Assembly (NCBI GenBank): GCA_029834535.1
Contig: JAQMWT010000036.1
Span: forward strand, 156,007-220,006
Reading direction: 5' to 3'
DNA: 64,000 nt
DNA from: Chrysophaeum taylorii
Lineage: Eukaryota > Sar > Pelagophyceae > Pelagomonadales > Pelagomonadaceae
Positions 1 to 64,000 of the stretch are shown here, in pieces. The number at the start of each line of letters is the position of its first letter. The first letter of the stretch is position 1. The position numbers and the translations under genes are program-made. The notes under the pieces were generated by a model. The model ran no database searches. It was not told the DNA's origin and saw only the letters and a list, made by a program, of their open reading frames with translations.

Positions 1-1466
1 GGCAACGCGGAGGGCGTCGCGGGCCTGGTTTTTTCTGATTTCTGCCTCGTTCAGGAGAGCGTCTTGCCGTCGTTTGTCTTGGTCGTCGAGGTGGTGTTTG
101 ACGAGGGCGGCGCGTCTGATTTCATCGGCGAGGGTCTCGGCGGCGTCGCACTCGGCGATGCGTCTGTCGACATCGCGATTGAGCTTCTTGAGGGAGAGCG
201 CGACGCGGATTTCATCCTCGAGCTCCGGAACGACGAGCGCGGTCCGCCAGCCCAAAGATCTTTTTGATCTCAAGACGTCGCTGAAGATGTGGTCCCCGAC
301 GTAGAGAAGTTGCGAGCCCGACTCGAGCTGGAGGAGCGCGTGGAGCGCCTTGTAGCCGCCGCCCTGGAAGACCTTGCCCTCGCGCTCGAGGAAAGCGTCG
401 GCGCCGACCTCGAAGACGGGCGCGCCACAGAGGTTATGCAAGGTGCCGCGGTTGGTCGTGACGTCGACGCGCAGCAAATCGCGGCGCGCGTCGGGCGAGA
501 GGAAGGCGGGCTTGGCCGCGCCGACGATGACGAGGTCAAAGAGATCGAGCCACTCGCGCCCGTCGACGTCGGATCCCGTCAAGAAGTTCATCACGACGTT
601 GGTGTAGTCGAAGAGGCTGTTGGTCAGGCAAAACACCTGCTTGCCTGCCTGCTTGAAGTTGCGGAGCATGGGCACGAGGTCGGGATCTGGTAGGATGTAC
701 TTTCCCGGATCCTCGGCGACGCGGTCCTTGATGACGCCGTCGTGGTGGCACAGATCGACGGCGTGTCGGACGTTGGTGTAAGCTTCGCGGAACGGCTTGG
801 CGAGGAGGAACGCCCGGTCTTCCGCACCGAGGCGCGCGTCGTCGGGCGCGGCCTCGATCGCGTCGACGATTTGCGCGAAGAGCGACGCGTCGATGAGCTG
901 GAAGAGCGAGTCCACGTTGACGTAGTCGTCCCCGGTAAAGGTGGGAGTCTCGTCGGCCACCCCCACGTAGATGCGCTTCCGCTCCTCGGCTGTCAGCTCG
1001 CGCGTCCCGTGGTACGCCGCCTTGCAGTACTTGTGCCGGTCGACCTTGATGACGTTCCCGCGAATCTTGTCGATAACTAGCCCGCGCCGGTGGGCGTTCG
1101 GGTCGAAAGAAAACCCCAACACCGCGGCTGCGGGATACCCCATGCCAATCAGCTTCTCCTTGGCTCCCTCGAACGCCAGCAAATCAAACTCGACGTTGTA
1201 CTGCGCCAGCGTGTAGTCCATGTCGAACCCGACAGCCTTAATCTGGTTCATGTTCAGCTCGCGGTTGCAGAAGATCTGCCGCTCGAGCTCCTCCTCGCAT
1301 TCCTCCAATTCAAAACCATATTCGTCCGTTTCACATTCCTCCTCTTCTTCCTCTTCTTCTTCTTCTTCGTTGTCTAGCCTCACCGAGGATGACGACGCCG
1401 AGACCTGGGTCGCGCAGACGACTCCTCGTCGCTGCGCGAGGGATTCCATCCTCGTCGCCACCGGCA

Positions 1467-1498
<32 letters not shown>

Positions 1499-1563
1499 CC
1501 AGGCACGAATGCCTGGGAAGAAACCCGAAAGACGATGACGAAAGGCAACACTACTGTCGCCAT
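1..1563 (-). CDS. HAD-family 5'-nucleotidase (subfamily IG type), probably plastid-targeted; C-terminus outside window
   Basis: One frame stays open from the ATG at 1563 to the window edge (521 codons, no stop seen). The catalytic DxD motif lies in GFDMDYTLAQY (D114 and D116), and a late HAD motif VGDHIFSDVL (about 422-431) is followed by GWRTALVVPELE, as in the cytosolic IMP-GMP 5'-nucleotidase/NT5DC family that dephosphorylates nucleotides. The N-terminus is not typical of the family: a hydrophobic signal peptide, then SSQAFVP, a poly-Thr run coded by a GTC/ACG-type trinucleotide repeat (1467-1499), and a Glu-rich stretch (about 65-100). A signal peptide followed by Ala-Phe-x-Pro matches plastid import signals of red-lineage secondary plastids; this targeting is inference. 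Its start is 84 bp from the divergent ATG at 1648. Substrate is not determinable here. Confidence 0.9.
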
Positions 1564-1647
1564 CGGCCCGCGTCCCAAAAGCAAAGGGTTTTGAATACAA
1601 GCATTAAGGAAAGGAATTGCTTTTGACCTTGTAGGGTTTTGACGAAG

Positions 1648-3291
1648 ATGCGAGATGGCTTCTTGGGGCCTACGGTCGAGAGCATCGCCACACGGATCGA
1701 GAGGGGCGCGGCACCCGCGTTGCACGAGGCGGCGAAAGCGGGCAACTTGGCTGCCGTGGTGTGGCTTGTGCTGTCGCAACGCGTTGATGTGGACGGTCTT
1801 GACGCGCGCGGCGAAACCGCGCTCGTGGTCGTCGCACGGTATCGTCCAGGCGACTCGCGCCTCGTGAAATTGTTGGTGGCGTTAGGAGCCAACCCGTCGG
1901 CGCGCGACGCGCGCGGGAGGCCCGCGTTGCATCTGTTCGCGGCGGCGCGAGCCTCGGGCAGCCTCGCGAGCCTCCGCGCTCTCGCCGCAGCGCCGAGCCT
2001 TCGTCTCGAGTCGCTGATGCAGCCCGACGCCGAGGGCCACTTGGCGTTCGACCGGGCCGGGTCGCTCGAGGCGCAGGCCACGGTCAAACTCGAGATCCTG
2101 TGGCGATCGCTCGGCCCGGAGCCCGCGGCCAAGGCGGCGACCTTCGCGGTGCCGTGCGTCCTCGCGATGCTCGCCGGGCGTTTCCGCCTCGGAGTCAACG
2201 TCTTTGCTCTTGCTGCCATCGTTGGCTTGGATCTGAGCGTAGACGCCGATCCCGACCCGCGCGCCGACCGATCCGGCGGACTCTTGCGGATCCTGCGACG
2301 CGTCAAGCAATTTGGCGTTGCCGCCGCGAGCCACCCGCGCTCCAAGCTCGGCGCCGGGGCCGCCTTTTCGATCGCCGCGAGCACCCTCATTTCGACGTCG
2401 GCGATGCTCAACGCGTTGCGGGCGTGTGCCGGACTTGGTAGGTACTCCGCTGCATACGACCTCGCGTGTTCTTCGCCGCTCGACGACAGACGCGGAATCG
2501 CCGCGCTCCGCGGGTCGACGCTCTTCGTCGCCGCAGTCTACCTCGCGCTCTACGCCCGGTGTGCTATGGTGGGCCCCAGACGCGAGCCGCGCATCGACGG
2601 TCTCGACCGCTCGAGGTACGCCATGCTCGCGCGCTCGAGGCCGGCTGCTTATTCGCCCGCGCCCCCCTCCCCCGGCCGGCCCTCGTTCTGCCCGCCATGC
2701 GCCGCCTTCCCGGGGAGGTTCGACTCGACGATTCCCTACACGCACTGCTCTCGCTGCCGCGCATGCATCCCGAAGCGTGACCACCATTGTGTGCTCCTCG
2801 ATCGTTGCGTCGGCGCGCACAATCGCGCGTCCTTCGTCGCGCTCCTCGCTGCTACCCTCCTCTGCGGCGTTGCTGCCATCCGCGTCGCGGCCTGGTTCTT
2901 CGTTCTCCACGTCTCCGGCCAACCGTTCTCGGAGACTGACGCGCATACTCGACTCAGAGCACATCCCTTCGCCCACCTTCGCCGCGCCATCGGAGGTGCA
3001 CTCGGCACGGTGGCAGCACTCCACTTCATCCTCGTGCCGGTAGGCTGTATCTTTGTCGCCTATTCCTGCTCCGTCCAGCTCGTTTCCCTTATCAACTTCG
3101 ACGTCGCAGGGCCTGGCGCCGACGCGACGGCGCCACCCTCCGACGAGAGTGGGGGGTCGACAACAAAGGACGACGACACTGCGAGAGGTCTCCGACGCCG
3201 CCACACCCCACGTCTTCCTGAGGAAGAGGGAAGGTCCAGGCCTCGCGAGAGGCGCGGGCTGGAGGGACGGCTTGGTGATAAACGAGAATAA
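1648..3291 (+). CDS. Ankyrin-repeat DHHC-type protein S-acyltransferase
   Basis: 547-residue membrane protein; the first ATG is at 1648 (an upstream TTG is not used). Residues about 25-110 hold ankyrin-like repeats (PALHEAAKAGN; GRPALHLFAAA). Hydrophobic segments lie near 165-195, 290-310, 395-423 and 450-475. Between the second and third is the cysteine-rich DHHC domain: CPPCAAF, then HCSRCRACIPKRDHHC, with D378-H-H-C381 forming the palmitoylation centre and RCVGAHN after it. The arrangement ankyrin + four membrane spans + DHHC is that of the Akr1/HIP14 class of Golgi/ER palmitoyltransferases that attach palmitate to cysteines. The usual DHHCPWV is DHHCVLL here. The stop codon sits inside GAATAATAAAGG, which may double as the polyadenylation signal. 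The C-terminal 70 residues are low-complexity and unconserved in appearance. Confidence 0.9.
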   Translation: MRDGFLGPTVESIATRIERGAAPALHEAAKAGNLAAVVWLVLSQRVDVDGLDARGETALVVVARYRPGDSRLVKLLVALGANPSARDARGRPALHLFAAARASGSLASLRALAAAPSLRLESLMQPDAEGHLAFDRAGSLEAQATVKLEILWRSLGPEPAAKAATFAVPCVLAMLAGRFRLGVNVFALAAIVGLDLSVDADPDPRADRSGGLLRILRRVKQFGVAAASHPRSKLGAGAAFSIAASTLISTSAMLNALRACAGLGRYSAAYDLACSSPLDDRRGIAALRGSTLFVAAVYLALYARCAMVGPRREPRIDGLDRSRYAMLARSRPAAYSPAPPSPGRPSFCPPCAAFPGRFDSTIPYTHCSRCRACIPKRDHHCVLLDRCVGAHNRASFVALLAATLLCGVAAIRVAAWFFVLHVSGQPFSETDAHTRLRAHPFAHLRRAIGGALGTVAALHFILVPVGCIFVAYSCSVQLVSLINFDVAGPGADATAPPSDESGGSTTKDDDTARGLRRRHTPRLPEEEGRSRPRERRGLEGRLGDKRE

Positions 3292-3396
3292 TAAAGGATC
3301 GGCGACGGACATCGTGCTTTATGCATCCGGTTAGATGACGCCATCGTCGGCATCACTGGTTGTTCCCTGGTTGGGTTCTTCCTCAACCCTGAAAAG

Positions 3397-4732
3397 ATGT
3401 GTCACGCGCCGAGCGAAGACGAACAGGATGCGAAGCACGCCGCGGGGATGCTTGGCAGCGAGGGCGAAGACTGGAGCAAGGTGCCGCATTCGCAGCGGAA
3501 GGATCGGCCTTTGGCGAAGGACGTGCTCCGAGAGCTGCAGCTAAAGAGCGACCTCAAGGGGTTTGGTCAGCTGGCGGGAAACATGGCTCTCATTATCGCT
3601 GGGGGCGCCGTGAATGTGTGGCTGTGGCGCAGCGATACATTATCAGCGTGGACTCGCTTACTGTTGCTCGCGCCGAGCGTTCTGTGGCAGGGATTCTTGC
3701 TGTCGGCGCTCGGGTTTGCCTGCCAGCACGAGTGTATTCACTTGACTGCATTCAAGACGCGCAAGTTGAACGACTACGTAGGCTTCTGGTCGAGCGTCCC
3801 GAGTTTCACCTTTTATTACCACGAATTTCTGATGCACAAGGAACACCACACGCACACGCAAGACATTCGACGCGATCCTGAGCTCGTTGCCGAATTTGCC
3901 GGCATGAGTTACGCGGGCGCCGTTGGCGATTCTGTAGATCTCGGCCTTGTTGCGGCGGCCGGCCGCAACGGGTTCAAGAAGGTCCCGATGACGCGCTCCC
4001 AGTACGTCATGCGGTTCCTCGCCTTTCCGGCCTACCTAAAGGGCAAGATAGACAAGCTGTGGCGCTGCGCCAACGGTGACCCTGTCGACTACTCGTGTGC
4101 GCAGTGGCTCCTACCGGTCTCGCCTGGCGACTCGAGCCAGCCCGGCACGCCCGCCTATCGCCTCAAAGTCGAAGCACGCCGACAGCTTGCCATAACGTTC
4201 GCTCTTTTGGCTCTCTTCGCCGTCCTTTCCGGTTTCGATGCTCTCGTCCTTGCGTGGCTTCTCCCCGCCTTTGTTGGGCCGGGACCGCTCTATGTGCGTG
4301 CTTGCGGACTCGTTATTCGGTCATTGTAAATGTTGATGTTGTTGTTGTTGTTGACATTGGCTGCCAGTGACGCGCACTCTAACAAAGATGATCGACAATG
4401 TCCCTTACGCCCATCCTTGTTAGGCATGCCAGCTTCACGAGCACGCTAATGCCGCACTAGATCCCGACGACGGCCTCTCGAATACGCGCACCGTCGTCAC
4501 GAATCATCTAGTGGCATTTTGCATGTGGAACATGAACTATCACGCAGAGCACCACCTTTACACCACGATCCCTTTTCACGCGCTTCCAAAGGCCCACGAA
4601 CACCTCAAAGACAAGCTAAAAAACGTCAGCAACGACGGTCACATTGGCGTCCATCGCCGAGTGATATTCGACTGGATCCCGGCGCAGCAAGACGCGCTTG
4701 CCAATGCCATGTCTTCGAAGAAAGTGGCTTGA
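3397..4732 (+). CDS. Membrane fatty-acid desaturase (three His boxes), ER-retrieval tail, one intron
   Basis: Two exons, 3397-4293 and about 4424-4732, joined in phase give 401 residues. The intron (about 4294-4423) is inferred because the first frame ends at 4329 while the family continues in the second exon; the acceptor could also be at 4432. The three iron-binding histidine boxes are HECIH (111-115), HKEHH (147-151) and HAEHH (339-343), the last in WNMNYHAEHHL as in the FA_desaturase family. Two hydrophobic blocks precede box 1 and one lies near 270-295. The last four residues KKVA fit the di-lysine KKxx signal that retains type I-topology proteins in the ER. The reaction is O2-dependent desaturation or hydroxylation of a lipid-linked chain; regioselectivity and exact substrate cannot be told from sequence. 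It ends 238 bp from the convergent GT61 gene. Confidence 0.88.
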
Positions 4733-4970
4733 GCCATCCTGGTCTGAGACCAGCCTGTCGCGGCCAGCTCCGCGCGTCGCCTTTGTCCATAACACTCTCT
4801 CACGCGCCCATTTTCGTCTCATCGTCGCTGTTCTCCCAGTTGATTCGGACTGTGCTCACACCTACACTACGCGACGGGACACAAAATTACTGTTCATTAA
4901 GTTCTCCGGCTGGTTTTGTGAGAATCGGCCTATGCTCCAAGTAGTCTATAACTCAGCTCCACCTCGAACT

Positions 4971-7439
4971 TTATGGCACCACAGGTTTGGGTGGTTGGTG
5001 TGCTGTGAAAAGAGGAGAAGGCGGGACCACGTGGCAGCGGACTCTGTCAAAGACGACACTTGACGTGCCATCAGCCTCAATCCACGCAACTACCTGGTGA
5101 TGCCCGGGAGGGAGCGGGAGTGCCTCGAGTTTCAGCATGGTCTCCTCGTCAGACGAGACGGCTCGTTGGTGCGGCCAGAGGAGGGAACAACGCCGCTGGT
5201 CAAGGGCGGCGTAGCAGATGCGGAATGAGCGGAAATCTCGGTTCGGTTGGTTTGGCTCGCCCACGGTGAGCCTGAGTCCAATGCCAACAGGGCTTTGTAC
5301 AGAACTCTCAGGGACTGGCCGCAAGATTGCGAGTCGGATGTCGGTCATCATCACGTCGCTTCCTTCCTGCTCCTGAGAGAACATGGCAACGTCCACGGTC
5401 GTTGGCGAGATCCAAGAACCAACGCGCTCGCACTCGAGCCACGCTGTAACGCGGACGTCGTGCTTACCAGTCCACAACGGGAGGTCGAGGAACCCCGTCG
5501 TCGTCTGCGCATCGATGGCCACGCACGAGCGATCTCCAAGAGCTGCGTAACACACGAACCATCGCTGACTAGGATCTATATCACCGAGCTCGAAAACGTT
5601 GGTGTCGGCCACTGGTAGCGTCGGCACTCGAACCGTGATTTCGAGTTGCGACCCGACACACGCATTGGGCCGCGGAGACATGATATCGAAATGCACACTT
5701 CTCGCGGCCTTATCCGATGTTGATGCCATTGTGGTCATCATCGACAGCCTGTCAAGACAGCGGGCTCTGTCGGCGATCATGGCTTGCGTCACACGGGTGA
5801 GGATGTCGAGATTTTCGAGACGGATAGGCGCTCGCCGGAAGTTATTCATGAAGTATGGTTCGCGCTCAAGCACGCGACCGATGTCGAGCTCAGGTGCTTT
5901 GCCCGGGTAGCCAAAATAGGCGAGGGCGCCGACGTTGAGTGCGAGCGTTAAAAAATACCCAGGGGTGAAGTAAAATGGTGGGAAGAGCTCGAGCACGGCG
6001 GCGCAAGGGCGAAGCCAGACAAGGTTCGTCATCTGCGCGCCATGCGGCGCAACGATTACGTCGTGGGTGCGCATCCAGGCAGCCTGTTCCTCAAAGCTGG
6101 CGTTCTCGAAATACGCCACCGCGGGGTCGACCTCAACCAAAGAAGAAGCCAAAAACTCGCGCTGTAGTCGGCGAACTAACGCGCCGGCGTCACTCAGAGT
6201 GCCCGTGGTTGCGCGATTCAAGACCCCCACCTTCGTTAGCGATGTCGAATGCGACGCTCCGAGGAGAAGTACACGTTCCTGGAGCGCGGTCGCGTCTGCG
6301 ACGCTCGCAAGCCAAGAGAGTGGGGTCCAGCCGAGGTCGCGGCTCGTTCCCGGCGTCGACGCATCCCACGACGTTGCGCCGGGCTCGAGGCGACCAATGA
6401 CCGCACATCGCGGCAGTGAATGTTCGACGACCGTGCAACGCATCGCCGCTAGCAGTCCACGCGTCCAGCGGTGGTCGCCCAGATACAAGCCGTCGCGTAG
6501 CACTAACACGGGCTCGAGGTGGCTGTAGGCACGAAAGAAGGACCAACACGCGAGGAGGAAAGGCGCCGCGTGCTGGAAGTAATGGCACGCGTTGCCGCAC
6601 GAGACGCGTCGCTCGAGAACGCATGCCGCTGAGCGCAAAGGTCCGCAATCCGTGTCCATCGCGACGCTGTAATTCGCATCGAATGAGAGCCATGGGTGCG
6701 TTGACCGCGGGTGGGCGTATCGGCCGAAGCGATAGTAGGTTTGTTCGCTCGTCGTGGAGAACTCAACCGTCGCCGGTGTGCCGACACAGCCGCGGTGTTC
6801 CGTCCAGGCAAACAATCGCCATCGCGCGAATTCTGGAAGCACCACCTTTCCTCGCAGCGTTCCGGCGGTTCCCTTGATTCGTCGGCACTTCCTCACGTCG
6901 AGAACGGCATAGCAGCAGTACGTGCCGTCGGGCGCGTCGTCGTAAGCGACTTCAACGTCAACATACTCGCCGACGATTTGGGCGTCGCGATTCGGACGCA
7001 GGACGCGAACGGTGTCTTCGTGCGTGCACGCGCGATCGTCGACAACGAACACGTCGACGCTCGCTTTTGCGACGCGCATCATACAAGCTCGTCTCTCGAG
7101 CCAGCCGACAACTTGGTGCCTTGCGTCCCACGCCGGCAAATCGAGCGCAAGATCTCGCGGACTACGCGCGTCACCCTGCAGCGAGAGGCACCGGCTCACA
7201 CCGAGCGCTCCGTAGCACACCTCGAATTCTGCGAAGCGTGCACGGATAACGTCAGCGAGACTTCCATTGGTCACCGTCAAGTTTAATCGAACTTCGACTG
7301 GACCCGTCACCTTTTCCAACGACTGTGGTTTCGCAATGTGGAGCTCGAAACCGTGCGTTCGCGTCGCTGCGACATCGCATTGTGTGAGCCGCGCGCTGAG
7401 AAGTCGGCAATTGAACAAACCGAAAAGCAAAATTCTCAT
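4971..7439 (-). CDS. Secreted/Golgi GT61-type glycosyltransferase flanked by four repeated modules
   Basis: 822 residues from the ATG at 7439 (the listed GTG three bases upstream is not needed). Residues 1-17 form a signal peptide or anchor. The centre (about 250-560) is a GT61/DUF563-like catalytic region: HDVIVAPHGAQMTNLVWL (about 459-476) followed by LELFPPFYF is the family's nucleotide-sugar-binding block. On each side sit two copies of an about 90-residue module (about 31-128, 146-228, 580-690, 704-802), each with a Cys-Tyr-(A/G)-x-Leu...(R)-x-Cys core and a closing (A/G)W-(L/I/T)-E motif. The modules look like small disulphide-bonded beta domains, perhaps glycan-binding; that is inference. 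GT61 enzymes transfer sugars (xylose, GlcNAc and others) in the secretory pathway; the acceptor is unknown. Confidence 0.88.
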   Translation of the reverse strand: MRILLFGLFNCRLLSARLTQCDVAATRTHGFELHIAKPQSLEKVTGPVEVRLNLTVTNGSLADVIRARFAEFEVCYGALGVSRCLSLQGDARSPRDLALDLPAWDARHQVVGWLERRACMMRVAKASVDVFVVDDRACTHEDTVRVLRPNRDAQIVGEYVDVEVAYDDAPDGTYCCYAVLDVRKCRRIKGTAGTLRGKVVLPEFARWRLFAWTEHRGCVGTPATVEFSTTSEQTYYRFGRYAHPRSTHPWLSFDANYSVAMDTDCGPLRSAACVLERRVSCGNACHYFQHAAPFLLACWSFFRAYSHLEPVLVLRDGLYLGDHRWTRGLLAAMRCTVVEHSLPRCAVIGRLEPGATSWDASTPGTSRDLGWTPLSWLASVADATALQERVLLLGASHSTSLTKVGVLNRATTGTLSDAGALVRRLQREFLASSLVEVDPAVAYFENASFEEQAAWMRTHDVIVAPHGAQMTNLVWLRPCAAVLELFPPFYFTPGYFLTLALNVGALAYFGYPGKAPELDIGRVLEREPYFMNNFRRAPIRLENLDILTRVTQAMIADRARCLDRLSMMTTMASTSDKAARSVHFDIMSPRPNACVGSQLEITVRVPTLPVADTNVFELGDIDPSQRWFVCYAALGDRSCVAIDAQTTTGFLDLPLWTGKHDVRVTAWLECERVGSWISPTTVDVAMFSQEQEGSDVMMTDIRLAILRPVPESSVQSPVGIGLRLTVGEPNQPNRDFRSFRICYAALDQRRCSLLWPHQRAVSSDEETMLKLEALPLPPGHHQVVAWIEADGTSSVVFDRVRCHVVPPSPLFTAHQPPKPVVP

Positions 7440-7939
7440 CACGCTACTTACCCTTAAATTAGAGAAGACCCCGCCTTTTAGGAGGCATCCTTCACGTCTT
7501 CACCCCAAACAAACCCTGTCGGCCTTTTTTTTCCGGCGGGGGTCCCTCCCTCCTCTCTCGCCTCAACACAACCCGCCAAAGCCCCTCAACGCCTGTGCCC
7601 GCACCCGTCGACTTCTTAATGACCTTAACGCCCGCCCCCCCGTTCGCCCCGCCCCCCTCTTTTAGCAACTTCGACTTTTAAATACCCTCGAGTTTATTAA
7701 AAAAGGGTTTAGGTGCAAACTCAAAGGTTGAAAAGGCAGAGCGGGCGCTGATAAAAGCAGCTCAGATTGGCGGGGGTGCGCGCGTCGAGCGGAAAGGGGA
7801 GCTGGGGTGAGTGGAAGGAAGGACGTTGGCGCAAGTCGATTATAGGGGACGGCCAAGCGCGAGCGTCTAATCGTCCGGGCGCCCCCAGGGACTCGGCGGC
7901 CGGGAGACGTAGGGGCTGTCGAAACAGGGATATGTTTAA
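7440..7939. other. 500-bp intergenic stretch between two minus-strand genes
   Basis: This stretch is upstream of the GT61 gene and downstream of the patatin-like gene. 7490-7670 is pyrimidine-rich with no convincing ORF. 7675-7925 is copy A of a dispersed repeat described separately. A promoter for the GT61 gene must lie here but no motif is clear enough to call. Confidence 0.6.
7675..7925 (-). repeat. Dispersed repeat, copy A
   Basis: Read on the minus strand, this 250-bp segment aligns over nearly its whole length with copy C (46905-47118, plus) and over its second half with copy B (11140-11312, plus). Shared blocks include CCTATAATCG, CGTCAACGTCCTTCCTTCCA-like sequence, CACCCCCGCCAATCT and ACCTTTGAGTTT. 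No ORF, no obvious terminal inverted repeats, and no tRNA-type A/B boxes were seen. It may be a MITE, a SINE or a solo LTR; I cannot tell which. Confidence 0.75.
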
Positions 7940-8980
7940 TTAAGAGAGAACCTCGCCTCCATTACATTTTTTGGAGCTTGTTTCAAGCCAGCTCGCGGCA
8001 TCTCGACGTCCCTGTTGAAAGAGGTAGAGGAGAAAGTCGTCACCGACAGGCGGCGAGCCAAGCGCGCACGCGACGAGATCTCCAAGGGGAGGTCCCTCGC
8101 CGCGCTGAGGCGAGATTGCTTCGCCTGCAGGAAATGGCGTTCCAAGGCAGGTGCCGCAATTCGCACCAACGAGCCCAACTCTCGAAGCCTCGAACGGCGA
8201 AATTCGCACCGTTACCGACGCGTTCAACGCTGGCGGAGCCTACGCAACAGGGCGTAGGTATCGCAGCAACACGCGTTCGTACGCCAAAATACTGGCGCGG
8301 GACGGCGAAAAATCCGTCTATTGTTGGCAAGCGTCGAAAACTAACGAACGGAGACCGCCCGAAGTAAAACGGAATGCACGAGCTCGCGAGAAGCGCTGTG
8401 CGCACGTCGTCGGCGTCGGAAAAGGTGGTCACGAGCTCGCCGCGGCTGTGGAAGAGTGCGAGAATTACGACGACGACTTACGGCAGAGGGGCGAAGCGAG
8501 TGACCGCAATGCCGACGTCGCCATCACGTTCGTTGAGGCGAGTCGCGGCATCGTCGTCAAGGAGCTCCGAGAGCTCTTTCTCAAGCGGCGCCCGCAAGTT
8601 GAAGCGTGCCGTCCCGCGTCTGAGATAATAAGCTAAAGCGATGGCGTGCGGACCGGCCTCACTCGCGGCAGTACGCGTTGACGCGGATCGCCGCGGAGAG
8701 CGCCGTGTCGACGGAAGGGGACCCGGTCTCTTGAAGGCCCATAACGGCTGCGACAAGAGCGCCGCCCGAACTGCGACCCGTTTTATTCGTGCGACCATCG
8801 AAGCGTTAAGACTTACGCGCCGCTCAGTGGTGTCGCGGGCGTCAAGGACCCTTGCTCCGAGAGGTACGACGCCGCGCCCAAACCATAGGGAAAGCACAGC
8901 CCGCTGGGCGTGAACGAAAACCCGACGGGGGCCAAGGCCGCCGATTGTGCGGTGAGAAACGCCACGACGACGCGCTGCAT
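7940..8980 (-). CDS. Patatin-like phospholipase, six exons with 36-46 bp introns
   Basis: No single frame covers this gene; it appears only after splicing. Exons (plus coordinates, 5' to 3'): 8980-8817, 8770-8663, 8619-8482, 8445-8283, 8239-8167, 8124-7940. All five introns are GT-AG and measure 46, 43, 36, 43 and 42 bp; exon lengths sum to 831 nt = 276 residues plus stop. The product has a signal peptide (AFLTAQSAALAP), the GxSxG nucleophile elbow GASGG with Ser56, the patatin block LLDDDAATRL...VTRFAPLP, the ALLASSCIPFYFG block, and the Asp of the dyad in TIDGFF. It ends with LFQQGRRDAASWLE, also typical. Patatin-like enzymes hydrolyse acyl esters of phospho- or galactolipids. The first intron falls one base before the catalytic Ser codon. 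The signal peptide plus ALAP suggests secretory or plastid routing. Confidence 0.87.
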
Positions 8981-8998
8981 GCGTGGCACGGGGTAATC

Positions 8999-9080
8999 AC
9001 TTCACTAATTCACTTCACATTCACATTCACTTCACTTTGATATTTTTTCAATTTCGTATTCACTTCACATTCACTTCACC
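8999..9080. repeat. Short tandem/interspersed CACTTCACAT repeats
   Basis: TTCACTTCACAT and CACTTCAC recur about six times with short spacers. A second cluster of the same word lies at 9655-9740 on the other side of the decayed gene. Confidence 0.7.
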
Positions 9081-9117
9081 GAGAAACTGAAATTTGACGG
9101 TCCGACGCTTGCCCTGT

Positions 9118-9491
9118 ATGTACCCCGTCTACGTGTATGTGGGGCCCCAGTACTTTATTATATTCTATTATGAGGCGGTGGATGATGTCGGTGAGGCTCA
9201 AGGGGTTCGATTGGTACCCATAGCGCCCGGAGCTTCTGTGAGCGCTGCTTGAGCGCGGGAAATCTCGTACTGACCGAGGGGTTTCAACACCTTGCTCAGC
9301 GCAGATGAGACGGAGAAAGCGTTGCCCTGCTGCGCATGAGCAAGAAGTTCATGGAGGTGGCCCGGATCAAGTACAGCGACCTCACCAAGAGCGAGTTCAA
9401 AAATGCCGAGAGCACCATCCCCGGTGACTCTCCCGAGATGGATGTTGAGGAAGAAGAAGATGAAGACACCGAGGTCGTTCACACCATCTAA
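9118..9491 (+). pseudogene. Decayed small gene: spliced coding trace with one in-frame TGA
   Basis: A coherent coding trace runs from about 9118: the frame ending in VRLVPIAPGAS (to 9237), a GT-AG intron 9238-9278 of 41 bp containing TACTGAC as a candidate branch site, then GFQHLAQRR, a TGA at 9306-9308, and on in the same frame through MSKKFMEVARIKYSDLTKSE to an acidic tail EEEEDEDTEVVHTI and TAA at 9489. The part after the TGA (ATG at 9336) is itself a 51-codon ORF. I do not recognise the family. One nonsense change makes a pseudogene likely; an alternative acceptor after the TGA, or a sequencing error, would rescue it. Confidence 0.35.
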
Positions 9492-9654
9492 TGCAAGAAA
9501 CAATACCCCTCACAGGTCTCGACCCCTCCTTCGCCCCAAAACGCGAATGAAACTAAGAGTACGAGGCTTGAGCAGTAGCGGGCGGCGAGCACGGGAACTG
9601 GCAGGGCGGCAGGGACCGGCGCACGCAGCGTTAATTAAAAAAAAAAAGAAAAAA

Positions 9655-9739
9655 TGTTCACTTCACATCACTTCACTATAGCCACGTAGATCGACGTGTT
9701 CACTTCACATCACTTCACTAGACTTGCTTAGTGAAGTGA
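9655..9739. repeat. Direct CACTTCAC repeats ending in a hairpin
   Basis: A 22-bp block (GTTCACTTCACATC...) occurs twice (about 9656 and 9698). The second copy ends in CACTTCACTA (9711-9720), an 8-base loop, and TAGTGAAGTG (9729-9738), a perfect 10-bp stem. It lies just upstream of the Dpy-30 gene and may be a transposon end or a transcript terminator; neither is shown. Confidence 0.6.
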
Positions 9740-9785
9740 GCCGTGTTCACTGGGAGGCTTAGTGAGTGTGCAAGGCTGGTAATTA

Positions 9786-10790
9786 ATGCATTTCAACGGA
9801 TACTTCAACGCGTCACACAGAGTGGACAACAGAGTGGAACGCTCGTCACGAACTCGAAATCGTGCCGACCGATCAGAACCCCATTATTTTATGGAGGCGC
9901 GGCCACATCACCCGTACCAGGGTGTATCGGGCGGGCACCCGTACCAAACAGCGAGCGCAGAGGTCAATCCGTACAGCCAATCCGGTGCTGGCGTACCTCC
10001 CTATCCGCAACAGAGTGGCAGCGTGACATCGTCGTCATATTCGCCGGCGTACCATGCCCCACCCGTGTCGGTTTCGACACAGTTGAGTTCGACCATGCCC
10101 TTTGACTACTCGGCATCGAACGCGCCGCCAACACACCAACTGCCAATGACGACCCATATGCCTCTCGTGCATCCTCACGGCGGCCAGTACTCGCAGCATC
10201 ATCAAGCCTTCATGCCGCCCTATCAGGACGGACCGCGCGTTTTGCATTCCCCGCCTCACGGGGCTTCCGCGACGCAGCACGCCCCTGTGGGTGGCCAGTT
10301 CGCGCATGCGAGTCATAAACCCTTCGCGCCGCAGCCACCACCGGTTCAGCCCGCCCCGCCGTTTCCGACACAAGATATCAAGCCCGTCGTCCCGTCCACC
10401 GTCGCCCCGACACCCGCCGGCGCCCCCCCCGCTCAATCAAGGGCGCCCGCGGCATCGGTGGCACCGACACCCGCGCCGGCACCAACGGCTGCCGCGCCCG
10501 TCGATCCCGAGCCCGTTGCTCCAGCCGCTCAAGACAACAATGCCAAGAAGGACGCCATCTGGAACATGCCCGTTCGCACGTACCTTGATCAGACTGTCGT
10601 CCCTATCCTCCTCGACGGGATGTCGGAGCTCGTCAAGCACAGGTGAGCGTCTTGACTCTTGTGCTGCCAAAACCGTGCTGTTGTTCTTAGGCCCGACGAC
10701 CCCATCAAATGGCTTTCCGAGTACCTGGCCGAGAACAACCCCAACGAGCCTCCCTCGAAACGAATCAAGACGACAGCGGACCAAAACTAG
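9786..10790 (+). CDS. Dpy-30 domain protein with long Pro/Gln/His-rich N-terminus
   Basis: Exon 1 runs to 10642, a 48-bp GT-AG intron covers 10643-10690, and exon 2 runs to the stop at 10790. The splice restores the Dpy-30 motif: PVRTYLDQTVVPILLDGMSE, then KHRPDDPIKWLSEYLAENN, the helix-turn-helix dimerisation module that docks on Ash2L in Set1/MLL histone H3K4 methyltransferase complexes, and on dynein/flagellar and Golgi partners in other proteins. The tail SKRIKTTADQN carries a possible nuclear signal. The first about 250 residues are low-complexity (Pro, Ala, Gln, His, Ser, Tyr), with P-Y-x repeats near the start. Two in-frame starts exist, 9786 and 9891 (MEARPHHPYQG); the second looks more natural because codon use upstream of it is poor. 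Confidence 0.88.
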
Positions 10791-11139
10791 CTCGCCTTGA
10801 GGAAGAAACCCGGTGCTCTTGTTCGGGGTCGATGGCTGCCAATATTCCAACCTCGCAATTAAGGCGTTCGAGTGGGATGGACTCCAGCGACGTGCGTCAA
10901 TACCCTTTCGGGCTAGTGCCGTGTGTTGCATGTCGATGACGCGAGTGTGGCCGCGTGCTCCAACCCACTGTCGAATAAGCATGCTAGCTGGCGGTTATGT
11001 AGCTGATGTCGCGAGGCGCGTGCGTATCAAAGTCTACACACGCCATGTATGGGGCTACTACAGATTAGCCTTGTAGATAGGATCGGCTATTATGCCCGTC
11101 TCGCGGTGCTGGCACGGTCGCGTATCTAACCCCGGTACC

Positions 11140-11312
11140 CGGACGGTTTTCTAGCGCCTGGCCGTCTCCTATAATCGGCTTGCGTCAACGTCCTTCCTTC
11201 CACTCTCCCCAACTCTCCTTTCCGCTCAACGCTCTCACCCCCGCCAATCTAAGCTGCTTCAATCTGCGCACGCTCCGCCCTTTAACCTTTGAGTTTACTC
11301 CTAAACCCGAAA
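11140..11312 (+). repeat. Dispersed repeat, copy B (partial)
   Basis: From CCCGGACGGTT through CCTATAATCGG, CGTCAACGTCCTTCCTTCCA, CCCCCGCCAATCTAAGCTGC to CCTTTGAGTTTACTCCTAAA this matches copies A and C, but the 5' block shared by A and C (CCCCTACGTCTC...) is missing. Confidence 0.75.
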
Positions 11313-11749
11313 GATTGATTGCGGGGTCTGTGGTTCAGGAGCCAGTAAGTCCCAATTTCGAGGTCGACGAAAAAAGCGCATGATTACAAGCAGATTCGAC
11401 CATAAACCCAACCTGGGTCTGCGGTTTTTTTGAGGGGAAAATCGGTCGATTTGGAGCGGAAATGTGCTCGGGCCTCCGAGGGGGTCCTCTTGGGCTGTCC
11501 GCTAAGGGACAAGTGGCGCCTGGCGAGCCCGTATGACTTATATACACTAAGCCTGAAGTTGGCGACTGTATGGCGAGTCCAATCTCGACGCCCTACGTGC
11601 CGCCAGCGGTCGGAAGCGACTCAAGTCGGACCGCAGAGCGGTCCCGATACGCGAGAGGACTCTTCCTTGCCCTCTCGCCACGCTTTTCGAGTGCCGAGGT
11701 CATCACCAGCGTCATGCGTCGAGCTAGTCAGCGACGTTATCCTCCAGAG

Positions 11750-12262
11750 TCAGTGCGGATTGAATTGACGCGTCGATCGCGCGATGGAAGGAGTGTTTGC
11801 GCTTGAGACGCGCAGCCTCTCTTTGTCGCTCGATTTTGGCGTGTTCGAACTCGGCGGTGCCCACGTCCTCGGAGCGGTAGACGAGTTTCTACTCGCGAGC
11901 GACGCGAGAGAACCGCATGAGCCGGAGAGGCGGAAGATTTTTGAGGCCAATGCTGTCGAAGACGCTCTCACGTTGTCGGCGCGCCAATCTCACTTTCTGA
12001 CGTTCTCGACCTGAAGAAGAAAATTGTCCGAGTCCCAGAAGCCTTGGTGCTGCTTGCCAATTTTGAGCGTCTGGGGAGCCAGAGACTGGAACCACTTGAC
12101 GCCGCCGCACTCAGACAGGAAGACCTTTTCAAAGGGCGCTTGATTGTCGGATCGATCGTGAGGTCGACATCGTTGTCGCCGTCGTCGTCGTCTTCGTCGT
12201 AAACGTCGGGATCTGGCACGTTGGTCGCTACTTGCCGAAGCTTGCCATGCTTGTCACCTGAG
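11750..12262 (-). pseudogene. Decayed gene of unknown family (frameshift, 41-bp intron, in-frame TAG)
   Basis: Minus-strand reading from the ATG near 12275 gives an acidic frame (VPDPDVYDEDDDDGDNDVDL), then the protein-like frame shifts to APFEKVFLSECGGVKWFQSL and APQTLKIGKQHQGFWDSD. A GT-AG intron of 41 bp then joins QVENVR to NIGLKNLPPLRLM. After VARE an in-frame TAG interrupts, and coding-like sequence resumes as KLVYRSEDVGTAEFEHAKIE. The combination of splice signal and amino-acid texture argues for a real former gene; a frameshift plus a nonsense codon argue that it is dead. Family not recognised. Confidence 0.4.
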
Positions 12263-12909
12263 TTGTTAACCCATGGAGCCACGCGTTTCGTCAGTGGAGG
12301 CCATCAACAGTTGCAGGAGTGTCCAGAACCACTTCGATTACGTGCGCAGCCGACCTGTCTCTTCGGACCAATGCGCACCACGGAAAATCAGAAATCACCG
12401 CAAACCCTTACCCATAGATAATAATTACTAACCCTCTTGATTTCTCCCTTACCACCTTAGTTATATCCCTTACCCGTTATTTTTACTCCTAACCACTGAA
12501 CTCCCTCCCTACACGTGCTCACCAACTCACCCTGACCCGTTCCCCGAACCCGTTCTTGCACATTCTTGGGAGCTTTGGGTGAAAATTGATATTGGACGTC
12601 AATGAGAGGTCGAGGGCGCGTCGATCGGCGTCCGACCCTTCGGCAATAGCGACGCTGAGCAGGCTCTACGGACAAGAGGAGTTTTTAGTCCTCGACTAGA
12701 TGCGTGTTATCGGTCGCGACTTTAACCCTCCTTGATGACCGAACAACGAACTTGGGACTAAACCCTCACAAAAATCTCCACTATGTTGTTGCGGTTTATA
12801 GTCGAATCTACTTGTATTGCGTGATTTCTGGCGCGCTTTGATATACATCTGGCACCGATGTCGACGTCAAAAGCGCCATAAAACGACCGGACTATCTCGA
12901 CGCCTTTTT

Positions 12910-13480
12910 ACTAGCTGGCTATTCCGATCTCGCCGAACCCGAATGTGCAACGATATGAATCGTTGCAGTTAAAAACGGGACACCGGCGCGTGCCAAGTCG
13001 ATTTGGTAAAATCGGGCGAGCTTGAAGGTTTTTTTGGTGCGGGAAACGACACTGAAGCCGAAGTAGGCAGGCCATTAGAGCGAATAGTGCCTCAACGTTG
13101 TCGACTTCTTCGTCCATCACCAAGCGCGCGTTGGCGTTGTTCTCTAAGGGGTCTCAAGCACGGAGGAATAGCGGCGCAGGTCGGAGGCGTACACCTGCCT
13201 TCAGTCCGAGCGTGCGGTAGGTCTCGCAGGGCAACCCGGAGGCTCATTAATTTCCTGCAGATAGATGAGAAAAGTATCGAGCATCTTGCTGGCGGAGTGC
13301 CTGGATGTGGGCTGGCGTATGATGTCGGGGTGGCACTGGTCGGCGACGCCGAGGTTTTGAGAATACGGCACGCCCGCAAAAGGCCGCCGGATTCTACGAG
13401 CCGCAGTACCCGAGGCGCCGTCGCATCAGCATTTGGTATGGCCTCCGGGCGCACAGGGGAGCGCGCGCGAGCAACGTCGA
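12910..13480 (-). pseudogene. Decayed coding trace with a 51-bp intron
   Basis: On the minus strand, QNLGVADQCHPDIIRQPTS runs into KMLDTFLIYLQEINEPPG, then a one-base frame change gives LPCETYRTLGLKA. A GT-AG intron of 51 bp follows and then ENNANARLVMDEEVDNVEAL. Upstream, RRRLGYCGS is followed by a TAG. The joined peptide reads naturally, but at least one frameshift and one stop break it. Not recognised. Confidence 0.35.
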
Positions 13481-14399
13481 GGAGAAAACCATCGACGAGG
13501 AGATCATAGCGCCCGCATGCAAAGGCGGCATAACGGTCGGCGATCATATTGCGCCTACCAGCACAACCCCGTGGCGATCACCGAATAGAGAGGCTGCGGA
13601 GGCTCATATACTAAGTTACTTCTGTCGTCAGAAACATCCTCTTCAAACCACGAACACGCTCTGGCCATGTCACACGCTCACACGTCGCGGAATTTGATGG
13701 AGATCTTGCGAAGGTACGCGCGCGGTGAAATGATCAGGTAAGTGATGGAAACCTCGTCGATCGCCATGCTTAGATTCCCGACCACAAAGGTGAGGTGCGC
13801 CATATGCTACCCTAAGTCACAGTCGTTGCTGTGGCCACAACGGCCACGGGCGGTTCAAACGTGACTGCAGTCCAAGAGGAGATGTGCCAGTTGACACGCT
13901 GGCACAGGCCACAGCCGCAGCCGGGTGGCGAGGTTGACAGAGAAACAGGTTCAAGCGCCAATGGCGGCACAGCGAGCGGCACGGACGGCGACACGATGGG
14001 CGAAGAGGGCGATAGCGTCGGCAGCGGCGGGGGCAGCCCATTCGGTGTGTCGATTCAGATGACCGCAGGCGACTTGAGCAAGATGGATTTCCACAGCGGC
14101 GTCATGGGGTTATGGTCCGCATCATGATAGCGCCGCCAAGTGCAGCCTCGGTGGCCGCGGAGGCAGAGCCGCGATGACGGCGAAGATACGATGGAATGCG
14201 GTGGTGCAGGCCTCAGGGCAAGAATGCACAGACAACCAGAGCAAGCCACTACGGACAGCAGTTAGGTCACAGCGGCAGGCGCGTGCGTTGGGAGTTTGAC
14301 GGCGTGCGTGATGACCCGGGCTCCAGACGGCGCCCGAAACGATGGTTGTCAGGAGGCTTCTCGGGATGTGCGTTGGTTCCCGGCGACACTGGAGGCGGG

Positions 14400-15110
14400 G
14401 GCCAATCCGTCGCTTAAGGGGAGAGGGCGCGTCCCTCCACCCGTGAGCCCTGCCCCCCTCGCACCCGTGAAAGGAGGAGGATCACGACGTTGCTCGTATG
14501 GCAGAAGGTGACGAGAGTAAGGCCGAGGGCCACGAGGTAACAAAAAGCGACACGAATCCAGCGCGACAGACGAAGGATATGGACAGCCGCAGGGTGGGAA
14601 AGGTGCAGCGTCAACGGACTGCCGCATGGAAAGGGCGAGGACCTACGTGCATGAAGGCCTCCCTCCTCGCAAGGATGCACAGCACCGAAGCACCGGGCAG
14701 CAAGCCGTGCGGAACGCCGCGCACAAGGCGGAGCTGAGCAGTGCACGAATACCGGCAATGGGGATGGCAAGGTAGGCGGCATTGGCAGCCGAGCCGGAGG
14801 CACCAGCTTGCGGGCGAGCAGCTCCAACTGCAGGACCTCGTGTGTTTTCCCGAGTCCAAAAACAAAGGGTAGGAGACCGGGCCCGATGGTGCCGGCCAAA
14901 GAAAAGCAGGTGAACGCGACGGACGTGCCGGCGGCGACAGTACGCACATCAATGCCCCAGGCAGGCCCCCAAGGTCAAAAAGAAAGTCGAGGGCTACACG
15001 AGTAGTGCATCGAGGAGAGCGTGAAGCCAAGAGGGAGCACGATGCGGGAGAACAGGAAGAAGCAAAGGCCGCGTGACTTATTACTGGGGATACCGAGCTC
15101 ATTGGTGCCG
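14400..15110 (-). pseudogene. Possible decayed multi-pass membrane protein gene
   Basis: Hydrophobic stretches follow each other on the minus strand but in changing frames: FFLFSRIVLPLGFTLSSM, then SVAFTCFSLAGTIGPGLLPF with THEVLQLELLARKL, then ANAAYLAIPIAGIRALLSSA, then WIRVAFCYLVALGLTLVTF. The frame changes could be unseen introns or indels. Hydrophobic peptides also arise by chance opposite hydrophilic GC-rich sequence, so this is a weak call. Confidence 0.25.
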
Positions 15111-15385
15111 TGCGATACACGCGGCATGACCAAGAGCGGAGGTGTGGCACGCGGAAGGCATGCAGCCGATAGGGTTCGAGCAAGAATGAAAAAGATTCGA
15201 GGGGGCACGAGCCGGCGTGAGCACCAGAAAACCAGTCCCCGACCCGCCCGCTGCCATGTTCGCCGGACTTCCACAACTCGCGGGGACGTGGCAAACCAAA
15301 CCTGTCACGCACGCACCACCCTAACCAGCCACAGTCTAATATATACCAGTAGTGTTGTCTGATCGACGCCGCCGCCGCCGTGAGT

Positions 15386-17896
15386 ATGAGGGCCTTTCGG
15401 CGGCTACTCGTGGCCGTGACGATCTTGAGCGCGTTGACTGTGCTCGCGCTGCAACGGCGCAGCCTGCAATCTACCTCAATTGCAACCATTCCGGTCACGA
15501 CGATTACGAGGCCCCAGATCGACTTAACCGAGGATGCAAGGCAATGGGTCAAAGCGCTTGGGCCCGACGTCGCCGGAACGCGACCCCTGGACGCGACGGC
15601 TCAGCACGTAGTAAAGTGGTCCGAAGTCCCGGTGGCGGACGCCGCAGAAGCTGCCGCGGAGTTATCCGAAACAACAACATCATCCAAGGGTTCCGAGCTG
15701 TCAGACAAAACCGAGTTGCAAGAAAAGAGCGCCGAGGAAGGAGCGAGGCAGGAGGTGAAGGAATCCGAGGTGAAAGTCGAAGAGAGGCGCGAGGCGGCGG
15801 CGGCAGAGACCGTCGAAGAAAGTCCCAGAAGACGACCCGAAGGTTGGTACCAACTCGCGGAAGAGGACAAGATCATGGACGTGTTCGATCCCGCGACCGA
15901 GTTGGCTGCCGCGTTTCGGCGGTCGGCGACGGGAGAGGAGACGTACGAGGTCGTCGTGTGCGTGGCGTGCGCGTCGAGCGGGTGCGTCTCGAAGAGCGTC
16001 GAGGTCGCGAACGGGCTGTACGACGCGCCGAAGAAGAACACTCGCGTGAGGGTGGAATTGTGGATCCGCAAGGCCGACATGCAGCATCCGGACGTGGTTT
16101 CGGTCAAGGGTTTTGTGGGCGCCACGCCCGAGCCGGTGATCGACGGGTCTCTCGCGACGGCCGAGGCAGCTCTGCGAGCGACGAGGACGTTCTCGTCGGC
16201 CCGGCTCGTCGTCGCGATAGACGCGAGCGCGTGGCGGGTCACGAATGCCAATGACTGGGCGCTGTTTACGACGCCGTGGGAGGTTGGGGACGCGGGGCTC
16301 GCACCGTGGTGGCACGACGCGCACGGGGCCGACGACGCCGTGCCGTGGTGGCTGTCGGACCTCGGCCTGATTTTCTGCGGCCCTCGGAGTGCGCAGTGGC
16401 TGTCGCTCGTCGTCGACTTTCTGCGAGTGGAAAGGCCGCGGTTCTTCGCCGACCGCGACCAACCGAAGCGCGAGCTGCTGCTGCGCGTTTGCGCGAGCGT
16501 CGCGGCTCGCGAGGCGTGGTGGCGTCTCGAAAAGAACCGCACGAGCGTCCGGCTCGCGCCGCTCGAGAGTTCGTTTCTCCGACGGCTTCGGCTCGATCGA
16601 CGAGACGATGTTCTTCCCGACGACACCTCCTTCGCGAACGGTCCCGTCGGCCGCTACTTCGCCGACGCGCACGCGTCCAGCCTCCGGAAACCGCGGACGT
16701 GGGGGATCGCGACCGACGCTATCTTCGAGGCGGCGCGCTCCGCGACGCCGCCCGACCAAAAACAACAACAAAAACATCAACCCGAGGTGAAGAACGTAGT
16801 CGTGGTGACGGGCGCTGACTCGCGGTACGCGGGCGGCAAGCCCGCAAAGCTGGACCGTCTCCCGAATCATCGGTTGACGGCCGAGGAACACGACGCTGTC
16901 GTCGTCGAGCTCGGCCGCGACAAGCTCCGGTGGGCCAAGGCTCACGGCTACGGTTTTGAGTTCGTCGTCACGAACTCGATCGGCCCTGCGCTGCGAGCGT
17001 GCGGGTTGCGGCACTGGGAGTTTGCCAAGGCGTTCGCGTTGATCGCGGCCGCGCACGCGGCGACGACGCGCGGTCGAGCGGCGAACGGCGACGACGTCTG
17101 GCTCCTTTGGCTCGACCACGACGTCTGGGTCAATCCGAACGAAAGGTGGCGAAGCCTCGACGACTCGGTCGCCGCGGTGCCTCGGGGCGCGTCCCTCGTG
17201 CTCTCGAACTTTCGCTCCCTCAACACGGGCATCGTTCTCGTCAAGCTCGACGACGTCGGCCGAAGCTTGCTCTTCGAATGGCTCGTCGCCGTCATCGCCG
17301 GCCGAGTCGAGTGCCAGCCCTACGACCAGGCCGCCCTCCAGTACGTTCTCTTCTCGCGCCTCGCCGGCCAGGAAATCGACGCCACGGCCGATCCCTTTGG
17401 CTACTCGTGCCGAAGACCCGCGTGCGGCGGCACGCCCGACAAGCCCTTCGGGATGTGCAACCCGCACTTCCACGCTGCGCTCGACAAAGGCGGGGCCCTC
17501 GCGCCGGACCTGCCCGGCCGCGTCTGTTGGCTCTCGTCCTCCCCCCGTTCTGCCAGACCTCCCGGCCTCCTCTCGTGGTGTGGCGACGCCGTCGACCGCG
17601 GCCACGCCAATCCCGTTCTAAACCGCGTCGGCTTTCACGTCCTCGCGCCCGGCCCTCGACGCCCGCGCCTCCAGTGTTTCCAACCGCGCGCCTTCGAAGC
17701 CTGTCAGACCAACCCCGGCGCCAACTTCGGCCCCGCCAACGACGACGAACACCCTGGCTGGCTTTTCGCCCACAAGTCGATGGACATCTTCATGGCTAAC
17801 GTATCCTACGACGACCGAGCGGTACCCGCCGCCGCCCGACGCCCGCCGGCGGCGTCGGACGGACTTCTCGCGGCCGTCGACAAGGACGACCGGTGA
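15386..17896 (+). CDS. Type II membrane GT34-like glycosyltransferase
   Basis: 836 residues from the ATG at 15386. A short cytoplasmic tail (MRAFRR) is followed by a membrane anchor (LLVAVTILSALTVLAL), a charged Glu/Lys-rich stem (about 75-155), a central region of unknown function (about 170-460), and a C-terminal GT-A-type domain. In that domain KLRWAKAHGYGFEF, HWEFAKAFALI, the metal-binding WLDHDVWVN (W575, D577, D579), NFRSLNTGIVLVK and YDQAALQYVLF match the order of GT34 (GMA12/MNN10 galactosyl-/xylosyltransferase) enzymes. It should act in the Golgi on cell-surface glycans, with sugar and acceptor unknown. The stop at 17894 is followed at once by ATAATAAGG, and the next ATG is only 50 bp away, so the sulfotransferase downstream is tightly linked. 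Confidence 0.85.
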   Translation: MRAFRRLLVAVTILSALTVLALQRRSLQSTSIATIPVTTITRPQIDLTEDARQWVKALGPDVAGTRPLDATAQHVVKWSEVPVADAAEAAAELSETTTSSKGSELSDKTELQEKSAEEGARQEVKESEVKVEERREAAAAETVEESPRRRPEGWYQLAEEDKIMDVFDPATELAAAFRRSATGEETYEVVVCVACASSGCVSKSVEVANGLYDAPKKNTRVRVELWIRKADMQHPDVVSVKGFVGATPEPVIDGSLATAEAALRATRTFSSARLVVAIDASAWRVTNANDWALFTTPWEVGDAGLAPWWHDAHGADDAVPWWLSDLGLIFCGPRSAQWLSLVVDFLRVERPRFFADRDQPKRELLLRVCASVAAREAWWRLEKNRTSVRLAPLESSFLRRLRLDRRDDVLPDDTSFANGPVGRYFADAHASSLRKPRTWGIATDAIFEAARSATPPDQKQQQKHQPEVKNVVVVTGADSRYAGGKPAKLDRLPNHRLTAEEHDAVVVELGRDKLRWAKAHGYGFEFVVTNSIGPALRACGLRHWEFAKAFALIAAAHAATTRGRAANGDDVWLLWLDHDVWVNPNERWRSLDDSVAAVPRGASLVLSNFRSLNTGIVLVKLDDVGRSLLFEWLVAVIAGRVECQPYDQAALQYVLFSRLAGQEIDATADPFGYSCRRPACGGTPDKPFGMCNPHFHAALDKGGALAPDLPGRVCWLSSSPRSARPPGLLSWCGDAVDRGHANPVLNRVGFHVLAPGPRRPRLQCFQPRAFEACQTNPGANFGPANDDEHPGWLFAHKSMDIFMANVSYDDRAVPAAARRPPAASDGLLAAVDKDDR

Positions 17897-17946
17897 ATAA
17901 TAAGGTTTTCGACTGCTGCTGACAAAGAGCTTGCCGTTGGCTAGTG

Positions 17947-19490
17947 ATGAAGGTGGTTCGGTGGTGGTGGTGGTGCTTCTTCTTCGTCTCTGCTGCTGCG
18001 AAGAACCCCGAGTTCGACGAATCGAACACCGCGCGATGTCGGCGCACGTTCGACGGACCGTTGGAGCTCGACTTGGACCGGTGGCACGTGAAGTCGATGC
18101 CCTTTGACATCGCGACGGCCGTCGCGGCGAGGAAGCACGGGTCGTACACTTTCCGCGTGAGCGACGGGCAAGAGGCGTTCACGCTCAAGTTCGCGATGGT
18201 CGAGGGCGTGCCGTGGCCGCAGCCAATCAACAAGGCCAAGTACGAGCGGTCCCGCGAGACGGTGCGGCTGCGGTCGGGGGACGTGGTGGTGGCGACGTAC
18301 CCAAAGTCGGGGACGTCCGGACTCCAGAGTCTGTCGACGCGCGCGTCTCTGAAATTCATCGCAGGACATGGATGGAGCAGATTGTGTTGCTCCTGCTCCA
18401 TGGCGCCGACGCGGCCTCCAAGCTGAGTCCCGAGAGTCGGAACACTTTGACAAAAAGTACCGGAATCGGAAAAGTCTGGCTCGAGCCGATGCTCGCCGGG
18501 ACGCGATCCGGTCGGTTCACCGTCGGCGACTTCGACCGCATGTCGGCGCCGCGCGTCATCAAGAGCCACGCGCCCTACCACATGCTCATGGGCATCCCGC
18601 GCCCTGGAACGGGGCGCGGCATCTCGACGGGTCCGCTCGAAGCGTCCGAGGCCAAGGTCGTCTACGTCGCGCGCAACGCCAAGGACGCGGCCGTCTCCTT
18701 GTACTACCAGCGCGCTCCCGTCAAACTCCGCCGGCGCGAGCTCGCGCGCTTCCAACGCCGGCGCCTCGCGACGCGAGACGACGATCGACCCGGGAGGAGA
18801 GAGTGGAGCTTCCGCGACAACCTACTGTTGCGGATGCTCCAGAGGCGGCGCGATCACGGCGGCGGCGGCAGCAGTCTCGACCACGGCGGCAGTCTCGACC
18901 CACTCCGAGTCTTGCTCAACAACGGGACTGTTTCGTCGAACCGGCGCATGCCGATGGACGCGTGGTGCGCTCTCTACTTGCGCGGCGCCATGTCGTGCGG
19001 CTCCTACTTTGACCACGTTGCGCGATGGTACGCGGCCTCGCGTTCCTCGTCCAACGTCCTTTTCGTCACCTACGAGGACATGAAGCGAGACCCGACGGGG
19101 GTCATTAAAAGGGTGGCGGCGCATCTAGGCGTGTCGCGCTCGGATTCCGAAATCGCTCGCGTGCACCGCGCCTCGACTTTCGAGGCGATGCAGGCCCAAG
19201 CGCCGCCGCGGACCAAAACGAGCGGCACACGGAGCAAAGCGAGCACCCGCGACTCGAAATTCGCTATCCCTCCGGGGACGCCCTTCGCCAAGGTCAACAG
19301 GACGGCTTCGGGCCACCTCCGCCAGGGGCTCGTTGGCTCCTGGCGCACGCATTTCAGCGCCAAGCTGTCGGACCAGTTCGACGCCATCTACGCCGCGCAG
19401 ATGGCCAATGCCGTATCGCGAGCGGCGCGCGACTTCGGCGTGCCGCCGGAAGCACCTGAGTTCTACTTTGGCTGTAACATCACCTGGTAG
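17947..19490 (+). CDS. Secreted/Golgi sulfotransferase (PAPS-dependent), one 50-bp intron
   Basis: Exons 17947-18314 and 18365-19490; 497 residues. The intron (GTCCGG donor, CGCAG acceptor) is placed because splicing rebuilds the 5'-phosphosulfate-binding loop TYPKSGTTWMEQIV. The 3'-phosphate-binding motif follows as VVYVARNAKDAAVSLYYQ, and VLFVTYEDMKRDP and the HLGV helix also fit the Sulfotransfer_1 family. The N-terminus is a signal peptide or anchor with an unusual run of Trp (MKVVRWWWWCFFFVSAAA). An insertion around 245-325 contains low-complexity Arg and Gly/Ser/His stretches. The enzyme would transfer sulfate from PAPS to a hydroxyl of a glycan, lipid or small molecule. Its position behind a glycosyltransferase fits synthesis of sulfated polysaccharide, which is inference. 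Confidence 0.9.
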
Positions 19491-20037
19491 TAGAAGAAGT
19501 TTTTTTTACTAAACGTCGACGACTGCTCGTAATAAGGGATGGACGTGGGCGCGAGGTTGTTCAGTTAATGAAGCAGTAGGCGGGTTTTTATAAGGAACGG
19601 ACAAGAGGGAGTTGGTGCGAGCGGGGTTGCGAAGACACGTGAGGGTTGCCTGGAAGGCGGATATACTTATCCAGGAGAAGGGTATTTATTCGAATGTCGT
19701 CGACTGCTAAGAGGGAGGGCTCGGGCTTTGAGAGGCAGCTTTGGTGCCGCCGGAAAGGTGATGGTGGTATCCCGCTGAGGGTTCGGAGGGTTGTACTTTT
19801 TTGGGGGGGTGCCGATAGCGGCAAAGCACTACTGTGTGCTGTTGTAGTTCGTCGCACTCGGCGTTGAGGGGTTTCAAGTAGCAAGGTTTTTTTTTAAGGG
19901 TCGACTGGCTCTCAGAGAGGTGATGATCGGAGGCCGGGGTTTTATTAGAGAGGTCGTCTGCAAAGGTTATACAACCAACCAAAAAAGGGGTGCCACCAAA
20001 TAATAAGGGGGTACTTACTGTAGAAGATGTCTAGAAG
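19491..20037. other. 547-bp intergenic stretch, nothing recognised
   Basis: AT-richer than its surroundings, with T- and G-homopolymers (19501-19508, 19797-19808, 19888-19896) and several AATAATAA/TAATAAGG words that resemble polyadenylation signals. ORFs here are short and lack a protein-like composition. Confidence 0.6.
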
Positions 20038-20244
20038 ATGAGTTTGGGGACTTTCGTGAAGAACTTGGTTCGACCGACGGCGTCGAACCTGGGCGGGTGG
20101 GCTCTCGCCGTCGGGATCGTTGGGTTGTGGCAGTATTACGACGCGAAGCAGAAGAAGACGACGGGATCATCATCGTCATCCGGGGAGTGGACCGAGGAGG
20201 CCGAAGCGTGGAACGCAAAGGTACTCGCCAAGGAGAAAAAGTAA
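20038..20244 (+). CDS. Small single-pass membrane protein (68 codons), upstream of XPF
   Basis: MSLGTFVKNLVRPTASNLGG is followed by a membrane span (WALAVGIVGLWQYY), a Ser-rich linker and a charged tail with EAWNAKVLAKEKK. Size, one central span and a basic end suggest a mitochondrial inner-membrane accessory subunit, but I do not recognise the family. The stop codon ends 3 bp before the ATG of the XPF gene. The last codons overlap a consensus splice donor (AAAAAGTAAGTG), so an alternative in which this exon is spliced elsewhere is possible. Confidence 0.65.
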   Translation: MSLGTFVKNLVRPTASNLGGWALAVGIVGLWQYYDAKQKKTTGSSSSSGEWTEEAEAWNAKVLAKEKK

Positions 20245-20247
20245 GTG

Positions 20248-23055
20248 ATGGTGTCGCCGCGGTACCTCGAGGAGATCGTGGAGGAGGTGTGGTCGTGCGA
20301 CGGGCTCGCTGTGGTGGCGAGGGGTCTCGGAGCGCAGCGCGTGGTCGCGGAGCTGATCGGGAAGTGCTGCGATTCGAGAGAGGGCGGAGTCGTGCTGTGC
20401 CTGAACGTGAGCCGGAAGCGCGAGGCCGGGCTGCGGTCGGCGCTGCTCGCACGCGGCGTCGACGAGTCGCGGCTCCCGGTGTTCGCGTCGGCCGAGACGC
20501 ACTCCCGCGAGCGACGGAAGCGCGCGTACGAGGAGCCGGCGACGCGCGTCGTGTGCGCGAGCTGCCGCGTCGCGATCGTCGACTTGCTGGACGAGACGCT
20601 CGACGCGGCGCGCGTGCGGGGGGTGATCGTCGCCGACGCGCACCGCGCCGGCGAGGGCTCGGCCGAGGGTTTCGTGGTTCGCGCGTACCGCGAAAAGAAC
20701 TGGGGCGGCTGGGTGCGCGCGGTGAGCGACGACGCGGAAGCCACGTGCCGGGGTTTCGCTCGCGCGACCAAGGTCATGAAGGAGCTCGAGGTCGAGCGGC
20801 TGTCGGTGTGGCCGCGGTTCGAGGTTCGGGTCGCGCGGTGCCTCGATCGGCGGCCCGCAAATGTCGTCGAGCTCCGGCGCCCGTTGAGCGCCTCGAGCCG
20901 GCGCGCGCAGAACGCGATCGTCGTCGCGCTCGAAACGTGCCTCGGCGAGCTCCGCAAGGCGACGGCGGGCGTGGTGGAGGCCGCCGAGGTCGAGCAGCAG
21001 ACGCCGCTTGCGGCCTGCGACGCCGTCATCCGGACGGTGCTGTTCGCCCGCGGGACGTCGGCGCGGGCGCGCGTGCTCGCGGCCGAGCTCAAATCGCTCC
21101 GAGATCTGGTGGAGGCCGTTCCGCGCTACGACGCCGTCTCGTTCTTCGACCTCGTCCTCTCGGTGCGCGATGCGGCCCTCAAGCGCGACGCCTCCCAGCG
21201 GCGCCCCGTCAGCGCCTGGGCGCGCGGCCTCGCCCTCGACGAGCTCGTGGTCGCGGCGCGCGCGCGCGTCTACGTCGGGCGAAACGGCGGAATCGAGAAG
21301 GTATTAGAGGAAAACGTTAAGTGGCGCCTCGTCCGGGACGCCGTCGCCGAGGGATGTTCGAGCGGCGGGGACGACAAGCGCGTGGTGATTGTCGCGCGCG
21401 ACGACCACGCCGCCGCGGGACTCGCAGACTTTTTGGCGCGGGGTGGCGTCGTCGCGATGGAGACGCGATTCCTCGCCTTTCTCGGTCGCCACAACGCGCG
21501 CGCGCGGACCCTCCCCGAGGACCGCCGCACGCCCGAACAGCGCCTCCTCGTCGCCGAAGAGGCGGCCCTCAAGCGCGTGTACGAGAATAACGATGTTCCA
21601 CCGCCGCCGCCGCCGCCGCCGCCGCCAAATATTTCTTCGCGGCGAGTCGTGATCGCGACGCGCGAGCAGTATCGCGCGCGGAACGACGCGCTCGCCGAGT
21701 GGCTCCCCGACGTGGTCGTCGTCGTCGACGCCGAGCCCGAGATCGTGCGCGAGGTCGAAGCCTACCAGGCGCGCTGCGGCGACAGGACGATCACCACCTA
21801 CGTGTTGGTCTGCGACGAATCGGCCGACGACGCGACGTACGAGGCCGCTTTACGCGCCGAGACCGAGGCATTCGAGAAACTCGTCGGCGAGCGCGGGCTC
21901 GCGCTCGTGCCGTCGTCGGCGAGCCGCGCTGCCGAGCGCCAGGCGAAAGACAGACAGCCCGCCCCCAAAAAGAAGAAGGCGACGATCGTCGTGGACTCGC
22001 GCGAGTTCCGCTCGCAGCTGCCTTCCTTTCTCCACGCGCGAGGCGTCCGGCTCGCGCCCGCGACCCTCGTCGTCGGCGACTACGTCCTCACGCCCGAGCT
22101 CGTCGTCGAGCGCAAGAGTCTCACCGACCTTGCCGGCTCGCTCCAGTCGGGCCGCCTCTACGGTCAGGTCGAGGCGATGCAGCGCCACTACGCGACCCCC
22201 GTCCTCCTCGTCGAGGCGGTCGCGAGCTTCTTCGGCGCGACGCCCGCCTCGCAACACGAAAGCTCCTCCTCCTCCACCTCCTCCTATGATAAGCAAGCGG
22301 CGACGAGGAAGCCCACCGACGATATCGATGACCTGCCGTCTACGGCATCCATCGAGGCCCGCTTCTCGCTCCTCGCGATGACCTACCCGAGACTCCGCGT
22401 CGTCTGGTGCCGCGACGGCAACGCGACCGTTAACGTGTTCGCCGGCCTCAAGCGCGGCCGCGACCAGCCGCGCCTCGAGACGGCCATCGACAAGAAGGCC
22501 GCCGTCTGCAGCGACCGGGACGACGGCGGCAGAAACGTCGCGGCGATCGACCTCCTCCTCAAGCTCCCCGGCGTCAACGACCGCAACGTCGCCGCGATCA
22601 TCGAAAACGTCGACAATCTTCGAGAGCTCACCACCCTCGATCAACCAAGCCTCGTCCCCCTCGTGGGTCCGTCCAACGCGAAGCTTTTGTACGACTTCTT
22701 CCACGAAATCGATACGACGGTGCTCCCCATGCCGCCGCCCGAGGAGCACTCGTCGACCGACGCGGAGGCCTCGGCGGCGGCGGCGGCGGCGGATACAGTA
22801 TTCAACAAGCCGAGCCGACGACGTCGGGGCTGCCGCTCGACGGTCGACCCCGCGTCCTGTTCGCCCTACTTCGTCCCCCAGGCGCCACCAACCCCCAAGA
22901 AGAAACCCGCGGCAAAAAAGAGAAAGCCTCGTAGCAAAAGCAACATCAACAACCAAGAAGCTTCCACCGCCGCCGCCGACGACGACGACGACGATTGTTC
23001 GCCGCCGCCGCCTCCTGCGGCGAAAAGAACGCGCCCGGCGCCTCTGCCGCAATAA
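20248..23055 (+). CDS. ERCC4: XPF/ERCC4-type structure-specific DNA endonuclease
   Basis: 935 residues in one exon, ATG at 20248. The N-terminal half keeps the family's start (YLEEIVEEVWSCDGLAVVARGLG) and a degenerate SF2 helicase-like region. The nuclease (about 578-720) carries the signature GDYVLTPELVVERKSLTDL, i.e. GDx(n)ERKxxxD, preceded by IVVDSREFRSQLP and followed by SGRLYGQVEAMQRHY. A tandem helix-hairpin-helix domain (about 765-825: LLLKLPGVNDRNVAAIIENV, VGPSNAKLLYDFF) should mediate dimerisation with ERCC1 and DNA binding. XPF-ERCC1 cuts 5' of lesions in nucleotide-excision repair and crosslink repair. A Lys-rich tail (TPKKKPAAKKRKPRSK) is a strong nuclear signal, and two linkers contain Pro- and Ala-/Asp-runs. 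AATAAA overlaps the stop codon. Confidence 0.95.
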   Translation: MVSPRYLEEIVEEVWSCDGLAVVARGLGAQRVVAELIGKCCDSREGGVVLCLNVSRKREAGLRSALLARGVDESRLPVFASAETHSRERRKRAYEEPATRVVCASCRVAIVDLLDETLDAARVRGVIVADAHRAGEGSAEGFVVRAYREKNWGGWVRAVSDDAEATCRGFARATKVMKELEVERLSVWPRFEVRVARCLDRRPANVVELRRPLSASSRRAQNAIVVALETCLGELRKATAGVVEAAEVEQQTPLAACDAVIRTVLFARGTSARARVLAAELKSLRDLVEAVPRYDAVSFFDLVLSVRDAALKRDASQRRPVSAWARGLALDELVVAARARVYVGRNGGIEKVLEENVKWRLVRDAVAEGCSSGGDDKRVVIVARDDHAAAGLADFLARGGVVAMETRFLAFLGRHNARARTLPEDRRTPEQRLLVAEEAALKRVYENNDVPPPPPPPPPPNISSRRVVIATREQYRARNDALAEWLPDVVVVVDAEPEIVREVEAYQARCGDRTITTYVLVCDESADDATYEAALRAETEAFEKLVGERGLALVPSSASRAAERQAKDRQPAPKKKKATIVVDSREFRSQLPSFLHARGVRLAPATLVVGDYVLTPELVVERKSLTDLAGSLQSGRLYGQVEAMQRHYATPVLLVEAVASFFGATPASQHESSSSSTSSYDKQAATRKPTDDIDDLPSTASIEARFSLLAMTYPRLRVVWCRDGNATVNVFAGLKRGRDQPRLETAIDKKAAVCSDRDDGGRNVAAIDLLLKLPGVNDRNVAAIIENVDNLRELTTLDQPSLVPLVGPSNAKLLYDFFHEIDTTVLPMPPPEEHSSTDAEASAAAAAADTVFNKPSRRRRGCRSTVDPASCSPYFVPQAPPTPKKKPAAKKRKPRSKSNINNQEASTAAADDDDDDCSPPPPPAAKRTRPAPLPQ

Positions 23056-23191
23056 ATCCGTTACGACGTACTTGATTTTGATTTTTTTTTTTTTTTCCTT
23101 CTGGAAGGTGACATCAGCCCAACATCCTGGAACGTCACTACTTCGAGTTTGGGAAGATCGCAAGCACGAGCAGCACTGGGCAGAAAGAACC

Positions 23192-24063
23192 ATGTCGATG
23201 TAAGAAGCTGTGCGCGCGTGCACGCACCGATCTGTTGCTGTCGTTGTTCGCAGGCTATGGGCACAATACAACCGAGCACTGGCGGCGCAGCCTCTCATCG
23301 TCAAGGCGCTGACGAGCTTCACGGGGTTCACTGCTGGCGATTTGCTGGCTCAGAAGGCCGTCGAGCGTAAGGATGAGATCGATTTCATGCGTACGGCGCG
23401 CATGGCGACCTTCGGCTTGCTGTGGTGCGTTCTTTTTGTTTTGAATATTTTTGTCTCAGTCTCGAACGCCGCGCAGGCACGGCCCGTCGGGGTAAGAAGA
23501 GCGTTGTTGTCTCGTTCACACTCGCCCTCGAAGACATTATTTCTACGGGTTCCTCGACTCCAAGCTCCCTGGCACGACGATGACCACCGTCTTCACCAAA
23601 GTCGGCATCGACCAGGTACGACGGCACCGTCGGCTCAGCGTTTGATGATGGATAATGCGCGTCGTCCGTCGACAGGTCCTCTGGAACCCCATTTTCGGCA
23701 CCGTCTTCTTCACGTACCTTGGCTTGACCGAAGGCAAGAGCTCCGACCAAATCGTCTCCAAGATCAAAGCCGACCTCCCGACCGCCGTCACGGGCAGTTG
23801 GGCATACTGGATTCCTGCGAGTGTTTTTTTACTGCGTCGACCCTCCTCATTCCCGTCTTCTTCTTCTTCGCAGGCACATTTCGTGAACTTCAGGTTCATT
23901 CCGGGCGAGCAACGGCTTCTCTACATGTGCGTCCCTTTCTCCGCGTTTGCCCGAAACACACTTCCGCTCTCTCTTTAACAATAACTCTCGCAGCAACTGC
24001 ATGCAAATCATGTACAACATCTTCCTGTCCTTCCTGGGAAACAAGGAGGTCAAGAAGCAGTAA
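23192..24063 (+). CDS. MPV17: Mpv17/PMP22-family membrane protein, seven exons including 8- and 15-nt exons
   Basis: Exons: 23192-23199 (8 nt), 23254-23424, 23477-23491 (15 nt), 23534-23615, 23676-23816, 23874-23926, 23994-24063. The sum is 540 nt = 179 residues, matching the usual about 176 of Mpv17. The microexon supplies the conserved HGPSG before HYFYGFLDSKLPG. Other family blocks are WAQYNRALAAQPLIVKALT, GDLLAQKAVE, DQVLWNPIFGTVFFTYLGL, and WIPAHFVNFRFIP with the terminal NCMQIMYNIFLSF. Introns are 42-67 bp; the fifth (23817-23873) begins GCGAGT, a GC-AG intron forced by the frame of PAHFVNF. The family are four-span proteins of inner mitochondrial or peroxisomal membranes that act as channels. 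Confidence 0.92.
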
Positions 24064-24408
24064 GAGCCGCCTCGGACGCACAACCGAGAGACACTCCCAA
24101 CGTGCCGAGAGAGGGGGAGGGAATTGAAGTATGTGCGCGACAAGACAACCACCCTAAAAGAAACAAACATGCGCGCTGCGCATCTGTGTACGGACACTGA
24201 GACTTATTTACGAGCGTACACATGGTGGCTCTACCAACAAGACCCACGACCTCTCTGCTGTTGTTGAGATATCGATATACGCGTCGCGTTTTGCTTCTCG
24301 TCGCGGAGGCTCGACCTGATATGCTTAAATATAATAATCTCCGCGCGTCTACTAATAAGGGAGAAAGTGGTTTTACAGGGATATTTATTTATTTATTTAT
24401 TTAATTTA

Positions 24409-25650
24409 TTACGGGGCGGAAGCACGGCGGAGAGCAAACACCGCCGTCTTCGCGCGGGGCAGCATCATCGCACTCCGGATGCGGCGGAGAACGCGGGGTC
24501 GACGGCGGTGCGAGGTGTGTTCTTGGGTATGTTGCTCCGCGAGCGACGATGTGTTTCGAACCCACGCGTCTTCGACGATCTCGGCGAGCGCCGCGCGCTT
24601 GGTGGGGGCCTTTTGGAGGATGGCGTTGAGGAGCCGGTCCACTGCCGGATCTCCGACCGAGGGGACGGCGGCGTTGATAGGAGTGCGGTCGGACAGGTCC
24701 TCGGGGGCGTCTGAGATGTCAAACGGCAAATTGCGGGTGAAAAAGTTGTAGAGGCAGCAACCGAGGGCCCACACGTCGCACGCGAACGCGTCGACGGCGC
24801 CGCCCTTCTTATCAAAGTTTTCGGGCGGCCAGTAGGCGACGGTGCCGACGGTACACGTCGAGTCCCGATCGCCGGCTTCGCCGAAATCGCAAAGTCTACA
24901 GTGGCCTTCGCGCGAAAGAAGGATATTCGCGGGCTTGACGTCGCGGTGCGCGATGCCGCAGCCGTGGATGTATAGCAGCGCTCTCGCGGTCTCGTCGACG
25001 TAACGGGCCGCCCTCGCCGCGCCGCACGCGCCGCCGGTGATAGCGCACGCGAACTGCCTTTCGTCCTCGTCGAAGCGCATCACGGGCCCCACGCACAGCT
25101 CCATAAACATAAATATGTGGGTATCGTCCTCGATCACCTCCAGCAAACTAACGACGAAAGGGTGTCGAAGCTTGCGAGTGATCGCGAGTTCCTCGTAGGC
25201 CTTATCGAGCGCAGACCGCCGACAGTTCGGTCGAAGGTCCCAGCGTCGCCGTAGCACCGCCTTTTCGAACACCTTGACGGCGCACTGCTTGCCGTCTTGC
25301 CTCTTGCACGCCTCGACGCAACCCGACGCGCCCTCGCCGAGAGCCCCGCCCTCGAGCACGTACTCGCCTACATGGCGCGAAAACGATCCGCGCGTGTGCC
25401 AATCGATCTCCTCCTCTTCCTTCTCCACCTCCTCCTCTTGAGCGCGCTTGGGCCGCCGCATCATTGACCGCCAGGACCGCTTGCTCTCCTCATGGGTTGA
25501 CGCCGACGAGCAAGACGGGCCGTGCGAATCGATGTCCTCCTGGGCGTGCTGGGGTCGCTCTATCAACGTCAGCCAGGATCGCTTAGGGAGAATATCTATC
25601 TCCTGTGACGATGACGACGAGCTCGCGGTAGAGGACATCCAGGTGATCAT
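24409..25650 (-). CDS. Ser/Thr protein kinase, CaMKK-like
   Basis: 413 residues, single exon, ATG at 25650. After a Ser-rich, acidic N-terminus (1-95) comes a complete kinase domain: glycine loop LGEGASGCV (about 104-112), K126 in AVKVF, the catalytic HRDVKPANIL (235-244), DFG (255-257) and VGTVAYWPPENF, then DVWALGCCLYNF. VMELC-type hinge followed by GPVM (188-191) and the phrase LYNFFTRNLPFD point to the Ca2+/calmodulin-dependent kinase kinase branch, upstream activators of AMPK/SnRK1-type kinases. The insert between the glycine loop and helix C (RRRWDLRPNCRRSALDKAYE) resembles the Arg/Pro-rich insert of CaMKKs. No calmodulin-binding tail is obvious; the C-terminus is basic. TAATAAATTAAATAAA lies directly after the stop. 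Confidence 0.9.
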   Translation of the reverse strand: MITWMSSTASSSSSSQEIDILPKRSWLTLIERPQHAQEDIDSHGPSCSSASTHEESKRSWRSMMRRPKRAQEEEVEKEEEEIDWHTRGSFSRHVGEYVLEGGALGEGASGCVEACKRQDGKQCAVKVFEKAVLRRRWDLRPNCRRSALDKAYEELAITRKLRHPFVVSLLEVIEDDTHIFMFMELCVGPVMRFDEDERQFACAITGGACGAARAARYVDETARALLYIHGCGIAHRDVKPANILLSREGHCRLCDFGEAGDRDSTCTVGTVAYWPPENFDKKGGAVDAFACDVWALGCCLYNFFTRNLPFDISDAPEDLSDRTPINAAVPSVGDPAVDRLLNAILQKAPTKRAALAEIVEDAWVRNTSSLAEQHTQEHTSHRRRPRVLRRIRSAMMLPRAKTAVFALRRASAP

Positions 25651-26049
25651 CGTCGCGGATGGGGACGTCGGAAGCTACACTATACTGTAGTTTTAGTACT
25701 TGTAGAGATCGTTTCTTTTTGAGGTTCTACCGGGACCTCCCGACCTTTAATTTAAGCGTTCCGGGACATGAATCCACAAAATTTTGTCCTCGTATCCTCC
25801 GTTCGAGACTACTCCGATCCTATATCAGAACACAAAAGAAAAAGACATCAACGGAACCATAATCGTGGTTTCCTTCAAGGATGGCGTCATGATATTTTTT
25901 TACAACTAGAATTCGAAGAGAAAGGCCGAAAAATCGAATGTCCCAACGGACGTAAGAAATGGGGAGAGGGTTAGATTCTAGGATACACTTCTGGAAGTTT
26001 CGTCGGCCTTTTTTGGTACCACCTGTTGGTAGATTCCTGTTCCGGTACC
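25651..26049. other. Intergenic, AT-richer, nothing recognised
   Basis: Upstream of the kinase gene and before the first LINE fragment. Only short, unconvincing ORFs. Confidence 0.5.
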
Positions 26050-26560
26050 TTCGGACTCTGTGCCCGGTACCATCTGCGTGTACCGGAACTAGCCTTTACG
26101 TACCCTCCAATCATCCCTGTCGTGGCGAAATTCAAATACCTGGGCTCTATACTCTCTCGCAACTGCAGTGACTCTGAGGACATCGACTCTCGTCCGAAGA
26201 AGGCGGCAGCGGCTCTCGGTGCCCTCCGTCACTACTTTTTTGCCTCGAAATACGTCTCTGCCCGAGCCAAACGAACTGTCTACGTCGGTAGTCGGTCTTA
26301 TCCTCGCCATCCCCCTCCACGGTGCGGAATCATGGTGCCTAACCGAGGTTGTCTACAATCGTCTACGATGCTTTCACGCACAATGCGCACGCGCGATGTA
26401 CCGCGCTACACGTCGCAGCAGACCTGGAAACATCATATCAAAACGCCAATCCTCTTTCGGCGCCTTGGCCTGGAGACTATCAACATCTTCATCACGCGCC
26501 GAAAACTTCGCTGGGCAGCCGGGAGTGACCCGCAAAAGCGAAATGTAGAGGCGTGGGCGG
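26050..26560 (+). mobile_element. LINE-type retrotransposon fragment (end of reverse transcriptase ORF), frameshifted
   Basis: The plus strand encodes the region behind the reverse transcriptase of non-LTR elements: KFKYLGSILSRNCSDSEDID, then KKAAAALGALRHYF. After a frame change near 26285 come IPLHGAESWCLTEVVYNRL and RCFHAQCARAMYRATR, then in the first frame again LFRRLGLETINIFITRRKLR, equivalent to the RRLRWLGH box that closes these ORFs. At least two frameshifts show that it is dead. The upstream catalytic part is absent. Confidence 0.75.
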
Positions 26561-29500
26561 TAGAATCGAAAATGGCCGCAGCAGCCCAGCCATCACCTAT
26601 AGACACAGATCCGTCGCTGGCCACGTAGAGATGATCGGTGGATGGTCGAGCATAACAGCCACCACGCTCAGAACAAGGCGTGGCCCACGTTGAAAACCGG
26701 GAGGCGACAATCGTGGGGTAGATGTCCGAAACGAGGTCCGGGGGAGAGTGGGGGGCGTAGGGTGCAGGTATGGATGTGTTGCGGCGGGTATGTAAACACG
26801 CAATTTCGCTACGCGTCGCAGCGGGCTTAGCAGCAAAGAGAACAGGCTCCCGATAAAACTCGCTAGCAGGGCGAAGGCGCTTCGCGGGAAGGAGGCGCAC
26901 AACGACGCGAGAGACCGTAATGGCAATGATTTTCGGGACAAACAATGGTGCAGGATCCCAGTCAACAGACAAATCATATGGAAGAACATGAAACGGTCGC
27001 ACAGTCTTCGGGGTCAAAAGGTACTGGTCGCCACCCACGCAAAAATGGATACGGGTGTATTTGCCGCGGCCCGTGACGCCGTGGATACGAGCCTCATACC
27101 AAGGCCCTTCGATTTTAACGTCAGCTGCGCCTGGATGCAGCTCACGGTGGTATATGTCCGTGATTCCAATTCACAGACAAGCTCGTTATCACCATCCGTG
27201 TCTTGCACCTCAACTGTGCGCAGGTGGCCATCAACCATGCACAAGCCAACGCTACCACGGGTGACACCTGCCATTGCGCGAGCAGCCCGAAACCCAGGTC
27301 CAACAAGACCGGTAGCATCCACATGGACTAATGTCTTCAAGCGCCAGACGAATCAAACAAACACTGTCCACCACCGAAGGAGGAAGACATGCGCCATAGA
27401 TGGCACATCCGTCCGCCGCGAGGAAGGAGGTGGACCACCAAACCTCGTTCTCGTGGCACACCCGCTGCCACTTAATAATATCAGGGGCCGGCACAAGCAA
27501 CAGCGAGCGCAAGATCGACGATTGTTCGATCAGATGCATTGGCTGAGCAAGGGAGCGGACCACCCCCGGCAAGTTGCACATCATTTGCGCTGGCACATAC
27601 GATGGTGCCCTCAACCCATCCGAAACGTGTGCGGTCCGTGGCGTTGGAGGTGAGCCATTTGGCATTTGCAGCATGGCAGGATTTGACGACTGGGGAACTG
27701 GCGCCAAAAGGCATTCGGGCTTGACGATTGAGCGCCTCAATCCGCCGTGTCGCGAGGTCACCCCGATGCACAAAACGTGCCATCCACTCCAAACGATCCG
27801 CATGAATTTTGCCAAGACAGGATATCCGGCACCTTCTAGGGTTGCGGGTGCTTGTGAGACCAACCGATTGGTTTCTTTGCCCAATCGTGCTCGCTTCAAC
27901 AACACAGACTCCACTTCTCTTTGAAGTGAATCCACAAAGCGCTGTTCAAAACGCAATGAAAGCGACAGGCGAGCTGGCTCCAGAGCACTTGGTCAACAAG
28001 GTAACGTGTGCTATCCGGAGATACCGGAACAGCGCGGAGCTTAGCAACAAAGTCGTCGATAATACTCGATAGCGGGAGACCACCGGATCCCCAAGACTTA
28101 GTACCACACACCGTGGTCAAAAGGAACAATGGAAAGTTTGCCACAATTGGCTGACAAAGGCCCGATGTGATGACCGGATAATCAACGCCGAGCCGTGCGC
28201 GCCCATGGCAAAATAACACAGCGGTATCGTAAACCCCTTGGCCGCCGCCACTTCTGTGCCGCGAGATCGAGGGGTGCCTGAAACCACACAAGGCCCAGCG
28301 CTTTGGTTTTCGTGATGTTGAGTTGGATTTCGAAGAACTAAAAAATGGGCTACGAGCGTTGACCAGTAGCTCTAAGCCGCGTCGCGTAATCGATAACACA
28401 AAGCATCGTCAACAAAGCATACCGTGCTGCGAGTGGGGTCATGGGTAGCAGGAGTGGGAACACAAATGGAACCAAACTCGGAACGGCGCCGCAATCCTGC
28501 CCACGTGATTTCGAGATGGCCCTCGGAAAAAAGACGATGGTCCGTTTGCATGCATTTCCGACAGTGTAGAATAAATGCGAACCAGAGACTGAGAGACTCC
28601 GACGCACCTTGGGCTGTTATGCGGGCAAAAGAGAAGGACCACGCATCGCCCTAAAATGGCTGTTAACGTGCCGTACGCTCTGACGACCTGCGTCCGATTG
28701 CCTACATCCTGTTGTAGGTAGTAGTCGACAAAGGAGTCAGGTAATCCAAAGCGAGGCTAGGCCACCTCCTTGCTTAACCAAACTGGAACACTATCGTAGG
28801 CCTTCGAAATGTCTTGGGCAACTGCAAGCAAGGGCACATGGTCCGCATAGGCCAATTCCGAGAAAGACGCAGCGATGGCAAGTGGCGTCTGAACGTCACT
28901 ACCAGCCCGTGAGCCATATTGCCCGGCATCGAAAATTTTGCAACGTCCCCAGGTTGGTGTAGTGTGGTCGGAGATCACCGCCCCGTAGGCCTTCGTGATG
29001 GCGTCTAACAGCGTGATGAGACGCGACATTTCCGCTCGGATTGCCGGTGATCTTCGGGATTGGAACAATAGCCCGCTCCTCCCACTCCCGGATTATATGA
29101 CAAGCAGCGCAAGCGGTTTTGAGAATGCGCAAGAGGTCGTCGTGTTACTCCGGATGAAGGGCTTTAACCATATCGACCTTGAGACCAGAGGGACCTGGCG
29201 TTTTGCCCGAACACCGCGTAGAATAGTAACGGTCCCACTCTTCTCGTGTATAAGGAGCCAAGATGATTGCGTAGTGCGATTCATCCGCATGAGGCTTGCG
29301 GCGCAAATGGTTAAGGACAGGGGCGAACTTCGCAAGGATGCCCGCAGCTGCGAGGTCGATGTTGGATCCAAACGCCGCAATTTGCCAGCGTCGGTGTCGT
29401 CCACAAAGCTAGCTGTGGTCTGGTACTAGAAACGCCGCGAACCTCCGCCCAGCCAGCGGTGGAAACGGTGGACCAAAACACGGGCGACACCCGCCGGTTC

Positions 29501-30300
29501 GCTATGGTTCTGCAGTTCGTCGGCTTCACGGGTGACGATCGAAGCATACTTGTCGCCCTTTCGGCCTCGCGCCAAGACTGTACGAACCAGGTGACGAACA
29601 CGAACGCAATCGGCCTCATCGCGCTTTTCGGCGCGCTCGATAAAATGCTCCCGTTCCGCAGCGTGAAGCTGCGAGCGGTTCTCGGAGTCCACTTATTTTA
29701 GCTCCAGCTGCCATTGCGCGCGGTGTTGATCAAACTAGGCACGAGCGTCCGCACGGCGTTGACGAGCGACGGTATATGCGTCGTGGAGAGCGACCGATGA
29801 CGCCTCCATGAGATTACGCACCTCTGAGAGGTTCACGCCCATGAAGTTCAACGTAAGGGAGGTCCGTGCGTACGAGTCGTGCAAACGCGCGAGCGCGATG
29901 ACAACACCCCCGTTTATCCGACACGGCCAGCAACGTGCACAGGGCACTACGCAGATTGAGCTGCACGGCTATTGGCCAGTGCTCCGAGTTGGACGGCGGT
30001 CGGTCTCCAATGGAGAGGCCGGCAAGAACACCCGCACGAACGAGAGTGGGCGCAACAAAGCTGCGGCGAGCCACAAAAGAGTCCATGTCGTTAGAAGTGT
30101 TGCGGCGTCGGAGGGTGGGAGTCGTCGGCTTGTGGCCGCGGTGTAATACAAATGCGCCCGCGGGCCAACGAAACTCGCATCGAACGAGCGCATCCACTCA
30201 AGAAGGTGTCGCTTGGGGTCGCCGGCAAGATCAGTAGCACGTGCCTCAGGTGACGTTCCGGTCGCCGGCAAGTATTGCAATGATACCCTGAATTTCAAGG
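26560..30300 (-). mobile_element. Decayed LINE-type retrotransposon (endonuclease, reverse transcriptase, RNase H)
   Basis: Reading the minus strand from 30.3 kb down, domains appear in the order of an APE-type LINE, in shifting frames. An endonuclease C-terminus lies near 29980 (PPSNSEHWPIAVQLNL). Reverse transcriptase blocks follow: KTPGPSGLKVDMVKALHPE near 29200-29140, then a stop, then RAIVPIPKITGN near 29060, QYGSRAGSDVQTPLAIAASF and LLAVAQDISKAYDSVP at 28925-28770, and the catalytic CFVDDAL at 28419-28399. The RNase H start ASDGSVSIGDGW is near 26620-26585, where the opposite LINE begins. Frameshifts and stops throughout mean no functional protein. The EN-RT-RH order suggests an I- or Tad-like clade (tentative). 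Confidence 0.75.
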
Positions 30301-30465
30301 TTCACGGTCGTTCAGGTCGCATCGTACACCGAATGAATGAATACTCGTCAAACAAACCAACAAGCAACCAAAGTGCGCTCTTCGTGTTGCACAACGACGG
30401 ACCGCAAGTGAAACGACGAAAACGACGATGTCGTCTTCCCATGTAATTACATCATCAAAAGGAGC

Positions 30466-31839
30466 CTACCGTCGTCGTTCGCACCAGGAGGAGCGAAGGG
30501 TGGTGGAGCCGTTGACGATGACGTCGAAGCCCGTCTGCGGGAGCGGCCAAACGCGGCGTCGTTTCCGGTCGCGGGGCGAGTGCACGTGGACGACGAGCGC
30601 AGCCACGCTGGGGATCATGGCGGTCATGATTGCTCGCACGGCCTCGGTGTTCGTGGGGAGACCGGGGCCCGACTGCACTTCGCTCAGGTAGAGGCGGAGG
30701 TTGTCGTCAATCATGAAGTCGGCGCCGAGGAGCGAGAAGGCGTCGTCCTCGCGGTTGGCTTGACGGAGCGCGTCAGTAAAGCGCGGTTCGTAGGTGGTCC
30801 AGATGTGGGAAATCGCTTCGCGGATCTGGCACTCGACGATCGCCCTCGGGTCAGGGGGCCACTCGGGGTGTTGGGGATGGAGTCTCTCGAGGAGATTCCA
30901 GAGTGCGTTCATGGGCTGGCGCGAGGCCTCGTGCGAGCGGGCCTTGTCGTGCCCCCCCTCTTGCTGCGCGGCGTTGGTGAGATGCTGGCCACGCGTGTGG
31001 TTTGTCGCGTTGAAACGCGCCAAAGAAACTCGGAGCGTGCCGTCGTGAAACAACACGAGCGGAGGCCGGAGCGACGCGACCAACCAGTAGACGCGGAGGT
31101 CGAACTTGTGGCCGTCGAGTAGCAGCAAGCCCTGGACGTACCGCTGGGCTATTTTTTGCCGGTGCTTGGGGTCCACGCCGCCGGACGTCGCGATGGCGCG
31201 CGCGTCCCGAATGATCTCGACGCCCTTGCCGCCGTCGACAGCGGGCTGCTTTAGGACCCAGGTTGGGGTGAGCGACGGCGGCATCGCCCGCGCGATCTCG
31301 ACGAAGCGCTGGCGCTCCGATGGGTGCCACAAGGCGTAGCTTTCGGGCAAGTACCGGGCACCCCGGAGAGCGTCGAGCAACTCGCCTTTGTGTCCAATCG
31401 AACGCTCTTTCCGGAGGTGGTTGGGTCGATGCCAGCACGCGAGCTCGCTCCAAGGGATGTGCGTCTTTTTCTGGTACCACAGCACCTGCGCCTCGACTGG
31501 TTTCGCGCTCGCTCGCCACCCTTCCGCTTCCATCGCCGCCGCAAACTTGGCGTTCGACGGCGACGCGTAGAACCGCCCCGCGACGCCCCGCGGCATCACA
31601 CACGCTCGGGTCGCGTTTATCGATGGTCGCGATGTCGGGACATTATCCATCGGAGGGCCGTTCCCTCGCCCCCTTTTGCCGAACGCGACAACAAAAACAC
31701 ACGAGATGACGACCGCCGCCGAACATGCGACTAGGATGCGACGCACACGACTCCTCGACCGCTTCCTTTGTTCTTTTTCACCGAGAACCAACGTCACCTC
31801 CATCACCACCTTGCCGCCCTGCGACGATCGCGAGCGCAT
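30466..31839 (-). CDS. Tubulin-tyrosine-ligase-like (TTL domain) protein with N-terminal membrane anchor
   Basis: 457 residues, single exon, ATG at 31839. Residues about 35-53 (ILVACSAAVVISCVFVVAF) form a membrane segment after an Arg-rich head, so the enzyme faces a lumen or is anchored. The rest fits the ATP-grasp TTL family: TWVLKQPAVDGGKGVEIIRD (nucleotide-binding loop), RYVQGLLLLDGHKFDLRVYW (substrate/ATP clamp with the conserved D-x-R), and the metal-binding ADFMIDDNLRLYLSEVQSGP. Family members ligate tyrosine, glutamate or glycine to tubulin or other proteins. EVQSGPG replaces the usual EVNxxP, so Asn is Gln at that metal/ATP position. A membrane-anchored TTL-like enzyme may act on secretory proteins rather than tubulin. 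Transcribed in the same direction as its upstream neighbour, 95 bp away. Confidence 0.85.
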   Translation of the reverse strand: MRSRSSQGGKVVMEVTLVLGEKEQRKRSRSRVRRILVACSAAVVISCVFVVAFGKRGRGNGPPMDNVPTSRPSINATRACVMPRGVAGRFYASPSNAKFAAAMEAEGWRASAKPVEAQVLWYQKKTHIPWSELACWHRPNHLRKERSIGHKGELLDALRGARYLPESYALWHPSERQRFVEIARAMPPSLTPTWVLKQPAVDGGKGVEIIRDARAIATSGGVDPKHRQKIAQRYVQGLLLLDGHKFDLRVYWLVASLRPPLVLFHDGTLRVSLARFNATNHTRGQHLTNAAQQEGGHDKARSHEASRQPMNALWNLLERLHPQHPEWPPDPRAIVECQIREAISHIWTTYEPRFTDALRQANREDDAFSLLGADFMIDDNLRLYLSEVQSGPGLPTNTEAVRAIMTAMIPSVAALVVHVHSPRDRKRRRVWPLPQTGFDVIVNGSTTLRSSWCERRR

Positions 31840-31934
31840 TGTTGTCGCAGGGCGCTATTAACGCTGTTTTGAACCTGTTGTTTCAACGATAGGTAGCGGG
31901 GGGACTACGCAAAGAAGGGTCTCGGATTCTACTC

Positions 31935-33176
31935 CTAGTCGTCTTCTTCTCCTGACTCAATCCCCTCACTCGACGAGGTCTCCGCAGACGCGGCGATGGT
32001 GACCTGGAGCATTTTACCGATGAGTGGGCGTTTTCGAATAAGGATTTCGAGGTCGTCGACGGAGAAACGAGGGTCGCCGAGGTCGTTTGCGTCGCGAAGT
32101 AGTTCTACTACGGGGCCGCCGCTTTCGTCGCCGTCGTCGTCGTCGTCGTCGTCTTGGAGGTGGTCGTCGTCGGCGTCAACATGCTGAGACGTATATGTAA
32201 CATCATCATCATCTTCTTCTTCTTCCTTGCGGCGGGCAGGGATGGTCGAAAAAAGAAGCCGAGTTAGGTTGTCCACACCCTGGGTGCGTTGGTCAACAAC
32301 ATTGTCTACTGACGGATTTGGCGCTTCCCGATAGTCGCGGAATCCGTCGCGCTCCCAGAGCTGCTTGAAGCGAGCCTTAAACTTGGCGACGATTGCCCTA
32401 AGGTCGGAGCGAAGCTGGGACGGGACTCTTCGCTCGGACGCGGCAAGCTCAACGGTCGCGTCTTGCGCGCGATAAAGGTCCAACAAGACGGACTTGACGA
32501 GGTCTGCGTACGGTCTCGAGTGTCGTTTGCGCTCGACAGCAGCAGCTTGGAAGTCCGAGCAACAGCCCAGGGCCAAGCGCAGGATGATCTCCCAGAAGCC
32601 TTCTAAACCGAGACGCCCACGACCGTCCAGGGAGGATAGATAGGCCTCCGCGATATCCGTCGACGAGAATTTCAGGCCAAAATCGCGGGAAAATCGACGC
32701 AAGTCATCCCACAAGAGCGTCGACGATCGCGTCGATTCGCGAGATGCGTAGTACTCAAAGACGGCGCCAATTTCTGCCTCGAGCCAGCGGCGTACTCTGA
32801 TGACGTCGGCGTTGGTCGCGACGGGAGCAATATCGAGGGGATGTCGTCGTCGTTTTGCGAGCGGAAAGACTCGTTCGGTCACGAGCCGCTCGAACGCGTC
32901 GTCGCGGCTCGGACCATAGATTCGCTCGCTAAACGCCGCGAGGAGAGACACAAACTCCTTAAACGCCAACCCCCGCCACTCTTCGCGACGCCGACGCCTC
33001 CGAAGAACGGCGCAGGCGTTCTCCATGTCGTGCTTCGAGAAACGGCGCGGCCCGAAAAATCGGCAGTCCTCGCACAGCCTGGCGAGCTGCGCCGTCGTGA
33101 GCCGCTCGGGGTCCGACGACCGTCCACGCAGCGCGTACCACGTGAACACGAGCCACAACTCGTTGTCGAGGGCCAT
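31935..33176 (-). CDS. Unknown protein with TPPP/p25- or EF-hand-like N-terminus and acidic tail
   Basis: 413 residues, single exon, ATG at 33176. The first about 100 residues (LVFTWYALRGRS, TTAQLARLCEDCRFFGPRRF, GLAFKEFVSLLAAFSERIYG) resemble the helical p25-alpha/TPPP pattern of tubulin-polymerisation-promoting proteins or a degenerate EF-hand pair. The match is by texture only. A second similar unit may lie at about 135-210 (VFEYYASRESTRSSTLLWDD, FSSTDIAEAYLSSLDGRGRL). Residues about 290-360 are acidic low-complexity, and the end is Ser/Glu-rich. Next to a TTL-like gene on the same strand, a microtubule or ciliary role is possible but unproven. Confidence 0.8.
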   Translation of the reverse strand: MALDNELWLVFTWYALRGRSSDPERLTTAQLARLCEDCRFFGPRRFSKHDMENACAVLRRRRRREEWRGLAFKEFVSLLAAFSERIYGPSRDDAFERLVTERVFPLAKRRRHPLDIAPVATNADVIRVRRWLEAEIGAVFEYYASRESTRSSTLLWDDLRRFSRDFGLKFSSTDIAEAYLSSLDGRGRLGLEGFWEIILRLALGCCSDFQAAAVERKRHSRPYADLVKSVLLDLYRAQDATVELAASERRVPSQLRSDLRAIVAKFKARFKQLWERDGFRDYREAPNPSVDNVVDQRTQGVDNLTRLLFSTIPARRKEEEEDDDDVTYTSQHVDADDDHLQDDDDDDDGDESGGPVVELLRDANDLGDPRFSVDDLEILIRKRPLIGKMLQVTIAASAETSSSEGIESGEEDD

Positions 33177-33519
33177 ATTCTGTGCTGAGAGGGTTAACCA
33201 CGAAAGGAGGCATCACAACACGAAAGACACACACGACACAGCAAGGGCGATCAGATAGTCCGTTGCACTGGCTTGAGGTGTGCAAGGCTCCTTAAGCATG
33301 TTCATAGTCGGTCACTTGGGGAAAGAAGATTGAAATCATCATGTCGCGCGAACAAAAACAAACAACCAACCCGACGTCTCTCGTCGAGCACTCACCTATC
33401 GTTGTCCACCGCCGCAAATAATCGGCTTCTACTACTTCTGGATTCGACTCAACATTATTTGAGCGACAAAGACGACGGATCACAACCACCACTCGATTAG
33501 CGACTCTTCGCACCACCAC
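33177..33519. other. Intergenic, 343 bp, nothing recognised
   Basis: Between two minus-strand genes: promoter side of the TPPP-like gene and 3' side of PWP2. No ORF or repeat of note. Confidence 0.5.
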
Positions 33520-36165
33520 CTACCCCAACGGATCAGCATCAATTGGAGCCGCTGCCGGGGATGGTGCTTGTGCTGGAGTTTTTGCCCGGGAGAGGTAGGC
33601 GAGAGCAAAGTCGTTGTCGTCGACAAGGGTGAGCAGAGAACGGCTGTGCGCGAGGAGAGCGCGCTGCACCGAGCGCAACGCGGCCGCGTCGTCGCGGAGC
33701 GCGTCGCCGTGCGTTTTGAGGATCGCAAGGGCCCATCGGAGGTAAAACTCGAGATCCTGGGCATCGTCGAGGCGGTTGGCGACGAGTTTCAGGAGTGTCG
33801 GTGCGCGTCGAGGCGGGAGACCCTTGATGACGAGGTCGAGGTCGTCGGGCAGGACGCTGGCGACGACAGTGTTTAGGAGGGTATCGTCGGCGAGCTGGAG
33901 GGCCATGACGAGGGCCCTGCTGGGGTCCTTGGAGTGCAGGGCGTCGAGGGCGGCCTGGGGCGTGACGGTTTCGTCGACATCGAAGGGCGCGAAGGTCGCG
34001 TCGTCGACGAGGGAGTAGACGAGGATCGCGCCGGGGGTGACGGCGACGAAGGCGCGACTCGTGGGCGAGAACGAGACGGCGGCGACGCGCGTCGTCTCGC
34101 GCGCGAGCTTGGGTCCGCTGAGCTTCGCGCGCTTGGCGCCGGGGAGCGCCTCGTCGTCGTCTTCGTCGTCGTGAGCCTCGAACAATCGGCGGTCCTCTCG
34201 GCGGTCGTCGTCGTCGTCGTCTTCCTCCGCCTCGCGTCGGCTCGAAACTCGGAACTTTTTGAGCAAGACCTTCTGGCGCACGGCGTAGACACACACAAAT
34301 CTCGAGCGGCCGCCAGCGAGGACGCAGCGGCCGTCGACCGAGTACGAGAGCGCGTCGAAGCACCTCGAGGTGCCGGGATTCGAGTCGTTCGCGCGGCCGA
34401 AGCCGCGCGCGTCGAAGGCGAGGTCGCGCTTGGCGTCGATGACGGCGACGAGGCGGCCGTCGTGGGCCTCCCAGACGTGGATGGAACCCTCGAGGGTCGC
34501 AGCGCAGAGCTCCTTGCCGTCGTGGCGGTAGGCGATGGCGAGGACCTCGCTCGGATGTTCGAGCGTCTCGGCGAGCTGGTTGCGCTCGACGGCCCAGAGT
34601 CGAACCGTCGCGTCCCACGAGCCCGAGGCGAGGGCGCCATCACGCGGGTTGAAGCTAAGGCAGGAGACGGGCCCCTCGTGGCTGGCGAGGGCGTCCAGAA
34701 GCTTGCCGGTGCGCACGGACCACACGTAGATCTCGAACGGTTCGTTCGAGCCCGCGCACGCGATCTCGGCGTCGGCGTCGACGGCCAGGGATACGAGCGC
34801 AGCGCCCGCCGTCGAGACCCCGGCGGCCTGCGGCGCGCGGAGGGTCCTGAAGTTTCGATACCGCGCGAGGTCGTAGGCGCGGACGGTGCCGTCGTACGAG
34901 GCGGAGAAGACGACGTTCTTGGCGAAGCAGACCGCCGCGATCGGCGCCGAGTGGTCCTCGAAGGTCGCGAAGCAAAAGCCCGTCTGGTCGCTCCAGAGCT
35001 TGAGGCGGTTGTCCATGCCCCCCGACGCAAACGTCCGGCCGTCGCGCGACCACGCGACGCACGTCGCCTCGTGGTCGTGGCCCTGCTGCTTGAGGACGAA
35101 CGTCTCCGACTTCCATTCCCAGACGGCGAGCTGGCCGAACCGCCGCGACGCCAGCGCGATCCACTCGCCGCGCGTGCGGTCGAGCGCGACGGCGTCGATC
35201 TCGCCGCGAGCGACGCTCAGTCGGTGGACGCACTCGAAGTAGGTCGCGTCCTCGGCCGAGACTTCGTAGATCGCGAAGACGCCCGACGTGAACGCCGCGA
35301 CCACTACCGAGCCGCTCGCGTCGGCGGCCGCGAGCTTGGCGTCGACGCCGCGCCCGCCGTCGTTCGCATCGCCCCACAAAAAGTGCTTCTGTTCGAGCTT
35401 GAAAAGCTCGTCGCGATCTGTGGGGATATCGACGACCTCGGCGCGCGGCCGCAGCCGCCAAATCGCCGCGACGCAGTCGCGCCCGCAGCTCAGGACCGTC
35501 GGCGCCGACGCCCCGTCCAGCCAGAACGCCGCGACCACGCGGTCCTTGTGCGCGGCGAGCTTGAAAGCGCGCAGCTTCCCCTCCTTTTCGTCGTCGTCGT
35601 CGTCGTCGTCGTTATCGTCTGCTCCTCGGCTGTGGTGGTAGAGCGGCACGACGTAGACTCGGATTGTCGCGTCGTCGGCGCCGACGGCGAGGAGTTTTGA
35701 ATCGGGTGACCACCGGAGACAAGTCGTCTCGCGGGTCGCACCCCCAAAGGTCGCGAGCTTGGTGAAAGGGGCAAGCTCGCGCCGCCGCCGCGCCGGCGCG
35801 AGCCACAGCTGCGCGAGCCGCTTGTGGGTCACGGCGAGCGCGCCGTCGTCGTGCGAGAACGCCGCGTCGAGGCACCTTGCCTTGAGGTGCAGGCGGTGCA
35901 GCACGGTGCGCCGCGGTACGTTGATCGCCGAGAGTCGCCCGTCGACGTCGATGGCCACCAGCAGCACGCCGTCCGACGTCAGCGCGAGCCGGTCGACGTC
36001 CTTGCGGGCCTCGAAGTTCCCGACGGCGTTGGCCGCGTTCCGCTCGAGGTCCACGAACCCCACGCGGTTCCCGATGGCCGAGAACAGCACGTCCTCCTTG
36101 GGAGCGAAAAGGATGTTCCCTGCCGAGTGGACGGCGCCCGCGACGCGCGAACATCGGTACTCCAT
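33520..36165 (-). CDS. PWP2: PWP2/UTP1, WD40 protein of the small-subunit processome
   Basis: 881 residues from the ATG at 36165 (MEYRCSRVAGAVHSAGNILF), which aligns with the usual PWP2 start; an in-frame ATG at 36249 would add 28 unlike residues and seems less likely. The product carries two seven-bladed WD40 propellers: GNRVGFVDLERN, RWSPDSKLLAVGADDATIRV, CVAWSRDGRTFASGGMDNRL, and SCLSFNPRDGALASGSWDAT are clear blades. An Utp12-type helical C-terminus (about 760-850) follows. PWP2 is part of the UTP-B module that assembles on the 5' ETS of pre-rRNA in the nucleolus and is needed for 18S rRNA. Acidic runs (about 205-215, 660-690) are coded by GTC/GAC trinucleotide repeats. Length is close to the about 920 of yeast and human. 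Divergent from the coiled-coil gene, ATGs 137 bp apart. Confidence 0.93.
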   Translation of the reverse strand: MEYRCSRVAGAVHSAGNILFAPKEDVLFSAIGNRVGFVDLERNAANAVGNFEARKDVDRLALTSDGVLLVAIDVDGRLSAINVPRRTVLHRLHLKARCLDAAFSHDDGALAVTHKRLAQLWLAPARRRRELAPFTKLATFGGATRETTCLRWSPDSKLLAVGADDATIRVYVVPLYHHSRGADDNDDDDDDDEKEGKLRAFKLAAHKDRVVAAFWLDGASAPTVLSCGRDCVAAIWRLRPRAEVVDIPTDRDELFKLEQKHFLWGDANDGGRGVDAKLAAADASGSVVVAAFTSGVFAIYEVSAEDATYFECVHRLSVARGEIDAVALDRTRGEWIALASRRFGQLAVWEWKSETFVLKQQGHDHEATCVAWSRDGRTFASGGMDNRLKLWSDQTGFCFATFEDHSAPIAAVCFAKNVVFSASYDGTVRAYDLARYRNFRTLRAPQAAGVSTAGAALVSLAVDADAEIACAGSNEPFEIYVWSVRTGKLLDALASHEGPVSCLSFNPRDGALASGSWDATVRLWAVERNQLAETLEHPSEVLAIAYRHDGKELCAATLEGSIHVWEAHDGRLVAVIDAKRDLAFDARGFGRANDSNPGTSRCFDALSYSVDGRCVLAGGRSRFVCVYAVRQKVLLKKFRVSSRREAEEDDDDDDRREDRRLFEAHDDEDDDEALPGAKRAKLSGPKLARETTRVAAVSFSPTSRAFVAVTPGAILVYSLVDDATFAPFDVDETVTPQAALDALHSKDPSRALVMALQLADDTLLNTVVASVLPDDLDLVIKGLPPRRAPTLLKLVANRLDDAQDLEFYLRWALAILKTHGDALRDDAAALRSVQRALLAHSRSLLTLVDDNDFALAYLSRAKTPAQAPSPAAAPIDADPLG

Positions 36166-36302
36166 CGAGAGGAGGGGATTATAAAAGGAAGCGATCGGTT
36201 CGTCGTTTTCGCAACGGATATGAGGAGCGGCCGCCGCCGTTTGAATCATCAATCAAGGTGGGTGGGTGGTCTCCCTCCCGGTTGGACGACCGGGAGAGGC
36301 GG

Positions 36303-39300
36303 ATGATGATGGTGATGGTGGACGAGGGGGGATCGTCGTTGTCCCTTGGGGACAGCGGCAGCAGCAGTAGCGACTTGTCGTGGGTCGCCTCGACCGAAAT
36401 GGCGACGCCGAGCTTCGCGATGAAGATGGAAATCAAACACCTCCGCGAGCAGCTCGAGTGGTTAGCTGGCGGCACGAACGCCGTCGAACTCGCCGAAGTG
36501 CTCCGCGAGCGCGATCAGGAGATCGCCCAGGTGACGCGCGAGAAGGAGTTGCTCGAGCGACAGGTCGCCGAGGCCCGAGCGGGCGCGGCGGCGGCGTGCG
36601 CCGCGGCGGTCGCGTCGGCGGCCGCGCACGGGACCGTCGACAACTCGTTATTGTCGCGCGCGGCAACGTCACCGGCGGCCGAGACGGCGACGACGTCGTC
36701 GCGGACTTGGACCGACGAGGAGGTCGAGGAGCGGCTCGCGGAGGAGCGCAGCCTGCGGTCGCGCGTCGAGGACGAGCGGGACGCGGCGGCCGTGTACGCC
36801 AAGAAGGAGCGCAAGGAGCGGAAGCGGCTCGAACGCGAGCTGTGCGCCGAGGCCATGGCGCGCGCACGCGACGCTCGCGTGGGGGCAGCGGCAGCCGAAC
36901 GCGAGCTCGCGCTACGCGAGCAGATGCAAATGTGCCGCGGCGACGACCTCGGCTCTAGGCTCGAGGCGGCCGAGGCGGCGCGCGCCGCGGCCGAGGCCGA
37001 GCGCGACCGCGCCGTTCGCGACGCGCGGATAGCGCGAGAGACCATTGAGGAGGAGGAGGAGGAGGAGGAGTTGGTCGACGACCATCCTCGCGACTCGACT
37101 CGCGTGGTCATCGGCTCGCTCGAGCGCGAGCGCGATGCCGCGATCCGGGACCGCGACCGCGCGCTCGAGGAAGCGGACGAGCTCCGGGCCGCGCTCGCCG
37201 AGTCGCGAGCGTGGGAAGACGCGAGCCGCGACCGCGTCTCGATGCGCCTCAACTTTGACGACTACGACGACAGTGTCGCGCGCCACTCGCGGGGTCGCGA
37301 GTCCGAGAGGGCGACGGTCGTCGCGAGGAGGGGAGCCGCGCGTCGCGAGGAATTGGACGACGTTCCGGGCAGGCTCGTATTTGAGGACGACGAAGACGCT
37401 GCTACAGGACCGCGCAAGGACCTGGAGGACGGCGACTACGTTCGGCAGCAAGAAGAGGACGGGATGTTGGACGAGCTGGAAGCGACGACGCGGGAGCGCG
37501 ACGAGGCGCTCGAACTCGCCGACCAGGCGTTGGGCGAGCGCGACGCCGCGCTGCAAAGTCGGGACGAGGCGCTCGGCGAGGTCGCACGTGCTCGGGAAGA
37601 GCGCGATGCCGCAGTCCAAGCCCGCGACAGGGCATACGAGGAGCGCGGGACGGCCTTAGAGGAGGTCGCGATGGCGCGGGAGGAGACGGTCCAAGCCCGG
37701 AAGGCGCGCGAGGACGCGTTAAGCGAGATTGACGCGATGACGGCGAGGTTCGAAAGCGAAAGATCGTCACTCGAGGCAACGACGCGGCTCGAGCTGGAGG
37801 CGGCGCGGAGCGACCGCGAAAGCGCGTCGCGCGAGGCCCTGCGCGCCTCGGCCAAAGAGCGCGAGGACGCCGCGCGACGGCACGATGCCAGAGTGGCGGC
37901 GCTCGAACTCGCGCGCGACGAGGCGATTCTTAAGACGCGCGGGGCGCTGGAAGCCAAGCTCGACGACGCTATGGTGGCCGCCCGGAAGGAAAAAGATTTG
38001 GCCGTAGCGGAGGCGCGGCTCGCGCTCGAGCGGGAGGTTGGAGCTTTGCGCGACGAGCTCGACGACGCGAAGGGTCGGGTAAGCGCCGCGACGACCGAGA
38101 AGGAGTTCGCGGTGGCCGCCGCGCGAGACGCGCTCGAGCAGGAGGTTCGAGTGCTGCAGACCGAGCTCGACGACGCGAGGAGTCGGCTATCCGAAGCATC
38201 GCGCAAGGAAAAATCGAAGCTCGAGCAGGAGATTCGCGCCTTGGTCGCCGAGCTCGAAAACGCGCGGGAGAGCGCGTCCCGCGAGGAAGAGGCGGTGGCC
38301 ACAGAACGGGACGGTCTCGAGCGGGAAATTTGCGCTTTGCGGTCCGAGCTCGAAAACGCGAGGGAGACCGCGACGCGACAGGAAGAAACGGCGGCCGCAG
38401 AACGCGACGCTCTCGAACGCAAAGCTCGGACTTGGCGTTCGGAGCGCGACGACGTAAAGGGCCGTCTCGAGAAAGCGCAGAAAGAGAAGGAATCGGCGTC
38501 GGCCGCAGCCCGGGACGCGTTGGAGGAAAAAGGTCGCGCGTGGCAATCCGAACTCGACCAAGCGAGAGAGACTGCTACGCGAACGAAAGAGGAGGCAGTC
38601 GCCGCGGCGCGCGCCGTCCTCGAGAAGGACGTTCGCGCGCTTCGGAAGGGTCTAGAGGACGCAAAGAGTCGGCTCGAGGCGGCCAGGAAGGACAAAGAAT
38701 CAGCGGTGGCCGCGGCCGAGGCGAGCGAGCGCGAGCGTTTTCGAGATTTGCTCGAGGAGGCGCGCGAAACTCACGAGCGCGAGATCTCCGCGATGCGGCG
38801 GCGAGTCGACGACCGAGATTCTCGGTCGCAGACGATCGAAAAGGATCGAGCGCGGCTCGAAGCACTCCTGGCCGAGACGCGCGAAAGCCACGAGTCGTCT
38901 AAGCGCGATCTGGAACAGACGCGCGATCACTTCGAGGATCTACTCAAGGAAGCACAACGGCGCGCCGAGGTCGTCGAGGCGCGCGAAGAAACCGCGTCCG
39001 CGCGAGCCAATCGAGCGACGCGCGACGCCGAGGCGGCACAAAAGGAACTCGGTCGCGTCATCGCCGCGCTCTCGGACGCGCGGCGCGAGGCGCGCGACGC
39101 CGAGGCCGCGAGACTCGCGGCCGAGGAGCAAGCGACCCATCTGCTCGACGAGGAGCGACGCGCGGCGCGGCGCGCCCAAGGCGAAGCCAGGACGCGCGAG
39201 CGCGCCGCGCGAGATGCTCTCGCGCGCGCCGAGACGCAAGTCGCCGCCTCGAACGCGGCCGCGACGGCCGCGGTCCAGCTCAACGCAGCAGAGGTCGCGC

Positions 39301-39908
39301 CCGCCGTCTCGCACCGCGACGTCATCGATCGCGAGCGTCTCCTCGAGGCCGCGCGCGACGCCCGCAAACGCGAGGCCGAGTTTCGCCGCGACGCCGACCG
39401 CGCCGAGCTCCGCGCGCAGATGGCGAGGCACGAGATCCGACGCCTGCGCGACGAACTCCAGGCGAGCAAAGACGAACTCCGCCGCTTCCAGCCCCAAACG
39501 CCCCAGCCCCCCCTCCTCGAGGACGACCCCGCCGTCCGCAACGCCGCGCGCGCGCGCGCCGAGGCCGCCCGCGTCCTCCGCGCCGCCGACTTTTCTATCC
39601 GCGAGACTTCCGCTTCGTCCGACGACGCCTCGACCCAACCCCCAAAAACCACGCCCTTCTCGGCCGCCCGCGCGACGCCCGCCTCAAACTTTATTCGCTA
39701 TCGCAAGTCCAACGACGCCAACCTCAACACGCCGACGCGAGCTTCGCTCGACGGGGCCCGAGTTCTCTGCGAGCTCACGTCAAACGTCCCGACAGACCGC
39801 GCCAAGTCGCGCAGCGCCTTCCGAAAGTACGCCGCCGCAAAGTCTGCCGCCGCGACGCCGCAAATCGTCCGAGATCCCGCGTCCGCTGTCTCTTCCTGCT
39901 TGATGTGA
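36303..39908 (+). CDS. Long coiled-coil protein of unknown function
   Basis: 1,201 residues, single exon, first ATG at 36303 (the GTG at 36258 is ignored). From about 55 to 1080 the sequence is almost continuous Glu/Arg/Ala/Leu coiled coil with repeated units such as ARDALEQEVRVLQTELDDA and ALEREVGALRDELDDAKGR, spaced about 35-37 residues between about 560 and 820. There is no motor, kinase or zinc-finger motif. The C-terminal 120 residues are Pro/Ser/Thr-rich, with SRSAFRKYAAAKSAA near the end. Such proteins are typical of Golgi tethers, basal bodies or cytoskeletal scaffolds; nothing here decides between them. The biased composition makes all five other frames look open, so antisense ORFs here are shadows. 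Confidence 0.85.
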   Translation: MMMVMVDEGGSSLSLGDSGSSSSDLSWVASTEMATPSFAMKMEIKHLREQLEWLAGGTNAVELAEVLRERDQEIAQVTREKELLERQVAEARAGAAAACAAAVASAAAHGTVDNSLLSRAATSPAAETATTSSRTWTDEEVEERLAEERSLRSRVEDERDAAAVYAKKERKERKRLERELCAEAMARARDARVGAAAAERELALREQMQMCRGDDLGSRLEAAEAARAAAEAERDRAVRDARIARETIEEEEEEEELVDDHPRDSTRVVIGSLERERDAAIRDRDRALEEADELRAALAESRAWEDASRDRVSMRLNFDDYDDSVARHSRGRESERATVVARRGAARREELDDVPGRLVFEDDEDAATGPRKDLEDGDYVRQQEEDGMLDELEATTRERDEALELADQALGERDAALQSRDEALGEVARAREERDAAVQARDRAYEERGTALEEVAMAREETVQARKAREDALSEIDAMTARFESERSSLEATTRLELEAARSDRESASREALRASAKEREDAARRHDARVAALELARDEAILKTRGALEAKLDDAMVAARKEKDLAVAEARLALEREVGALRDELDDAKGRVSAATTEKEFAVAAARDALEQEVRVLQTELDDARSRLSEASRKEKSKLEQEIRALVAELENARESASREEEAVATERDGLEREICALRSELENARETATRQEETAAAERDALERKARTWRSERDDVKGRLEKAQKEKESASAAARDALEEKGRAWQSELDQARETATRTKEEAVAAARAVLEKDVRALRKGLEDAKSRLEAARKDKESAVAAAEASERERFRDLLEEARETHEREISAMRRRVDDRDSRSQTIEKDRARLEALLAETRESHESSKRDLEQTRDHFEDLLKEAQRRAEVVEAREETASARANRATRDAEAAQKELGRVIAALSDARREARDAEAARLAAEEQATHLLDEERRAARRAQGEARTRERAARDALARAETQVAASNAAATAAVQLNAAEVAPAVSHRDVIDRERLLEAARDARKREAEFRRDADRAELRAQMARHEIRRLRDELQASKDELRRFQPQTPQPPLLEDDPAVRNAARARAEAARVLRAADFSIRETSASSDDASTQPPKTTPFSAARATPASNFIRYRKSNDANLNTPTRASLDGARVLCELTSNVPTDRAKSRSAFRKYAAAKSAAATPQIVRDPASAVSSCLM

Positions 39909-40086
39909 CTAACGTCGTCGTCGCGCGCACGCTCGCTCGCCAGTTTTTGACTAACATGCGGCGTGCGACGTCGTCGTCGAAAGGACGCGATGCCCGCCAC
40001 CTCCTCATATTTTCACTCGCTTCTTTTTGGCTCGTGTCGGGCGGTGGATATGGTTAACGCTATCCGAAGACTCTTTTTGTCTGACT

Positions 40087-40783
40087 CTAAAGGTCGAGGC
40101 CGGCGACGGTGCCGTAGCTAGGTAGCCGCCGCTCGACAGGGCCCGAGAAGCCAGGCGGTGGCGCCGTACCCGGCTGGGCGATGATGGCGTCGATGTCTGG
40201 GATGGAACTTCTTTTTTTTTTTACTTGTGTGTTCATCATCATAATAAGGCCCGAAGTTGAAGTGGCGCAAGTGCGTGACTCAGGCAGGCCACATGAATTC
40301 ATGATTGATTTGAATCCATCCTAATAGTGTCAAAGTCTCGACGATATTGGCGGTCGCGCGATTAAGGATCGCGCACCAAGACAAAAGCGGCTTCGCTGGA
40401 TGACATCAGGTTCGCGCGACAAGCTGACCGCGCCGAGCACTCGCTCTCCACCGGAGGCGTCTCGTCGACCACAAAATCGAGTTTTTGGGGTCATTCGTCG
40501 ACCAATGGACCGAGCGCTTAAGGCCTAGGCCGCCACCTCAGGATAAGAAGATGCCCGGATGCCTCCGACGACGACGATAATTTTTTGAATGACGTGCTTC
40601 TCGACGTCTCGGACGACATTTCGAACCGGCTTGATCCTGCAGATGGACCTCGACCATGGCGGTGTCCTGCTCATCATCAACGAAGACCATGTTGTCGTGC
40701 ACGGCCGGACGGTCTTCGAAGACGACGACCCTCGTCAACCCAGGCGCATCTGCCTCCAACTCTTGCGTAAGCTTTCCGGCCAT
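40087..40783 (-). pseudogene. Possible decayed or intron-rich small gene
   Basis: Minus strand: an ATG at 40783 opens MAGKLTQELEADAPGLTRVV and EDRPAVHDNMVFVDDEQDTA with VEVHLQDQAG; a one-base shift then gives VRNVVRDVEKHVIQKIIVVV. Further down, near 40200-40087, a C-terminus-like segment reads IPDIDAIIAQPGTAPPPGF ending in GTVAGLDL and stop. The segments look protein-like but I could not connect them with splice sites. No family recognised. Confidence 0.3.
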
Positions 40784-40800
40784 AGCGGAGCCGCTCTATG

Positions 40801-41010
<210 letters not shown>

Positions 41011-41525
41011 CATCTTGCGCACTCACCACGAGTCTTCTTTTGCTCGTTGAGTTCGCTACAGGCATTATTTTTTGCTGCAGTTATTGCTCACTCAATGGAA
41101 TCCAGGACGAGAAACGACGCATTATTATTGTCCTGGTGCGCGCTGATGTATGGTGTCTAATAAGCGCCGTAAAACGACGAATCCATAATATAGCGCCCTT
41201 GCTTTTTCTTCGCTGCCCTTTGAGTTCTTTTTTTTTCTTCTCTGGCATGCTTTTTAGTCTCTGATGCGATTGAAAAGAGCCAGGGAGATGCTAACTACAC
41301 AAACAAGAATAACGACCACATTGAATATAGGCGGGAGGGGAAGCGCGGAGTGTGCCACGGTGTGGGGAGATAGGGCGCCAGAGGGGGGTACCCTGAGTGC
41401 ATCATCGGAGGGGCACACGGCCGTAATCGCCGTCGAGCCGTGCCGGGGACTTTTCGAGGGGAGTTTTGATCGCAAAAGGCCGTAAGGGTAAGCCTGCGAT
41501 TGTTCACGAAGTAGTCTGCTACGCA

Positions 41526-42620
41526 ATGGCCGAAGGCGAAGTGGAACGGACTCCTGGCCCCGTGGTCGCGCTGCTGATCGGGATGGCGGGGAGCGGGAAG
41601 TCGACGCTGTTTCACCGCATCCACTACGAGGCGGCGCAGACGGGGAAGCGGTGCTACTTCATCAACCTCGACCCTGCCGCGCTCGAGGTGCCCGTCGAGG
41701 CAAACATCGACATCCGGGACACGGTCGACTACAAGGGCGTGATGCGCGAGTACTCCCTCGGCCCGAACGGGGCTATCGTGACGTCCCTCAATCTCTTCGC
41801 GACGCAGTTCGGAGACGTGATGGACATCCTGGACGAGCGGACGAAGGAGTTTGACTACATCATCATCGACACGCCCGGGCAGATCGAGGCGTTCACATGG
41901 TCGGCCTCGGGCCAGCTTATCGCGGAGTCCCTGGCCTCGACGCTCGCGACGTGCGTCGTGTATGTCGTCGACACCCCGCGGAGCCGGAGCCCGGCGACAT
42001 TCATGAGCAACATGGTCTACGCGTGTTCGATACTCCACAAGCTCCGCCTCCCACTCGTCGCCGCCTTCAACAAGATCGACGTCCAGCCCCCCGAAACGTG
42101 CTTTTCGTGGATGGACGACTTCGAGGCCTTCCACGTGGCCCTCGACGAAGACGACAGCTCGGAAGCCTACGTCACCTCGCTTCATCGCTCCATGAGTCTC
42201 GTCCTCGACGAGTTCTATCGTGTCCTCGACCGTGTGGCGGTCTCGGCCGCGACGGGGGAGGGGATCGACAACTTCTGGGCCAAGCTTGACGCCTCGAGAC
42301 TCCTCTATGACGAGACTTATGGTGCCGAAATCCGACGCAAGAAGGCCGACTACCGCAAGCGCCACGACGATAATGTCGAAGAGAACATGGCGCGCCTGCG
42401 AGTGGATGTCGCCGAACTGGACCCCGACTCTCAGCCACCCCCGCCGCCAGCAATGGTCGCACCCGTCTCCAACACCCCGCCGCGCCAACCGCCGCCCCCG
42501 CCCGCGGCCACCAAAGGGGCAAAGTCCCCCGACGAGCCTGCCGTCGCCTATGTCCGCGACGCCCCTCCGCGCGTCCGGACTCGTTCGAAGCAGGACACCC
42601 GCGCCTCCTCCTCTTCGTAA
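41526..42620 (+). CDS. GPN1: GPN-loop GTPase 1 (GPN1/Npa3/XAB1)
   Basis: 364 residues, ATG at 41526. The P-loop is GMAGSGKST, followed by the INLDPA switch, and the family-defining Gly-Pro-Asn loop is in YSLGPNGAIVTSLNLF. The G3 region FDYIIIDTPGQIEAFTWSAS, FMSNMVYACSILHKLRLP and the G4 motif FNKIDV complete a GPN1 domain. GPN GTPases assemble and import RNA polymerase II subunits and shuttle between cytoplasm and nucleus. The C-terminal 90 residues are Pro-rich and divergent, as in other GPN1 proteins. The last stretch, RTRSKQDTRASSSS, is basic/Ser-rich. Confidence 0.95.
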   Translation: MAEGEVERTPGPVVALLIGMAGSGKSTLFHRIHYEAAQTGKRCYFINLDPAALEVPVEANIDIRDTVDYKGVMREYSLGPNGAIVTSLNLFATQFGDVMDILDERTKEFDYIIIDTPGQIEAFTWSASGQLIAESLASTLATCVVYVVDTPRSRSPATFMSNMVYACSILHKLRLPLVAAFNKIDVQPPETCFSWMDDFEAFHVALDEDDSSEAYVTSLHRSMSLVLDEFYRVLDRVAVSAATGEGIDNFWAKLDASRLLYDETYGAEIRRKKADYRKRHDDNVEENMARLRVDVAELDPDSQPPPPPAMVAPVSNTPPRQPPPPPAATKGAKSPDEPAVAYVRDAPPRVRTRSKQDTRASSSS

Positions 42621-42772
42621 TACGCCGTCTTTTTTGCGGGCGCGAGAAACGACGGCCCTCGCTCGCGACGGGGGGTTTGCGTCCTTTTCGAATTCTTTTC
42701 TTGTGTGTCCGATCGATCGACCGACGATCTTTGTTGCTGTTGATAATAGTTAACGGCGGCGGCACGAAGCGC

Positions 42773-44164
42773 ATGAGCCAACAGCGCGAAGGCGATGCGA
42801 AGGAGCGCGAGGCTAAGGCGCTGGAGGAGCGAATGGCAACATGGCACCGAGAACTGCACGCGAAGCACGAGGCGGAGGCGAGGGGCAAGTTCCGGGCAAT
42901 GGCCGAGATCTTAGAGTCGACGGCGCAACTACGTCAGACGCGGCATGAGCACAAGACGTTAAGCGGCGATGATCTCGACTTCTGTCGCGCGTTCTACGAG
43001 GGTACGACGAGGCGCATGATGGCATCATACGAAGAACGCCGGGTCGAGCCAAGCACGCCCAACAGGCTCGATCCGGTCGGCGCAAAACGCGACCACCGCG
43101 GTCGGCCCCGTGTTGTCTTAGCTGTGATGGACTGCGGACGGCATTGGACGCGCGCGTCGACGATAGAAGGTGCGCTGCGCGACGTCGCCGACGTCAGCTC
43201 GTTGTGTCTCCCGAGTCGGTCACGGCGCGTTATGGAGGCGATGCCCGAGGAGCCGGAAACGAAGACCCAAGAGGGCTGGGTATCGCTCTCCGAGCGACAA
43301 ACACAGACGAGCGTGCTCAGGCGTCTTGCCGAGATGGCGGTCGGAGACAACATCGGCAGCCATCCATACGTTATCGTGGGGCACGGCGTCGGCGCCATCT
43401 TCGCCTACGAGCTCCTGCGGGCGCAGCGGCGGCGGCGCGGGCGGCTCCCCGTACGATTTTTTGTCTCCGGGTCGAGGGCACCGCCCAACTTCCCGCCAGG
43501 GCCCTCAGCGACGCCCGCCGACGGCGGTCCGCCGCTTTTCGAGCGCGACGACGAGGCACTCCTCGCTTACTTTGGTAGGCTGCGGCGTGGCGACGCGCTC
43601 ATCGAGGAAACCCCGCCCGACCAGCCCGACTTGGAGAGTGATCGCGACCGGCCAATTCGGCTCGGGGCAGAAAGCGAGGCGCGACGTCGGCGCGCGATGC
43701 GCCGCGACGTCGACTCGCTGCCGCGCGAGCTCCGCGAAAGCTGCCATCTCCGCGCACACGCCGCCGCCTGCATCCGTGCCGACCTCCGTCTCCTCGACGC
43801 CCACGTCCACGTGCCCGACGGGCCTCTCGACTGCCCGATCACCGCGCTCGCCGGTGAACGCGACGTCTCGCTGAGCGACGAAGACCTCGACGAATGGCGT
43901 GCCGAAACCAACGCCGACTTTCAGATGCGCCGACCTCCTGGTGGTGCACAGTACCTCGACCAACCCGAAGGCCAGCGAGTCCTTATCGACTTGCTGCGCC
44001 ACACCTTCCTCACGTGGAGCGAAGAAGAGCAGACGCCCTCTCTTGACTATGCTGCTGCCGCTACTCCCGAGGCCGAAGATGCCGATGAAGAAGACGACGA
44101 GTGCTGCGCGATTCGCGTGGATCTTCGGAGCCGTGGGGGTGTCGAGAGGAGCCCGTGGCATTGA
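42773..44164 (+). CDS. Type II thioesterase-like alpha/beta-hydrolase, catalytic residues replaced
   Basis: 463 residues from the ATG at 42773 (the listed TTG is 96 bases upstream). An N-terminal coiled-coil-like helix (1-75) precedes an alpha/beta-hydrolase region similar to GrsT/OLAH-type thioesterases: VIVGHGVGAIFAYELLRAQ, VRFFVSGSRAPPN, and late LDCPITALAGERDVSLSDED. In the family the nucleophile elbow is GHSxG and a late GGHFFL supplies the His. Here the Ser position is Gly205 (GHGVG) and the His position is Ala392 (PGGAQYL), while the Asp of GERD is kept. It is therefore probably a non-catalytic family member. The C-terminus is acidic then basic. It is followed 63 bp later by the second sulfotransferase. 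Confidence 0.82.
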   Translation: MSQQREGDAKEREAKALEERMATWHRELHAKHEAEARGKFRAMAEILESTAQLRQTRHEHKTLSGDDLDFCRAFYEGTTRRMMASYEERRVEPSTPNRLDPVGAKRDHRGRPRVVLAVMDCGRHWTRASTIEGALRDVADVSSLCLPSRSRRVMEAMPEEPETKTQEGWVSLSERQTQTSVLRRLAEMAVGDNIGSHPYVIVGHGVGAIFAYELLRAQRRRRGRLPVRFFVSGSRAPPNFPPGPSATPADGGPPLFERDDEALLAYFGRLRRGDALIEETPPDQPDLESDRDRPIRLGAESEARRRRAMRRDVDSLPRELRESCHLRAHAAACIRADLRLLDAHVHVPDGPLDCPITALAGERDVSLSDEDLDEWRAETNADFQMRRPPGGAQYLDQPEGQRVLIDLLRHTFLTWSEEEQTPSLDYAAAATPEAEDADEEDDECCAIRVDLRSRGGVERSPWH

Positions 44165-44227
44165 AGTGCCCAATCCAACGGGATTCTGGTCAAGGTATTC
44201 GCGCCTTGAGACGACGAAAGCCTCAAG

Positions 44228-45211
44228 ATGTCTGGTCAGTTCAAGATGCTGCCGATATCGCCTCCCGTCGAAGATCTGCGTCAGTTTCAAACTCGGGCCG
44301 GCGACGTGTTCGTCGCGTCATGGCCAAAGTCAGGCGCGTTTCCTTCCCCACGATCCGTGTAAACATGCTGGCGATTGATTATAGGCACAACCTGGACGCA
44401 AGCCATCGTTGCGCACTTACTTCGCGACCGATCGACGTGGGAGCATGTGAGCGAGGTGACGCCGTTCTTCGACGTAATGGCGTCGTTCGAGCGAAGCGAC
44501 GACGGCAGGCTCGAGCCGTCGGCAGCGTTGTCGCGCACGTTCGCGAAAACGGGTCGTCGCGCCTGGAATACGCACCTTCTGTGGTCATTGATGCCCAAGT
44601 GTGAGGGCGCGCGATATATTTATATCGTGCGCAATGGAGATGACGCCGTGGTGAGCTTCTGGCATCACCTTCGCAACCAGCGCGGAGACGCCGGCCAGTT
44701 CGACGGCTCACTAGACGACTTTTCTCGGCGTTTGGTCAATTCAGAGCTCCCGTACGGCCCGTGGGCGGTCCACGTCGCCGACTGGGCTCGTGCCCTCGAC
44801 GATCCGAGGGTGTTGGTTTTGCGCTACGACAAGATGCGCGCAGATCTCGATGGTGCTGTTCGCGAGATAGCCGCCCACCTCGACGTGCCCTTCTCCGCCG
44901 ACTGCGTGCGCCACTGCTCCTTCGATGCCATGCGCGCCAGCGAATCGAGATACGAGCCTCGTTCCGTGCAGTGGGCTCCTGGCTTCCGATTTTTGCGCCA
45001 CGGAACCTCTGGCGATGGCGACTCCGCCCTTTCCGACGATGCGAAACGTCTGCTTAGAGAAGATTTCCACGCGCGCTGCGACTCGCTCCCGGCCGCGACC
45101 AAGGCGCGCCTCTTGGAAAGGCTTTCCCTTGGTGACTCGTTGGAGCCATCCGATATCGAGCAACCTTTACTCCGACCACGTGCCGATGTTGTGATGCGTG
45201 AAATCGCGTGA
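44228..45211 (+). CDS. Cytosolic-type sulfotransferase with a GC-AG intron
   Basis: Exons 44228-44333 and 44385-45211 give 310 residues. The splice rebuilds the PAPS loop SWPKSGTTWTQAIV. Its donor is GCGCGT after CAG and the acceptor TTATAG; no GT donor keeps the frame. YIYIVRNGDDAVVSFWHHL is the 3'-phosphate-binding motif, and VLVLRYDKMRADLDGAVREI with HLDVPF completes a Sulfotransfer_1 domain. There is no signal peptide. After the TGA at 45209-45211 the same frame continues for 36 codons and encodes a membrane span, described separately. The enzyme uses PAPS to sulfate an unknown acceptor. Its intron lies within four bases of the intron position in the other sulfotransferase of this window. 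Confidence 0.9.
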
Positions 45212-45322
45212 TACGCCACGAGCGATGGCACCTATGCCCTTCCGCTCGTCATCCTGCTCTTCTGCGCCTTGCCCTTTGTCGCGTGGCTCCTCTTCGCTCG
45301 CTGGGTTGGGATGCGCACCTGA
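45212..45322 (+). other. In-frame membrane-span extension beyond the sulfotransferase stop
   Basis: Directly after the TGA (context GCG TGA TAC), the same frame reads YATSDGTYALPLVILLFCAL, then PFVAWLLFARWVGMRT and a second TGA at 45320. The 20-odd hydrophobic residues followed by Arg make a good tail anchor. It has no ATG of its own before the span. Readthrough, a recent nonsense mutation, a base error, or chance are all possible. Confidence 0.45.
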
Positions 45323-46453
45323 GCCTCATCGCCACGCTGTGCGGCGGATGACGCCGCGAGGCGACCCGCGGCTGACAACAGACACAATATATTATTTTCT
45401 CGAAGTGCGTGGTAGACATCCATATATTTTCCCCGATTGCCGCCCTCCCCCTGGAGACCGATCGTATAGTGTTTCTTCTTAGTGTAATAAAAGTGCACGC
45501 CAGTACGTTCCTTGACCTCCAGGCGCGCGGCGCCACCACCCCGCCTTCTATTTATTTGCGGGCTTCCCCGCTCGCCCGCCTCGCCCCTCGGAGCGTACAG
45601 AGTGAGTAAGGCCCGTGGTGATGTGGGGAAAGTGCGGGCTAAGAAGGAGAAAGAGTGAAGACGGTGGCGCTCCGTCACGACGATCTACGTTGTAGATCTA
45701 GCTCTGGTCAGGCCGTGGGCTGGAGAAGACTCGGCAACTCGGCCTCGACGATCCTGTGGACTGCAAGAGTCACGCGTCCGCGTCTTCGATGATCCAGTGA
45801 ATTTGGAGGGTGCCTGAGGTTATATCGGGGGCTGGTGGGAATAGATGCAGGCTATCACAGGTCGGGGGTCTTTCTGGCAGAAAATGCGTTCTTCAAGTTG
45901 GTCACCCTGTTGGCTTTCGTGGCAGGCCCTTCTGCAGCGCCAGCAAGTTGAAGCATGCGGGAGGCTTGGCCAGGGTCTCAGGGTTTAGCCGCCACGGCCA
46001 GTCTTGTAGAATCGTGCGAGGGCGAAGTGCGCCAGGGGATCAGGATCAACTTCATCGTAGCAGATGGTGGACTCGTAGCTCTTCCTCGCTGCGACGTCGC
46101 TCTTTCGGCCACAATGCGTTCGGCCCTGTTCATAAAAGAAACCGTAGCTAAAGGCTGCACTGCTGCGGTTCAACCCGGTTCCACAATCTGCACCGCGCCT
46201 TAACGTGTTGCTGTCATGAATGTTTGCTCCTTGGTCATTGCCTTTCAAATCATGTAATCCCCCCGAGCTCGTAAGACGCATCATTGTGACTCCGTTCAGC
46301 AGCGATGCGATAGTATTGCATTCGATCATGATCGTTTGTACACTTACTCGGTTATTCATTCGCGGTCTTGACATAATACAGATGCGCAGCCGCCTTCAAT
46401 AGGCTCGTACCCTCGGACTCCACGCGTGTCAACTCCTAGAAAGGGCTTCTCAA

Positions 46454-46711
46454 CTAGAATTCAAACCAAAAGTCGTCGCGGGGAAGACTGCCATCGTCCG
46501 ATACGTCGCGCAGCAGCTTGAGATAGTATAACCCGATGCGGTATTGCGCTTGAGAGCGTGATTTTCGGTCCCCTCCGGCCTGCTGCCCATTGTATTCTGT
46601 TGCGCTCCCGCAAAGTAGCGTAGCCGCAAAGCGATCGTCCCTGCCGACTTCGACATCATCATCCCACTCGCATGCCCAGACTAGCTTCTCGAACTCTCCG
46701 GCGAGCTTCAC
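46454..46711 (-). pseudogene. Possible isolated exon or gene remnant, unknown
   Basis: A minus-strand frame of 85 codons reads KLAGEFEKLVWACEWDDDVE, then RFAATLLCGSATEYNGQQAG, and ends YYLKLLRDVSDDGSLPRDDF-WFEF. The composition looks protein-like, but there is no convincing start, upstream exon or family match. Confidence 0.3.
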
Positions 46712-46904
46712 TTGCGAGCGGCGTCCTCAGTTTCTTCTGAAACTCTGAGAATCGAACTAACTAATTATTAGGCCAGGCCAGTGCATGGGGAACAGGCTAA
46801 TCCCTCCACTATGCCGAAGGCGGTGCAGCCACCGCCCACCTCCAGCAACGGCATTGCGCGCAGGCACACTTCAGGGAGCGCCGAGACGTTTACAGAAACG
46901 CCAA

Positions 46905-47118
46905 CGGCCCCTACGTCTCTCGGCCGCCGGGTCCCTGGCGGCGCCCGGACGGTTAGGCTAGCACCTGCCGTTCCCTATAATCGGCTTGCGTCAACGTCCT
47001 TCCTTCCATTCACCCCACTCTCCTTTCCCCTCGACGCTCTCACCCCCGCCAATCTAAGCTGCTTTGATCAGCGCACGCTCCGCCCTCTAACCTTTGAGTT
47101 TATTCCTAAATCCCAGCG
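46905..47118 (+). repeat. Dispersed repeat, copy C
   Basis: Matches copy A (7675-7925, inverted) from CCCCTACGTCTC through CGGCCGCCGGGTCCCTGG, CGCCCGGACGGTTAG, CCTATAATCGGCTTGCGTC and CCCCCGCCAATCTAAGCTGC to CCTTTGAGTTTATTCCTAAA, with scattered substitutions and small indels. Confidence 0.78.
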
Positions 47119-47583
47119 CCATGGCGCGTGGGACCAGAAGGAAGTCACGGGGTCGAGAGACGATTTGACTGAAAACCATCTCATCGTTAGTTCCTTCCGC
47201 ACCCCCCGGCCATAACCCGTCCCGCTGCGAACGTTCCGGCTTCCAACCAGCCCGCCCGGGAAGCGAACAGGTGCCAACCTACGCCGGGAGGACGAATGCC
47301 CTCGCAAGGCGCAGGTTCAGTAAGCACCGTCCTCCATCGCAACCGTGCGGTTCGCGATCAGAGTAAGGGTGTAGAACAGTGAGAATCAATCTCCGAAGAC
47401 ACAGGACAAATTTCAATCGGAGGCCATACAGAGAGGGCAGGAGAGCAGCAGAGCACGAACAAACAAGAAACACGACAACAAACAAGGACAGGTAAAAAGC
47501 ACGGAAGGGAGACACGAGAGATGCATCGAAAGAGGGCACGCAGGATCTTGGATCTAGAGGAAAGCGATTCAGTCAGAATTTTT

Positions 47584-48285
47584 TTATGCTTCCGTGATTT
47601 TTCCAGGCATTGCGGGCATGTTGAGATATTCACCACGTAATATACGATCCCGGATCGAACTTCCAATGGTACGGGCTCCGGCGTGTTCTCGAATGATCTT
47701 TTGAAGGTGCCCGCCGTCATAAGGAAAGGGCTCGTAAGTAGTAATGAAAGGTGGATCACCTCTCACATCTGAGGAAAACATGACGACGACGGGGCCATAT
47801 GCGTCGAGGCCCCATGTCCCGTTATTCCATCCGAGCTTGGTCATCGTCTCGTTCTCACGCTCGTCCCAGAACGAATCCAGCAAAAACATGCACATCCATC
47901 GAGTTTCGTCGACAGCGTGGAAATAATGGTAGTACGGTGATGCCAACAGTAGCCGCTCATTCCTTTTCACCAACCCCTCGAAAATACCGTATATTGCGTG
48001 CATTCTCGCTCCCGAATCTGTCGCCGTCACCGGTACGTAGTACATCGACCCTCGGGTCGGAATCACCACCACATCCACCGTGTCTTCTCCGGACGGATCA
48101 AGTTGACGAAGGTTCTCACGTTTCATCAACTTCAGCTTCGCTTCGCCTTGGATCTCCACGACGTACCGCCCCGTCTCGGCGTCGAACTTTACGGCCACGC
48201 CCGTTTGGCCATTCAGCGCCGCAGTCTGCAACGAGTGGAGTTCCACCCGCCGCCCGAGCACGAGGCGTTTTTGTTCTGCACCCAT
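47584..48285 (-). CDS. Unknown 233-residue protein with SH3-like N-terminal module
   Basis: ATG at 48285, single exon. Residues about 8-65 (LGRRVELHSLQTAALNGQTG, KFDAETGRYVVEIQG, LKLMKRENLRQL) follow the small beta-barrel pattern G-x-x-V...L-N-G-x-x-G...GRY-V...K-x-x-N-L. That pattern is common in front of MYND or ankyrin domains in algal proteins. The rest is Trp/Phe/Tyr-rich (YYHYFHAVDETRWMCMFLLD, TYEPFPYDGGHLQKIIREHA) with no motif I recognise. It lies just outside the LTR retrotransposon and has host-like base composition. Function unknown. Confidence 0.7.
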   Translation of the reverse strand: MGAEQKRLVLGRRVELHSLQTAALNGQTGVAVKFDAETGRYVVEIQGEAKLKLMKRENLRQLDPSGEDTVDVVVIPTRGSMYYVPVTATDSGARMHAIYGIFEGLVKRNERLLLASPYYHYFHAVDETRWMCMFLLDSFWDERENETMTKLGWNNGTWGLDAYGPVVVMFSSDVRGDPPFITTYEPFPYDGGHLQKIIREHAGARTIGSSIRDRILRGEYLNMPAMPGKITEA

Positions 48286-48339
48286 ATGCGTGGACTTGAT
48301 CAGTCACTAGTCTAGGATTTAGGATTTAGGTAGAGAACG

Positions 48340-48435
48340 TGTGAGGAAGCTATGACACTTACCCCTGCACCACGTATCCAGTATCCCTACGTCATTTCCT
48401 TATCGCTAGAGTAACGCCCCATTCCAGTTGTCACA
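48340..48435 (+). repeat. 5' LTR (96 bp)
   Basis: Identical to 53160-53255; TG...CA ends with a 5-bp inverted terminal TGTGA/TCACA; preceded by GAACG. Confidence 0.95.
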
Positions 48436-48704
48436 TGGCAGCAGTGTTCGTTCGTTTCGATCGAACCTGTGCTTGCCTTCGCGGCGACTCCTCCTCGGCT
48501 TCAGTTCATTGCTACGTGTTCGGTTCGTTGTCGTCTATCATGTCCTCGATCGCAATTCAAGCTAGCAAACTTTCGCACAAACTTGATGCCTTCAGCGGTG
48601 AGCGACATTTTTTTTTTTTCCCACCAATGGCACGTCGTCTTGAGAACATGATCATCTCCACCGGCGATCACATTATCTCGACCAACGATCCTTGGACTAG
48701 CATC

Positions 48705-48985
48705 TCAGCATCTCGCTGCTCTGAAGAAGAATTTCTCAGCATCTCGCTGCTCTGAAGGCGAACTTCGCGTCAAGCAACAACGTTGATATCCATGAAAACC
48801 GCGACATGAACTTCACGCGACTTTACAAGCGCATTACCGATGTCTACATGGGCCGTGGGGATCGCGTAGCGAACTTCCTCAACAACTTCATCATCGGAGT
48901 ATACAAGTTGCTCGGCATTGTACCTATCACCGGCGTTCAAGTTGCTCGGCATTTTACCTATCACCGGAGTTCAAGTTGCTCAGCA
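48705..48985 (+). repeat. Tandem duplications inside the gag region
   Basis: CAGCATCTCGCTGCTCTGAAG occurs twice (about 48705 and 48733). A 34-bp unit starting AAGTTGCTCGGCATT repeats 2.5 times at about 48904-48985. A 34-bp unit is not a multiple of three, so it breaks the gag frame that reads RVANFLNNFIIGVYKLLG. Confidence 0.7.
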
Positions 48986-49699
48986 TTGTACCTGATCCGA
49001 CGCACCCTCGAGTGTGTCCTCGCATTTGACTACGTGCATCGTGCTTCAAGCCTTACTGGCTTTGTTTTATCGTCTCGCGTTTCGTACCGATGAATGTGGT
49101 TGTACCCTTGAGAAGTTCAACAACAATCAATTTCGATGGCATGCACAACCACTTCCGCCGCGCTATCCGCCGCGTCGTCAGCCACGACTTCAGACTCTTC
49201 CAACTGACCTACCCTAGACGCTCCCCTTTCCCAACAACCTGGCTCTACTCGATTCCGACGCACTACCCGATGTCCTTTTGGCGGCTGCAAGGACCACTTT
49301 AAGGGGGGCTGCCGCAAGTTTCAAATTTCCTATCTATTCCACGACAACGCCCTACCCACCATCGCCGTTCTTCTCAACAGCGCAACACTCCCAATGACTC
49401 CAACAACACCCAACAACACCCACCCACCAACACCAACACCAGTAACACTACCTTTTATGCTCCTATGCCTATTCCAACCTTGACTGATTCTAGTTCTACT
49501 CCGCCGCTTTTCTTAATACCACCATCTATTCCACCCCCTTCACCGCCTTAAACGGCCACACCCACCGTCCCACATACCCCTCCCGATACTCTGTCTCATG
49601 CCAATCAAGATAATTCCAAGTCAGCGCGTGTACCGCCGAATGTCTGATGCAAGCACATCAACAACCCCATCCCACGGACGCCCCTCGTTTTTGTTTTTA

Positions 49700-49980
49700 G
49701 CTCCCATTGCTCAGCCCCTCGTTCTGTATTTTCCCCTCGTCGTTGCTCCTCTCCTCGTTCTGTCTTTTCACCTCCTCGTTGATCCCCTCCTCGTTGTCTT
49801 TTCACCTCCTCGTTGCTCCCCTCCTCGTTCTGTATTTCGCCTACTCGTTGCTCCACTCCCCGTTGTGCATTTTCTGCTATTCGTTGATCCACTCCCCGTT
49901 CTGCATTTTCTGCTATTCGTTGATCCACTCCACGTTCTACATTTTCTGCTATTCGTTGATCCACTCCTCGTTGTGCTTGT
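49700..49980 (+). repeat. 36-bp minisatellite inside the LTR retrotransposon
   Basis: A 36-bp unit (CGTTGATCCACTCC...TTTTCTGCTATT) is repeated about three times at 49862-49975, and a more degenerate version extends upstream to about 49700. The period is a multiple of three, so both strands stay open (VDPLPVLHFLLF on plus, RGVDQRIAENAE on minus); neither looks like a real gene. Confidence 0.75.
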
Positions 49981-51419
49981 CGGTTTTGGTAAAACCAGCG
50001 CATCACGTTCCATCGCGCATTTCACCTGCCACAATTAAGCTGTGCCTGTCAATTTTTCGCGTGCGCAGTTTTCGTGCTTCCTATGTGGTTGGATCGCCCA
50101 TCTTCGGGATCCTGGACAGACGCTTCTTTGCTGTGTGATTTGTGGTTCTCCTTCGTGCACTCTCGCCTTTTCGCCGTTTTTCTGACCTTTAAAATTCGGT
50201 TTTGCTATCGCACTGAATTCCGTGCTCAGCACCCGCGACGCTATCTGGAATGTTCTTACGTCTGCGACGCTATCTGCAACGTTCTTACGTGCCACAACTG
50301 TTTTGCCACTGTCGCCAACTTCTACCGTAGTCTATTCGAGTATGACGCGAAGCTCGCCGCTTGCTCCTCCAACGTTGGCCCATATGGCAACTTCGTTCTT
50401 GCGAATGCGAAAACGGGCCACTTTCTTATCTGCCACAGCAGGCTGGCATACAGCAGCCTGGTCTACCCGTGTTCGTTCCTTACACCGCTGGCGCGTCCGA
50501 AGTCTTCCATCTTCGCGTACATGACGCGGTCGTGCCCATGGCAACTTGCTCGCGCCACAGCACCCAAACACCCAACGTTCGCATCAACCCTGTTTACGCC
50601 TGTTTTTGCTTCTGTCGACACCGACCATCGTCATAACCTGGTCACCATACAGCATATCTGCCCAAAGGCAACGTTCTCATCAGACGTCTGGTACACCGCC
50701 ATCATATGTACCAGCCTGTGTTTCCGCTATCTTTCCCCCGCTGCGATTCTCAGTGGCCACAATCGTCTAACGCACGTCATCCCAGGCACTTTTTGTCGCT
50801 ATTGTTCTTCAGACCTCGATTTTGCTGACAGTTTCGCTTATCAGATTTCCTGCAATGTCAACCACCGAAGGAACTTCAACGTTGTTCCGACTTTCTCGAA
50901 TCACGCTTCCAAGCTCTCGTCTACTGTTGCCCCATTGTCACCTGTTCCTGCTGTTGCCCGATTGTCACCTGTTCTTCCGCTGTTGCCCCCTTGTCCGCTG
51001 TTGCCCCCTTGCCCCCTGTATTTGATGAGAATGCGCCGGTTTCACTGGGACTGATCACCCCATCACGTGAACCGACCATTCTACGAGCTCATGAACTCCA
51101 ACGCACCAAAGAGAGAAAACAACAGAAAGTGCAAAAGAGAGAAAACAACAGAAAGTGCAAAACAAAGTCGAGCAAACCAGAGCCGACAAAACCAAAGAGC
51201 CCAAAACCTCCTGACGAAAGTGCAAAACAAAGTCGAGCCAAACGGAGCCGACCGCGCAAAGTCGACCAAAGCGCACTACAACAACCAACAAACTTTCATA
51301 CTGGCGTTTGTCAACAACGCAATGTCGATTCTGTTTCATCCTGTCACAATGTCGATTCTGTTTCCTCTGTCGCTTCTGTTTCCTCCTGTAACTCTTTGTA
51401 TGTCTCTTATGTTAGCTTT

Positions 51420-53008
51420 CGTTTGTTAGTTCATTATGTCTTCCTTCCCCTTTGTTTAGCTAACACCCTTGTTGATCCCCATGCACACGTTTATTACTCT
51501 GCTTCCGAAGAAACCTCTCAGTATTCATACATTAACGAAACTACCGTTACTTCCACCCATTTACGTAGAGCTTTAGCTCAGACCAATCCTGAGCGTCCTG
51601 GCTGGTTGCAAGCCATCGCCAAAGAGTATCGCTCCCTTGGTCAGCTTGGTTGCTGGGATGTTGTTCGCCTTCCTTCGACTTTTTCTGGCAACATTTGTAC
51701 CCTCAAGTGAATCCTCCGCAAGAAGTATGACTCTGGCCGCTTCAAATCGTACAAGGCTCGCCTCGTTGTCCGCGGTTACACCCAGGTTCACGGCATTGAT
51801 TATCACGTCACCTACTCGCCGGTTGCTAACATCGTCACGATCCGTTTCTTTCTAACTTTTGTCGCTGTTCATGACTGGGATTTGCATAAGTTGGATGTCA
51901 ACTCCGCTTTTATCCAAGCTCCCCTTGACGAAGACATCTATGTCTGGCCACCCGAAGGCTATGCTCCTCGCCAACCCACCGATGGTTCCAAAATCGTTTA
52001 CAAGCTCCGTCGCTCTTGGTATGGTTGCAAACAAGCTTGTCGCAATTGGTGGCTTTATTTGGAACGCTTCCTTCTCAATGATTGTGGCTTCGTCCGCGGA
52101 TCTGGTGACACTTGCAATTACAAGCTCGTGCTCAATTCCACCGTTGTCCTACGTCTCGTTCTTGTCGTTGATGATCTTCTTGTGGCGCACCCTCGTCATT
52201 GTATTGGCCATTACCAAGCCTTTTTCCTCCGTTTCAGAACCTTCACTGACGTCAATGAGCTTGATCTCACCACTTACGTTGGTCTCCGCATTACGCGTGA
52301 TCGCGCACAACCAGACTTGACTCCCGCTCCCAAAGTTCTTCCTCTTTCTGCGGCTGATTGTCCTGCTCCTGGTTCTCCAGATCACATCTTCATGGCGCGC
52401 ATCCCTTTTCGTCGTATTCTCTGTTGTGTCTTGTTTCCTTCTGGTCCGTCAATCAGTGTGCGCGTTTTTCCCACAATCCTGGTAAACCCCACTGGCACGC
52501 TTTATCCCACACTCTTCGTTACCTCAATGGTTCTCACGATCTTGCCCTTGTTCTTGGTCGCGATTCTACCCTTCGTCTCTGTGGTTATTCCGACTCCAGC
52601 TGGGCCGACGACCCCGATGACCGCCACTCCACAACTGGTTTTTGTTTTCTCCTTGCTGGCTCTATGATCGCCTACTGCTCCCGCTCGCAGTACTTACTTG
52701 CTCGCTCTTCTTTTGAAGCTGAATTGCTCGCTCTTTACGCCGCTACTGCTGAGCTCTCTTGGCTTCTCAAACTTTTTGATGACTTTGATCTCCCTCGTCA
52801 CACGGTACCAATGTATGTCGATAATAGCACCACCGTCACACAAGTCCGTCTCCAATGTCTCACGCGGCGCACCCGCCATATTGATATTCGCTTTTACAGC
52901 ACCGCCGAATATCATCGCAACCACATCATTGATCTCCAACACAATCCCCGCCTTGACAACCTTCGCGATATCTTCACCCGTCGTACGGAAGCGTACCTCA
53001 CCTCGTGA
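51420..53008 (+). pseudogene. copia-type pol remnant (reverse transcriptase + RNase H)
   Basis: The reverse transcriptase starts in PERPGWLQAIAKEYRSLGQL and is cut by TGA at 51708-51710, where the family has Trp (TGG to TGA). It resumes ILRKKYDSGRFKSYKARLVV, VNSAFIQAPLDEDIYVWPPEG, YKLRRSWYGCKQACRNWW and VVDDLLVAH, the catalytic Asp pair near 52164-52184. Between about 52270 and 52400 the frame changes. RNase H then follows in the other frame: LRLCGYSDSSWADDPDDRHS, SRSQYLLARSSFEAELLALY, MYVDNSTTVTQ and RTRHIDIRFYSTAEYHRNHI, ending at 53008. Two breaks make it non-functional as written. Confidence 0.88.
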
Positions 53009-53159
53009 CTTCGCCCGACATCTCCTGTCTCTTTCTGCCACAATGCCTTTCCTGACGTCTTCCTTCAAGCTTCTCCTCTGTGAGCGTCTCACTTACCCCT
53101 TTCTTTTTTTCTTTCTTTTCCAGCACCTGTGTGAGGACCTCACTTACCCCTTTCTCCTG

Positions 53160-53255
53160 TGTGAGGAAGCTATGACACTTACCCCTGCACCACGTATCCA
53201 GTATCCCTACGTCATTTCCTTATCGCTAGAGTAACGCCCCATTCCAGTTGTCACA
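53160..53255 (+). repeat. 3' LTR (96 bp)
   Basis: Base-for-base identical to the 5' LTR and followed by the target duplication GAACG. Upstream (53078-53159) the words GTGAG...CTCACTTACCCCTTTC occur twice more, resembling the LTR start. Confidence 0.95.
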
Positions 53256-53484
53256 GAACGGTTCTAATTACTACAGGGGGATTCTGTAAGTAAGATACTC
53301 CAAATAAGGCACCTGCCGACTTCGTTTCTTAAACCCTAGGCGACTGGCTGCCAAATTACCCAGCAGCAGCCCAAATTCGCCTCGTGCACTACCTACATAC
53401 ATACATAGTTTGTATACATTGTATACTTCAGGTTGACGATTTCGCCTTTTTAAACCTAAAGTCTCGGAACGCGCCAACGGCGCG

Positions 53485-54324
53485 TTAGCTGAAGTCGACG
53501 ACGACGAAGAACTCGGCACGTTGCCTCTCGGCACTGTCGAGCTTCGCGAGGACGTCCTCGGTGATGGTGATTTTGGCGGGTCCTGAGACGAGGCTGTCTT
53601 TGAAGGCCCATTCGTGCTGGCGCCAGTCGGCGAGGCTCGGGACATGGGAGGCAGCAACCCAATGGCCGCTAGCTGCGGCGGTGCCGATGGCCGAGCCGAG
53701 ACGCCAGAGGGCACCGCACAGGCGCGAATTTGCGAGGAAGCTGAGCGTCTCGACGAGGGCCCGCGCGTGGCCGCACTGGCCGTCGTTCTCGCTCGAGATA
53801 CGGTAGAGGCGGTAGCCATGCTTAAAGGCCAGCTCCACGAGGACCTTGCCGCTGAAGTTGCCCGTGTTGTCGAAGTGGTCCACCTGCGAGCGATGACACC
53901 TCGGCAGTGGGCACTGGGGAAGGGGCGTTACCTCCGAATGCATTCCGCTCGTTAAAACTTCGCTGTCGAGAACCTGCTGCAGCTCGCGCGCGGTCTCGAG
54001 CGTCTCCTGGACTGTGATGGTCGTGTTCACAGTGACATTTTTCAGGGCACAGAGTCCGCAGTCGTTTGAAATGCCGTGCGCCCCCTGGCGCGCGACGACG
54101 GCCCGAGCATCGTTGCCGCGGTGGAAGACGTCAAGAATGGCGAAGCGTACGACATCGTGGGGGATGACGGTGACGTTGATGACACGGACCCACAAGACGC
54201 CGCCGCTATTGATGCCATTGGCGAGCCAGTTGCACCACCTGGCTTTGTTATCGACATGACGAGGGAGCTCGAGCACGAGAATGACATTATCGGCAAGCAG
54301 GTCCTCATTCGGCTTGATGCGCAT
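53485..54324 (-). CDS. ORF in TIR element, cysteine-protease-like motifs (tentative)
   Basis: 279 residues from the ATG at 54324; the frame is open upstream to 54576 only from a TTG. The motifs GISNDCGLCALKNVTV (Cys) and, about 100 residues later, GHWVAASHVPSLADWRQ with FKDS (His and a following Asp) come in the Cys-then-His order of papain-fold proteases such as OTU, Josephin or C19 families. In Ulp1/C48 the order is His-Asp-Cys, so that family fits less well. QCGHARALVETLSFLANS lies between. Such proteases are often carried by mobile elements. The plus strand is also open over 54076-54648, so which strand is coding in that part is uncertain. Confidence 0.4.
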   Translation of the reverse strand: MRIKPNEDLLADNVILVLELPRHVDNKARWCNWLANGINSGGVLWVRVINVTVIPHDVVRFAILDVFHRGNDARAVVARQGAHGISNDCGLCALKNVTVNTTITVQETLETARELQQVLDSEVLTSGMHSEVTPLPQCPLPRCHRSQVDHFDNTGNFSGKVLVELAFKHGYRLYRISSENDGQCGHARALVETLSFLANSRLCGALWRLGSAIGTAAASGHWVAASHVPSLADWRQHEWAFKDSLVSGPAKITITEDVLAKLDSAERQRAEFFVVVDFS

Positions 54325-54648
54325 CCTCTCGAAGAGGCAGAGTACGGTTGGTACTACGGCACGGTAGCTCGCCGAATGAATGGCGCGGCCTTCGTGCGAT
54401 TCACAGGAGCCGAGACGAATGGTGTTGTCCCGCTGTGCTACAAGGGCGAGGCTAAGACCAAGGCCAATGCCAAAACTTGCCGGACGAACGAAGACCCTCA
54501 AGTCGAGGTCCGGTGCTGTTTGAACCCGCGCTCTCGCGGCGAGACTTGGTGCCTCCTCGCTCCTGTCTTGAGCCAAGTCTCCTTTTTTTCAATGCCACTC
54601 CACCTTGATGTCCCCACGACATCTTTCCCCTTGCATCTTGCTTCTTGA
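54076..54648 (+). CDS. Alternative plus-strand ORF in TIR element (Tudor/chromo-like texture)
   Basis: This frame reads DDTDPQDAAAIDAIGEP, PPGFVIDMTRELEHENDI, IGKQVLIRLDAHPLEEAEYG and WYYGTVARRMNGAAFVRFTG, a pattern seen in small beta-barrel modules of transposon proteins. It overlaps the minus-strand ORF, and only one is likely to be real at each position. There is no family match strong enough to name. Confidence 0.3.
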   Translation: MRPLARDDGPSIVAAVEDVKNGEAYDIVGDDGDVDDTDPQDAAAIDAIGEPVAPPGFVIDMTRELEHENDIIGKQVLIRLDAHPLEEAEYGWYYGTVARRMNGAAFVRFTGAETNGVVPLCYKGEAKTKANAKTCRTNEDPQVEVRCCLNPRSRGETWCLLAPVLSQVSFFSMPLHLDVPTTSFPLHLAS

Positions 54649-54914
54649 CGTCCACCCCCGCAGTATATTTTGTGCACTCTTCCTACTCCGCTCGCTTGGT
54701 GACGCGGCTTAGAAGTGGCGCGAGAGAACATCGTGAATTATAGCGTGCTAAAAACTCATTGGTGCGTTTTCGTAGTACAAATTCGAACAAAATCGCCTCT
54801 CGCAACCTGCCCAGCGCGTCCAAAATCGCCTTCTGCCTGTCTTAATATTAGGCGACTTTCGAGTATCTTACTTACAGAACCCCCCTGTAGTCTAAGTGCA
54901 GGCGCCAGTAAGTC

Positions 54915-55260
54915 ACCTGGTCCCAAATCTCAAACCCCACATTCACTTGGTCCCAAATCTTAAACCCCTTTCGTGCTGCACGTCGGTCCATCGCAAACTG
55001 CCGTCCTTCTAAGGGTGCCCCACGTCCTCGTTCTCTATTCGACACAAATGCGTCGGTGCTGCGGCCATAGGCAGGTGCAGGGCAGTACGTTCACTCGGTC
55101 CCAAATCTCAAACCCCACGCAGTTTCGTGCTGCGCAGTTTCGTGCTGAGCTCACTTCGACCCGGTCCCTCGCAAACACTCATGCTTCTAAGGGTGCTTCG
55201 CCTCTTCGTTCTCTGTTCAACACGCACGAGTCGGTGCAGCGGCCTGCTGGGCTCTGCGCT
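54915..55260 (+). repeat. Imperfect tandem duplication, about 150-165 bp unit
   Basis: GGTCCCAAATCTCAAACCCC occurs at about 54919, 54949 and 55099. TTTCGTGCTGC, GGTCC...TCGCAAAC, CTTCTAAGGGTGC, TCGTTCTCT and GTCGGTGC...CGGCC recur in the same order in both copies. Confidence 0.7.
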
Positions 55261-55817
55261 CGACGCCTCTGCTGCGGGAGAGATGGCGGCTACCACTACC
55301 CGAGGATCTCGCAGTAGACGACATTGCGCGTGTAGACGCCCGGGGTGGGGGGGGTGTCGATATTGCGCAACGTGGGGTAGGGTGGAGTCGCCGACCCTGA
55401 AGACGATGTCCTCGGGTTTGCCATCTCGGCAGAGAGCCACGTAGAGATGGCCGTGGCTGAAGACGGGCTTGGGCAAGAGCACGCCGACCTTGCGAGGCGT
55501 CTGGCCCTGGTTCTTGTTGATCATTTTGGCGAAGGCGGGCCTTAAGGGAAACTGGTTGGAGGAGCCTCGGCGACACGATACGATCGATGATTTATCCGGT
55601 GCCGTTGCAGTGGCAGTGGCCATGCGACGGGTCGAGATTGCGAAGACTTTAAGCTCGCACACAAAGTCGGTATGCTGCTGATTGTCAGGGAGTTGAGAAA
55701 CTCGACTGGAAAGAGCGAGGCGTCGTCTTCCGACCCAACCTCGTCGTCCGAAAAAAGAAACTCCGACGCCTCGTCTCCGGGAAAGGCCAAGGTCATGCGC
55801 GCGTTGTCAGCATCCAA
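55150..55817 (-). pseudogene. Helitron-type PIF1-like helicase C-terminus, frameshifted
   Basis: The minus strand starts [16 protein letters not shown] and reads [16 protein letters not shown], the PxEFLNSL...IP block of Helitron helicases. After a frame change near 55640 it reads [36 protein letters not shown], helicase motifs V and VI of the PIF1 family. The Rep/HUH part and the upstream helicase motifs are not present. It is a remnant of a rolling-circle transposon. Confidence 0.75.
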
Positions 55818-57353
55818 AACATCGATTTTTCGGGGCGTGAGAATGGCGCGCTGAAAGAGCCGCCGCGGGTCTTGGAAATAGTCTGCGAGGTCGACGTAAA
55901 CGACATTGACCTCAGCGTCTGGCTCGAGCGCTTACCTGAGCCTAAGCCCTGATTCTGGGGGCAAACCAAAAAACCACGCACATCATTCACATGCACTAAA
56001 CACATCCCCCCCCTTAGCAGTCGACCTTTTAAAGGCAGTAAGGTCGCACCCCAAAAATCGCCACTTTTTTTAAGGTCGCCCCCCGCAAGCAAAAATGTTT
56101 TAAAGCGTTTTAAAGGGTTTTAAAGGGTTTTAAAGGTCGCCCCTAAAATCCGTTTAAAATCCAATGTTGTTCCCCCCCTTTAATATCCATAACAACCAAG
56201 ATTAAAAGGGAAGAACAGGGGTAGGTATGGCGGCACAGAAAAACCTTCCCGACCCCCGGTTGACAGACAAAGGGGGTACTCACCGACTCGTCCTAGACCT
56301 CACTGAACGAAGGAAACACAGACGCGGGGTCGGATAAGCTCGCCGCACACCTTGCTCACGCTCGCCAAGCCTCTCAACAAGATGGAGAGATGGTATATGA
56401 TAGCAAGAATACTACAAGAATACAGCAAGAATGCTTCTCACAAGAGAGAGGTATGATGTCACTAAGAAGATGGGGAAAGGTGTCCCGCTGAACGGGTATC
56501 AAGCCTCGAGAGAGGGTGCAGAGAAATCTGCTGCTGCCTCTTACCCTTATCCGTCCGTTGAGAACGTGACCTCTTACTTACCCTTCTTCTTCCTTTCTAC
56601 ACAATCTAATAGTCCTCTGATTTGTGCCTACGCTCATCATCATGGTCTAGCGCGCCCCGAGGTATATAGCACTATACACTTAACCTTTCTCGTGTAGTTC
56701 TAGATGCCGCCTGTCGTGTTCTGAGGATATAGGGAACATAACCTTTCATTCCCCGAATTAACCTTCCAGACGTTCACGATGAGACGGGATGGTTTCCCAG
56801 GTGACTTACCACTGCTTGCTAAATGCTCTGCAGGTTATGGGCCCAGGCGGGTCCCTGAGAAACCATGTGTCAACATGCACGTAACCTATGGGTATTGGGC
56901 TGTTACCGCGCCAGCCCAGCCTCGCCATGTGACACGCTTGTCAATATATCGCCATTACCATTGGGCTGTATATAATATCTTTTTGCACACGTGATCGTGT
57001 AACCTTGTGTGCACCTGTTCATAGCATTGTATTGTCATGTCAATGTTGATGTGTGTGTAATTGGCTAACCTGTACTCTTGCACACATGTTATGGAATATT
57101 TTGGGTACGTCCACTCGTACATTCCATGGCAATGCACTTAACAAGCTCCTTGAGAGCACCAAAACTAACCAGCTGCCTGAGTGACTACGCTTAGCGACAC
57201 TACTCTGGACTCACAGCTTGCACAGTCGTCATATAGACACATTTTCCATCGAAAAATCGATGAGTGTACATAGACACCGACAGACAGACCCCCTTAGAAT
57301 GTCTAGACAGTGTCAACTGCGTGACTGAACCCACAGGTTCCCCGTCAACTGCT
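55818..57353. other. Low-complexity and AT-rich stretch, probable 5' end of next retroelement
   Basis: 55940-56200 is Pro/Lys-poor non-coding sequence with C-runs and the 56096-56140 tandem repeat. 56300-57350 is AT-richer with no convincing gene. It should hold the 5' LTR and primer site of the retroelement that starts at 57354, but its 3' LTR lies outside the window, so the ends cannot be fixed. Confidence 0.45.
56096..56140 (+). repeat. Short tandem repeat GTTTTAAAGGG
   Basis: The 11-bp unit TTTTAAAGGG(G/T) or TTTTAAAGCG is repeated four times in a row. Confidence 0.85.
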
Positions 57354-57899
57354 ATGGCAGAACACGCAGCACGAGCCGCACCTAAGGCGATCACAGGTGC
57401 GGATATATTGAAGCTCGAAGCTCCTGTAGTTGAGTTTCTTAATGAAGGGAACCGCTTTCAGCTTCAGAACCGCAAGGTATCCTTGCAAATCAAGCATATC
57501 AAGCAATTACTACGGTCCAGTCATGCCGATGCTTTCCTCGAGTACGACTCGTATGAAGCATATACTCGGTCATGCAAGGACTACGAAATCCTCCGGAATC
57601 AAATTCTCGATCGCGTTTTCCTGGAATGGAAGACCGATAGGGCTGCTGATCTCCGTTTAGCTGTTGATGAATTACCCCCTGAGTATCAGGAATGGCATTT
57701 CACCAACGAAGCTTTCCCCCACCTACCTGATGCAGAAGTAGCTCAGCTAACTACTGTCTGTTACGACTATGAAGTCAAGGCATTACGTCCTGAAATCAAT
57801 GCTCGTTTCTTAGAAGAGGAACGAATCTTAAATCGCGCGCACCCGAAGGCACTAGCTTTCGACACTCGTGTTCGTGCCCCGTTACCATGTTTTCGTTAA
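57354..57899 (+). CDS. Retroelement gag, part 1
   Basis: 181 residues from the ATG at 57354: MAEHAARAAPKAITGADILK, then helical, charged sequence (LEYDSYEAYTRSCKDYEILR). No zinc knuckle. The stop TAA at 57897 overlaps by 13 bases the ATG (57887) of part 2, which is in another frame. Position before a protease makes it gag; its sequence is not diagnostic. Confidence 0.65.
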   Translation: MAEHAARAAPKAITGADILKLEAPVVEFLNEGNRFQLQNRKVSLQIKHIKQLLRSSHADAFLEYDSYEAYTRSCKDYEILRNQILDRVFLEWKTDRAADLRLAVDELPPEYQEWHFTNEAFPHLPDAEVAQLTTVCYDYEVKALRPEINARFLEEERILNRAHPKALAFDTRVRAPLPCFR

Positions 57900-59074
57900 C
57901 TGCAGCTGACTGGCACACTTACCAGAACACGTACGCTACATTCTTGCATACTTACTTCAATCTTGAAAGTGTTGGAAAACCGGCACTTGCGGCCTGGCCC
58001 GCCATCAATGAGATATACAACAAAAGTTATTTACCCAACAAGGCTCGAGCTATTATGCTCATCGCCTTTAGTCACTACGAGTCTGTTACGACTACTGATG
58101 TGTCTTATTTGAAACAGCAATTTAACTCTGTTGTTTATAATCCTAACTGGTATGTCCATGTATTTATCGAAGCTGTCCTAGCATTTAGGCAAATCTCTTA
58201 CCAACTTAACCAGGAAGAGACTGACCTTCAATTCGACTTTGGCACTCTTTGCAGAAAAATCTATGAAGAGATACATCGGCATTATGCCGATAATACCAGC
58301 AACAACCGCTACGATCGTGGTTGGGTAGATTGGTGTTATATGTACGAAACCCGATCTTCATCTCGACCTGTACCAGAAGCTGAACGATTGTGTCACCCTA
58401 CCAACCCTAGCTACATTTTAGAATGCGCATTAGACCTTTACAATGTCGTATCAAATGGGTCGAACAACAGACGCTTAGAACGCCCTGTTTCTTGGCAACC
58501 CTATGTCGAAGGTTTATCATCTCAACCAAAGCCAAAGTTACTCCTTACACATACTTTGGACTCATCGGACAAAAGTCTGACTCAAACTGCTAACACACTC
58601 GCCTTCATCACTTCGTCCCAACCTGGTACATCTTCCACGTTTAATGCTAGACGCTTGCGTAACTCTAATGATGCTCGCCAGCCTTTCTCTCGCAGCGATT
58701 TATCGTATTATCGTCCTGGTGATTCTTACGTCACCAAGAAAACTGCCGGACAGTCCCATGACCGTCCAATTTATCCCCGCACTTTTGACAGGTCCTCTCG
58801 GTCTAACATGAAATTATTAGATCGAACAAGTCACACCTTAAACACCCTGCGAGAACAGTGTAGCGAACTCACGAAGCATGTGACAGATAATGATACCACG
58901 GCTCAGCTACAACATAATATCAACAAGTTATTTGAGACCTTGCTACAATCAGCCGATATCCTGTCAGCGACATCTACTGAGGACAACAGTAGTTTACTTC
59001 GTCTAAACGAACAGCTCATGTTTGCAGAAGACATCATTTATGATGTAGACGTTCATCTATCCTCGACCGAATAG
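57887..59074 (+). CDS. Retroelement gag, part 2
   Basis: 395 residues from ATG 57887. The N-terminal helical region (LTAADWHTYQNTYATFLHTY, AIMLIAFSHYESVTTTDVSY) resembles capsid-type gag helices. The C-terminal half is Ser/Asn/Arg-rich and disordered-looking. It ends at TAG 59072; the same frame continues open to 59410 (PQHHTVVTAPTPTTTPPTTN), so the TAG may be a nonsense change or a readthrough point before the protease. Confidence 0.65.
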   Translation: MFSLTAADWHTYQNTYATFLHTYFNLESVGKPALAAWPAINEIYNKSYLPNKARAIMLIAFSHYESVTTTDVSYLKQQFNSVVYNPNWYVHVFIEAVLAFRQISYQLNQEETDLQFDFGTLCRKIYEEIHRHYADNTSNNRYDRGWVDWCYMYETRSSSRPVPEAERLCHPTNPSYILECALDLYNVVSNGSNNRRLERPVSWQPYVEGLSSQPKPKLLLTHTLDSSDKSLTQTANTLAFITSSQPGTSSTFNARRLRNSNDARQPFSRSDLSYYRPGDSYVTKKTAGQSHDRPIYPRTFDRSSRSNMKLLDRTSHTLNTLREQCSELTKHVTDNDTTAQLQHNINKLFETLLQSADILSATSTEDNSSLLRLNEQLMFAEDIIYDVDVHLSSTE

Positions 59075-59337
59075 TCGTTAAACTACGTGGAGCCACAACA
59101 CCATACTGTCGTTACTGCTCCCACCCCAACAACAACTCCTCCTACTACAAACACACAGGGTAATCTTTCCACTACTGTGTCTAACCTCTTTACCGCTTCC
59201 GCCATCTCGGCTTTACCACCAGCATTATTGTCCTCGCTATCTTCACAGGTCCAATCTGCCCTCAACCTACCATCACAAGCCGAAACCAAAGGGATGCCGA
59301 TCACACTTCCCTATCGTCATTTGACGAAAAGCACGGC

Positions 59338-60126
59338 ATGGCTGATGAGGCTGACGAACCATCACCACCTGTTCAACCGATCATTATTCCAACGAATCTG
59401 TTATTGCTGAAGAACTTCTTTACAGCCAGCCTCTCCACTACTTGCCCACATTCGGAAAACGCCTTCCTCACCAACTACATGAAGGTAAACAGTGTCCCTC
59501 CACATTGCTCTTTTCTATATTTTGACTCTTGTGCTACCATCTCATTGATGTCCACCTACGATTTCGCAATACCCAATCATATAATTCCATTGGACTCCAC
59601 ATACGCGCCGATTGTTATTCAGACGGCAACAGGACAACAACGGGCATCACACATGATGTTAACACGCAACATCGTTATTCCCCTACCAGATCATCCACAA
59701 GTTGGCTATGTTAAGATCGACTTCGCTTTATGTCTTCAGCCAGTGCATGACCGACATCTCGCTATCCTGAGCATGCTCGAGTGGAACCAGACTAATCTTA
59801 CCACCGTGTTCAATGATCGAGCTGAGTCCAAGCTCAGCGCTGTCACGAGCCGCATAGACAAAGATGTACGTATACCCATACACTATGTAGCAGCTAATTT
59901 ACCCGCTCTCCCTTGTATCACTTACAACATCGCGCGCGACAAGCGGCTGGAACTTCGCTCCCTTGCATTTCCCCTCAAGCGATTCCATGAAAACAGGGAT
60001 CTACTGGCATACTACAATTACCTACTCCAACGAGTTTTACCAGATCGACCGTGGATTCGCCCTTTGGTTCTCAATCTTCGGAAACAAAACAAATTTGTTC
60101 AGCAAAATACGCAGCCAGTAACGTGA
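59338..60126 (+). CDS. Retroelement aspartic protease
   Basis: 262 residues from ATG 59338. FLYFDSCATISLMSTYDF carries the retropepsin active-site pattern (D-S-C-A-T in place of the usual D-S-G-A/T), followed by PIVIQTATGQQRASHMMLTR and LAILSMLEWNQTN, equivalent to the later strand of pepsin-like folds. It would process the Gag-Pol polyprotein. The Gly-to-Cys change at the active site is unusual and may reduce activity. Confidence 0.65.
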   Translation: MADEADEPSPPVQPIIIPTNLLLLKNFFTASLSTTCPHSENAFLTNYMKVNSVPPHCSFLYFDSCATISLMSTYDFAIPNHIIPLDSTYAPIVIQTATGQQRASHMMLTRNIVIPLPDHPQVGYVKIDFALCLQPVHDRHLAILSMLEWNQTNLTTVFNDRAESKLSAVTSRIDKDVRIPIHYVAANLPALPCITYNIARDKRLELRSLAFPLKRFHENRDLLAYYNYLLQRVLPDRPWIRPLVLNLRKQNKFVQQNTQPVT

Positions 60127-61860
60127 CTACTCTCACTTCCAGTGTTTCTCTCACAAGAGCCCAATCTCCGCAAACCCTCTGTCATGTTATTTTACTTTGT
60201 TCTGGTTTGTCAACTCCGGCGTTCCTGTCTCAAGCCACTAATGACTTAGGCTTAAATATCAATGTAAAAGTTGTTGTTGAGTCTGATGATACGCTTGTTC
60301 GTATGTTACGCCACCGTTTTCCTACTGTACTATTATTTGAATCTCTCCCCGCCTTTATTAACCATCTTCACCTAATCTCACCAGAGGAAAGGCGCACATT
60401 CTATTGTGATATAATTGAGATCACTCCTCCCTGCACAAACAGGAATTTACTAAAACAGCAAAAGTCAGAAGACTTACACAGCCTGCTGGACGATTCTCTT
60501 TTCGACAGCATGCTGTCTGTCATCAATCTACTCCAGCCCTTGGTGCTACTGGCTGAGATGACGCCTCCGCATAAGTACTGTCATCAAGACCACATCACAG
60601 TGGCCAACCTTATCTATACTACCCTTGATTACTGTGTCGATGTTGTTGATAGGTTCCCGACCTACCTATGTGGCGACTACCAATATAGAGAAAGGTGGAT
60701 ATGCATCGCACGCAGATATTCTACTAGACCAATTAAACTATCATCATGGCCCATCCTCCATCCAAAACATCACACAACTCCTACTTCTTAACTGGTGGCC
60801 ACCATTCCGACGGCGACCTCACCATAGAAAACGCCACCACAAAAAATTCCACTCGCATCAACGCCTTTGGGAGCACGTGTACGTTCACTGCTTCCGACAT
60901 CCCCCGCGACCGGGACAGGTCCATATATCTGGAGCCGTTTATGGGTTACTTGTGGATAGTCCAAGCCCTTCCCCAAGTTGGCTCCGCTACCACCTATGGC
61001 ACCCCTTCACTCACAACAGGCTCACGAGCAACGTACTCACTCTGTTCAATCCGAGTGTACTTACCATCCGTTGTGCTTTAAACGCTCCTCTATGGAGCCA
61101 TTACCCAATGCAACACATCCTATACACGTCAAGATTTTTACAATCCTCTATAACGTGTTTGCAAGCTTACATACTAACTCACCCACTCCTGTGTCCTATT
61201 ACATAACCGTTTTCGAAACTAACCAACCGTCACACAGGTTATTACTTACAACCTCATTACGCCCCTTCCTAAAGATCGTGGCTGATCTACAAGCTATTCC
61301 CAAGCGCCTTTGGCTACCTAACCACATATCCGAAGACTGGATCCGGGTGTTCCCCGATCCTCCATATATACCCGTTCCTAAAACGTTTGCACCTTACTCT
61401 CGCACAGGTTCTGTTCAGCTTACTATGGCTGACCTTGAATCCCTCAATATGTTACTAACAAGGATTCTCTTTTTGCTCTGGAAGATCATCACCTATCTCA
61501 TAGTCGCTATATAGGGTATCTTCGTGGAAGTGACCGCAAACTCGGCTCTAAAATCCACTCAATGCTTGCTCCATTGCCAACCGTCCGAGGGTATGCCAAT
61601 ATTATTTTACTCGACCCTCGCAACGGGAAATTACGCTACCCCACTCGACGGGAGTTGATTCGTGCTAACAACCACACCAAACAACAGGAATCTTTCCTCT
61701 TATCTCTACGCCATGACCTTTGCTGTGACATGCTCAGCAATGCCCTGCCTGCCGGTACGTACAGCACTCTGTACAAGCACCTTTCGCTCATCGTCGCCGA
61801 TATTAAATCCCTTATGTTGGACCCTACCTTCCAACATACTGCTGCCGTGACGAAGAAATC
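60123..61860 (+). CDS. C5-cytosine DNA methyltransferase-like domain inside a retroelement
   Basis: Motifs of the DNMT/Dcm family appear in order. Motif I is like HVILLCSGLSTPAFLSQA (about 60180-60235) and motif II is VVVESDDTLVRML. The PC catalytic motif IV is IIEITPPCTNRN (Cys at 60432-60434), motif VI LLAEMTPPH keeps the Glu of ENV, and motif VIII GDYQYRERWICIARR keeps Q-x-R-x-R (about 60673-60710). After a variable region in shifting frames (about 60790-61560) come motif IX/X-like GKLRYPTRRELIRANN and LSNALPAGTYSTLYKHL (SNALP for GNAVP, about 61730-61780). The first part is one open frame to 60791; the target-recognition region has frame changes, so the enzyme is either decayed or needs frameshifting. 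It would methylate cytosine in DNA using S-adenosylmethionine. Confidence 0.72.
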
Positions 61861-62179
61861 CTATGTATCCAATTTCATGACCGTTGACCAAGCCTCCACC
61901 ACGTGCAGCACAGATACCTTGTCTTTGGCACAATCTTTTATGATGTCTATTTCCAGCAACTGCTTGACCGAAATGTTGTTAAACTATATATCGTCGTCCT
62001 ACGAAGATACTCTCGTTACTCGTGATAATGAGGATGCACCTCCAAGTGACCCTGCTGTGCACAAGGATGACGACGCACCGCCTTCCCCTGCCTTAGACAC
62101 CGAACTCAAGTTCGATGTTCGGCGCAAACGGCACATTCCCGCTCATCCAATTCCTCGTAAGTCCTCGCACACGGATCCA

Positions 62180-63369
62180 CCGAATATCTCAATGCCAAAG
62201 AACGTGCTAATCGCTTTCACCGGGTGCATCACTGCCCCGACAACGTCGCTGCCAAGGCCCCCAACGTACTTGCTCGCCCTGGATTCTCTGCTTCTGACAT
62301 ACCATATCGCGACTTATGCACCGACTGCATCGCACACAACAAGCGCCACCCGCACAAGCATTTCAATGCGACCAAGCCTTCTTTTGAGCAAACCCACAAA
62401 GCCGGTGAAGTCTGGGCGTGCGACGGCGGCTATGTGACCATCCCATCCGAATGGGGAGGCTTCACACATATCATCGTCTTCAAGGAACTCATTTCGAAAT
62501 TTCTCTTGGTGTACTTTACACGCACCACCAACGCCACGGAGTTCACTCAAGCTCTGGATTTTGTGTATGACTTCTGTCGTACACAACTCAATGTGCACAT
62601 GCGCACCCTCTACTCCGATGCATTCAAGCCTTACTTTAGCCAGCACATTACCTCCCCGTACCGCGTCGATAAGGGCATTCAACTCATTGCCTTCCCGCCG
62701 TACATGCACCACTTTAACTTTGAAGTTGAGTCTGCCATCGGTTTCATCGCCTCCGCCTCCTCAACTCGCCTTCGTTCTCTCCTTAATGCTCACTATCGTG
62801 GCGCCAAGATCGTGGAACCCGCTATCATGTTCCCATGGGCGGTGATACACACCGTTCAAAGCTATAACCTTCTCCCGAACGCCACGCTCGAGCGCATTCA
62901 TCATGCTATTCTGAGTCCGCAACAGCTACTCTACAACCAACTCAGCACTCCCCAACACGATATGCTCAAGATTTTTGGCGCTGAATGTTACCTCCTATTG
63001 GAGCCCCATGAACACCACAAGTGGGAACCGTGCCGCCGCAAATATCTGTATCTCTGTTGCGCCAACGCACAAAACCCGCTCGTCTCCCCACGCGTCGACC
63101 ATCTCGCTGACGTCGTCCTCAACCCTGAAAACGGACAAATTCGTGTTTCGTCCAAGCTGCAATTCCTCTACATGTTGCAGCATCCTACTCCTGATCCTGA
63201 ACTAGCTCCTCCGCCACACGCTCCTTCCGCGCCTTTCTCGCTCACACCCCACACCACTATCCAAGACCATGTCATTCAGAGGTACAAGGACTCCTCATCC
63301 TCAGAGGGCACTCCCCTCCTTCAGCTCCTCCTTCTTCGTCCCCTACTCCGGCCTCTTCTCCTCTTCTGA
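62180..63369 (+). CDS. Retroelement integrase (copia-like)
   Basis: The zinc-binding pre-integrase is seen as RFHRVHHCPDN (frame upstream of 62224) with CTDCIAHNKRHPHKH. The core has Asp in VWACDGGYV, Asp in MRTLYSDAFKPYF and Glu in FNFEVESAIGFIA, a DDE-type triad in the expected order, then RLRSLLNAHYRG. The ORF continues with KIFGAECYLLLEPHEHHKWE and KYLYLCCANAQ, matching the copia integrase C-terminus (G-x-x-C/A-Y...KxxxGxFxG region), and a Pro-rich linker. It inserts cDNA into the genome. Confidence 0.8.
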
Positions 63370-63904
63370 CGCTACCGCCGACGAATCTGGCTCTATGTCA
63401 CCGCCGCCCTTGCTTCCTTCTTACAAAGGCCTTTTTGCACAAGATGACCTTATTCTTGTCCCAGGTTCCAAACAGCCTAACATCCGCAAGGCCACTTCTA
63501 TGAAAACTATCCGAGCCCGGTTACAAGCGTCTACTATTGGTGCTTACAAAGCCGCTGGCGGCAAGCTCGCCGATTTCCGCTGGGATCTTCGCCACCACTT
63601 TCTTACGTTCAAGTCTCCCGCCCTCTCCGCCCTTCATCTCCGTGGTGGTATCCTCTGGTCTGCTATCTGCTCAGAGAGGGAACATGCGTTTTTAGCTCGT
63701 CTTCTTCTCCCGTTGCGCACTGACTTACTTGCCCGCTACCCGCACGTCGATGGTTACTTCGCCCACGCCAAGTGCGCATCCAGCATCCCAGCTGCAACCT
63801 TTTTAACTGGTGATGGTTCACCTGCGTGCCCTAACCTTTACGTCCCTATTCTCAGCCCCTTTTATCTGCGTTCACTGAACACGCTGCTGCCTTCGGCACT
63901 TCTC
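63370..63904 (+). CDS. Retroelement linker frame after integrase, truncated by window
   Basis: In another frame than the integrase ORF, sequence stays open to the window end: ADESGSMSPPPLLPSYKGLF, KTIRARLQASTIGAYKAAGG, REHAFLARLLLPLRTDLLAR. No reverse transcriptase motif is reached. Confidence 0.4.
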
Positions 63905-64000
63905 CTAGGGGGGGGAGGACCGTGCGCGCACCGCCGGGTCCGGGCGCCGGCGGCCGGGAGCCTGCTGCAGCGCGCTATCGAGCGCGGAAATCACTGGGTG
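63905..64000. other. Abrupt GC-rich terminal segment after a G-run
   Basis: After CTAGGGGGGGGAGG, base composition jumps to about 75% GC (CGCGCACCGCCGGGTCCGGG). It does not resemble the element before it. It may be a junction with host DNA, another insertion, or an assembly join. Confidence 0.5.

Follow-up and report, generated by a model that had tools for sequence, protein, structure and literature searches.

The 64,000-nucleotide stretch of DNA analyzed here (the window) holds near the end of its contig a damaged retrotransposon, in which a domain resembling cytosine DNA methyltransferases (MTases) lies ahead of the integrase. The question raised by this locus is whether a mobile element has indeed acquired such an enzyme and what it might use it for. 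The explanation that we consider the best, with a probability of roughly 0.6, is that a clade of Ty1/Copia elements carries a captured C5-MTase in Pol and methylates its own cDNA. The parts of this explanation differ in strength. Sequence comparison makes it almost certain that the elements are Copia retrotransposons carrying a C5-cytosine-MTase domain; the domain is probably catalytically active, and methylation of cDNA is proposed as its role only tentatively.

Anatomy of the element and related families

The element occupies positions 56517-63906, on the forward strand like all features given below. It is of the Ty1/Copia LTR type, broken and truncated, with the MTase-related domain between the protease-side open reading frame (ORF) and the integrase. 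The 5′ LTR (316 bp, 56517..56832, TGCAGAG...CTCTGCA), delimited by alignment to both LTRs of a sister copy (C42), adjoins a primer binding site, GGTTATGGGCCCAG (56833..56846), which we take to be complementary to the anticodon arm of the initiator tRNA-Met. The Gag-protease coding region (57354..60126), interrupted in the window copy, ends with a TGA stop (60124-60126) followed by CTA. Next come the MTase core with motifs I-VIII (60130..60765), the VIII-IX region, which presumably recognizes the target (60766..61457), and the C-terminal MTase part (61458..61850). The integrase (62224..63369) is followed by just the start of the integrase-RT linker (63370..63906). Beyond 63906, where RT has yet to begin, the sequence is no longer homologous to the C42 copy, and the contig stops at 64000; the window copy thus lacks RT and has only the 5′ LTR. 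The initial annotation had placed the domain between an aspartic protease and an integrase. The integrase side is borne out by matches to SH3_retrovirus (62947-63066, E 5.3e-5, an SH3 of Copia type) and rve (62395-62643, E 0.0016), both under the curated cut-offs, while on the other side a putative protease is recognized by motif, here the protease-like DSCA (59524-59535); for the elements taken together the motifs are DSCA and DGGA, and Pfam searches for the aspartic protease gave no match. The window copy is also the one among 31 compared in which the VIII-IX region is permuted, with segments b-c-d arranged as d-c-b; the other 30 all keep a-b-c-d-e as far as each was covered (one of them, L023, to c only).

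The element belongs to family A, one of three families. In this family, the C42 copy measures 11853 bp, with an LTR pair 92.7% identical and flanks GATAA/GATAG (one mismatch), and a frame of 1691 aa in it matches the integrase weakly and RVT_2 at 144 bits. In family B, a single open frame of 1952 aa joins the MTase (PF00145), rve (weak, E 0.006) and RVT_2 (133 bits), and one copy (C96, 9625 bp) has LTR ends TAGAGA...TCTCTA and a perfect 5-bp target duplication, CTCAC. At the family level, then, intact copies do have the domain. Family C contains the same MTase domain. The ORF after the family-B RT, searched for RNase H, gave no Pfam match, and the end of the family-C frame, read by eye, is RNase-H-like. 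Identity on the RT side among the three families is 34-50%, and retention of the domain across such deep Copia RT divergence argues for its usefulness to the element. At least 150 matches were listed for each family, numbers that are lower bounds. Of the 150 MTase matches listed for family A, 63 are followed by a listed RT at 2.8-7.5 kb (control 0), and in family B a listed MTase stands upstream in 48 of the first 60 RT matches listed (control 0). This steady spacing, together with the family-B Pol frame, makes a retrotransposon carrying a cytosine-MTase domain, as was first supposed, the best reading.

Methyltransferase motifs and selection

The motifs in the window MTase were assigned by the usual definitions. 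They are motif I (60186-60224, VILLCSGLSTPAF), II (60264-60290, VKVVVESDD), IV (60405-60446, CDIIEITPPCTNRN, with PPC at 60426-60434), VI (60540-60569, LVLLAEMTPP, with E at 60555-60557) and VIII (60672-60701, GDYQYRERWI, including QYRER), followed by an IX-like block (61634-61672, RYPTRRELIRANN) and an X-like block (61730-61756, MLSNALPAG), in the order originally described. Could such motifs have arisen by coincidence in a broken repeat? In favor of a chance resemblance or a misreading, a Pfam search with the window MTase ORF alone gave no match even with E as high as 10, and motifs IX-X alone gave no significant match to a DNMT C-terminal profile, their identification coming from order and from similarity between families A and B (blastp E 1e-4). 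However, profile tests, done on sister copies, gave scores far above those of 300 shuffles. Against a profile of 11 DNMTs, three family-A copies scored 15.9-16.1 bits (best of 300 shuffles, 4.0), and when family B was added to the profile they scored 28.3-29.6 bits (best of 300 shuffles, 8.2). PF00145 was the sole match in 11 of 12 family-A copies scanned (best E 0.12; 11.4 bits for the first member), below the cut-off, so family A is called a C5-MTase relative by the custom profiles and not a PF00145 member. In the Copia Pol frame of family B the same model reaches 32.1 bits with a cut-off of 22; the expected PF00145 match was therefore found in family B, but not in the window copy or, above cut-off, in family A. 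Given these scores, together with the motif conservation and dN/dS described below, coincidence is hardly conceivable.

A more serious issue is whether the domain is still an enzyme. The canonical SAM-binding motif I of C5-MTases is FxGxGG, and both families depart from it, with a degenerate CSGLST in family A and AGGLHQEG in family B. Moreover, motif VI reads EMT, not ENV, in family A, and the Q of the motif VIII QxRxR is missing in family B. These departures would suit a catalytically dead domain that binds nucleic acid or guides targeting for the integrase or particle; purifying selection would be expected, too, if the fold were used for binding DNA. We consider this fairly unlikely, as the catalytic PC of motif IV is retained in 37/37 family-A and 8/8 family-B copies, and motif VI has its E in 36/37 family-A copies and ENV in 7/8 of family B, although the core halves of the two families give no significant alignment to each other. 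In the C-terminal part, the E of motif IX is present in 27/28 family-A and 5/6 family-B copies, and the N of motif X in 27/28 and 6/7, respectively. Fold prediction, aimed at a class I MTase fold in family A, returned no usable model.

The copies for dN/dS analysis were picked by similarity and absence of stops. For motifs I-VIII, the median dN/dS was 0.15 (32/37 copies usable) and 0.165 (28/31 usable) in family A, and 0.13 in family B (8/8 usable, dS up to 1.3). As yardsticks, the protease side of family A gave 0.10 (21/31 copies) and Gag 0.19 (17/31). Outside the core, family-A values were 0.48 for the VIII-IX region (9 copies) and 0.30 for the IX-X segment (21 copies). The MTase domain thus appears to be under purifying selection in its core, near the level of protease and Gag.

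Substrate and possible role

In the preferred explanation, a C5-cytosine MTase would have been captured by a Ty1/Copia clade and fixed in Pol, giving the arrangement Gag-protease, MTase, integrase, RT. In family B, the MTase-integrase-RT part would be read in the same frame as the protease region, and in family A, where it follows the Gag-protease ORF after the TGA-CTA stop, it would be produced by readthrough. The hexamer TGACTA is intact in 31/31 family-A copies, as are 106 of 484 nearby hexamer windows, and is absent from the covered stretch in two of six more distant copies. The MTase would presumably be packaged in the particle together with integrase and RT and, no later than at integration, would methylate the newly made cDNA, with CpG as the probable site. 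The insertion would then arrive premethylated and pass as self DNA, or its upkeep would be taken over by the host DNMT5. As the domain is apparently maintained by selection, the elements may mark DNA with the silencing tag of the host.

It is also possible to assume that the substrate is RNA, either the genomic RNA of the element or its tRNA primer, as in DNMT2, an enzyme of the C5-MTase fold whose substrate is tRNA. In a small tree of 16 rows, with no DNMT3 reference included, which also bears on the host DNMT2 or DNMT5 as a possible donor, families A and C fall weakly with the DNMT2 of the host (support 53/81, long branches), and no grouping with the host DNMT5 is supported. CpG depletion is not clear in the elements: CpG observed/expected is 0.93-1.02 (LTR 0.83), with 1.03-1.15 in five other stretches (GC 0.50-0.55). 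As a precedent for DNA as the substrate, retrotransposon DNMTs methylate CG de novo in yeast, whereas the tested SymbioLINE DNMT did not methylate DNA there, and RNA methylation is proposed for the SymbioLINE DNMTs (PMC5890265). However, the MTase lies in Pol beside the integrase, an enzyme that acts on cDNA, and we regard methylation of RNA rather than cDNA as unlikely.

In the PF00145 search, 55 of the 57 matches listed are family B, and the remaining two match structures of DNMT2 and DNMT5 (7r76, which we take to be DNMT5). The host C5-MTase genes among the matches listed thus seem to be only DNMT2-like and DNMT5-like (maintenance-type), so the element could be the de novo source: the parasite would methylate its cDNA at CpG, DNMT5 would propagate the marks, and the host methylome would be seeded by retrotransposons. 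That the Copia-borne MTases, present in hundreds, are the source of de novo methylation in this genome is very doubtful, but such seeding becomes a question that can be asked directly in a host seemingly having only DNMT5 and DNMT2. The host carries a red-type rbcL, whose nearest PDB chains (7yk5, 5mz2, 5n9z) are presumably diatom rbcL structures; with the DNMT5-like gene, it supports, without proving, the ochrophyte host suggested by the initial annotation.

Methylation might also restrain the element. If its own and related insertions were methylated, copy number would be kept low to the benefit of both element and host, and loss of DNMT5a in the diatom P. tricornutum is reported to lower CG methylation with overexpression of Copia elements (PMC9998398). 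The families look recently active, with at least 40 family-A RT matches sharing an identical score of 528.3 bits and at least 17 family-C MTase matches sharing 397.7 bits, among the matches listed, which makes self-silencing decidedly unlikely.

Relation to known retrotransposon methyltransferases

LINE, DIRS and Gypsy elements carrying DNMTs are already known; what is new is the Copia clade, the position of the MTase between protease and integrase, and the ochrophyte-like alga. The few known cases of a parasite-borne enzyme of the host-silencing type are thereby extended to another retrotransposon superfamily and, probably, to a third lineage of eukaryotes. KnitGypsy-Dnmt3 of Klebsormidium nitens (PMC5890265) is likewise an LTR element whose Pol ORF includes a cytosine MTase, under purifying selection (Ka/Ks below 0.2 there). 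It differs in being a Gypsy element whose repeats are DIRS-like and whose MTase is of the Dnmt3 type, whereas the present elements are Copia with ordinary LTRs and have the MTase between the protease side and the integrase. SymbioDIRS-Dnmt3 and SymbioLINE-Dnmt of Symbiodinium resemble them in occurring in hundreds of copies with the MTase conserved in the element, but they are tyrosine-recombinase DIRS and LINE elements; the SymbioLINE MTases form an orphan lineage (PMC5890265). A statement in the same source describes Symbiodinium Copia elements as being without any DNMT domain (PMC5890265). A one-sentence mention in the literature, citing a 2018 paper, would be a case of a DNMT in a Copia element, of the DNMT3 type and in streptophytes and dinoflagellates; the cited paper itself, in its relevant parts, reports Gypsy, DIRS and LINE cases. 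DIRS elements with Dam-like methyltransferases are also retrotransposons with a DNA methyltransferase, but theirs is an adenine enzyme and structurally unrelated (PMC5890265).

Relation of the domain to C5-cytosine methyltransferases

The methyltransferase (MTase) domain of the window element shares 28% identity with the DNMT P0001, with motifs I, II, IV, VI, and VIII aligned in register. A profile of 11 DNMTs (P0001, the host DNMT2 and DNMT5, and eight phage enzymes) scored three copies of family A, to which the window element belongs, at 15.9–16.1 bits and three copies of family B at 32.8–39.5 bits; the best of 300 shuffles reached 4.0 bits for A and 0.6 bits for B. After family B was added to the profile, A scored 28.3–29.6 bits versus 8.2 for the best shuffle. 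The PC of motif IV is retained in all copies (37/37 in A, 8/8 in B). Motif VI has its E in 36 of 37 A copies and reads ENV in 7 of 8 B copies, and QxRxR of motif VIII is present in 37/37 A copies. Speaking against an MTase, motif I is degenerate in both families, family A has EMT in place of ENV, and the Q of motif VIII is missing from family B. The C-terminal IX–X segment alone gave no match to a DNMT C-terminal profile for family A, and the scores of B and C were equalled by 63 and 7 of 200 shuffles, respectively. The search with PF00145, suggested in the initial annotation, was positive for family B, in which the single 1952-aa frame of the C96 copy scores 32.1 bits (cut-off 22) and also contains rve (E 0.006) and RVT_2 (133 bits), but the copies of the window's own family A stay under the cut-off. 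Because of this, family A is, as judged from sequence, named a relative of C5-MTases and family B a PF00145 member.

Organization of the window copy and of related elements

The window element starts with the 5′ LTR (56517–56832; 316 bp, TGCAGAG...CTCTGCA), directly followed by a primer binding site (56833–56846), presumably a tRNA match. Homology to the C42 copy of family A ends at 63906, 94 bp short of the contig end, and the two longest matching blocks show 94.9% and 97.4% identity. The Gag-protease region is broken; the MTase core (motifs I–VIII) and the integrase are open frames. Within the VIII–IX region (60766–61457), three segments follow in the order d-c-b on the same strand with clean joints. 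When the window copy, C42, and the 29 best-scoring other loci among 150 matches listed were compared, the a-d-c-b-e order was unique to the window; the 30 other copies have a-b-c-d-e over their covered extent, some with gaps or breaks, and coverage of one (L023) ends at c. The permutation is either a copying accident or an assembly error. Motifs I, II, IV, VI, and VIII and the IX- and X-like blocks stand in the order given in the initial annotation, with the permutation lying between VIII and IX.

With the window domain as query, at least 150 matches with 75–100% identity were listed (1081 candidates). That fuller copies of the family carry the MTase was confirmed by C42 (11853 bp; LTRs of 316 and 313 bp, 92.7% identical; flanks GATAA and GATAG), whose 1691-aa frame spans MTase, integrase, and RVT_2. 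Upstream of this frame, TGA-CTA closes the Gag-protease region. TGA is the codon directly preceding the MTase segment in 28 of 31 family-A copies and the letters TGACTA are intact in 31/31; conservation does not single them out, because 106 of 484 neighbouring hexamer windows are equally intact and TGACTA is absent from two of six more distant copies (present in four) within the stretch available. Among the matches listed, 40 family-A RT matches have an identical score (528.3 bits), which probably reflects a recent burst.

The C96 element of family B (9625 bp) has CTCAC target duplications and LTRs of 208 and 196 bp with 89% identity. The family-B query gave at least 150 listed matches, some being pieces of one copy. 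The family-B copy L041 contains, at 957–1391, two tandem 218-bp repeats (99.5% identity) between the LTR and the first long ORF. The same domain is found in family C (L091), also with at least 150 matches listed, 17 of which share the score of 397.7 bits, again probably a recent burst. In L092 (C344:77900–79100), the translation, read by eye, suggests a family-C-like element whose MTase contains a family-A-like LTR directly before motif VIII.

The MTase and RT are linked in both A and B. In family A, 63 of 150 listed MTase matches have a listed RT 2.8–7.5 kb downstream on the same strand (control 0), at a median distance of 4207, with 41/63 pairs at 4.0–4.5 kb. Starting from the first 41 of 150 listed family-A RT matches, with MTase and IX–X matches on those contigs (31/150 and 33/143), 31 have an upstream MTase core (21) or IX–X segment (26); three of the remaining 10 begin <3 kb from the contig start. 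When the first 60 RT matches of family B (153 listed) were taken, 48 could be paired with one of 150 listed MTase matches (control 0), 44 of them at 3.6–4.7 kb. Copies without the domain may exist in both families; an absent partner is not proof of loss, since pairing was drawn only from matches listed.

Constraint on the domain and its origin

Copies for dN/dS were picked for similarity and absence of stops, which lowers dN; on this basis, median pairwise dN/dS of motifs I–VIII is 0.15 in A (32/37 copies usable) and 0.13 in B (8/8, dS up to 1.3). Within a single set of 31 family-A copies, the MTase core gave 0.165 (28 usable), compared to 0.10 on the protease side (21), 0.19 in Gag (17), and 0.30 in IX–X (21). 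The VIII–IX region is looser than the core in A (0.48 versus 0.15; nine copies) and not in B (0.12; four copies), where one of six pairs gives 1.17 at dS 0.04. Target recognition may therefore be drifting or diversifying in A, not in B.

In blastp comparisons, A and C share 46–50% identity from the VIII–IX region through RT, and A and B 23% from the late MTase through the integrase (E 1.6e-19); RT identity is 35% for A–B and 34% for B–C. Similarity between the IX–X stretches of the two families persists when the integrase is removed from the A–B comparison (E 1e-4). A single capture in the common ancestor of the families is the simplest reading. Two separate captures may have occurred instead, since the N-terminal MTase halves of A and B gave no significant match in hhalign.

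Host context and proposed role

Family B accounts for 55 of 57 PF00145 matches among those listed (123/474 candidates scored). The remaining two are DNMT2-like (1g55, E 3.9e-39) and DNMT5-like (7r76, E 3e-143); intron-split genes may be missed. Structure 7r76, deposited as Rad8, is a DNMT5. The rbcL on the 103.6-kb contig C697 has as nearest chains 7yk5, 5mz2, and 5n9z, presumably from diatoms. DNMT5 is reported to occur in pelagophytes, diatoms, and haptophytes and to have a maintenance role (PMC9998398). CpG o/e is 0.93–1.02 in the element and 0.83 in the LTR, compared to 1.03–1.58 in other stretches (1.03–1.15 at GC 0.50–0.55); this deficit is small and does not decide on methylation.

It is proposed that the predicted MTase would methylate element cDNA within the particle. 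This role seems the likeliest, because of the domain's position in Pol, its constraint, and, by analogy, the activity described for other retrotransposon DNMTs (PMC5890265). That 2018 paper reports DNMT-carrying LINE, DIRS, and Gypsy retrotransposons and Symbiodinium Copia elements without DNMT, in contrast to the Copia families of C. taylorii. LTR Copia is named in one sentence of PMC12344493, with PMC5890265 as its source, and PMC12477816 describes a DNA transposon of Ectocarpus whose methyltransferase is of the N4-cytosine or N6-adenine type. Among the titles, abstract openings, and passages searched in the open literature, those of PMC6338049, PMC3985635, and PMC3145265 included, none described a Copia element in which an MTase is placed between the protease and the integrase.

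The rest of the window includes a GC-rich host side (1–45000; CpG o/e 1.37) with kinase, ERCC4, TTL, glycosyltransferase 61, and WD40-Utp12 ORFs. At 53270–54891, 35-bp inverted repeats (94%), 1.55 kb apart, flank an ORF that matches Josephin weakly (E 1.4e-5; 25.4 bits, under the cut-off of 26); this may be a DNA transposon that has captured a deubiquitinase-like domain.
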